In this document: piece by piece, positions 1-38,279 of the stretch
How positions within the stretch are numbered: the first letter of the stretch is position 1
Layout of the letters: each line of letters starts with the position of its first letter
NCBI GenBank assembly: GCA_020445665.1
Contig: JAGRGD010000258.1
Location: 1 to 38,279 of the forward strand
DNA length: 38,279 bases
Reading direction: 5' to 3'
Source of the DNA: Rhodocyclaceae bacterium
GTDB taxonomy: Bacteria; Pseudomonadota; Gammaproteobacteria; Burkholderiales; Rhodocyclaceae
Notes under the pieces: generated by a model
The model's input: the letters and a program-made list of their open reading frames with translations, nothing else
Database searches by the model: none
What the model was told of the DNA's origin: nothing
Translations under genes and position numbers: made by a program

Positions 1-126
1 GCTGTGAGCCCGCGCCACTTCGTTGCGCTCGTCGCCAAGGGGGCCACCCTTGCCTTCCTCCCGCGCCTTGTGGCACAGGCTCAAAGTCTCAACGCGATCC
101 GCCATACAAATGTCCACAGACCCTAG
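1..126. mobile_element. End of a repeated, possibly IS-derived element
   Basis: The last 27 bases (100-126) are an exact copy of the arm that forms the perfect palindrome at 30454-30509. They end in CTAG, which could be a 4-bp target duplication of the YTAR kind made by IS5-group elements. Inside that the terminal sequence begins GGTCTGTGGACATTTG when read inward on the minus strand. On the minus strand a frame opens with ATG at 105-103 and runs off the window edge (35 codons). On the plus strand another frame runs from the edge to TAG at 124-126. I cannot tell which, if either, is a transposase end, and neither fragment resembles a family I recognise. The repeat is seen directly; the IS assignment is inference. 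Confidence 0.4.
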
Positions 127-142
127 GCCGCGGGAGGTCCGA

Positions 143-1678
143 TCAGGCCCCGCGGCGTTTGAAATCGGCCAGTCGAAACCCTAGCGCGAACAGGACGGAA
201 AAATAAACCGCAATGCCGCCACCGACCACCGCCGCGAGCCGCAAGGCGCGGTCAGTCGCGACGGCTGTTGTCCAGAAGCTGGCGTCGCCCGCGGCGAAAT
301 GAAGGCTGCCGGCCAGCGCGGCCAGGGCAATCACGATCTTCGCCACGTATGCACCCCAGCCTGGCGCCGGGCGGTAAACGTCCAGGCGGCGCAGGCCGCG
401 GAAGAGCAGGCCGGCATTGAGGCACGAAGCGAGCCCGATGGAAAGAGCCAGGCCGGCGTGCTGGAGTGGCACGATGAAGGCCAGGTTCATGAGCTGGGTG
501 GCGACCAGCGTCAACACCGCGATGCGCACCGGCGTACGGATGTCCTGGCGGGCGTAAAAGCCAGGAGCCAGGATCTTGACGAGAATGAGCCCCGTCAGGC
601 CAATACTGTAGGCGATCAGCGCAGCGCGGGTCTGGAGTGCGTCAGTGGCGGAAAACTCCCCGTGCATGAACAGGGTGGTGATCAGCGGCAGTGACAGCAT
701 GGCGAGTCCCAGAGCGGCGGGGAGCGTGAGCAGTAAGGTCAGGCGCAGTCCCCAGTCGAGCAGCGAGGAGAAGCGCTCGCTGTCGGCGTCCGCATGATGC
801 TTGGAGAGGCTGGGTAGCAGGATCGTGCCAAGGGCTACGCCGAGCAGGCCGGCCGGGAACTCCATCAGACGGTCGGCGTAATACAGCCACGACACGCTAC
901 CGCTCTCCAGGAAGGAGGCAAAAACGGTGTTGATCAGCAGAGAGATCTGGCTGACCGATACGCCGAGAATCGCCGGCGCCATCAGCTTGATCACCCGCCG
1001 CACACCGGGATCGGAAGGTCGCAGTTCGAATCGCGGCAAGAGTCCGAGACGCTTCAGGGCGGGTAGCTGCAGTACCAGCTGCGCCGCGCCGCCGATGAAG
1101 ACAGCCCAGCCGAGCACCAGCACCGGTGGCTCGAAATAGGGGGCGGCGAGGAGGGCCATGGCAATGAACGCAATGTTCAGCAGCACCGGCGTAAAGGCCG
1201 GGATCGCGAAGCGGCTCCAGGTATTGAGCACGCCGGCCGAGAGCGCGACCAGCGACATGAAGAGGATGTAGGGGAAGGTGATCCGGGTCAGCTCGACGGT
1301 CAGGGCGAACTTGTCGGGCTCGTCTGCGAATCCCGGCGCTGTCAGGCGGACGATCAGCGGCGAGGCGAAGACGCCGACGATCGAGACGCCCAGCACCACG
1401 AGGCCCAGCAAGGACGCCACCCGGCTGATCAGTGTCAGTGCCTCGGCCTCGCCCTGGCGGTTCTTGGTTTCAGCGAGGATCGGTACGAAGGCCTGCGAAA
1501 ACGCGCCTTCAGCGAACATCCGGCGCAGCAGGTTGGGCAGACGGAACGCGACGAAGAAGGCGTCCGTCGCGACACCTGCGCCGAAGGCGCGAGCGATGAC
1601 GAAATCGCGCACGAAGCCCAGCACCCGTGACACGAGCGTCATGCTGCTGACCGTCGCGAGGGCGCGAAGAAGGTTCAT
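143..1678 (-). CDS. murJ: Lipid II flippase MurJ (MviN)
   Basis: Inner-membrane MOP-superfamily transporter that flips lipid II to the periplasmic face for peptidoglycan synthesis. The 511-residue length is normal for the family and the protein is hydrophobic throughout, consistent with 14 transmembrane helices. The N-terminal MviN signature is intact: R18 and R24 in the first helix region, D39, then R52 in the [15 protein letters not shown] stretch, matching the residues essential in the E. coli protein. It is transcribed away from rpsT, which starts 139 bp upstream on the other strand, a common betaproteobacterial pairing. The stop codon lies 16 bp from the repeated element at the left edge, so any downstream neighbour may have been displaced. 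The ATG start gives a complete first helix; the ribosome binding site is weak. Confidence 0.95.
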
Positions 1679-1753
1679 GGCGGGCCGGAGCGTTCCGGGG
1701 AGACGGGAAGCCGCGAATTCTACCCGAATCGAACCCGTCCCCCGTCGCTTGGC

Positions 1754-1782
1754 TTGCTAAACGGGCGTTTCAGGGATAGAAT
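1754..1782 (+). promoter_or_regulatory. Sigma-70-type promoter for rpsT
   Basis: TTGCTA at 1754-1759 and TAGAAT at 1777-1782 are separated by 17 bp. They lie 36 bp before the rpsT ATG, in the divergent murJ-rpsT intergenic region. Spacing and hexamers are close to consensus; activity is inferred. Confidence 0.65.
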
Positions 1783-1817
1783 GCACGGTTTCATTGACCT
1801 AGCAACGGATTTTTGAC

Positions 1818-2084
1818 ATGGCCAATTCGGCACAAGCCCGTAAACGCGCCCGTCAGGCCACCCTGGCCCGCGCCCATAACGCCAGCCTGCGCTCCCGTCT
1901 GCGCACCGCGATCAAGGCCGTGCGCAAGGCCGTGGATGCCGGCGACAAGGCAGCTGCCCAGCAGGTGTATCAGTCCTCGACCAGCATCATCGACAGCATT
2001 GCAGACAAGCGCATCATCCACAAGAACAAGGCGGCTCGGCACAAGAGCCGACTGTCTGCTGCCGTGAAGTCAATGGCAGCCTGA
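1818..2084 (+). CDS. rpsT: 30S ribosomal protein S20
   Basis: Small, very basic primary-binding protein of the 30S subunit that contacts 16S rRNA. The 88-residue product begins [13 protein letters not shown] and has the expected helical, Lys/Arg/Ala-rich sequence with the family segment KAARHKSRL near the C-terminus. The start ATG follows a poor Shine-Dalgarno sequence, which is common for rpsT because the protein controls its own translation (known in E. coli, not shown here). The gene stands alone between a near-consensus promoter and a strong terminator, so it is probably monocistronic. Confidence 0.98.
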
Positions 2085-2101
2085 CAGCCCTCCGGGCATT
2101 G

Positions 2102-2129
2102 AAAAGGCGACCCTCGGGTCGCCTTTTTT
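2102..2129 (+). terminator. Rho-independent terminator of rpsT
   Basis: GGCGACC and GGTCGCC arms (2106-2123) close a short loop and are followed by a run of six T. Flanking A and T tracts extend the stem, so it could also work for the convergent DUF3579 gene. Confidence 0.9.
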
Positions 2130-2150
2130 GTTCGCGGGTGCAGGTGCTTG

Positions 2151-2447
2151 TCAACCGGCCGCTTCGTCCGGATCGATGGGATGAACCTGCAGGTTGTTGT
2201 CCTTGGCGAAATTGACGAGGAAGTTGTAGGCCAGCGGCTCGATGTCATGAATCCGGGCGTCGACGATGACGGTCTTGTCCCCCTTCAGCGTGCAGCCCGG
2301 CCGCACGTGGGGCGAGTACATCATCCGGTTGTCGGAGCCAAACGCCGACATGATGCCGCAGAGGCGGTCGCACCAGTCGCTGGGGCGGAACTTCTTGCCT
2401 TCCTTTGTCAGGCCAACAATCACGAAGCTTTCGATCGGACGGGTCAT
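2151..2447 (-). CDS. DUF3579 family protein
   Basis: Conserved betaproteobacterial protein of unknown function. The segments PIESFVIVGLTKEGKKFRPSDW, SAFGSDNRMMYSPHVRP and the ending KDNNLQVHPIDPDE are what I recognise of the DUF3579 family. I chose the internal ATG at 2447 (98 residues, beginning MTRPIESF), because the family starts here. A longer frame could begin at 2492 and add 15 residues of unfamiliar sequence. It is convergent with rpsT and divergent from the arg genes, a position I associate with the rpsT-arg region in related betaproteobacteria. No catalytic motif or membrane segment is visible. Confidence 0.8.
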   Translation of the reverse strand: MTRPIESFVIVGLTKEGKKFRPSDWCDRLCGIMSAFGSDNRMMYSPHVRPGCTLKGDKTVIVDARIHDIEPLAYNFLVNFAKDNNLQVHPIDPDEAAG

Positions 2448-2750
2448 GTTTCGAGCCGGGTGGGCTTTCAAGGGCTTGCAAACCGCCATCACGGCACCGT
2501 GTGCGGGCCGTCATGAGTGGGATATGGGGTTTTCCCCTATCGGCGCGCATGGTACCAGAATTCGGTGCTTCCGCATGGCGCGAGTCGCTCCCGGGAGGCG
2601 CGACGCGCCTGCGGTTGCGAGGCGTGCGGGGCGGGCCCTTGCTGTACAAGAATTGGCGTTTTCACATAGAATTTAAGGTCTTTTTCGGCCGACAGCGGCG
2701 GCGGCGGCCGTCTGCTTTTCCGCCTCACACATCCTGAAAAGGGCTCATGC
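2448..2750. other. Intergenic region between DUF3579 and argD
   Basis: About 300 bp with no credible gene. It must carry the divergent start signals. A TAGAAT at 2667-2672 could be a -10 element for argD, but no good -35 sits at proper spacing. A G/C-rich inverted stretch with CGGCCG arms lies around 2687-2712. No E. coli-like ARG box (two adjacent AT-rich 18-bp palindromes) is present. Confidence 0.4.
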
Positions 2751-3923
2751 ATGTCGCACTTGATGAACACCTACGGCCGCCAGTCGGTCGCGTTCACTCA
2801 CGGTGAGGGTGTCTGGTTGTTCGATGACGCGGGCAATCGCTACCTGGACGCCCTGTCGGGCATCGCGGTATCGACGCTCGGACACAATCATCCGAGGCTG
2901 GTGCAGGCAATCTCCCGTCAGGCGGGGGCCGTGATTCACACCTCGAACCTGTATCGCATCCCGCTTCAGGAACAGCTGTCCGACCGCCTGGCCGACCTGG
3001 CTGTGATGGACGAGGTGTTCTTCGCCAACTCGGGTTGCGAGGCCAATGAGGCCGCTATCAAGCTGGCGCGGCTGTTCGGCCACCGCAAGGGGGTCGAGAA
3101 GCCGGTGATTGTCGTGATGGAGCACTCGTTCCACGGAAGAACCCTCGCCACCCTGTCCGCGACCGGAAACCGCAAGGTTCAGGTTGGATTCGAGCCGCTG
3201 GTGTCCGGCTTTGTGCGGGTGCCGTTCGATGACCTCGGTGCGCTGGAGAAGGCTGCAGCCAACAACCCGAACGTCGTTGCGGTCATGCTTGAGCCGATTC
3301 AGGGCGAGGGCGGTATCCATGTCGCCCACCTCGAGTACCTGCGCGCCGTGCGCGCCCTGTGCGACAGCAAGGGCTGGCTGCTCATGCTCGACGAGATCCA
3401 GTGTGGTGTCGCCCGTACCGGCAAGTGGTTCGCTCACCAGCACGCGGGTATCGTCCCGGACGTCATGACCCTGGCCAAGGGCCTGGGTTCGGGGGTGCCG
3501 ATCGGCGCGTGTCTGGCCGCCGGCAAGGCCACTGGCGTGTTCCAGCCGGGCAATCATGGCTCGACCTTCGGCGGCAACCCGCTCGCCTGCGCTGCAGCGC
3601 TGGAGACGCTCGCCGTCATTGAGGCCGACCAGTTGCTGACCGGGGCCGAGCGCGTGGGTGCTTCCATTCGCGAGGGCTTCGCAAAGGCGCTTGAAGGCCA
3701 GTCCGGCGTCGTGTCGATCCGCGGCAGCGGGTTGATGATCGGGATCGAACTTGATCGCGCGTGCGGCGATCTGGTCGGCAAGGCGCGCGAGGCCGGCGTG
3801 CTGCTCAACGTGACTGCGGAGCGGGTGATCCGCATCCTGCCGCCGCTGATCTTTACCGAGACCGACGGCGAGGAGCTCGTCCGCCGCGTCGCGCCGCTGG
3901 TGACGGCGCTCCTGGCAGGCTGA
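2751..3923 (+). CDS. argD: Acetylornithine aminotransferase (class III, PLP)
   Basis: Converts N-acetylglutamate semialdehyde to N2-acetylornithine with glutamate as amino donor, in cytosolic arginine synthesis. The 390-residue length fits ArgD. Class III aminotransferase features are in order: the ANSGCEANEAAIKLAR cofactor-phosphate region (92-107), the FHGRT segment (127-131), the LDEIQCGVARTGK motif whose D214 holds the pyridine nitrogen, and LAKGLGSGVPIG with the PLP lysine K243. AAGGG lies 9 bases before the chosen ATG; another ATG at 2747 is out of frame. It is followed after 13 bp by argF, so the two are probably cotranscribed. Related enzymes (succinylornithine transaminase, LysJ) are less likely given the argF/argG neighbours. 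Confidence 0.95.
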   Translation: MSHLMNTYGRQSVAFTHGEGVWLFDDAGNRYLDALSGIAVSTLGHNHPRLVQAISRQAGAVIHTSNLYRIPLQEQLSDRLADLAVMDEVFFANSGCEANEAAIKLARLFGHRKGVEKPVIVVMEHSFHGRTLATLSATGNRKVQVGFEPLVSGFVRVPFDDLGALEKAAANNPNVVAVMLEPIQGEGGIHVAHLEYLRAVRALCDSKGWLLMLDEIQCGVARTGKWFAHQHAGIVPDVMTLAKGLGSGVPIGACLAAGKATGVFQPGNHGSTFGGNPLACAAALETLAVIEADQLLTGAERVGASIREGFAKALEGQSGVVSIRGSGLMIGIELDRACGDLVGKAREAGVLLNVTAERVIRILPPLIFTETDGEELVRRVAPLVTALLAG

Positions 3924-3936
3924 GGAAATGCCCCTG

Positions 3937-4860
3937 ATGACGAGTCCGAAACACTATCTTCAGTTCAAGGATTTCAGCGCCGACGAGTACGCCTACCTGT
4001 TCGAGCGCATCGCGTGGATCAAGGCCCGCTTCAAGGCCTATGAGCCCTATCACCCGATGTTCGACCGGACGCTGGTGATGATTTTCGAGAAGGCAAGCAC
4101 CCGCACGCGCCTGTCCTTCGAGGCCGGCATGGCCCAGCTCGGCGGCTCCGCGATCTATCTGAATACGCGCGACTCCCAACTCGGCCGCGGCGAGCCGGTT
4201 GAGGATGCGGCACATGTGATTTCGAGAATGTGCGATCTGGTGATGATCCGGACCTTCGAGCAGGAGATCATCGAGCGTTTCGCTGCCAACTCGCGCGTAC
4301 CGGTCATCAATGGCCTGACCAACGAGTACCACCCCTGTCAGATCCTGGCCGATATCCATACCTTTATCGAGCACCGGGGTTCGATCCAGGGCAAGACCGT
4401 GGCGTGGATCGGTGACTCCAACAACATGTGCAACACCTGGCTGCAGGCGGCCGAACTGCTGGACTTCAACGTCCATGTCTCGACGCCGCCGGGCTATGAG
4501 GTCGAGCCCGAGCGCGCGGGCCTTTACGGCACCAGCCACTTCGAGCAGTTCGCTGACCCCCTTGAGGCCTGCCGCGGTGCGGACCTGGTGACCACGGACG
4601 TGTGGACCTCGATGGGCTTCGAGGCGGAGAACGAGGCGCGCATGAAGGCCTTCGCCGACTGGCAGGTAGACGCCGAGATGATGGCTGTCGCCGGCGGTGA
4701 GTCGCTGTTCATGCACTGCCTGCCGGCCCACCGCGGCGAGGAGGTCTCAGCCGAGGTCATCGACGGGCCGCACAGCGTGGTCTGGGACGAGGCCGAGAAC
4801 CGGCTGCATGCGCAGAAGGCGCTGATGGAATACCTACTGCTCGGCAAGGTGGATGCCTGA
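3937..4860 (+). CDS. argF: Ornithine carbamoyltransferase
   Basis: Condenses ornithine with carbamoyl phosphate to citrulline. The start at 3937 (MTSPKHYLQF) is preferred over an in-frame ATG at 3928, because the GAGGA at 3922-3926 is only 1 base from the earlier ATG but 10 bases from the later one. This gives 307 residues, normal for anabolic OTCase. The carbamoyl-phosphate motif STRTR is at 54-58, and the ornithine-binding HCLPAHRGEE segment starts at H260 with its expected cysteine. The argD stop is 13 bp upstream of this start, and the ribosome binding site overlaps it, suggesting coupled translation. The family identity is clear from these motifs and the arginine gene context. Confidence 0.96.
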   Translation: MTSPKHYLQFKDFSADEYAYLFERIAWIKARFKAYEPYHPMFDRTLVMIFEKASTRTRLSFEAGMAQLGGSAIYLNTRDSQLGRGEPVEDAAHVISRMCDLVMIRTFEQEIIERFAANSRVPVINGLTNEYHPCQILADIHTFIEHRGSIQGKTVAWIGDSNNMCNTWLQAAELLDFNVHVSTPPGYEVEPERAGLYGTSHFEQFADPLEACRGADLVTTDVWTSMGFEAENEARMKAFADWQVDAEMMAVAGGESLFMHCLPAHRGEEVSAEVIDGPHSVVWDEAENRLHAQKALMEYLLLGKVDA

Positions 4861-4913
4861 GCCGTGGATGCGCGGGGGCGTGCCCCGAATTGATTGATCG
4901 AGATGGATGAGAA

Positions 4914-6143
4914 ATGAGCGACGTCAGCAAGGTTGTGCTCGCCTATTCGGGCGGGCTGGATACTTCGGTCATCCTGAAGTGGCTTCAGGATACCTACCAG
5001 TGCGAGGTGGTGACCTTTACCGCCGACCTGGGACAGGGTGAGGAGCTCGAGCCGGCGCGAAAGAAGGCGCTGCAGTTCGGCATCAAGCCGGAGCACATCT
5101 TCATCGACGACCTGCGCGAAGAGTTCGTGCGCGACTTCGTGTTCCCGATGTTCCGGGCCAACACCCTCTACGAGGGCGAGTACCTGCTCGGCACCTCGAT
5201 CGCCCGGCCGCTGATCGCCAAGCGGCAGATCGAAATTGCGCGGGCCACGGGCGCGCAGGCGGTCTCCCACGGCGCCACCGGCAAGGGCAACGATCAGGTG
5301 CGCTTCGAACTCGGCTACTACGCGCTGATGCCGAACGTGAAGGTCATCGCGCCGTGGCGCGAGTGGGACCTGCTGTCCCGCGAGAAGCTGCTGGCCTACG
5401 CCGAGAAGAACGGCATCCCGATCGAGATGAAGCACAAGCAGGGCGGTTCGCCGTACTCGATGGATGCCAACCTCCTGCACATCTCCTACGAGGGTCGCCA
5501 CCTCGAGGATCCGTCGGCCGAAGCCGAGGAGTCGATGTGGCGCTGGACCGTGTCGCCCGAGGCGGCGCCGGATGCACCCGAGTATCTGGATCTCGCTTTC
5601 GAGAAGGGTGACCTTGTCTCGATCAATGGCACCCGCATGGCCCCCCACGAGCTGCTGGCCGAATTGAACCGGGTCGGCGGCAAGCATGGCATCGGCCGGC
5701 TCGATCTGGTCGAGAACCGGTATGTCGGAATGAAGTCGCGGGGCTGCTACGAGACCCCGGGCGGCACAATCCTGCTGCGTGGTCACCGGGCGATCGAGTC
5801 GGTGACCCTTGACCGGGAAGTGGCGCACCTCAAGGACGAGCTGATGGCCCGCTACGCCAGCCTGATCTACAACGGCTACTGGTGGGCACCGGAGCGGCAG
5901 GCCCTGCAGGCCCTGATCGACCACACCCAGCAAACCGTCAATGGCTGGGTGCGCCTCAAGCTGTACAAGGGCAGTGTGGTCGTGGTCAGCCGCGACTCGG
6001 CGACCGATTCGCTGTTCGATCCCACCATCGCAACCTTCGAGGATGACCAGGGGGCCTACGACCAGGCCGACGCCCACGGCTTCATCCGGCTCAATGCGCT
6101 GCGCATGCGAATTGCCGCCAACGCGCGGTCCCGCAAAGGCTGA
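4914..6143 (+). CDS. argG: Argininosuccinate synthase
   Basis: ATP-dependent ligation of citrulline and aspartate to argininosuccinate. The 409-residue product is of the shorter type-1 ArgG class. The N-type pyrophosphatase P-loop AYSGGLDTS is at 10-18, followed by [10 protein letters not shown] (35-44). Further on come the conserved STGKGN-like segment (here [18 protein letters not shown]) and the [24 protein letters not shown] region. The ATG follows GATGAG. It lies 53 bp after argF, and the gap holds no terminator, so argD-argF-argG can be one transcript. argH is not in the window. Confidence 0.97.
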
Positions 6144-6152
6144 TTCCGGGAG

Positions 6153-6383
6153 ATGGATGCCGAACCGCTGATCTTCGGACTGACCGTCGCTGAGTTCGAG
6201 GACTACTCCCTCAAGCTCTGCTTTACGGCACTGATCGCCTACATGGTCTTCATCATCGGCCAACTGGCCTGGGAGTCGAAGGCGGGCAAGTATGGCGCGC
6301 TGTGGATGTTCGTCGGACTCGGGCTCGGCTTCGTCGGCTTCATCGCCAAGGGATTCATTCAAAGGATGCTCGGCATCGAGTGA
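6153..6383 (+). CDS. DUF2788 small membrane protein
   Basis: 76-residue protein of unknown function that I recognise as DUF2788. It has a short N-terminal amphipathic part ([10 protein letters not shown]), a first hydrophobic helix around 26-43, the charged turn WESKAGKYG, and a second glycine-rich helix ([18 protein letters not shown]). It is therefore a predicted two-helix inner-membrane protein. It starts 9 bp after argG; the GGGAG just before the ATG is closer than ideal, so the true start is not certain. Being so close to argG it may ride on the arg transcript, but nothing in the sequence ties it to arginine metabolism. Confidence 0.75.
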
Positions 6384-6405
6384 TGTCGTGTCCGTGAGGA
6401 AGCAG

Positions 6406-6726
6406 ATGACACAGAAACAACTGGAAGGCGTAAACGTGGTCGCGGCCGCGAATGTCTATTTCGATGGCAAGTGCGTGAGCCACGCGCTGACACTCGCCGA
6501 CGGCACACGCAAGTCGGTCGGCGTCGTCCTGCCCTCGCAGCTGACTTTTGGCACCGCTGCGCCGGAGATCATGGAGTGTGTGGCTGGCGGCTGCCGGGTG
6601 AAGCTGCCCGGGTCGGACGACTGGAAAACGATCGTGCCCGGTGAGTCGTTCTCGGTGCCCGCTAATGCGAGCTTCGACATCGAGGTGGCGGGCGAGCCCT
6701 TCCACTACATCTGCCATTACGGCTGA
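6406..6726 (+). CDS. ppnP: Pyrimidine/purine nucleoside phosphorylase PpnP
   Basis: Small cupin-fold enzyme (formerly YaiE/DUF1255) that splits nucleosides with phosphate to ribose 1-phosphate and free base. The 106-residue length is right. Family segments seen are [11 protein letters not shown] near the N-terminus, [15 protein letters not shown], the acidic [11 protein letters not shown] strand, and [17 protein letters not shown] with FHYICHYG at the end. I chose the ATG at 6406, preceded by GAGGA; the open frame extends upstream but only inside the DUF2788 gene. It begins 22 bp after that gene and ends before a short hairpin. Confidence 0.9.
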
Positions 6727-6746
6727 TCGACGAACGGACACTCAGT

Positions 6747-6775
6747 ACGGCCGCACTGCGGCCGTTGTCTTGTCA
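6747..6775 (+). terminator. Possible terminator after ppnP
   Basis: Perfect 8-bp stem (ACGGCCGC / GCGGCCGT) with an ACT loop, followed by a T-rich but interrupted tract (TGTCTTGTC). This is a weaker intrinsic terminator than the rpsT or bktB examples. Confidence 0.5.
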
Positions 6776-6798
6776 ATGACAGGAGCTCAAAAGGCCCC

Positions 6799-7284
6799 AT
6801 GCCTTCATTCGACATTACCTCCGAGGTGGAACTGGTCGACCTGCGCAATGCGGTCGAGGGTGCCAATCGCAAGATCGGCAACCGCTACGACTTCAAGGGC
6901 TCGGACTGCCGGGTCGAACAGAACGACAAGGTGTTGACGCTGTTTGCCGACAGCGACTTTCAGCTTGATCAGATGCAGGGCATCCTGCTGCCCGAGATGA
7001 CCGGCAAGAAGATCGACATCCGCTGCCTCAAGCACGGCGACGTGCAGAAGGTCTCGGGCAACAAGGTCAAGCAGGAACTCGTCGTCCGGGTCGGTGTCGA
7101 GCAGGAGATTGCGAAAAAGATCGTACGCATGCTGAAGGACTCGAAGCTCAAGGTCCAGGCCAGCATCCAGGGCGACGCGGTTCGCGTGAGCGGCGCCAAG
7201 CGGGATGTGCTGCAGGAAGCCATCTCGAAGGTCAAGGGTGAGGTGCAGGATTTCCCCCTGCAGTTCGGCAATTTCAGGGATTGA
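6799..7284 (+). CDS. YajQ family nucleotide/c-di-GMP-binding protein
   Basis: 161-residue cytosolic protein of the YajQ family (UPF0234). Members bind nucleotides, and a Xanthomonas member is a cyclic-di-GMP effector; whether this one is an effector is unknown. Characteristic sequences are the start MPSFDITSEVELVDLRNAVEG, the NRYDFKG segment, the central VRVGVEQEIAKKIVRMLKDSKLKVQASIQGD and the ending DFPLQFGNFRD. It has two ferredoxin-like halves and no membrane segment. The ATG follows AAGG. A YjfB-like gene starts 7 bp later, so they are likely cotranscribed. A diguanylate cyclase is encoded elsewhere in the window (26062-27546), but no link is shown. Confidence 0.93.
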   Translation: MPSFDITSEVELVDLRNAVEGANRKIGNRYDFKGSDCRVEQNDKVLTLFADSDFQLDQMQGILLPEMTGKKIDIRCLKHGDVQKVSGNKVKQELVVRVGVEQEIAKKIVRMLKDSKLKVQASIQGDAVRVSGAKRDVLQEAISKVKGEVQDFPLQFGNFRD

Positions 7285-7291
7285 AACGAAC

Positions 7292-7477
7292 ATGGACGCG
7301 GCAAGCATCTCTTCCGACCAACTGGCGCAGGTTCAGGCCCGGGCCGCGATCCTGACCTTCCGCAAGGCACTCGATCTGGAGCAGAGCATGGCGCTTCAGC
7401 TGCTCCAGGCCCTGCCCCAGGTTCCGAGCGCCAATCCGACGGCGACGGTCGGCAACGCCATCGATACCTATGCCTGA
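7292..7477 (+). CDS. YjfB-like putative motility protein
   Basis: 61-residue protein that resembles the small YjfB family (annotated as putative motility protein; function unproven). It is mostly one amphipathic helix (SSDQLAQVQARAAILTFRKALDLEQSMALQLLQALP) followed by a Pro/Ala/Asn-rich tail with the TVGNAIDTYA ending. It has no signal peptide or cysteine. It starts 7 bp after the YajQ gene and its last eight bases overlap the next gene. The Shine-Dalgarno sequence is weak. Assignment rests on size and the helix/tail pattern only. Confidence 0.6.
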   Translation: MDAASISSDQLAQVQARAAILTFRKALDLEQSMALQLLQALPQVPSANPTATVGNAIDTYA

Positions 7478-8159
7478 GGGGACGGCGCTGCGGGCCCGCC
7501 TGGTTCGGGTCCGCCGACAGCTGGGTTTCGTCGCCTCCTTGTTCGTCCTGTTGGCAGGGCAGGTCACGGCGGCCGATGACGTGGATGTGATTGTTGCGGG
7601 TGCGTTTCCGGGTGCCGCGCTGTTGCTCATTGATGGTGGCGCGCCCAGGACGGTTCGGGTCGGTCAGCGGTCCCCCGAGGGGGTGAAGGTTCTTGCCGTA
7701 CGGGGCGACAGCGTCAGCTTCGAAGTCGGCGGTCGCCGGGAGACACTTCGCGTCGGCGAGCGCGCCGCCAATCTCGCCACGCCGGAAGGTCAGGGGCCGA
7801 TGACCCTCATGGCGGACACGGGTGGGCACTTCCGCGCTGACGGACATATCAATGGTGCGCGCGTCCAGTTTCTGGTCGACACCGGAGCGACCTTCGTCTC
7901 CATCGGGCGCTCGGACGCCAGGCGCGCAGGCATCGACTACGCCTCGGGGCGGCGAGCCGTGGCCCAGACGGCCAACGGTCGGACGGGCATCTGGCTGGTC
8001 AAGATCGACCAGCTCCGTCTTGGCCCGACAACCCTGCACAATGTGGACGCGGCGGTCCACGATGCGGACCTTCCGGTTGCGTTGCTTGGCATGAGCGCCT
8101 TGTCCCGTTTTGAACTGCGCAACGAGGGAGACCGCCTGACCCTGCGCCGACGGTACTGA
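7470..8159 (+). CDS. Retropepsin-like periplasmic aspartic protease (TIGR02281 type)
   Basis: 229-residue predicted secreted protein. An N-terminal basic stretch and hydrophobic segment (about 12-35, ending near VTAADD) look like a signal peptide or anchor. A beta-rich middle resembling a periplasmic binding module follows. The C-terminal retropepsin-like domain has the catalytic triplet D137-T138-G139 (VDTGATFVSIG), the flap region (RRAVAQTANGRTGIW) and the second hydrophobic-glycine motif LLGMSALSRFEL. Like other clan AA proteases of this kind it should act as a homodimer. The start overlaps the YjfB-like stop by 8 bp and its stop overlaps the Nudix start (TGATG), indicating one transcript with coupled translation. 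The substrate is unknown. Confidence 0.85.
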   Translation: MPEGTALRARLVRVRRQLGFVASLFVLLAGQVTAADDVDVIVAGAFPGAALLLIDGGAPRTVRVGQRSPEGVKVLAVRGDSVSFEVGGRRETLRVGERAANLATPEGQGPMTLMADTGGHFRADGHINGARVQFLVDTGATFVSIGRSDARRAGIDYASGRRAVAQTANGRTGIWLVKIDQLRLGPTTLHNVDAAVHDADLPVALLGMSALSRFELRNEGDRLTLRRRY

Positions 8160-8776
8160 TGGAGGCGCCGTCCGTGAGCCACGACATCAACGGTATCGAT
8201 CCGGTCAGCTTGCGTGCCTTGCTCGCCTCGCCCGTGATCGCCGATGACATCCACGAGCCAGGCGTTGGTCGTGGCCTTCGTGATGCGGCGGTACTGGTGC
8301 CACTGGTGGTGCGCGAGCCCGGCCTCCATGTCCTGCTGACTCAGAGAACCGACCATCTGCATCACCATCCGGGACAGATCAGCTTCCCAGGAGGAAGGGT
8401 CGAGGACGGCGACGCCTCCGATGTGGAGACGGCATTGCGGGAAACCGAGGAAGAGATCGGGCTCGACCGGCGCCACATCGAGATTGTTGGCCGGCTGCCC
8501 CGCTATCACACGGTAACCGGCTTTGCGATCTCGCCCGTTGTGGGCGTCGTCACGCCGCCATTCGACCTGGCGCTCGACGCGTTCGAGGTGGCCGAGGTGT
8601 TCGAGGTGCCGCTGCCCTTCCTGCTCGATCCGGGCAACCGGGAACAGCACGCGATCGAGTATGCCGGGGTGGTCCGGGAGTATTTCGCGATGCCCTGGCA
8701 GGGACGTTTCATCTGGGGCGCGACTGCCGGGATGCTCGTTAGCCTCGCAGACATGCTCGCCCGGGCCGGCAAATAG
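8159..8776 (+). CDS. Nudix hydrolase, CoA pyrophosphatase type
   Basis: 205-residue cytosolic Nudix protein likely cleaving coenzyme A or acyl-CoA to 3',5'-ADP and phosphopantetheine. The CoA-specific signature LLTQRTDHLHHHPGQISFPGG lies at 59-79. It runs into the Nudix box, with RETEEEIG at 94-101 providing the metal-binding glutamates. The ATG shares bases with the preceding stop codon; a GTG at 8174 is a possible alternative start. The C-terminal segment (REYFAMPWQGRFIWGATAGML) is also typical of the group. The neighbouring CobD-like membrane protein starts 93 bp later on the same strand. Confidence 0.9.
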   Translation: MEAPSVSHDINGIDPVSLRALLASPVIADDIHEPGVGRGLRDAAVLVPLVVREPGLHVLLTQRTDHLHHHPGQISFPGGRVEDGDASDVETALRETEEEIGLDRRHIEIVGRLPRYHTVTGFAISPVVGVVTPPFDLALDAFEVAEVFEVPLPFLLDPGNREQHAIEYAGVVREYFAMPWQGRFIWGATAGMLVSLADMLARAGK

Positions 8777-8869
8777 CCACCAGGGGCGTCACGCCTCCGA
8801 CCGCGGCGGCTCCGCTCGGGCGCCAAGCGGCCGTGGTATCGTCGTTCGAACCCACTGCTGTGAGCTTCG

Positions 8870-9775
8870 ATGACCTTCCTGACCCTGCTCGTTGCGCTGC
8901 TGCTCTCGCGCCTCTGGCCGCAGGCGCGCGATCGTGTCCGGGTCCCGGGGGTACACCGGCTGGGTGCCTGGCTGGAGCGCCGAATCGGCGAAGGACCCTG
9001 GGCCGGCGCGGCCTGGTGGGCCTGCCTCGGCTTCGTCTGGATGCTGTTCGCCTACCTTTCCGCCACGCTCCATGGCCTGCATGCCGTCCTGGGGCTGGTT
9101 TTCGACGCGGCTGTCCTCTTCACTGTGCTGGAGAACGGACGCGATGCGATTCGCTTCGGGCAGGTCCACCAGTCGCTACAGGAAGGTAATGTGGCCCAGG
9201 CGGGTGAGCGGCTTCGCGAATGGACGGGGGGCGGTTGCCGCGTCGTGAACGCCGGCGAAATCGCGCGGGTAGCCATTGAACGGGCTCTCTTGTCCGCTCA
9301 TCGCAACGTTTTTGGCGTATCCTTCTGGTTTGTGCTTCTGCCCGGTCCCGGCGCCGCTGTGGCTTACGCGCTGGTGGCTTCGCGGGCGCATGCCTGGCTT
9401 GGCGATAGCGGTCCCGTTCAAGCGGCGAGGCGCGTTCTCGACAGGCTGGACTGGCTTCCGGCTCGCGTGACCGCGATCGGTTTCGCGATCGCTGGCAATT
9501 TCGAGGACGCGGCTTACTGCTGGCGCTCCCAGGCGCGGCAGTGGCACAACGAAATTGAGGGGATTCTCATTTCGAGTGGGGCGGGTGCGATGGGCGTCAA
9601 GCTCGGCCGGCCGGTCTCGTGCGGGGGGCAACTCATTCCCCGTCCGGAACTGGGCATGGGCATCGATCCCGGCCCCGATCTACTGCAGAGCGCGGTCGAA
9701 CTGGTATGGAGAACACTCGTGCTCTGTCTGGCACTGCTGGCCCTGTTCAGTGTGTCTGCTTGGGTGAGCAGTTGA
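8870..9775 (+). CDS. CobD/CbiB-like integral membrane protein
   Basis: 301-residue membrane protein related to the CobD/CbiB (and AmpE) superfamily. Hydrophobic segments lie at roughly 1-15, 45-85, 145-165 and 275-298. The conserved cytosolic features NAGEIARVAIERALLSAHRNVFGVSFWFVLLPGPGAAVAYAL and GRPVSCGGQLIPRPELG correspond to the CbiB motif pattern. No other cobalamin genes are in the window, and betaproteobacteria carry this stand-alone paralogue outside cob clusters. A role in adenosylcobinamide phosphate synthesis is therefore doubtful and the function is best called unknown. The start ATG follows a GAGCTTCG stretch with a weak ribosome binding site. Confidence 0.75.
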   Translation: MTFLTLLVALLLSRLWPQARDRVRVPGVHRLGAWLERRIGEGPWAGAAWWACLGFVWMLFAYLSATLHGLHAVLGLVFDAAVLFTVLENGRDAIRFGQVHQSLQEGNVAQAGERLREWTGGGCRVVNAGEIARVAIERALLSAHRNVFGVSFWFVLLPGPGAAVAYALVASRAHAWLGDSGPVQAARRVLDRLDWLPARVTAIGFAIAGNFEDAAYCWRSQARQWHNEIEGILISSGAGAMGVKLGRPVSCGGQLIPRPELGMGIDPGPDLLQSAVELVWRTLVLCLALLALFSVSAWVSS

Positions 9776-9801
9776 TTTTCAAGGCAACGGAGGGAAGTTA
9801 A

Positions 9802-10986
9802 ATGGCAAATCGTGAAGTTGTGGTCCTCAGCGCTGTGCGTTCGGCGATCGGCACGTTTGGTGGCTCGCTGAGTAGCATGGAGCCTGCGGACCTGGCTGGC
9901 GCGGTGATGAAAGAAGCGGTCGCTCGCTCGGGCGCCGATCCCCAACTGATCAACTATGTGACGGTCGGCAACTGCATCCCGACCGAGTCGCGTTTCCCCT
10001 ATGTCGCCCGTGTCGCATCGATCCAGGCCGGCCTGCCGATGGACTCGGTCGCGATGGCCGTCAACCGCCTGTGCAGCTCGGGTCTGCAGGGCATCGTGAC
10101 GACCTCTCAGGCGATCATGCTCGGCGATTGCGATTTCGGCGTCGGCGGCGGCGTCGAAGTGATGTCCCGTGGCACCTACATGGCGCCGGCGATGCGCACC
10201 GGCGCGCGGATGGGTGACACCCAGATGATCGACTCCATGGTCGCGACCCTGACCGACCCGTTCGGTGCCGGCCACATGGGCATCACGGCCGAGAACCTGG
10301 CCGAGAAGTGGAACATCTCCCGCGAGGAGCAGGACGCCCTGGCTGTCGAGTCCCAGCGCCGCGCCGCGGCTGCCATCGCCGAGGGCCGCTTCAAGTCGCA
10401 GATCGTCCCGATCACGCTGAAGTCGCGCAAGGGCGAGACGATCTTCGACACCGACGAGCACGTCAAGGCCAGCACTACGATGGAAACGCTCGGCAAGATG
10501 CGTCCGGCCTTCAAGAAGGACGGCACCGTCACCGCGGGCAACGCCTCGGGCATCAACGACGGCGCCGCCTTCATGGTGCTGGCGGGTGCCGACGCCGCGG
10601 AGAAGGCCGGCTACAAGCCGATCGCCCGCTTGGTGTCGTATGCGGTTGCCGGTGTGCCGAACCACATCATGGGCGAGGGCCCGATCCCGGCCACCAAGCT
10701 GGCGCTGGGCCGTGCCGGCCTGACCCTCGATCAGATGGACGTGATCGAGTCCAACGAAGCCTTCGCGGCACAGGCGATCGCGGTTGCAAAGGGCCTCGGC
10801 CTGGACATGGCCAAGACCAACCCGAACGGTGGCGCCATCGCGCTGGGTCACCCGGTCGGTTGCTCGGGCGCCTTCATCGCGACCAAGGCGCTGTACGAAC
10901 TCGAGCGCATCGGCGGCCGGTACGCGCTGGTCACCATGTGCATCGGCGGCGGTCAGGGTATCGCCACGATCTTCGAGCGCATCTGA
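9802..10986 (+). CDS. Acetyl-CoA acetyltransferase / beta-ketothiolase, BktB-like
   Basis: Type II thiolase of 394 residues that condenses two acyl-CoA, or cleaves 3-ketoacyl-CoA, in the cytosol. The acylated nucleophile C91 lies in NRLCSSGLQ. The C-terminal half has VIESNEAFAAQ, the catalytic histidine in GHPVGCSGA, and the base cysteine in VTMCIGGGQG. Wording such as FDTDEHVK, GTVTAGNASGINDGAA and RYALVTMCIGGGQGIATIFERI is close to BktB, the broad-range ketothiolase of polyhydroxyalkanoate synthesis. No pha gene is adjacent, so assignment to PHA synthesis rather than fatty-acid or aromatic degradation is open. GGAGGGAAG precedes the ATG, and a strong terminator follows. Confidence 0.9.
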   Translation: MANREVVVLSAVRSAIGTFGGSLSSMEPADLAGAVMKEAVARSGADPQLINYVTVGNCIPTESRFPYVARVASIQAGLPMDSVAMAVNRLCSSGLQGIVTTSQAIMLGDCDFGVGGGVEVMSRGTYMAPAMRTGARMGDTQMIDSMVATLTDPFGAGHMGITAENLAEKWNISREEQDALAVESQRRAAAAIAEGRFKSQIVPITLKSRKGETIFDTDEHVKASTTMETLGKMRPAFKKDGTVTAGNASGINDGAAFMVLAGADAAEKAGYKPIARLVSYAVAGVPNHIMGEGPIPATKLALGRAGLTLDQMDVIESNEAFAAQAIAVAKGLGLDMAKTNPNGGAIALGHPVGCSGAFIATKALYELERIGGRYALVTMCIGGGQGIATIFERI

Positions 10987-11014
10987 GCGCGCTTCGGCCC
11001 CTGCGGTCGATGAG

Positions 11015-11044
11015 AAAACCCCCGCAAGTGCGGGGGTTTTTTTT
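11015..11044 (+). terminator. Rho-independent terminator after the thiolase gene
   Basis: An 11-bp stem of AAAACCCCCGC with its complement around an AAGT loop, followed by a run of T. It separates the thiolase gene from the Anbu-operon promoter region. Confidence 0.95.
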
Positions 11045-11057
11045 CGACCAGGGCAGG

Positions 11058-11074
11058 CGCACCAAGCTGCGCCG
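11058..11074 (+). promoter_or_regulatory. Possible NtrC binding site, distal
   Basis: The left half CGCACCA matches 6 of 7 bases of the NtrC half-site TGCACCA; the right half TGCGCCG is poor (4 of 7). It starts 31 bp, about three helical turns, upstream of the stronger site. Weak on its own; supported by that spacing. Confidence 0.35.
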
Positions 11075-11088
11075 CCATCTGGCGCCAA

Positions 11089-11105
11089 TGCACTGTTGTG
11101 GTGCC
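11089..11105 (+). promoter_or_regulatory. Possible NtrC binding site, proximal
   Basis: TGCACTGTTGTGGTGCC has the 7-3-7 architecture of NtrC sites (TGCACCA, 3 bases, TGGTGCA). Five of seven match in the left half and six of seven in the right. Its centre is about 75 bp upstream of the start point expected from the sigma-54 element. Confidence 0.55.
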
Positions 11106-11143
11106 GGACAGGGGGCGTTGGTGGGGGGAATCTGCCAATTTGC

Positions 11144-11159
11144 TTGGCACGCTTCTCGC
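11144..11159 (+). promoter_or_regulatory. Sigma-54 (RpoN)-type promoter for the Anbu operon
   Basis: TTGGCACGCTTCTCGC has the invariant GG (11146-11147) and GC (11158-11159) separated by exactly ten bases. It matches the TGGCAC-N5-TTGC consensus with one mismatch (TCGC). It lies 51 bp before the ATP-grasp start codon and downstream of two NtrC-like sites. Confidence 0.6.
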
Positions 11160-11210
11160 GATGTGCTGTCCAGACACTGACAACCTATCTGCCCAGGCGA
11201 GTGACCCTAC

Positions 11211-12629
11211 ATGCCCATCACGGAGTTCTACGACGAAATGACAGGAGACGGTGGCCTGGTCCGTCCCCACTACGCCGACGTGTCGAAATGGCTCGACAAG
11301 ATGTCGGCCGAGCGGCTCGATCGCAAGCGTGCGGAGGCGCACGCGTTGTTTCACCGGTCCGGCATCACGTTTGCGGTCTACGGTGAGGATGCCGGGACCG
11401 AGCGCTTGATCCCCTTCGACATCATTCCGCGCATCATCACGGCCTCAGAATGGTCGACGCTGAAGCGAGGCCTGAAGCAGCGGGTCATGGCGCTGAACGC
11501 GTTCATCCGCGACATCTACCATGAACGGGCGATTCTCAAGGACGGGCTGATTCCGCCCGAGGACGTGCTGGGCAACGCCCAGTACCGCCAGGAGATGATC
11601 GGCGTCGCGGTGGCGCACGATGTCTATGCCCACATCGCTGGCGTCGACATCGTGCGGGCAGGCGAGGGTGAGTTCTACGTCCTCGAGGACAACCTCCGGG
11701 TGCCTTCGGGGGTGTCCTACATGTTGGAGGACAGGCGCATGATGATGCGCCTGTTCCCTGAGCTTTTCGCGAGCAACCGGGTTGCTCCGGTGGACCACTA
11801 TCCCAACCTCCTGCTCGACACCATGCGCAGCGTCGCGCCAGCCGGGCAGGACGATCCGACCGTGGTCGTGATGACGCCCGGAGCCTACAACAGTGCCTAT
11901 TTCGAGCATGCCTTCCTGGCGCAGCAGATGGGGGTCGAACTGGTCGAGGGTCAGGATCTCTTCGTGGCCGACGATCAGGTCTACATGCGCACCACCCAGG
12001 GGCCCAGACGCATCGACGTGATCTACCGCCGGATCGACGATGACTTCCTCGATCCGACCGTTTTCCGCAAGGATTCGATGCTTGGTGTCCCCGGCCTGCT
12101 GCAGGCCTACCGGGCCGGCAAGGTGACACTGGCCAACGCCGTCGGCGGCGGCCTTGCCGACGACAAGTCGATCTACCCCTATGTGCCGGAGATGATTCGC
12201 TTCTACCTCGGCGAGGAGCCGATCCTGAAGAATGTCCCCACCTATCGCTGTCGCGACGAAGGCGATCTTTCCTACGTACTTGCCAATCTCGATGACCTTG
12301 TCGTCAAGGAGGTCCACGGCGCTGGTGGTTACGGCATGCTGGTAGGGCCGACATCGAGCAAGGCCCAGATCGAGGCCTTCCGGGAACGACTCGTGGCGAG
12401 CCCGGGCAAATACATCGCACAGCCCACGCTGTCCCTGTCGGCATGCCCGACCTTTGTCGAGAGCGGCGTCGCGCCGCGTCATATCGACCTGCGTCCCTTC
12501 GTGCTGTCGGGCAAGGAGGTGCACATGGTGCCGGGTGGGCTGACGCGTGTGGCGCTGACGGAGGGATCGCTGGTGGTGAATTCGTCGCAGGGCGGCGGCA
12601 CCAAGGACACCTGGGTGCTGGAGGCCTGA
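11211..12629 (+). CDS. Circularly permuted ATP-grasp protein (DUF404/DUF407)
   Basis: 472-residue protein of the circularly permuted type-2 ATP-grasp family, predicted to form amide or peptide-like bonds using ATP. Family segments include FHRSGITFAVYGE, GLKQRVMALNAFIRDIYHERAILKDG, GEFYVLEDNLRVPSGVSYMLEDR, LVEGQDLFVADDQVYMRT, the VVKEVHGAGGYGMLVGP glycine-rich region and HIDLRPFVLSGKEVHMVPGGLTRVAL near the end. It is the first gene of the Anbu operon and is followed 6 bp later by the alpha-E gene. In such operons it is thought to make a small peptide or modify a protein; the product is unknown. The Shine-Dalgarno sequence is weak; the preceding sigma-54-type promoter supports this start. Confidence 0.93.
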   Translation: MPITEFYDEMTGDGGLVRPHYADVSKWLDKMSAERLDRKRAEAHALFHRSGITFAVYGEDAGTERLIPFDIIPRIITASEWSTLKRGLKQRVMALNAFIRDIYHERAILKDGLIPPEDVLGNAQYRQEMIGVAVAHDVYAHIAGVDIVRAGEGEFYVLEDNLRVPSGVSYMLEDRRMMMRLFPELFASNRVAPVDHYPNLLLDTMRSVAPAGQDDPTVVVMTPGAYNSAYFEHAFLAQQMGVELVEGQDLFVADDQVYMRTTQGPRRIDVIYRRIDDDFLDPTVFRKDSMLGVPGLLQAYRAGKVTLANAVGGGLADDKSIYPYVPEMIRFYLGEEPILKNVPTYRCRDEGDLSYVLANLDDLVVKEVHGAGGYGMLVGPTSSKAQIEAFRERLVASPGKYIAQPTLSLSACPTFVESGVAPRHIDLRPFVLSGKEVHMVPGGLTRVALTEGSLVVNSSQGGGTKDTWVLEA

Positions 12630-12635
12630 ACGAAT

Positions 12636-13583
12636 ATGCTGAGTCGCACCGCTGATCACTTGTTCTGGATGGCCCGCTACATGGAGCGGGCCGAGAACAC
12701 CGCGCGCATGCTCGACGTGTGCTACCGGGTTTCCCTGATGCCCCAGAGCCCTGAGGAGGCCGAGCAGAACTGGATCGCCCTGCTGCGCATCATGTCTCTC
12801 GAGCCCCAGTACCGAGAAACCTGCGGAGAGGTGGAGGGCAGCCGCGTGCTGCGCTTCATGATCTTCGATCCGGAGAACCCCTCTTCCATCCGCAACTGCC
12901 TGCGGGCAGCTCGGGAAAACGCGCATGCCGTGCGCGACACGCTCACGGCCGAACTGTGGGAGACGATGAACGCCACCTGGATCAAGGTCCGCGGTCTCAC
13001 GCCGGAGATCATGGAAGACCGGGGCGTGGGCGAATTCTTCGAGTGGGTCAAGTACCGCTCCCATCTGTCCCGCGGGGTCACGATCGGCACCATGCTGCAG
13101 GACGAGGCCTGGCGGTTCATCCGCCTCGGCACCTTCCTGGAGCGGGCAGACAACACCGCGCGGATCCTCGACGTGAAGTACCAGGTCCTGGTCACCGAGG
13201 ACGACGAGGAGGACGCCGACTACCACCGCTGGAGTGCACTCCTGCATTCGGTTTCAGCCTTCGAGGTCTATCGCAAGGTCTATCGCGACCTGATCTCGCC
13301 GGTGAAGGTGGCTGAACTGCTGATCCTCAACCCCCTGATGCCGCGCTCCCTGGCGCGCTGCGTCAGGGAGGTCTTCGTGAACCTGCAGGAGGTTGCCAAC
13401 GACCGCTCCGCCGAAACCATCCGGCGCGCCGGGGAACTGGAGGCGTCGCTGCGCTTCGGTCGGGTGGACGTCCTGATCGAGCAGGGCCTGCATCCCTTCC
13501 TCGACCGCTTCATGGACCGGATCTATGATCTGGGCAACCGGATCTCCGACGACTTCCTGATTCCGGTGCGCAACACGGGCTGA
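12636..13583 (+). CDS. Alpha-E domain protein (DUF403)
   Basis: 315-residue, almost wholly alpha-helical cytosolic protein. The start MLSRTADHLFWMARYMERAENTARMLDV is the alpha-E hallmark, and a second RLGTFLERADNTARILDVKY repeats it around residue 165. The two motifs carry the conserved E-R-A-(E/D)-N-T-A-R-(M/I)-L-D pattern. GGAGG lies 11 bases before the ATG. The family always accompanies ATP-grasp DUF404/407 proteins and probably works with them; no catalytic activity has been established. The next gene starts 104 bp downstream, a larger gap than the 6 bp upstream. Confidence 0.93.
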   Translation: MLSRTADHLFWMARYMERAENTARMLDVCYRVSLMPQSPEEAEQNWIALLRIMSLEPQYRETCGEVEGSRVLRFMIFDPENPSSIRNCLRAARENAHAVRDTLTAELWETMNATWIKVRGLTPEIMEDRGVGEFFEWVKYRSHLSRGVTIGTMLQDEAWRFIRLGTFLERADNTARILDVKYQVLVTEDDEEDADYHRWSALLHSVSAFEVYRKVYRDLISPVKVAELLILNPLMPRSLARCVREVFVNLQEVANDRSAETIRRAGELEASLRFGRVDVLIEQGLHPFLDRFMDRIYDLGNRISDDFLIPVRNTG

Positions 13584-13687
13584 GCGTTGCGTCCGAGCCA
13601 CGCAAGCGGAGGGCCTCCTCTGTTTGCGCTGGCTGTCGAACCCGGCGGGCCGGATAATCCGCTACCGCATATCCGGAGTGACCTGCC
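13584..13687 (+). other. Gap where a transglutaminase-like gene would be expected
   Basis: 104 bp between the alpha-E and Anbu genes. In many ATP-grasp/alpha-E/Anbu operons a transglutaminase-like cysteine peptidase gene is part of the cluster; here there is none and no remnant is readable. A GATAAT at 13653-13658 could be a -10 element, but no -35 at good spacing is seen. GGAGTG serves the Anbu start. Confidence 0.5.
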
Positions 13688-14425
13688 ATGACCTACTGCG
13701 TCGGCATCCTGCTCGCGTCGGGCATGGTGATGCTGTCCGACTCGCGCACCAACGCGGGCGTCGACCACATCAACACCTTCCGCAAGATGAGTCGCTTCGA
13801 GCGCCCGGGAGAGCGCTGCCTGGTGCTGATGACGGCCGGCAACCTGGCAATCACCCAGGCGGTGGTCTCCGTTCTGCGGGAAGCGGAGTGCGCCGGCGAC
13901 GGCCGTACGAGCCTGCTCACGGCGGAGAACATGTTCGAGGCGGCGCGTCACGTGGGTGACACGCTGCGGGCGGTGTACGCCCGCGACGCCGAGTCGCTAT
14001 CCGCCTTCGGCATCGACTTCAATGCCAGCCTGATCCTCGGCGGACAGATCGCCGGCGATCCGCCACGCCTGTTCAGCATCTACGCGGCCGGCAACTTTAT
14101 CGAGGCGACGCGCGAGACACCGTACTTCCAGATCGGAGAATCGAAGTACGGCAAGCCGATCCTCGACCGGGTGCTGCGCTGGGACACCTCGCTGGACGAG
14201 GCCGCCAAGTGCGCCCTGATCTCCATGGATTCGACCATCCGCTCGAACCTGTCGGTCGGTCTGCCCCTTGATCTGGTGACGATGGAGGCCAACGTGCTGG
14301 CGCTGCGCTCGCAGGTGCTGGTGGATGCCGACAACGCCTACTTCAGCATGGTGCGGAATCGGTGGGGCAGCGCCCTGCGGGATGCCTTCGATGCGATCCC
14401 GAACCCGGACGTTGGCCTGAGCTGA
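13688..14425 (+). CDS. Anbu proteasome-type peptidase
   Basis: 245-residue member of the Anbu (ancestral beta subunit) group, related to HslV and proteasome beta subunits. Removing the initiator Met exposes Thr as N-terminal nucleophile (TYCVGILLASG). Counting from it, D17 (LSDSRTN) and K32 (TFRKMSRF) occupy the places of the proteasome Asp17 and Lys33. Other typical segments are VLMTAGNLAITQAV, NASLILGGQI, LFSIYAAGNFIEA and FQIGESKYGKPILDR. Anbu subunits assemble into open helical or ring-like oligomers; natural substrates are unknown. It is last in the operon and converges with rsgA with only 4 bp between stops. Confidence 0.93.
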   Translation: MTYCVGILLASGMVMLSDSRTNAGVDHINTFRKMSRFERPGERCLVLMTAGNLAITQAVVSVLREAECAGDGRTSLLTAENMFEAARHVGDTLRAVYARDAESLSAFGIDFNASLILGGQIAGDPPRLFSIYAAGNFIEATRETPYFQIGESKYGKPILDRVLRWDTSLDEAAKCALISMDSTIRSNLSVGLPLDLVTMEANVLALRSQVLVDADNAYFSMVRNRWGSALRDAFDAIPNPDVGLS

Positions 14426-14429
14426 TCCG

Positions 14430-15323
14430 CTACCAGCCCTGGCTCTCTCGTCGCTGGGCGTCGATCTCGTCGCGAAAGAGCGTGTAGTGGGTCCACCGGC
14501 GGGCGGGGATGTCGCCGCCCTCGGCGGCGGCGCGGACCGCGCAGCCCGGCTCCAGGTCATGGCGGCAGTCGCGGAAGCGGCATTCGCCGACGAGTGGCGC
14601 GATCTCACGAAAACAGCCGATCAGCTCCGCCGGCGCAATGTGGGCCAGCCCGAACACCTGAAGCCCGGGTGAGTCGATGATCTCCCCGCCGCCGGGCAGG
14701 TCGTAGAGGCGCGCGTAGGTGGTGGTGTGCTTGCCGCTGTCGAGGGTCTCGGAGATTTCCCGGGTCGCCGTCGCCGCTTCCGGAATCAGCGCATTGATGA
14801 GCGTGCTCTTGCCCATGCCGCTCTGGCCGACCAGTACCGAACAATGACCGTCCAGGTGCGGGGCGAGCGCGGCGGCTCCGCCCGCTGCAGCCGACAGTTC
14901 TATGACGGGGTAGCCGATGTCGCGAAACGGCGCGAGCGTGGCGCGCGCTTCGTCCAGGCGCGCGGTGAGGTCGATCTTGTTGAGGACGATCAGCACCGCG
15001 ATGTCCTGGTCCTCCGCCGCGCAAATGCAGCGCGACAGCAACTCGTCGCTGAAGCCGGGCTCGGTCGCGGTGACGAGGACCACCTGGCTGACGTTGGCGG
15101 CGATCAGCTTCTCCTTCCAGGCGTCGGAGCGGTAGAGCAGGTTGCGGCGATCGACGACCCGCTGGATCACGCCCTGGTCGTCGCCGGTGCGAGTGAATTC
15201 GACCTCATCGCCACAGGCGAAGTGGCTGCGCTTGCCTTTCGGGTAGCACAGGACCCGCCCCGGGCCGTCGGCCTCCACCTCGTACTGGCGGCCGAAGGAG
15301 GCCCGGATGCGGCCCCGCGTCAT
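14430..15323 (-). CDS. rsgA: Ribosome biogenesis GTPase RsgA (YjeQ)
   Basis: Circularly permuted GTPase that checks late 30S maturation. The 297-residue protein has an OB-fold N-terminus. The permuted G motifs follow: G4 NKID (115-118), G1 GQSGMGKS (166-173), the G2 region TTTYARLY, and G3 DSPG (217-220). The C-terminal zinc knuckle has C248, C253, H255 and C261. The start ATG overlaps the stop of the M48 peptidase gene (ATGA), so the two are translationally coupled. Its stop is 4 bp from that of the convergent Anbu gene. Confidence 0.97.
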   Translation of the reverse strand: MTRGRIRASFGRQYEVEADGPGRVLCYPKGKRSHFACGDEVEFTRTGDDQGVIQRVVDRRNLLYRSDAWKEKLIAANVSQVVLVTATEPGFSDELLSRCICAAEDQDIAVLIVLNKIDLTARLDEARATLAPFRDIGYPVIELSAAAGGAAALAPHLDGHCSVLVGQSGMGKSTLINALIPEAATATREISETLDSGKHTTTYARLYDLPGGGEIIDSPGLQVFGLAHIAPAELIGCFREIAPLVGECRFRDCRHDLEPGCAVRAAAEGGDIPARRWTHYTLFRDEIDAQRRESQGW

Positions 15324-16603
15324 GCTGCAGCCGCTGTGGCGGTGAGATCCGGACCGGCCGTGCCGATCTGTTCCAGATGCGCGATTCGCAAGGCGGCGGG
15401 CGGGTGGGAGTCGTGGAAGCCGGAGTACCAGGGGTCGGGCGTGAGGGTCGAGGCGTTATCGCGGTACAGCTTGACCAGTGCACTGACCAGCGGGCGGGCC
15501 CCGGCGTTGGCAGCGGCGTAGCGGTCGGCCTCGTATTCATGGCGGCGAGACCAGTAGCTCATCAGCGGCGTCGCCGGCAGCAGGAACACCGGCATGGCCA
15601 GCATGAAGAGGGCCAGCAGCGTCGCGGTATCCTGTGCCTGCATGCCGAGGCCGGCGAAAAACCAGGGCTGGCCCGCCAGCCAGCCGAGCAGGGCCAGGAA
15701 GCCGAAGCTCGCCACGGACATCATCGCGATACGCTTCCTGACGTGGCCATGGCGGAAATGGCCCAGTTCATGGGCAAGGACGGCTTCGACCTCGTCGCCG
15801 TCCAGGCGGTTGAGGAGGGTATCGAAGAATACGATCCGCTTGGCGCTGCCAAAGCCGGTGAAGTAGGCGTTGCCGTGGGCCGATCGCTTCGATCCGTCCA
15901 TGACGAACAGCCCCTTCGACTGGAAGCCACAGCGGCTCAGCAGGCGGGTCACCCGCTCGCGAAGGGTCTCGTCCTCCAGCGGCTCGAATTTGTTGAAGAG
16001 CGGCGCGATGTAGGTCGGCCAGATCAGCATGGCAAGCAGATTGAACCCCAGCCAGGCACCCCAGACGTAGATCCACCAGTAGGTGCCCATCGCGCCCATC
16101 AGCCACAGCACGCCTGCCAGGAGGGGCAGGCCGATCGCGGCGCCGAGCGCTGCGCTCTTCAGGCTGTCCGCCACGAACAGCGTCGGACTGACCCGGTTGA
16201 AGCCGAAGCGCGCCTCGGTGACGAACACCCGGTGCAGTTCGAAGGGCAACTCGAAGACCCAACCCAGTACGGCGATACTGGCCAGGAAAGCCACCCCGTG
16301 GGCGAGACCGCCCGCATCGAAGACACCGCCGAGCAGGCCGTGCAGATCCTGAAGCAGGCCGCCGAGCGTGAGCCACAGCAGCCATACCGCACCCATCACC
16401 GCCTCGGGTAGCCGGGCCCGGACGCGGGCCATGGTGTAGTCCGCAGCGCGCTGGTGGGCTGGCAATTCGATACGTGCCTGAAAGGCATCCGGCACCGCGC
16501 TGCGATGCGCCGCGACGTAGCGGATCTGCCGCACGAAAAGGTAAAGGCGCAGGGCCAGGCCGAGCAGCAGCGCGGCGAGGAAAATGATCGAGAAGGCGTT
16601 CAT
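15320..16603 (-). CDS. M48 family zinc metalloprotease (Ste24/CAAX-protease-like)
   Basis: 427-residue inner-membrane metallopeptidase. Hydrophobic segments occur around 5-25, 67-88, 101-120, 147-172, 176-198 and two more at about 292-345. The zinc site HELGH is at 278-282, with the third ligand in the EYEADRYA segment near 352. The size and multi-helix plan match Ste24-type M48 peptidases rather than HtpX (about 290 residues). Ste24 relatives process membrane proteins; there is no evidence of prenylation in bacteria, so the substrate is unknown. It overlaps rsgA by 4 bp. It is divergent from orn, an order found in related betaproteobacteria. Confidence 0.92.
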   Translation of the reverse strand: MNAFSIIFLAALLLGLALRLYLFVRQIRYVAAHRSAVPDAFQARIELPAHQRAADYTMARVRARLPEAVMGAVWLLWLTLGGLLQDLHGLLGGVFDAGGLAHGVAFLASIAVLGWVFELPFELHRVFVTEARFGFNRVSPTLFVADSLKSAALGAAIGLPLLAGVLWLMGAMGTYWWIYVWGAWLGFNLLAMLIWPTYIAPLFNKFEPLEDETLRERVTRLLSRCGFQSKGLFVMDGSKRSAHGNAYFTGFGSAKRIVFFDTLLNRLDGDEVEAVLAHELGHFRHGHVRKRIAMMSVASFGFLALLGWLAGQPWFFAGLGMQAQDTATLLALFMLAMPVFLLPATPLMSYWSRRHEYEADRYAAANAGARPLVSALVKLYRDNASTLTPDPWYSGFHDSHPPAALRIAHLEQIGTAGPDLTATAAAA

Positions 16604-16688
16604 GGAGGCGATGGGCCGGCAGGTCGGGGGTGGGCGCAGGGGAAGCCGGCTTGTGAGACTATGAAAGCTTTTGAGGGTTCATCGGATT

Positions 16689-17237
16689 ATGGCACAGGAC
16701 CAAAACCACCTCATCTGGCTGGACATGGAGATGACCGGGCTCGAACCTGATCGGGACCGGATCATCGAGTTGGCCGTCGTCGTCACCAATGCGCGGCTCG
16801 AGACGGTGGCCGAGGGGCCGGTGATCGCAGTGCATCAGTCCGACGCAGTGCTGGACGGGATGGACGAATGGAACCGCAACACCCATGGCCGCTCCGGCCT
16901 GACCGAGCGGGTCCGCGCATCGACGACCGATGAGGCGACGGCGGAACAGCAGATGCTCGATTTCCTCAAGCAGTATGTGCCGGCCCGTACCTCGCCGATG
17001 TGTGGCAATTCCATCTGTCAGGACCGCCGCTTCATGGCTCGCCACATGCCGCAGCTCGAGGCCTGGTTTCACTATCGCAACCTGGATGTGTCAACCCTGA
17101 AGGAACTCGCCAAACGCTGGCGTCCCGAGGTGGCCAAGGGGGTGGTCAAGAAGGGCAAGCACGAGGCCCTGGCCGACATCTACGAGTCGATCGCCGAACT
17201 CGCCCACTATCGGGACACATTCCTCCGGCTCGAGTGA
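16689..17237 (+). CDS. orn: Oligoribonuclease
   Basis: DEDDh 3'-5' exonuclease that degrades di- and oligoribonucleotides, including pGpG from c-di-GMP breakdown. The 182-residue length is standard. Exo I is [19 protein letters not shown], with Asp and Glu metal ligands. Exo II is [18 protein letters not shown], and Exo III is [15 protein letters not shown], with the catalytic His and last Asp. The start is taken at the ATG at 16689 (MAQDQNHL), with GAGG upstream; the frame could extend six codons to a TTG. It ends 4 bp from the convergent GT39-like gene. Confidence 0.97.
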
Positions 17238-17241
17238 ATCC

Positions 17242-18831
17242 TCAGTCGGCCGGTCGCGCGTGGAGCGCAAAGCTCTCCTGCTGGCGGCCGCCCCCGCGTT
17301 CGAAGCGCCAGATTTCGCTGCCGAAGCGCGAGAGGTCGCGGGGATTCATGCGCGTGTCGGTATACACCAGCACCAGCGGGCATTCGGGCACGTCGCGGTT
17401 GGGCTCGATATGCAGGCCGGCGAAGTAGGCCATGGCCGAACGCTGGGCATGGCCGAGGCCCACGCCTGAGATGCATCGGGCCGGTCGCTCGGCCACGACG
17501 AGCCCGAGTTGCTCGGCGGCATCGCGATAGCTCCGGGTGTGCTGGAACCAGGGCGCGAGCATCGAGGTCGCGATACACCACAGCATCGTCATGCCGGCCG
17601 CCCAGGTCAGGGTCGCGTCGCGCCCGGCAGGCCGTCGCCACCAGAGGTAGGCGCACCACGCAAGCACCAGGGCGATGCCCAGGAGCAGGGCCGGGAGGCC
17701 GGGCGTCAGATCGAAGCCTGGCGCGAGCTTTCGGAAATGGCGGGCGAGACCCGGCGGCCACTGGGCGACGAGGGCGCTCCAGGCGAGCCACAGCAGCAGG
17801 CCAACGCTGCTGAAGGTCATCACCGCAAACCAGTCGAACGCCGCTGCGGCACCCCGCCGCAGACGCTCGATGGCCGGCGCGGCGAGCAGGGCAAGGGGCA
17901 CGATCAGGGGGAGCATGCGCACCGGCCGCAGGCCGCCGGTCAGGATCACTGATGACAGGGCCAACATCAGCGCCGCCAGCAGGAGCGGCACGTGCCGGAT
18001 TGGCGCACCGTGCCAGGTGCGCCACAGGGACCACAGCGCGAGAGGCCACAGGGGCCAAAGGAACCAGCCGAAGAGTTTGAACCAGCCGGCGATGCGGGCG
18101 GGCACCGGCGAGTCCGGTGACAAGGCCTGGATCTCGGCTGCGAGCCATGCCGACCAGTTTGGCGAAGCGCTGGCCGGAAGCGCCCAGGCCAGGCAGAGCG
18201 CCAGCGCCAGCATCAGTGCGCCGACCGCCTGCAGCGGGCTGTGCTCATTGCCCCGCCGGCTCGGCAGAAGCGGGAAGAGCAGCAGCGGCCAGGTGGTCAG
18301 AATGCCTTGCAGGCCCGCGAACAGGAATGCCGCCGCGGCGGCGATGCCCGCCAGGGCCATCGCAAAGCGGTGGGGCGAGACGAGCATCCACAGGACGGCG
18401 GCCTGGGCCGCGACGAGGCCCAGCGCCGGTTGCGTCTCATGCACGTGGACCACCAGCCCCAGGCTGCCGATCGTCAGCAGGACGACCGCGGTGCGGGCCT
18501 GGACACCATGCATGAGGGAGGCGGCCCGCCACAACGCCCAGAGCGTACCGCCGGCCAGCAGCGCCGTCGTCAGGCGGGCCCCGTCGTGGAGGGGTAGCAG
18601 CCACTGAAGTAGCCAGGCGACGGCCGCCGCGAGCCAGTAGAAAAGAGGACCGAAGCCGTCGACCAGCTCGCCTCCGGCTTCCGGTACCCAGGCCGCGCCG
18701 ACGGAGAGCGTCTCGAACACCGGCGCAAAGTGGATCGCATCGTCACCGCGCCAGGGGTCGTGGCCGATCGTGCCCACCAGCAGATACAGGATGGCGACGA
18801 TGAGGAGGACCCGGGGGGTGTCTCGATTCAT
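17242..18831 (-). CDS. GT39-like multi-spanning glycosyltransferase
   Basis: 529-residue polytopic membrane protein resembling the ArnT/PMT (GT39) family, which moves sugars from polyprenyl carriers to lipids or proteins in the periplasm. A first helix at about 8-22 is followed by a periplasmic loop with the acidic GHDPWRGDDAIHFAPVFE segment, similar to the catalytic DE region of ArnT. The family-like GGELVDGFGPLFYWLAAAVAWLL follows, then about ten more hydrophobic helices and a soluble C-terminal domain from about 430. Similarity is at family level only; donor and acceptor are unknown. It stands between convergent orn and codirectional rpmE, whose terminator lies upstream, so it needs its own promoter, which I could not identify. 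Confidence 0.75.
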   Translation of the reverse strand: MNRDTPRVLLIVAILYLLVGTIGHDPWRGDDAIHFAPVFETLSVGAAWVPEAGGELVDGFGPLFYWLAAAVAWLLQWLLPLHDGARLTTALLAGGTLWALWRAASLMHGVQARTAVVLLTIGSLGLVVHVHETQPALGLVAAQAAVLWMLVSPHRFAMALAGIAAAAAFLFAGLQGILTTWPLLLFPLLPSRRGNEHSPLQAVGALMLALALCLAWALPASASPNWSAWLAAEIQALSPDSPVPARIAGWFKLFGWFLWPLWPLALWSLWRTWHGAPIRHVPLLLAALMLALSSVILTGGLRPVRMLPLIVPLALLAAPAIERLRRGAAAAFDWFAVMTFSSVGLLLWLAWSALVAQWPPGLARHFRKLAPGFDLTPGLPALLLGIALVLAWCAYLWWRRPAGRDATLTWAAGMTMLWCIATSMLAPWFQHTRSYRDAAEQLGLVVAERPARCISGVGLGHAQRSAMAYFAGLHIEPNRDVPECPLVLVYTDTRMNPRDLSRFGSEIWRFERGGGRQQESFALHARPAD

Positions 18832-18917
18832 GCGAACTTGAGGGATTACCGGTGCGGGCGGGAAGTGGCGCTGAGTCTAGCAGCTTGTCCTGCCGGCCAG
18901 CGCAATTCGGGCGGGCA

Positions 18918-18944
18918 AAGAAAAAGGCAGCCGGGGCTGCCTTT
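18918..18944 (-). terminator. Rho-independent terminator of rpmE
   Basis: Read on the minus strand, GGCAGCC and GGCTGCC arms (18926-18941) close a tight loop and are followed by TTTTTC. It lies 20 bp past the rpmE stop. Confidence 0.9.
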
Positions 18945-18964
18945 CGATCGGGTCCAGCGCCGGA

Positions 18965-19183
18965 TCAGGACAGGCGCTGAACGTTGCCGTACTTCTGGCG
19001 GAAGCGCTCGACGCGACCGGCGGTGTCAACAATGCGTTGCTTGCCGGTGAAGAAGGGGTGGCACTGGGAGCACACTTCGATGTGCATCTCGCCCTTCGGA
19101 GAGGTCGAACGCGTTGCGAACTTGTTGCCGCAGGAGCACGTGACTTCGATCTCTTTGTAGTTCGGATGGATGTCGGCTTTCAT
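18965..19183 (-). CDS. rpmE: 50S ribosomal protein L31 (zinc-binding type)
   Basis: 72-residue L31 beginning [20 protein letters not shown]. The zinc-ribbon cysteines C16, C18, C38 and C41 are all present, so this is the C+ form that is replaced by the zinc-free paralogue under zinc starvation in many bacteria. The ATG at 19183 is preceded by AAAGGAA at good spacing; the open frame extends upstream without family resemblance. A promoter and a terminator bracket the gene, so it is probably monocistronic. Confidence 0.97.
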
Positions 19184-19237
19184 GTGAGTTTCCTTTGTAA
19201 GACGCAGGCGGTGAATGTGGCCGCCATCAAGCCGGGC

Positions 19238-19267
19238 ATTATCCCCCCTAAACCAAAGGAATGGCAA
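19238..19267 (-). promoter_or_regulatory. Sigma-70-type promoter for rpmE
   Basis: On the minus strand TTGCCA (19267-19262) and GATAAT (19243-19238) are separated by 18 bp, about 55 bp before the rpmE start codon. A zinc-regulator (Zur) site was not evident. Confidence 0.6.
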
Positions 19268-19344
19268 GCAGTGGGCGGTGTTTGAGCCGAAATGCCGAGG
19301 CGGGTCGGGTAGAATCCGCGGCTCGAATGCCGGACGGAGCGCCC

Positions 19345-20319
19345 GTGAAGCTGCTGCTTGCCCCGATGGAAGGTCTCGCCGACGCGCTGATGCGCGAGTT
19401 GCTGTGCGCAGTCGGCGGCTACGACTGGGCCGTCTCCGAGTTCGCCCGGGTCACCGGAACCGCGCTGCCGGATCGCTTTTTCCGGCGGGTCTCGCCCGAA
19501 CTCGAGCGGGGCGCGCTTACCGCGACGGGTACCCCGGTTCGCCTCCAGCTGCTGGGTTCGGATCCGGGCTGGATGGGGGAGAACGCGCGTCGGCTGGCAC
19601 GTCTCGGGCCGGCTGGCATCGACCTGAACTTCGGATGTCCGGCGCCCACGGTCAACCGACATCGTGGCGGCGCCGTGCTGCTCGACGAACCTGACCTGTT
19701 GTACCGGATCGCCAGCGAAGTCCGTCGCCAGGTGCCAGCGACGATTCCGGTCACCGCCAAGATGCGCCTCGGCGTCAGGGACACGGGCCGCACCCTCGAG
19801 TGCGGCCACGCACTGGCCGACGGGGGCGTCGGCCAGCTGGTGGTCCACGCCCGCACGAAGCTGGACGGCTATCGGCCGCCAGCGCACTGGCCGTGGGTGG
19901 GCCGGCTGGCTTCGTCGTTGCCGATTCCGGTGGTCGCCAATGGGGAGGTCTGGTGTGAAGCGGACTGGCGCCGGTGTCTTGCCGAGTCGGGCGTTCAGGA
20001 CGTCATGCTGGGCCGCGGTGCAGTGGCGGATCCGTTTCTTGCTCGCCGGATCCGCAGCGGTGAGTCTTTCCATGCCGGGCGCGACTGGCCCGAGCTGGCC
20101 ACCCTGATCGGCGAGTTCTGGCTTCGGGTGCAGCGCAAGGTCGCGGCCAGGCACGCGCCAGGGCGCCTCAAGCAGTGGCTGAACCTGTTGCGCCGTTGCT
20201 ACCCGCAGGCTGAGGCGTTGTTCAGTGCGGTTCGCCAGGTGCCCGATGTTGCCCGGATCGGCGCGGTCCTCGCGGCGGCGGACGTGCGTCCCCTATTGTC
20301 GGCCCGGAACGCGGCCTGA
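19345..20319 (+). CDS. dusC: tRNA-dihydrouridine(16) synthase DusC
   Basis: FMN-dependent reductase that makes dihydrouridine in the tRNA D-loop. I chose the GTG at 19345 (protein starts [10 protein letters not shown]): GGAG lies 6 bases upstream and DusC proteins begin at this point. An ATG at 19327 adds six residues with no ribosome binding site. In the 324-residue form the catalytic cysteine is C98 in [18 protein letters not shown], the same number as in E. coli DusC. The phosphate-binding segments VVHARTK and IPVVANGEV are present, with [18 protein letters not shown] following. The C-terminal helical domain has the [11 protein letters not shown]-binding region. It begins a run with a TrmB-like gene 13 bp downstream. 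Confidence 0.92.
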
Positions 20320-20332
20320 CCGGAGAGCGTCG

Positions 20333-21070
20333 ATGAGCTACGCCAATTCTCGCATCCCGAGCAGTGCCCAGGTCGGCATCCATGAACACCTCGAGCGCTG
20401 CGTCGCGCGTCACGTGGCCTCGCCCTTCCGCAAGCCCCACGCGGCCTACAGTGTCGATGCGCTGGATCAGGCGCTGGCGGGCTGGGACGGGCGGGCAGGG
20501 CTGATCCTCGATGCGGGCTGCGGGGTCGCCCACAGCACGATCCAGATTGCCCGGGAGCACCCTGAGGCCTGGGTGATCGGCGTCGACCAGTCCGCAGACC
20601 GCCTCGCCCGGCGCAAGCCCTACCCGGAGGCGCTGCTTCCCCGCAACATGGTCCTGGTGCGGGCGGATCTGGTGGATTTCTGGCGTCTGCTGGTGGAGCG
20701 GGGGGTGCGCCTGCGCAAGCACTTCATCCTCTATCCGAACCCCTGGCCCAAGATCGGGCACCTGGGCCGGCGCTGGCATGCCCATCCCGTCTTCCCATTC
20801 GTGCCACGGCTCGGCGGGGAACTGGAGATGCGCACCAACTGGCGGGTTTATGCGGAGGAGTTCGCTCTGGCGCTCGGCATGCTGACAGGCCGCGAAGTGC
20901 CGTGGCAGTCATTCGAACCGGGGGCGCCACTAACCCCGTTCGAGCGCAAGTACCGGGATTCCGGGCAGGCGCTGTATCGCGTGCATCTGGCGCTCGGCGA
21001 CGCCGCGCTTGATGGGGCCGCAGAGGCGGTGCATGCTAGCGCCGGAACCCAACGGGAGAGTCATAGATGA
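20333..21070 (+). CDS. TrmB-like tRNA (guanine-N7) methyltransferase family protein
   Basis: 245-residue SAM-dependent methyltransferase. The Rossmann SAM motif LDAGCGVAHSTIQIA (about 58-72) is followed by VIGVDQSADRLARR. The segment FILYPNPWPKIGHLGRRWHAHPVFPFV aligns with the TrmB signature (normally DPWPKxRHxKRR, here YPNPWPK). The closing ERKYRDSGQALYRVHL resembles the TrmB TxFExK end. The deviations suggest a divergent paralogue rather than the housekeeping TrmB. CGGAGAG precedes the ATG. It lies between dusC and a UPF0149 gene it overlaps by 4 bp, supporting a tRNA-related role. Confidence 0.8.
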   Translation: MSYANSRIPSSAQVGIHEHLERCVARHVASPFRKPHAAYSVDALDQALAGWDGRAGLILDAGCGVAHSTIQIAREHPEAWVIGVDQSADRLARRKPYPEALLPRNMVLVRADLVDFWRLLVERGVRLRKHFILYPNPWPKIGHLGRRWHAHPVFPFVPRLGGELEMRTNWRVYAEEFALALGMLTGREVPWQSFEPGAPLTPFERKYRDSGQALYRVHLALGDAALDGAAEAVHASAGTQRESHR

Positions 21071-21774
21071 ACACCGCCGTCACCGACGAGATCGTGCTAA
21101 GCGACGAAGAATTCGAGGCACTGGAAGCGGTCCTGGTATCGGATGCCGTGCCTGCGGATTGCATGAACCTGGAGATGCTCGACGGCTATGTCGCGGCGCT
21201 CGCCTGCAGCCCGGAGCCGGTGCCGCGGGATCGCTGGATGCCTGCCGTGTGGTCGGCAGAGGCCGACAGCGTCGAGTTCGAATCGGCCACCGCTTCGCGT
21301 CGCGCCATCAAGCTGGTGCTGCGCTACTACAACGAGGTGCTCGGCACGGTCGCGGCCGAGACCGATCCGTGGGAGCCGTTCTGCTATGCCCCGGACGGCG
21401 ACGACGCACCACCGCTCGGGGATGAGTGGGTGGCAGGCTTCGAGCAGGGGCTCGAATTGTGGCCCGACGATTGGACGGCAGGGCTCGACAGCCAGGACGC
21501 GGCGGTCGCCGAGGGCCTGCTCAACAACGTGATGAAGCACTGGGCCTCGGAAGAAGCCGCCGAGGCGGACGACGAAACCCGTCTCGGCTGGCTGGCCGAA
21601 TCGGCCCAGGCGGCGCGTGGGCTTTTCGCCTTGTGGCGGGAGGTCGGCCTGCCGGCGCCCGAGCCAGAAACGACCGATGTCCCGAAGCACACGCCGTCGG
21701 CTACTGGACGCAACGATGACTGTCCCTGCGGCAGCGGCAAGAAGTTCAAGAAGTGCTGCGGCGCAGAGGCCTGA
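21067..21774 (+). CDS. UPF0149 (YecA) family protein with SEC-C zinc motif
   Basis: 235-residue protein. The N-terminal UPF0149 domain has the family phrase MNLEMLDGYVAALACSPEPVPRDRWMPAVW and, further on, WEPFCYAP and EWVAGFEQGLELWPDDW. A linker leads to a C-terminal SEC-C motif, NDDCPCGSGKKFKKCCG, with its C-x-C...C-C zinc ligands, as also found at the SecA C-terminus. A cytosolic protein of uncertain function. Its ATG overlaps the TrmB-like stop (ATGA), so dusC, the methyltransferase and this gene probably form one operon. Confidence 0.9.
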   Translation: MNTAVTDEIVLSDEEFEALEAVLVSDAVPADCMNLEMLDGYVAALACSPEPVPRDRWMPAVWSAEADSVEFESATASRRAIKLVLRYYNEVLGTVAAETDPWEPFCYAPDGDDAPPLGDEWVAGFEQGLELWPDDWTAGLDSQDAAVAEGLLNNVMKHWASEEAAEADDETRLGWLAESAQAARGLFALWREVGLPAPEPETTDVPKHTPSATGRNDDCPCGSGKKFKKCCGAEA

Positions 21775-21853
21775 AAGCGGGCCTCAATGTTGCTCGAAAT
21801 CTTTCCGGAATTGCAGTTTAAGCTTCAGATTTAAAAGGGAAAAATAGGGGCCT

Positions 21854-21881
21854 TGCTTTTTCTTGCGGGCACCCTAGAATG
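21854..21881 (+). promoter_or_regulatory. Sigma-70-type promoter for the YkgJ-like gene
   Basis: TTGCTT (21854-21859) and TAGAAT (21876-21881) are 16 bp apart, just after an AT-rich stretch at 21812-21848. A start near 21888 would give a leader of about 115 bases. Confidence 0.55.
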
Positions 21882-21915
21882 CGCGCGCCGAGATCGCCGA
21901 GCGAATCCGGCCGCG

Positions 21916-21962
21916 CGCCACCGGCAGGGGCGTTTCGGCCGGGACGCCCCGATCCGGTGGCG
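21916..21962 (+). other. Strong two-tier hairpin in the leader of the YkgJ-like gene
   Basis: Outer arms CGCCACCGG (21916-21924) and CCGGTGGCG (21954-21962) enclose inner arms GGGGCGT (21927-21933) and ACGCCCC (21944-21950). This is 16 perfect pairs interrupted only by 2 and 3 unpaired bases. There is no T run, so it is not an intrinsic terminator. It ends 41 bp before the ATG. Confidence 0.6.
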
Positions 21963-22003
21963 GCCCATGCCGCTTCAGATCGTGTTTGTCTGGGAAGCCG
22001 GGC

Positions 22004-22363
22004 ATGAGCGAAACCAATCCTTGCCTGGGTTGCGGCATCTGCTGTACCCATTTCCGAATCTCCTTCTACTGGGCCGAGGCCGACGACGCGCCGGGTGGGA
22101 CGGTGCCCGCAGGCATGACCGAGAAGCTCAACGATTTCCTGCGCTGCATGAAGGGCAGCAACAGCCTTCCCCGGCGCTGTACTGCGCTGCAGGGCGAGGT
22201 TGGCGTCGGGGTGTCCTGCTCGATCTATGCGCAGCGCCCGTCGCCGTGCCGGGAATTTCCGGTCTATCTGGAGGACGGCAGCCCGAACCCCCGCTGCGAC
22301 TCGCTGCGTGCGACCATCGGATTGCCGCCGCTACTTCCCTCGACGTGGCCCGCTGCCGCCTGA
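22004..22363 (+). CDS. YkgJ family cysteine-cluster protein
   Basis: 119-residue protein of the YkgJ/UPF0153 group, which may bind zinc or an iron-sulfur cluster. The N-terminal cluster CLGCGICC (C7, C10, C13, C14) is followed by a later CTALQG and [18 protein letters not shown], giving the family's eight-cysteine arrangement. The ATG at 22004 is chosen; a TTG six codons upstream is possible. Its last 33 bp overlap the convergent Ap4A phosphorylase gene. Function is unknown. Confidence 0.85.
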
Positions 22364-23239
22364 CAGTCCGCCCGATGCGGCGGCAAGGAGCGCCAGCGGC
22401 CCGCGCTGCCGGATGCGGTCGATCATGGCCGGCTGAGGCACGAAGAGCGAGCCGGCGAAGCCGAGGGAATTGATCGAGATGCCTTCGACCGACTCCCGCT
22501 CTCGCGGAACGACGAGCATCGCCCGGGTGGTCATCAGCAGGTTATAGGGCCGCAGTTCGCCAGCCGGGCCAAGACGGCCAGTCCGCTCGCACAGGGCGAG
22601 GTAGCATCGAAGGATGCGCTCCGGCCGCTGTCCCAAAGCGCCGTCCGGCATCGCGGCGATGGCGTGGCGGAAGGGCAGCCGCGCGCAGGCGCCGAGCCCG
22701 TCGCCCACGCTCTCCTCGATGGCCGCGAGCAGCGGCAGGCGGTTCACATCGTCGCGGGGGATCCACTGGAGGTGGCGGTGCGGCTGGCTCGCGCCGGCGA
22801 TCCGCCCGCCGTTGTAGAAGGCCAGTCCGCCGGCTTCGTCGAGCAGGGGGAGCATCGCGCCGACATCGCCGGCGTCGAGGGGGGCCTCCTGGGGGACGAA
22901 CTGCCGGGTGATCACGAGCAGGTGGCCGTCCATGACCGGATACTTGTTGAGCAGGATCACGTGATCCGGTCCCGCAGGGCCGACCTCGAGTGCCGGCTCC
23001 CACGGCAGGAAGGGATTCGCGCCGGCGAGTTGCCTTGCCGGCCGCGGCTTGCGGGCCAGCCTGTCGACCCAGCGCACCGGGAAGCGGAAGCCCCCGTCCT
23101 CGACCCAGTCGAGGGCCGTGCGGATCGCCTGCAGGTGCCCGCTCGCGGTGGCCGCCCGGCGCCTTGCCCCTGCGGCGGCCAGAATCGGGCCGACGGGCGT
23201 GGCGTCCTGGATCGGGCTCTGAGATAATTCGTCATTCAT
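22331..23239 (-). CDS. ATP adenylyltransferase (Ap4A phosphorylase)
   Basis: 302-residue HIT-superfamily enzyme that phosphorolyses diadenosine tetraphosphate to ATP and ADP. The catalytic triad motif is H154-R-H156-L-Q158 in [13 protein letters not shown], the H-x-H-x-Q form of Ap4A phosphorylases rather than the three-His HIT motif. [21 protein letters not shown] is the substrate-pocket strand pair, and the C-terminal half has [16 protein letters not shown]. The start at 23239 (MNDELSQSP) is preferred; an ATG at 23254 would overlap the divergent S4 gene start. The 3' end overlaps the YkgJ-like gene by 33 bp on the opposite strand. Most known Ap4A phosphorylases are fungal, but this form is widespread in proteobacteria. 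Confidence 0.88.
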
Positions 23240-23252
23240 TGAGGGAGGCGCC

Positions 23253-23480
23253 ATGTCCCGAGTCTTCGTGATCCACGGTGACCACATCCAGCTCGACCAG
23301 TTGCTGAAGGCAACCGGTCTGTGTGGCTCGGGAGGAGAGGCGCACAGTGCGGTTGCCTCCGGCCAGGTGCTGGTGGACGGCAATACCGAGATGCGCAAGC
23401 GGGCCAAGTTGCGGCCTGGCCAGACCGTTCGCTACGAAAACGAGAACATTCTCCTGACGGCATCCCACAACGACGAGTGA
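23253..23480 (+). CDS. S4-domain RNA-binding protein (YbcJ-like)
   Basis: 75-residue protein consisting of a single S4 fold: IQLDQLLKATGLCGSGGEAHSAVASGQVLVDGNTEMRKRAKLRPGQTVRY. The KATGLCGSGGEAHSAV helix and QVLVDG hairpin are characteristic. It probably binds structured RNA such as rRNA. GGGAGG lies 5 bases before the ATG. Its start is divergent from that of the Ap4A phosphorylase gene, with 13 bp between the two start codons, so the promoters must overlap the coding regions. Confidence 0.9.
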   Translation: MSRVFVIHGDHIQLDQLLKATGLCGSGGEAHSAVASGQVLVDGNTEMRKRAKLRPGQTVRYENENILLTASHNDE

Positions 23481-23493
23481 GCCGGGTGCCCAC

Positions 23494-25212
23494 TCAGGTC
23501 TCGTGACGGCGCGACAGACGCTGCCAGATCCAGCCCCCGGGCATGTCGTTGCCCGTCAGCACATAGTCGAGGGTGTTGGGGTTCTCGAGGGTCAGCGCCA
23601 GATGGTTGCGGGCCTGTCGGGTGCCGACCAGCAACAGTTCGTCGCCCGGCCGGATCGCATAGTCCGGTGACGGTAGGAGGGTCGAGCTGCCGTCGTCGCG
23701 GCTGATGTAGAGTGCCTCGCAATCCAGGGACAGTTCGCGTTTGGCGTGGTCGCGCATCAGCGCGTCGAGAGTCACCTCCGGCCCGGCCGGCATCAGCAGC
23801 GCGAACAGGGCCGGTGCCTCACGGGCGTTGATGCGCACGCTCCATACTGGGGGTACGCGCCAGCCGAAGCGCCCGGTCAGGCGCTGGAGCAGGCGCGACG
23901 CCCAGTCCTCCCGGCTCGCCTTGAGGTGATCGAGGAAGGGCGCCAGGAGCGGCGTGGTGAGGATCGCCAGACACTCGTGGGCGATGATCCGGCTGGGTAC
24001 CACCGGCGCGTCCGAATCGAAGGCCTGGAAGAGCGGGTTGTTGCTGAAGTGGTTCTGGCGGACCACCACGAACAGATCCGGGTTGAGCTCCCGCGCCGTC
24101 ACGCAGATCGACAGGTTATTCACATCGTTGCCCGTGCAGGCAACGACCCCGCAGGCGGACTTGATGTCGGCCTCGAGCAGGGCCGGCGCGCCGGTGCCGT
24201 CGCCCCGCACCCAACGGTAGCGGGTGCCGTCCGGCGGCGGCTCGCGGTCGATCAGGGTGACCGTCATGCCCTCCTCGTCGAGGGCCCGGGCCAGCAGGCG
24301 GCCGAAGTCGCCATAGCCGCACAGCACCCAGGTGCCGCGGGGTGGATCCCGGTGGGGCTTGACCTCATTGCCGGTGATGCCGGTCAGCCATTCCAGCAGA
24401 TGGAACGCCGAGGGCGAGTGCAGGGCCAGGGCGAGGTATTCGCCGAACTTCTCGAACGGATTGATGATGTGGCGGGTGCCGAACGAGGCCATGTTGGCCG
24501 CGACCTCGACGCTCTGACATCGGCACAGGGCGGGCAGCTTTGGCGCCAGCAGGCGCGTCGCGATCGCGATGGCCAGGTTCGTCTCGTCGTTGTTGGTGAG
24601 CGCCATGACACCGAGGCACTCCGGTTTCTCGAGGCCGGCCAGGCGCAGGACGTCCGGCTGCCCGGCATCGGCCACCAGCGCCGGTACATCGGCGAACAGG
24701 CCGTGCAGGTCCAGCTCTGCCGCCTTGCGGGGTTCGATCTCGATCGCCACCACGCGCATGCCCATGTGGTCGAGGGCCCGGGTGACGAGCCGGCCTGTCT
24801 CTCCGTAGCCGCAGAGAAGGTAGAAGGGCTCGGATAGGCGACGCACTTCGCCGGCGAAGCGCTCGGTGCGCAGCGCGTTCTGGAAGGTCTTGTTCTGCAG
24901 AAGGGCGAAGAGGGAGCCGATGGCATAGGCCCAGCCGAGCACAGACAGGTAGATGCAGACGATGACCCACATCCGCTGGGCCTCGGTAAAGGTGGTCGGG
25001 ACCTCCCCGAAGCCGATCGTCGTCGCGGTGTAACTGATGAAATAGAAGGCGTGGAAGAAGCTCATCCGCGCCGGTTCGCCGTTGGCATCGACACCCGGGA
25101 CGATGGTCAGGCCCAGCACCGAGATCGCGAAGATCGTGATCAGGGCCGCCAGCGGGGCACGCATGCGCCGCAGGACCAGGAAAATGACGCCGCGGTGGCG
25201 GCTGTAGATCAT
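23494..25212 (-). CDS. Potassium channel with two RCK (TrkA-N) domains
   Basis: 571-residue channel-like protein. TM1 is at about 18-38 and the pore helix and filter at 50-72, with TATTIGFGE (63-70) replacing the usual TVGYGD. TM2 is at about 80-105. Two cytosolic NAD-binding RCK modules follow, one starting with the YLLCGYGETGRL glycine motif (about 131-142), the other with WVLCGYGDFGRLL about 190 residues later. A C-terminal TrkA-C-like part (DYAIRPGDELLLVGTR) ends the protein. The ATG at 25212 overlaps the DUF6394 stop (ATGA); upstream in-frame sequence is inside that gene. TIGFGE filters can still be potassium-selective; selectivity and ligand are unknown. Confidence 0.88.
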   Translation of the reverse strand: MIYSRHRGVIFLVLRRMRAPLAALITIFAISVLGLTIVPGVDANGEPARMSFFHAFYFISYTATTIGFGEVPTTFTEAQRMWVIVCIYLSVLGWAYAIGSLFALLQNKTFQNALRTERFAGEVRRLSEPFYLLCGYGETGRLVTRALDHMGMRVVAIEIEPRKAAELDLHGLFADVPALVADAGQPDVLRLAGLEKPECLGVMALTNNDETNLAIAIATRLLAPKLPALCRCQSVEVAANMASFGTRHIINPFEKFGEYLALALHSPSAFHLLEWLTGITGNEVKPHRDPPRGTWVLCGYGDFGRLLARALDEEGMTVTLIDREPPPDGTRYRWVRGDGTGAPALLEADIKSACGVVACTGNDVNNLSICVTARELNPDLFVVVRQNHFSNNPLFQAFDSDAPVVPSRIIAHECLAILTTPLLAPFLDHLKASREDWASRLLQRLTGRFGWRVPPVWSVRINAREAPALFALLMPAGPEVTLDALMRDHAKRELSLDCEALYISRDDGSSTLLPSPDYAIRPGDELLLVGTRQARNHLALTLENPNTLDYVLTGNDMPGGWIWQRLSRRHET

Positions 25213-25592
25213 CGTCGCTGCATGATCGTCTCGGCGATGAGGATGATCACCGAGACGACGTTGGCGAACAGGGCGCCGCCGGAGAGAGAGACCACCTTCG
25301 CCGTCCACGCCGCGTCGAGACCGGTGCCGGCGATATGCGTGGCCCAGGCCCAGACCGCGGCCGCCGCGATCAGCTGCAGGTCCGCGACCAGGCTGGTGGA
25401 CAGGTGGATCGCGCCGATCTGGGTGCGGTCGCCGAACTTGAGCACGGTCGCGATCAGGTTGACCACGATGGCGGCGAAGAGCTCGTAGATGTCGTGGTGC
25501 TGCGCGTTGTCGAGCTCGCCGACGAAGAAGCCGAAGTTCAGGGTGGCGGCGAGGACGATAAAGAAACCGAAGACGACCTTCTCTAGGTTCAT
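25209..25592 (-). CDS. DUF6394 small membrane protein
   Basis: 127-residue protein that I recognise as DUF6394. Four hydrophobic segments are visible, about 6-25, 38-52, 70-88 and 100-122. Conserved polar patches include ELDNAQHHDIYELFAAIVVNLIATVLKFGDRTQIGA. The gene overlaps the channel gene by 4 bp and is always close to such channels in the examples I know, so it is likely an accessory subunit (inference). No enzyme motif. The Shine-Dalgarno sequence is weak. Confidence 0.8.
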   Translation of the reverse strand: MNLEKVVFGFFIVLAATLNFGFFVGELDNAQHHDIYELFAAIVVNLIATVLKFGDRTQIGAIHLSTSLVADLQLIAAAAVWAWATHIAGTGLDAAWTAKVVSLSGGALFANVVSVIILIAETIMQRR

Positions 25593-25653
25593 GCTGGCTG
25601 GGTGGGCGAGGTGGCAGGGAGGGTCTTCAGGTTAGCGCCCGCGAAGCGATCTG

Positions 25654-26058
25654 TCATCGCGAGGATGGGGCAGGGTCGTCCACGTCGCCATCGACGTAGT
25701 ACCAGCGCCCGTCGATTCGCGTAAAGCGACTGGTCTCGCTGAGGCGCGCCGCTCGACCGCCGAGCCGGTAGCGGGCAGTGAAGCGGACGATGGCACGGTC
25801 GGGCTCGGAGATTTCGCTGGCTTCGACCTGCAGCCCGATCCACCTCAGACCGGGTTCGAGCGTGAGGGACGCAGGGCGTGTGTCCGGGTGCCAGGTCGCG
25901 AGGAGGTAGGCGCTGCGGCCCAGGGCGTAGGCGGCATAGCGAGACCGCATCAGGGCCTCGGCGCTGGCTGCCGCCCGCAGGCCGTCCAGCAGCGGACCGC
26001 AGCAGGCGTCGAGGGGGCCGGCGCCGCAGGGGCAGGGCGGGGGCTGGAGACGCGCCAT
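25654..26058 (-). CDS. YchJ family (UPF0225) protein
   Basis: 134-residue cytosolic protein with an N-terminal SEC-C-like zinc motif (CPCGAGPLDACCGPLL), then the UPF0225 phrase AEALMRSRYAAYALGRSAYLLATWHPDTRP and a beta-rich C-terminal half (VRFTARYRLGGRAARLSETSRFTRIDGRWYYVDGD) with an NTF2-like look. It starts 3 bp after the stop of the diguanylate cyclase gene, so they are probably cotranscribed. The function of YchJ is unknown. Confidence 0.9.
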   Translation of the reverse strand: MARLQPPPCPCGAGPLDACCGPLLDGLRAAASAEALMRSRYAAYALGRSAYLLATWHPDTRPASLTLEPGLRWIGLQVEASEISEPDRAIVRFTARYRLGGRAARLSETSRFTRIDGRWYYVDGDVDDPAPSSR

Positions 26059-26061
26059 CGC

Positions 26062-27546
26062 TCAGTCCCGGTCGTCCCGCGCAACGACGACGACCCGGTT
26101 CCGACCGGCATTCTTTGCCTGGTTAAGGGCCCGGTCGGCGCGGCTGATCGCGGCGTCCAGATTGCCGTCGCCGGGGCGCAGCAGGGTCGCACCGACGCTG
26201 GCGGTCAAGGTCTCCGGATAGTTTCCGGTGGCCGCAAACTCCATCGACGGGATGGCTTCGACTGCCGCCCGAAGCTTCTCGGCGGCGCGCGCCAGGCGGC
26301 GTTCGTCGGTGCCAGGCTGAAGGATCAGGAACTCCTCGCCACCGTAGCGGCCGATGATGTCGCTGCTCCGGCTCTGGGCCCGCAGGTTGGCGGCCACGTG
26401 CTGAAGAATCTCGTCACCGACGCCATAGCCGAAGGTGTCGTTGATGCGCTTGAAATGGTCGACGTCGAGCATCAGCAGGCCCAGCCCGCCAGAGCGGGCC
26501 CGTCGCTCCTCCTGGCGGCGCGCCTCCTGCATCAGCGCGCGTCGGTTGAGGGTGCCGGTCAGGCTGTCGATCGAGGCCAGGTAGTCCTGCAGCCGGGCGT
26601 CTTCGCCGAGGCGACGCCCGACGTGGATCGCGAGCAGGGTGAGGAGCGCCCAGACCAGCGCCAGGGCCGATACCCGCACGCGCCAGGGGGCGAGGATCAC
26701 GTCGCGTTCCTGGGTCGCCGCGACGTACAGCGGGAAGCGCGAAAGGCGGCGGGTCACGATCAGCCGTTCTATCCCGTCGAGGCGAGAGGTCGTGAGCGTT
26801 GCGCGCAGCGAGCCGGCCTCCGGCCCGACGACCCGGTCCACATCGGGGATGACCTTGCCCATATGCTTCTCTCGATTGGGCTCGCGCAGGTACACCTCAC
26901 CGCGCATCGACACCACGGCAAAGCTCGCGCCGGCAGTGCCCTTGACGATCGGACCGTAGTTGAAGGAGTGGAACAGGTCGCGAATCGAGACGAAGATCCG
27001 CGCCACCGAGCCGTCCGGGTGGCGATCGGCCTGGCTGACGGCAAAGAACCAGCGGCCACCATGGACCCGAGACAACTGGGGGATGCCGAGGTAGGTCTCG
27101 CTGTTCGGGGTGGTCAGATGATGCGCGACGTACTCCCGGTCGGACACCACCGGGGGGGTGCCCGGGCCGGTCCATTCGGTAATCTCGCCGCGGCCGTCTA
27201 CGACCAGCAGATCCATGCAGCCCGCGTCGCCACGGCACCAGTCGAGCAGCAGGTCGCGGGCGATCTCGCCACCGATGGCACCGCTGTCGCCGGCCATCAC
27301 GACCCGCTTCGCACCGAGCAGCTGGTGTTCGATCTGGCCCAGCTGAGTCTGGATGTTCTCGGCCATGACATTGGCGAGGAGTTCAAGGCGCTCGCCGGTG
27401 GCGTTCTCGATCGCAGCCCGGTCCACCAGCGCATAGCTGACGAGCCCGGCGAGCAGCGTCAGCGCAAAGCCGGCGACGGCCAGCCGGATGCGGGTGATGC
27501 GCTTCGCAAACGGTGCGAGGCCGCCGGGTTGAGCTTGGGTCTGCAA
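26062..27546 (-). CDS. Membrane diguanylate cyclase (Cache sensor + GGDEF)
   Basis: 494-residue c-di-GMP synthase. A TM helix at about 21-42 is followed by a periplasmic dCache-type sensor (about 43-285), with paired cysteines C104 and C110, and a second TM at 289-309. The GGDEF domain has DSLTGTLNRRAL, LMLDVDHFKRINDTFGYGVGD and the active-site GGEEF at 402-406. An RSSD I-site (393-396) sits five residues before it, so feedback inhibition by c-di-GMP is expected. The only sensible start is a TTG (27546). YchJ follows after 3 bp. The sensor ligand is unknown. Confidence 0.93.
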   Translation of the reverse strand: MQTQAQPGGLAPFAKRITRIRLAVAGFALTLLAGLVSYALVDRAAIENATGERLELLANVMAENIQTQLGQIEHQLLGAKRVVMAGDSGAIGGEIARDLLLDWCRGDAGCMDLLVVDGRGEITEWTGPGTPPVVSDREYVAHHLTTPNSETYLGIPQLSRVHGGRWFFAVSQADRHPDGSVARIFVSIRDLFHSFNYGPIVKGTAGASFAVVSMRGEVYLREPNREKHMGKVIPDVDRVVGPEAGSLRATLTTSRLDGIERLIVTRRLSRFPLYVAATQERDVILAPWRVRVSALALVWALLTLLAIHVGRRLGEDARLQDYLASIDSLTGTLNRRALMQEARRQEERRARSGGLGLLMLDVDHFKRINDTFGYGVGDEILQHVAANLRAQSRSSDIIGRYGGEEFLILQPGTDERRLARAAEKLRAAVEAIPSMEFAATGNYPETLTASVGATLLRPGDGNLDAAISRADRALNQAKNAGRNRVVVVARDDRD

Positions 27547-27651
27547 TGGAGCCTGCCTGAGTCACGCCCTCGCGAGGCCGGGGCGGGGAGGCCGATTCTA
27601 GCATCGGCCGCGGTCCAGCCGTGGCCCCCGGCCAAGCGCGGGGCCACATTG

Positions 27652-27665
27652 TTGAGGCGGATCAA
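27652..27665 (+). promoter_or_regulatory. FNR/ANR-type box upstream of the cation ATPase
   Basis: TTGAGGCGGATCAA matches TTGAT-N4-ATCAA with a single mismatch, and both TTGA/TCAA cores are intact. Its centre is about 93 bp before the ATPase ATG. It would suit activation at -41.5 if transcription starts near 27700. No clear -10 hexamer could be assigned. Confidence 0.55.
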
Positions 27666-27751
27666 GCCTTGCTCCCGGGCCCGGGAACCGGCGCCCTCGC
27701 GTGCCTCTCCATGCAGTGGACGGTCCGTCAGGCGACGATACGGAGAGCCGC

Positions 27752-30457
27752 ATGAACCGCGATTTCGACGAGGGCCGGGTGTGGTCGATGGCCGGCGCGG
27801 CCGTCGCCGACGGGCTCGGGGTAGACCGCCACCGCGGCCTGACTGCCAGCGAGGTAGCCCAGCGCCAGGCGCAGTACGGGCCGAATGCGCTCCCGCCCGC
27901 GCCCCGCCGCAGCGCGTGGCGTCGCTTCGCGGCCCAGTTCCAGAACCTGCTCATCTACATTCTGCTGGTGGCCGGCGCGGTGACGCTGCTGCTCGGCCAC
28001 CTGGTCGACACCGGGGTCATCCTCGCGGTGGTGCTGATCAATGCGCTCATCGGGTTTGTCCAGGAGGGGCGCGCCGAGGACGCACTGGCCGGTATTCGGG
28101 ACATGCTGCCGCGCACGGCGCGTGTCCTGCGGGAGGGCCACCGCCGCGACGTGCCGGCCCATGACCTGGTGCCTGGCGACATCGTGTGGCTGTCTGCAGG
28201 CGACCGGGTGCCCGCCGACCTGCGGCTCCTCGAGGCGCGGAACCTGCGCATGGACGAAGCCGCCCTGACCGGCGAATCGGTGCCGGCAGAGAAGCAGACC
28301 GGAGCGGTCGCTGCCGAGGCGACGGTTGCGGATCGTCTCGACATGGGCCATTCGGGCACCCTGGTGACCCACGGGCAGGGGGTCGGCGTGGTGACCGCCA
28401 TCGGCGTGGCGACCGAGATCGGGCGGATCAGTGCGCTGGTGGGACGCGAGGCGACGCTCACCACGCCGCTGATGCGCCAAATGGCACGCTTCGCGACGCT
28501 CGTCAGCTGGGTCATTCTCGGACTCGCAGCCATGGCCTTTGCCTTCGGGGTTGGGGTCCATGGCCGGAGTGGCGGCGAGATGTTCCTCGCCGCGGTGGGG
28601 CTTGCCGTGGCCGCCATACCCGAGGGGTTGCCGGCGATCATGACGATCGCGCTGGCGATCGGCGTCAAGCGGATGGCTGCACGGCGCGCGATCATCCGGC
28701 GTCTGCCGGCGGTCGAGGCCCTAGGTTCGGTGACCCTGGTCTGCACCGACAAGACCGGCACCCTGACCCGCAACGAGATGACCGTCGAACGGGCGCTGCT
28801 CCCCGACGGTGAATTCATCCTGAGCGGCGAAGCCTACGGCGCCGACGGCGAAGTCAGAGCCGCCGATGGCGCTCTGGCAGACCTCACTGCGCCCTGCCTG
28901 ATCGAGCTGGCACGGGCTGCCGCCCTGTGCAACGACGCCGAGGTCAGCGCCGAGAACGGGCGGTCACGCCTGGCCGGAGATCCGACCGAGGGGGCCCTGC
29001 TCGGTTTCGCGTTGAAGGTCGGCATCGATCCCGCGTTCGAGCAGGAAGCGTTCCCGCGCATCGACGTGATCCCCTTTGATTCACAGCACAAATTCATGGC
29101 GAGTCTGCATCACGACCACGCCAGCCATCGTTTCATCTACCTGAAGGGCGCACCGGAACGGGTGCTCGAGTTCTGCAGCCAGGAGCGCCGGTCCGGCGAG
29201 GACCACCCCATTGAGCGCGCCCGCTGGCTGCAGCAGATGGACGAGGCCGCAGCGGGCGGGTGGCGGCTGCTCGCGGTTGCCGGGCGAATCGCGGACGCCG
29301 GGCTCGACGGGCTGGCTTTCTCTGACGTGGATCCCGGGGGCTTCAGCCTGCTGGGCATGCTGGCGATCAGTGATCCGCCGCGGGATGAGGCGGCAGAAGC
29401 GATTCGCCGCTGCCGAGAGGCGGGTGTCGGCATCCGGATGATCACCGGCGATCACGCGGCCACCGCGCTTGCGATTGCCAGACGGCTGGATCTCGCACCC
29501 GATCCGCGCGCCATCACGGGGAGCGAGATCGAGGCCCTGTCAGCCGAAGCGCTGGCCCGGGTGGCGGCCGAGGCGAGCGTCTTTGCGCGCACCAGCCCGG
29601 AGCACAAGCTGCGCCTGGTCGAGGCACTGCAATCGCGCGGTCACGTGGTGGCCATGACCGGCGACGGGGTCAACGACGCGCCCGCGCTGCGGCAGGCCGA
29701 CGTGGGCATCGCGATGGGCTGCAAAGGCACCGAGGCGGCGCGCGATGCGGCCGAGATGGTGCTGGCCGACGACAACTTCGCCTCCATTTCGGCTGCGATC
29801 GAGGAGGGGCGAACGGTCTATGACAACCTGCGCAAGGCCATCGTCTTCATCCTGCCGACCAACGGCGGCGAGGCGCTGGTTATCCTTGCGGCCATCATCG
29901 CCGGTCTTGAGTTGCCCATCACGCCGGCTCAGGTCCTCTGGGTCAATATGATCACGGCGGTCACGCTGGCCCTGGCACTGGCCTTCGAGCCGGCTGAGGA
30001 GCGGGTCATGGCGCGGCCGCCGCGGGCGGCGGACGCCGCCCTCATCGACGGCTTCCTGGTCTGGCGGGTGGCCTTGGTGTCTCTGCTGCTACTCGCGGGC
30101 AGCTTCGGCCTCTACCTGGCCGAGCTGGCGCGTGGCTCCGGCGTCGAGGTGGCCCGTACCGTGGCGGTCAATGCGTTGGTGGTCGGTGAGGCGGCCTATC
30201 TGCTGAGCGCGCGCCGGCTGTTCGGCCCATCCTTCTCCCGCGACGCCATCCGCGGACTCGGTCCGGCCCTGGCCGCCATCGCCGCCGTGATGGTGGCGCA
30301 ACTGGCGTTCAGCTACCTGCCGCTGATGCAGCGCGTTTTCGCGTCGGGCGCCATCGACGGGACAAGCTGGCTGCGCATCCTGGCCGTGGGCGCGTTGACG
30401 CTGGCCGTGGTCGAGGCCGAAAAGCACGTCCTGGGTCGCAAACGGGCACAAGGCTAG
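27752..30457 (+). CDS. P2-type cation-transporting ATPase
   Basis: 901-residue P-type ATPase with an N-terminal cation-ATPase domain (LTASEVAQRQAQYGPNALP). The actuator TGES is at 173-176, PEGLPAI of M4 at 290-296, and the phosphorylation motif DKTGTLTR begins at D333. The hinge motif TGDGVNDAP is followed by a C-terminal helical region with WVNMITAVTLALALAFEP in M6. PEGLP places it in the P2 class, but the M6 aspartate of SERCA-type calcium pumps is absent, as in CtpF-like bacterial pumps; the ion is undetermined. The ATG at 27752 has CGGAGAG upstream; a GTG 17 codons earlier is less likely. The stop codon lies inside a perfect palindrome. An FNR/ANR-type box precedes the gene. Confidence 0.92.
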   Translation: MNRDFDEGRVWSMAGAAVADGLGVDRHRGLTASEVAQRQAQYGPNALPPAPRRSAWRRFAAQFQNLLIYILLVAGAVTLLLGHLVDTGVILAVVLINALIGFVQEGRAEDALAGIRDMLPRTARVLREGHRRDVPAHDLVPGDIVWLSAGDRVPADLRLLEARNLRMDEAALTGESVPAEKQTGAVAAEATVADRLDMGHSGTLVTHGQGVGVVTAIGVATEIGRISALVGREATLTTPLMRQMARFATLVSWVILGLAAMAFAFGVGVHGRSGGEMFLAAVGLAVAAIPEGLPAIMTIALAIGVKRMAARRAIIRRLPAVEALGSVTLVCTDKTGTLTRNEMTVERALLPDGEFILSGEAYGADGEVRAADGALADLTAPCLIELARAAALCNDAEVSAENGRSRLAGDPTEGALLGFALKVGIDPAFEQEAFPRIDVIPFDSQHKFMASLHHDHASHRFIYLKGAPERVLEFCSQERRSGEDHPIERARWLQQMDEAAAGGWRLLAVAGRIADAGLDGLAFSDVDPGGFSLLGMLAISDPPRDEAAEAIRRCREAGVGIRMITGDHAATALAIARRLDLAPDPRAITGSEIEALSAEALARVAAEASVFARTSPEHKLRLVEALQSRGHVVAMTGDGVNDAPALRQADVGIAMGCKGTEAARDAAEMVLADDNFASISAAIEEGRTVYDNLRKAIVFILPTNGGEALVILAAIIAGLELPITPAQVLWVNMITAVTLALALAFEPAEERVMARPPRAADAALIDGFLVWRVALVSLLLLAGSFGLYLAELARGSGVEVARTVAVNALVVGEAAYLLSARRLFGPSFSRDAIRGLGPALAAIAAVMVAQLAFSYLPLMQRVFASGAIDGTSWLRILAVGALTLAVVEAEKHVLGRKRAQG

Positions 30458-30509
30458 GGTCTGTGGACATTTGTATGGCGGTCGCCATACAAATGTCCAC
30501 AGACCCTAG
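30454..30509. repeat. Perfect 27-2-27 palindrome, two repeat ends head to head
   Basis: Arms 30454-30480 and 30483-30509 are exact inverse complements separated by GT. Each arm equals the 27 bases at 100-126. Outer CTAG at both ends may be a 4-bp target duplication flanking a 48-bp element. The ATPase stop TAG (30455-30457) is within the left CTAG. The structure could also act as a transcription barrier. Confidence 0.9.
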
Positions 30510-30791
30510 TCACCCGGCAATCGAGCAGGTCTCCCTCCCCCTTTGCATGTTGAAGGGGAGGGAGCGAGTGGGCCGGGTAGTGCCTGCACTGGAATCGCCT
30601 GGTTGATTGCCGCGTTGATAGCGGCGACCTTCCGCTGTGCGTCCGCCGCGCCATCGGGCACGTACTACGCCGTAGGTCATACTGCGTGGCCGTCAAGAAT
30701 GGCGTGCTGGTGCCGATAGCTGTGCACTCGACAACGATGCGCGGCACGGCCCTTTGCCCCGGAGCGCGCGCCAGCCTGGGAGACCTGGGAC
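30510..30791. other. Hairpin-rich intergenic region before the histidine kinase
   Basis: No convincing gene. Nested inverted repeats include an outer ACCCGGC (30512-30518) with GCCGGGT (30572-30578), and an inner CTCCCTCCCC... (30531-30543) with its near-complement (30553-30564, one extra C). A further GCCGC/GCGGC hairpin lies at 30609-30625. The rest (30630-30790) may hold decayed sequence. GGGAG about ten bases before 30792 could serve the kinase TTG start. Confidence 0.5.
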
Positions 30792-33371
30792 TTGCAGCCA
30801 CAGTCAAGCGAAGATCGGCGGAGCCTCGGCATTCGCGGCAAACTCGTTCTGATCTTCGTCGTCATCAAGGTCCTGCCCCTCTTGCTGCTTGCCTGGCTCG
30901 CCTGGAGCGCCGCCGAGCGGCTCGGCGGTACGCTGACCGAGCGGGCCGAAGAAATGGCTCAGGAGGCCCTGGAAACGATCCGCGGGTTTGCCGCCCAGGC
31001 CAGCGATGATGCGATCCAGGCCCTGGACGATCGCTCGCGGGAGGCGCTCGAGCGGCTGACCACCGATACTGCGCGGGACATCGCCAGCTTCCTCTACGCG
31101 CGCGACAGCGACATCCTTCAGGCCGCACTGTCCGAGCCGAGCGAGGCGGCGTATGCGCGATTTCTCAAGCATCGCGAACGCTTTGTCTTCCGCCATGGCC
31201 CGTGGCGCCTGAATGCCGCGGGCGACGCCTGGGAGCCGGAGCACTTCGAAGGTGTCGACACCAGCCGGATGGCCCGTGCCGAAGAGGTGCTGGAGGACAA
31301 TGCACGGCACTTCAGTGCCCGCCCGCCCGAGTACCTGGGGCGCCGCCTGATGGCGCCCCTGTTCGTCGAGATGAGCTTCGTCGATCTGAAGGGCCGGGAG
31401 CGGATCAAGGTGCGCACCGGCGATCTGACCGAGCCGGGCCTGCGGGACATCAGCATCCCGGCGAACACCTTCCTGGGCGCCGAGACCTACTGGCCTGAGG
31501 TGACGCGTCTCGCCCCCGGCGAGATCTACGTCTCGGAAGTGATCGGCGAGTACGTCGGATCGCCCATCATCGGCCCCTACACGCCGGCGCGGGCCGAGAA
31601 GGCCGGCATCCCCTTCGAGCCGCAGAAGGCCGCGTATGCCGGGACAGAGAATCCGGTCGGGCGGCGTTTCCGCGCAATCGTCCGCTGGGCCACGCCGGTC
31701 CTCGAAGGGGAGCGGATCGTCGGCTACGTGACGCTGGCGCTCGATCACGAGCACCTGCGCCAGTTCACCGACCGCCTCAGCCCGACTGCGCGGCGCTACA
31801 CGGACATCAACGACGCCATCTCGGGCAACTATGCGTTTCTCTGGGATCACGAAGGGCGCGCTATCTCCCACCCGCGGGACCAGTTCATCGTCGGCTTCGA
31901 CCGGGCCACCGGCCTGCGCGTGCCTCCCTGGCTCGACACCGAACTCTACGCCCGCTGGCAGGGGTCGGGCATGGAGGTGAACGCCTTCCTGGCCAGCGTG
32001 CCTCCCTTCGAGGGGCAATCGCTTCAGCGCAAGCCTGCCGTCGAGATGATCCGGGCCGGCACGGTGGGCCTCGACTGCCGCTACCTCAGCTTTTCGCCCC
32101 AGTGCGCCGGCTGGAAGCAACTCACCGAGGGTGGCGGATCCGGTTCGTTCGTGATCTTCTTCAGCGGCTTGTGGAAGCTCACGACCGCCGCGGCCATCCC
32201 GTACGACACCGGCCAGTATGGCCGCGACAATCAGGGTTTCGGCTTCGTCACGATCGGGGCCAACGTCGACGAGTTTCATCGCGCGGCGACGCGGTCGACC
32301 GAGCAGATCGCCGGCTCCCTCGATCGCAAGGCGGCCGAGTTCGCGGCCCAGCGGGAGGGCCTGGTGGGTGCGATTCGCAGCCATCTCGAACAGACGGCTG
32401 CCGAGCTTGGCGTGTCGACGGCGCTGATGATTCTGGCGGTGATCGGTGTCGCCCTCTGGATGGCGGCCTTCATGACCCGGCAGATCACGCGCCTGTCCGA
32501 AGGCATCGAGCGATTCCGTGCCGGCGATCTGGAACACCGGCTGGCAGTGCGCTCGCGTGACGAGATGGGCGAGCTTGCCCTCTCCCTGAACCGGATGGCG
32601 GACGCCGTCAAGGACAGCTTCGACCGGCTTGACGAGGCCCGCGCCCGGGCCGTCGAGGCCAACCGACTCAAGACCTCCTTCCTCGCCAAGATGTCCCACG
32701 AGCTGCGTACCCCGCTCAACGGTATTCTCGGCTTCTCGGAGCTGCTGTCCCTGACCAGCCCGACCGATCAGGCGCGGAGCTACGCGCAGACGATCCAGAG
32801 TTCCGGCAACCATCTGCTGCAGATCGTCGATGACCTGCTGGACATGGCGAAGATCGAGGCGGGCAAGCTCGAGGTGAGCCCGCGGGACATCGAGCTGGGC
32901 GACTTTGTCGGCGACGTCTGCGCCGGCCATCGCCGCCACGCAGAGCAGAAGTCACTGGATTTCGTGGTCGAACTGGCCAGCGGACTGCCGTCCCTGATGC
33001 ACTCCGACCCGGTCCGCCTGCGGCAGGTGCTGAACAACCTGCTGAACAATGCGATCAAGTTCACAGAGACCGGCGGCGTGACCCTGAGCGTGGCCCGGGA
33101 TGCCCGGGGCTGGATCTGCTTTGCCGTGAGCGACACGGGCCGGGGCATTCCTGCCGACCAGCTCGACAAGGTGTTCGAGCCCTTCAGCCAGGTCGAGGAC
33201 TTCATGACCCGCAGCCGCGACGGTACCGGGCTGGGCCTGACCCTGGTGAAGGAACTGACGGCCTTGCTGCAGGGCGAGGTCATCGCTCGGTCGACGCCGG
33301 AAGTCGGCTCGGTCTTCACCGTCAGTTTTCCACCGGCCATGCAGGCTCAAGTACAGGATGATCCAGAATGA
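30792..33371 (+). CDS. Membrane histidine kinase with large periplasmic sensor
   Basis: 859-residue sensor kinase. TM1 is at about 17-40, then a very large periplasmic region (about 41-538) with Cache-like parts (RRFRAIVRWATPVLEGERIVGYVTLAL; NYAFLWDHEGRAISHPRDQFIVG) and cysteines C429 and C438. TM2 is at about 541-561, followed by a HAMP linker (to about 612). HisKA has the phospho-acceptor H636 in MSHELRTPLNG. The HATPase domain shows NNLLNNAIKF, DTGRGIP and GTGLGL. The only plausible start is a TTG after GGGAG, because the first in-frame ATG lies beyond TM1. It overlaps the receiver gene by 4 bp. Signal unknown. Confidence 0.92.
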   Translation: MQPQSSEDRRSLGIRGKLVLIFVVIKVLPLLLLAWLAWSAAERLGGTLTERAEEMAQEALETIRGFAAQASDDAIQALDDRSREALERLTTDTARDIASFLYARDSDILQAALSEPSEAAYARFLKHRERFVFRHGPWRLNAAGDAWEPEHFEGVDTSRMARAEEVLEDNARHFSARPPEYLGRRLMAPLFVEMSFVDLKGRERIKVRTGDLTEPGLRDISIPANTFLGAETYWPEVTRLAPGEIYVSEVIGEYVGSPIIGPYTPARAEKAGIPFEPQKAAYAGTENPVGRRFRAIVRWATPVLEGERIVGYVTLALDHEHLRQFTDRLSPTARRYTDINDAISGNYAFLWDHEGRAISHPRDQFIVGFDRATGLRVPPWLDTELYARWQGSGMEVNAFLASVPPFEGQSLQRKPAVEMIRAGTVGLDCRYLSFSPQCAGWKQLTEGGGSGSFVIFFSGLWKLTTAAAIPYDTGQYGRDNQGFGFVTIGANVDEFHRAATRSTEQIAGSLDRKAAEFAAQREGLVGAIRSHLEQTAAELGVSTALMILAVIGVALWMAAFMTRQITRLSEGIERFRAGDLEHRLAVRSRDEMGELALSLNRMADAVKDSFDRLDEARARAVEANRLKTSFLAKMSHELRTPLNGILGFSELLSLTSPTDQARSYAQTIQSSGNHLLQIVDDLLDMAKIEAGKLEVSPRDIELGDFVGDVCAGHRRHAEQKSLDFVVELASGLPSLMHSDPVRLRQVLNNLLNNAIKFTETGGVTLSVARDARGWICFAVSDTGRGIPADQLDKVFEPFSQVEDFMTRSRDGTGLGLTLVKELTALLQGEVIARSTPEVGSVFTVSFPPAMQAQVQDDPE

Positions 33372-33751
33372 CCCCCCCGAAATCCCAGCCGCGCCTGCTG
33401 ATCGTCGATGACAACCTGATCAATCGTCAGTTGGCGCAGGCGTTTGCCGAAATGCTCGGCTGGGACAGCGCTGAAGTCGACAGCGGAGAGACGGCGCTCG
33501 AGGTGGTGTCGCGCGAGGCCTTCGATGCCATCCTGCTCGACATCAGCATGCCGGGTATCTCGGGCGTCGAGGTGCTCACTGCGCTTCGTGCCGACGCGCG
33601 TCATGCCGGCCAGTGGATCCTCGCCTACACCGCCCATGCCTTGCCCGAGGAGACCGAGCAACTGGTCCAGGCTGGCTTCGACCGGGTGCTCGTCAAACCG
33701 ATCACCATCGAGCAGCTCGAGGCGGCACTGGCGCCGGCGATGGCGCGCTGA
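33368..33751 (+). CDS. Stand-alone response-regulator receiver
   Basis: 127-residue CheY-like receiver with no output domain. The acidic pair D14-D15, phospho-acceptor D58 (LLDISMPG), T88 (AYTAH) and K110 (LVKPI) are all in place. The ATG overlaps the kinase stop (ATGA), so kinase and receiver are made together and are probable partners. It could act through protein contacts or pass phosphate onward; no Hpt protein is in the window. It converges with acnA, with 21 bp between. Confidence 0.93.
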   Translation: MTPPKSQPRLLIVDDNLINRQLAQAFAEMLGWDSAEVDSGETALEVVSREAFDAILLDISMPGISGVEVLTALRADARHAGQWILAYTAHALPEETEQLVQAGFDRVLVKPITIEQLEAALAPAMAR

Positions 33752-33772
33752 CGCGCCAGCCCGGCGGCACGC

Positions 33773-36493
<2,721 letters not shown>

Positions 36494-36557
36494 GGGCGCT
36501 CCTGTGGGTCAGTGGGGCGGGCTTTCGCGGGGTATGACACAGCGGGAATCCCGGTGT

Positions 36558-36578
36558 TCCCGACTTTTTTAGTCGGGA
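36558..36578. promoter_or_regulatory. Perfect palindrome near the acnA promoter
   Basis: TCCCGACT (36558-36565) and AGTCGGGA (36571-36578) flank five T. It lies 65-85 bp upstream of the acnA ATG, where its promoter should be. A regulator operator is more likely than a terminator for a gene starting here. Confidence 0.45.
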
Positions 36579-36584
36579 TTATGG

Positions 36585-36595
36585 TGTGCTGCACA
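36585..36595. promoter_or_regulatory. TGTGCTGCACA palindrome in the acnA-acnB region
   Basis: An 11-bp perfect palindrome around a central base, 6 bp from the neighbouring TCCCGACT palindrome. On the minus strand its edge gives TTGTGC, which could serve as an acnA -35 element. The binding protein is unknown. Confidence 0.35.
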
Positions 36596-36669
36596 ATGAT
36601 GAGTGGCGGTGGCCGTCCGGGTGTTCGGGAGTAGAATCGCGCCTGTCAGGCGCCCGTAAGGGAAAAAGC

Positions 36670-36699
36670 TTAGTTTCAGTCTTATAAAAGATATATAAT
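36670..36699 (+). promoter_or_regulatory. Promoter for acnB
   Basis: Perfect TATAAT at 36694-36699 with TTAGTT at 36670-36675, 18 bp spacing, in an AT-rich island (36660-36706) unlike the surrounding DNA. A TCTT-N4-AAGA inverted repeat (36680-36691) lies in the spacer and may be an operator. Confidence 0.6.
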
Positions 36700-36709
36700 T
36701 ATCGTATCC

Positions 36710-36734
36710 GTCTCTGGTGCGATGCGTCAGAGAC
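36710..36734 (+). other. Stem-loop at the 5' end of the acnB leader
   Basis: Arms GTCTCTG (36710-36716) and CAGAGAC (36728-36734) are extended inward by two G-U and two G-C pairs to an 11-pair stem with a GAT loop. With transcription expected near 36706, this hairpin would form the very 5' end of the mRNA, 31 bp before the GTG start. Confidence 0.5.
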
Positions 36735-36765
36735 ATCCGAGCCACCTGAACGTAAGGAAATCGCC

Positions 36766-38279
36766 GTGCTAGAAGCCTATCGGAGCCACGTCGCCGAGCG
36801 CGCCGCCCTCGGTATCCCCGCGCTGCCGCTGACCAAGCAGCAAACCGAAGAACTGGTCAAGCTCCTCCAGAACCCGCCCGCCGGCGAAGAGGATTTCCTG
36901 GTCGAACTGCTGACCTACCGCGTGCCGGCCGGCGTGGATGACGCCGCCAAGGTCAAGGCCGCGTTCCTGGCCAAGCTTGCAAAGGGTGAGGAGGCCTGTG
37001 GTCTGGTCTCGCGCGCGAAGGCCACCGAACTGCTGGGCACGATGCTCGGCGGCTTCAACATCAAGCCGATGATCGACCTGCTGGACGATGGCGAGGTGGG
37101 CACCATCGCTGCCGAGGGTCTGAAGAAGACCCTGCTGATGTTCGACTATTTCCATGACGTCAAGGACCTGGCCGAGAAGGGCAGCGCCAACGCCAAGGCC
37201 GTGATGCAGTCCTGGGCCGAAGGCGAGTGGTTCACCAGCCGCCCCGAAGTGCCGGCCTCGATGAAGCTCACGATCTTCAAGGTCACCGGCGAGACCAACA
37301 CCGACGACCTGTCGCCGGCACCGGACGCCTGGTCCCGCCCGGACATTCCGCTCCACGCCCTGGCGATGCTGAAAAACCCGCGCCCGGGCATCGAGGCCGA
37401 CGAGCCGGGCACCCGCGGCCCGATGAAGCAACTCGAGGCCCTGCAGGCCAAGGGCAACCTGATCGCCTACGTCGGTGACGTGGTCGGTACCGGTTCCTCC
37501 CGCAAGTCCGCCACCAACTCGGTGCTGTGGTGGACCGGCGAAGACATCCCCTTCGTGCCGAACAAGCGCTTCGGCGGCGTGTGCCTGGGCGGCAAGATTG
37601 CCCCGATCTTCTTCAACACGATGGAAGACGCCGGCGCCCTGCCGATCGAGATCGACGTCAACCAGATGGACATGGGCGACGAGGTCGAGCTGAAGGTCGA
37701 CCAGGCAACGGCCGTCGTCACCGCCTTCAAGAATGGCGAGAAGATCGCCGAGGCGCCGCTCAAGACGCCGGTGATCCTCGACGAAGTCCGCGCCGGTGGC
37801 CGTATTCCGCTGATCATCGGCCGCGGCCTGACCACCAAGGCCCGTGAGGCCCTGGGCCTGCCGGTGTCCACCCTGTTCCGCCTGCCGCAGAACCCCGCCG
37901 ATTCGGGCAAGGGCTTCTCGCTGGCGCAGAAGATGGTCGGTCGCGCCTGCGGCATGCCGGAAGGTCAGGGCATCCGCCCGGGTACCTACTGCGAGCCGAA
38001 GATGACCACCGTCGGTTCCCAGGACACCACCGGCCCGATGACCCGCGACGAGCTGAAGGACCTGGCATGCCTGGGCTTCTCGGCTGACCTGGTGATGCAG
38101 TCCTTCTGCCACACCGCCGCCTATCCGAAGCTGGTCGATGTGCGCATGCACCGCGAGCTGCCGTCCTTCATCTCCACCCGCGGCGGCGTGGCCCTGCGTC
38201 CGGGTGACGGCGTGATCCACTCCTGGCTCAACCGCCTGCTGCTGCCCGACACCGTCGGCACCGGCGGCGACTCGCACAC
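36766..38279 (+). CDS. acnB: Aconitate hydratase B, 5' part (runs off the window)
   Basis: The first 504 codons of an AcnB of usual length about 860. The start is GTG at 36766 (protein begins MLEAYRSHVAERAALGIPALPL), with TAAGGAAA 6 bases upstream; no stop occurs before the window end. AcnB has its own domain order: an N-terminal HEAT-like helical domain (about 1-160), then the swivel domain with TGETNTDDLSPAPDAWSRPD and VGDVVGTGSSRKSATNSVLWW. The first catalytic domain follows, containing KMTTVGSQDTTGPMTRDELK. The last visible segment TVGTGGDSH is a substrate-binding motif. The cluster cysteines lie beyond the edge. It is the main TCA-cycle aconitase in most proteobacteria. Confidence 0.96.
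   Translation, partial: MLEAYRSHVAERAALGIPALPLTKQQTEELVKLLQNPPAGEEDFLVELLTYRVPAGVDDAAKVKAAFLAKLAKGEEACGLVSRAKATELLGTMLGGFNIKPMIDLLDDGEVGTIAAEGLKKTLLMFDYFHDVKDLAEKGSANAKAVMQSWAEGEWFTSRPEVPASMKLTIFKVTGETNTDDLSPAPDAWSRPDIPLHALAMLKNPRPGIEADEPGTRGPMKQLEALQAKGNLIAYVGDVVGTGSSRKSATNSVLWWTGEDIPFVPNKRFGGVCLGGKIAPIFFNTMEDAGALPIEIDVNQMDMGDEVELKVDQATAVVTAFKNGEKIAEAPLKTPVILDEVRAGGRIPLIIGRGLTTKAREALGLPVSTLFRLPQNPADSGKGFSLAQKMVGRACGMPEGQGIRPGTYCEPKMTTVGSQDTTGPMTRDELKDLACLGFSADLVMQSFCHTAAYPKLVDVRMHRELPSFISTRGGVALRPGDGVIHSWLNRLLLPDTVGTGGDSH

Follow-up and report, generated by a model that had tools for sequence, protein, structure and literature searches.

The window analysed here, a stretch of 38,279 nucleotides, makes up contig C166 in an assembly of 4.79 Mb; the named genomes closest to this assembly are Rhodocyclaceae from metagenomes. 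Profile matches place together in it the genes for a circularly permuted ATP-grasp protein (CP-ATP-grasp), an Alpha-E (DUF403) protein and Anbu, a proteasome-like Ntn hydrolase; these form a same-strand run, and 11058-11210 lies between them and the terminator of a preceding thiolase gene. The features of this region are as follows:

11015-11044, + strand: intrinsic terminator, a stem-loop CCCCCGC-AAGT-GCGGGGG followed by a T run, 3' of the thiolase gene
11058-11074, + strand: second, weak NtrC-like site CGCACCAAGCTGCGCCG, 7/12 to consensus, centred 79 bp upstream of the TGG of the promoter element
11089-11105, + strand: NtrC-like enhancer site TGCACTGTTGTGGTGCC, 11/12 to consensus, centred 48 bp upstream of the TGG
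11145-11159, + strand: sigma54 -24/-12 promoter element TGGCACGCTTCTCGC (TGGCACG-N4-TCGC), 10/11 to consensus
11169-11173, + strand: transcript start region as predicted from the usual geometry of sigma54 promoters, which puts the start about 12 bases past the GC
11211-12629, + strand: CP-ATP-grasp protein, 472 aa (PF14403, E 5.3e-170)
12636-13583, + strand: Alpha-E (DUF403) protein, 315 aa (PF04168, E 7e-101)
13688-14425, + strand: Anbu, 245 aa (PF00227, E 3.5e-7)

The predicted terminator, whose region (11008-11048) has a folding energy of -25.7 kcal/mol (z -6.16), divides the thiolase unit from the ATP-grasp/alpha-E/Anbu unit; a consensus scan returned no sigma70-like promoter at 10800-11400, and this terminator was likewise missing from the output of the scan that sought such promoters. 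By a hand count against the residues named in the excerpted text of a structural study (PMC6376114), the Anbu translation contains Thr1, Asp17 and Lys32 if its Met is removed. A tblastn search of the window with the transglutaminase-like protein of locus L135 gave no match at E 1e-8, and the 104 bp between alpha-E and anbu (13584-13687) hold no transglutaminase gene. In many relatives the ATP-grasp-to-anbu distance is about 1 kb, which leaves space for alpha-E only. A further contig of the same genome (L026) carries a cluster with matches to ATP-grasp (37%), alpha-E (23%) and a transglutaminase-like protein (29%).

Scoring was done against the sigma54 consensus TGGCACG-N4-TTGC and the NtrC consensus TGCACY-N5-RGTGCA. 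The sequence-only reading had proposed a GG-N10-GC sigma54 element at 11144-11159 (TTGGCACGCTTCTCGC), a site of NtrC form at 11089-11105 and a weaker similar site 31 bp further upstream, that is, paired sites about three helical turns apart in front of a sigma54 promoter for the ATP-grasp, alpha-E and Anbu genes. The sequence agrees with this arrangement: the first two elements are exact in position, with the GG (11146-11147) and GC (11158-11159) ten bases apart, and the sole mismatch of the sigma54 element is a T to C change in the -12 (TCGC vs the consensus TTGC). The weaker site is a mixed case, since its start lies exactly 31 bp upstream of that of the stronger site, as proposed, but its score is at chance level, 71.84 of 72 shuffled regions reaching such a value.

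Strict sigma54 and NtrC patterns each occur once in the window, against 0.27 and 0.22 expected, and when the window is shuffled 25 and 17 of 100 shuffles contain a sigma54-like or NtrC-like site somewhere. With an expectation of 0.2-0.3 per strict pattern, a lone element in the window is unremarkable. The combined pattern GCAC-N7-GTGC-N(20-50)-TGGCAY-N5-YNGC has a single occurrence across the two strands of the 4.79-Mb assembly, at this locus, and its reversed control likewise has one. Single elements scored in the window alone are thus too weak a basis for a decision, and it is comparative evidence from conservation, rather than pattern counts in the window, that decides the matter. A 10/11 sigma54-like match (TGGCACGGGGGCTGC) is also present on the minus strand at 35118, inside a long minus-strand ORF (33773-36493), and is probably a chance occurrence.

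The ATP-grasp gene is present in all six genomes of the genus, and the sigma54 element is found in each of the five with assessable upstream DNA, the contig of the sixth (G004) ending 31 bp upstream of the gene. In these five the element has the form TGGCAC[G/A]-N4-TCGC and lies 59-66 bp ahead of the start codon, and an NtrC-like site scoring 10-11/12 is centred 47-48 bp (four genomes) or 59 bp (G001) upstream of the TGG. The GCACC half of the second site, judged by eye, persists at the 31-bp offset in 4 of the 5 sequences. We rejected this second site as an independent match on its score and retained it on positional conservation only; since the half-site is kept at the same offset in most of the genus, the candidate site at 11058-11074 is probably real despite its chance-level score.

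For comparisons beyond the genus, upstream regions were drawn from 150 family genomes (64 with an Anbu match) and 80 named loci in addition to the genus. Of 67 family anbu matches (own match and a weak match in G054 excluded) 59 were used, those left out being G070 and G082 (contig ends), G019, G135, G104, G055:C72, G100 and G123. In 41 of the resulting 145 sequences anbu was not preceded by an ATP-grasp gene that could be used; the remaining 104 gave 90 distinct regions, among them the window and the Anbu-less L024, once L178, L209, regions shorter than 150 bases and near-duplicates were removed. In 66 of the 90 regions the orthologous ATP-grasp gene is preceded, at 20-110 bp, by a sigma54 element scoring at least 9/11, vs 2.0 per shuffled set; on the opposite strand such an element occurs in only 3 of 90, so that the upstream comparison in relatives, which had been suggested along with the original reading, bears out the conservation of GG-N10-GC. 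The loci bearing the element include those of Thauera, Accumulibacter, Steroidobacter and one Cellvibrionaceae genome. Among the 24 regions below 9/11 six reach 8/11, some, e.g. Undibacterium loci, retain the -24 while losing the final C of the -12, and others have no element. The -12 of sigma54 promoters typically extends to TTGC[A/T], and the base after the GC, which was not part of the score, is T in 57 of 70 cases; the window has G. NtrC-like sites follow the same trend: among the 72 regions with a sigma54 score of at least 8/11, 48 have a site of at least 10/12, vs 2.06 in shuffles, and a site of at least 11/12 is present in 28, vs 0.14. A second site of at least 9/12 occurs in 50 of 78 regions, vs 15.3 with shuffled flanks, in a selected set made up of these 72 and of L215-L220, separated ATP-grasp loci having the element.

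The element becomes sparse away from this group of orthologues. It was found in 6 of 34 second-clade ATP-grasp genes (53-57% identical) and in none of 26 further paralogues, which leaves nitrogen control of every ATP-grasp paralogue unsupported. The comparison loci included 40 high-scoring places taken out of a longer list. Only one of six class-wide ATP-grasp loci (L240-L245, 58-70% identity) has a proximal element of at least 9/11, and therefore the pattern weakens outside the family; in L241 a sigma54 element of 9/11 lies 153 bp upstream, and in L242 one of 11/11 lies 200 bp upstream.

The distances between NtrC-like sites and the promoter are not spread evenly but cluster at 47-48, 59-60, 71, 80, 91-93 and 102-104 bp. 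For 67 sites scoring at least 10/12 the phasing has R 0.66 with a best period of 10.9 bp. It persists when the set is thinned to 57 regions that share less than 45% ungapped identity, where R is 0.65 for 45 sites, vs R 0.15 for 63 sites of shuffled regions, and 25 further loci yielded 17 sites with R 0.73 and a phase identical to that of the main set. Nominal phase p-values are too small, because the relatives share descent and are not independent. Sites that occupy different slots of one helical series in different genomes are the expected trace of an activator predicted to act by looping to the polymerase.

The genome encodes the predicted partners of such a promoter, namely RpoN (TIGR02395, 479.9 bits, cut-off 277.35) and NtrC (TIGR01818, 694.3 bits, cut-off 558.6, with a single match above cut-off). 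Its two amtB-type genes, on contigs C14 and C285 (the latter as glnK-amtB), served as positive controls, and their sigma54 elements score 8/11 and 10/11. Upstream of the C14 gene (L239, 1309-1433) is TGGTATGGTCCTCGC, which shares the TCGC variant of the -12 with the window and has NtrC-like sites with centres 71 and 102 bp further upstream; on C285, upstream of the reading frame preceding glnK-amtB (L238, 84-225), is TGGCACGGATCCTGC, with NtrC-like sites at 71, 102 and 119 bp. The 71 and 102 bp sites of both amtB loci are thus 31 bp apart, as in the window. The window promoter is like the classical NtrC-sigma54 promoters (glnA, glnK-amtB) in GG-N10-GC, paired NtrC sites and helical phasing, but unlike them it would control an operon for amide-bond enzymes.

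The sequence-only reading had centred on Anbu, whereas the promoter tracks the ATP-grasp/alpha-E pair. Among 25 ATP-grasp loci with no adjacent Anbu (22 from genomes in which no Anbu was found, G054 giving only a 66-residue match at E 5.5e-4, and 3 with Anbu elsewhere) 21 have the sigma54 element and 16 of these also an NtrC-like site of at least 10/12; one of them, L305, is probably a single operon divided by a contig end, and the count becomes 20 of 24 when it is set aside. Nine ATP-grasp orthologues (L215-L223) are separated from Anbu, and six of them keep an element of at least 9/11 together with an NtrC-like site of at least 10/12. The remaining three, from Burkholderia, Paraburkholderia and Xenophilus genomes, have no proximal element of at least 9/11, the sigma54 score of L223 being only 8/11. 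In L221 (Paraburkholderia kururiensis) and L222 (Burkholderia sp.) a post hoc inspection revealed CGGCATGGAAGTTGC at 376 and 336 bp, respectively, on the upstream side of the aligned start of the ATP-grasp gene. In-phase NtrC-like sites precede it by 93 bp (11/12) and 47 bp (9/12), and such distal elements may reflect a long leader. None of 27 distinct stand-alone anbu genes (from 30 loci, of which L181 and L204 have less than 0.9 kb of upstream DNA) has a sigma54 element or NtrC-like site in the 300 bp upstream that were scanned. In G001 (L024, 7740-10115 and downstream) there is no anbu between alpha-E and rsgA, its place in the window, nor was Anbu found in this genome in the search of the 150 family genomes, and the promoter is intact. 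As the promoter is kept without Anbu, is absent at stand-alone anbu genes and is rare in paralogues, these comparisons suggest that the switch goes with one ATP-grasp/alpha-E clade, of which Anbu would be a frequent passenger.

A different arrangement is seen in eight loci where an ATP-grasp gene of a 52-55% identical clade and anbu are divergently oriented (L155, L156, L157, L159, L167, L169, L174 and L186). Here two opposed, near-palindromic sigma54 elements have one GC (-12) in common, e.g. TGGCCTGATCTTTGCAAGGAGCGTGCCA; the ATP-grasp-facing element scores 10-11/11 in all eight and the anbu-facing one keeps its GG in seven. This may be a bidirectional sigma54 promoter. In four of these loci a sigma70-like TGCTATGCT, noted by eye, lies closer to anbu. 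The opposed pair is absent from the divergent locus L131, a further set of divergent loci mostly has no sigma54 element, and no report of such pairs was found among the matches listed for one phrase search of the literature.

Nitrogen control of these gene families is not new in kind, because it is published for a Pseudomonas putida operon and, with sigma54 and NtrC, for a Burkholderia cenocepacia cluster. As far as the excerpts of the papers cited here extend, expression of P. putida PP_2685-PP_2688 goes up when nitrogen is limiting (PMC8050072, PMC7801951, PMC3325844). A promoter fragment of PP_2688 (ATP-grasp) rose 3.7-fold on nitrogen depletion, and a fragment of PP_2685 (anbu) was nitrogen-agnostic, as was that of glnK, an expected responder (PMC8050072). 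The same study saw a strong rise of the PP_2685 transcript itself on nitrate, another saw it up under nitrogen limitation (PMC3325844), and in a third data set PP_2686-2688 were up 11-15-fold in the wild type with PP_2685 at 1.12-fold (PMC7801951). In the rpoN mutant of the latter study PP_2686-2688 were still induced 14-20-fold, as were the urt genes (PMC7801951 Table 2), and therefore this operon is a poor fit to strict sigma54 dependence. The P. putida operon (PP_2688-PP_2685: ATP-grasp, alpha-E, transglutaminase, Anbu; PP_2687 being probably alpha-E by gene order) shares its gene families with the window, along with a nitrogen-responsive ATP-grasp promoter fragment, but has a transglutaminase gene between alpha-E and Anbu that the window lacks, and the likeness is drawn from the papers rather than from P. 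putida DNA.

In B. cenocepacia a cluster of ATP-grasp, DUF403 and transglutaminase genes is reported to depend on NtrC and sigma54: I35_5080-I35_5083 of strain H111 encode DUF404/407, DUF403, a transglutaminase-like and a large transglutaminase-like protein, in a strain mutated in ntrC the first two genes change by -8.2 and -9.4 fold, and the paper lists the cluster among common sigma54/NtrC targets (PMC5491218, in part). Unlike in the window, no Anbu is named for this cluster in the excerpted text, and the orthology of the pair to that of the window is drawn through Burkholderia and Paraburkholderia genomes (73-74% identity), where the candidate promoter is more distal. A predicted sigma54 regulon has an entry for COG3484, proteasome-type protease, and the part of that paper covered neither gives activator sites for it nor sets Anbu apart from the ATP-grasp pair (PMC12316311). 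Structural papers citing Hervas 2008 state, in the portions seen, that Anbu is raised in nitrogen-limited P. putida (PMC5666114, PMC6376114), and one of them that the Yersinia bercovieri ATP-grasp protein frees phosphate from ATP and that no peptidase activity of Anbu was detected (PMC6376114). Among the papers listed in our literature search we found no report of phased NtrC sites or of the separation of the promoter from Anbu; the Hervas 2008/2009 studies on P. putida, which lay outside this search, may contain such sites.

The sequence elements are present, conserved, phased and associated with the ATP-grasp gene, and we consider it very likely that an NtrC-activated sigma54 promoter drives the ATP-grasp/alpha-E operon. 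The alternative that the promoter serves Anbu, with the protease needed in nitrogen starvation and ATP-grasp and alpha-E as its helpers, appears unlikely: Anbu closes the same-strand run and two P. putida data sets have its transcript up on nitrate or nitrogen limitation (PMC8050072, PMC3325844), but the element recurs at most ATP-grasp loci that lack Anbu or have it elsewhere, including G001, and is missing from the stand-alone anbu genes. The P. putida anbu fragment also did not respond, though neither did that of glnK (PMC8050072), and the third data set has no induction of PP_2685 in the wild type (PMC7801951).

A real sigma54 promoter with an activator other than NtrC seems to us less probable still. 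It is conceivable because the NtrC model has 112 matches in the genome, 24 of which reach into the central activator domain, and 24 of the 72 regions have no NtrC-like site of at least 10/12; against it stand a site of NtrC consensus form that is phased to the promoter and common to both of the genome's own amtB loci, and the NtrC dependence published for the related B. cenocepacia cluster (PMC5491218). That the elements are chance matches, the operon being read from a sigma70 promoter, could be entertained from the shuffles of the window, but position, co-occurrence, conservation and phasing speak against it, as does the outcome of the sigma70 scan; it is refuted at the level of conservation and we give it almost no credence. 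The sequence-only reading is upheld in part: the sequence supports a sigma54/NtrC promoter with paired sites, the rpoN-mutant data of P. putida speak against strict sigma54 dependence, and the emphasis on Anbu finds no support.

Based on these observations we propose that in nitrogen-limited cells phosphorylated NtrC would occupy 11089-11105 and, by cooperative binding, the weaker 11058-11074 on the same helix face. The bound NtrC would loop to sigma54-RNA polymerase at 11145-11159, and transcription would begin near 11171 and proceed through ATP-grasp and alpha-E, anbu being presumably reached by read-through. ATP-grasp enzymes form amides via an acyl phosphate, and the products of the operon would probably both form and cleave such bonds in a peptide or protein during nitrogen starvation, which is the least certain step of this scheme. 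The regulation gives only loose grounds for the physiological role that had been claimed for the peptidase system.

The portions of the literature covered name no substrate for Anbu, a relative of the proteasome. One proposal, which we believe and doubt in equal measure, is that ATP-grasp/alpha-E is a self-standing nitrogen-starvation enzyme and an old member of the NtrC regulon in beta- and some gamma-proteobacteria, with Anbu as an optional extra, gained and lost while the promoter stays the same; the substrate of Anbu should therefore be the product of ATP-grasp/alpha-E rather than bulk protein. Our preferred guess is that this would be an amide-bonded product of nitrogen starvation, trimmed by Anbu where Anbu is present. 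With the switch tied to ATP-grasp/alpha-E and many genomes carrying both pair and switch but no Anbu, the place to seek such an amide-bonded product would be nitrogen-starved cells with and without Anbu.
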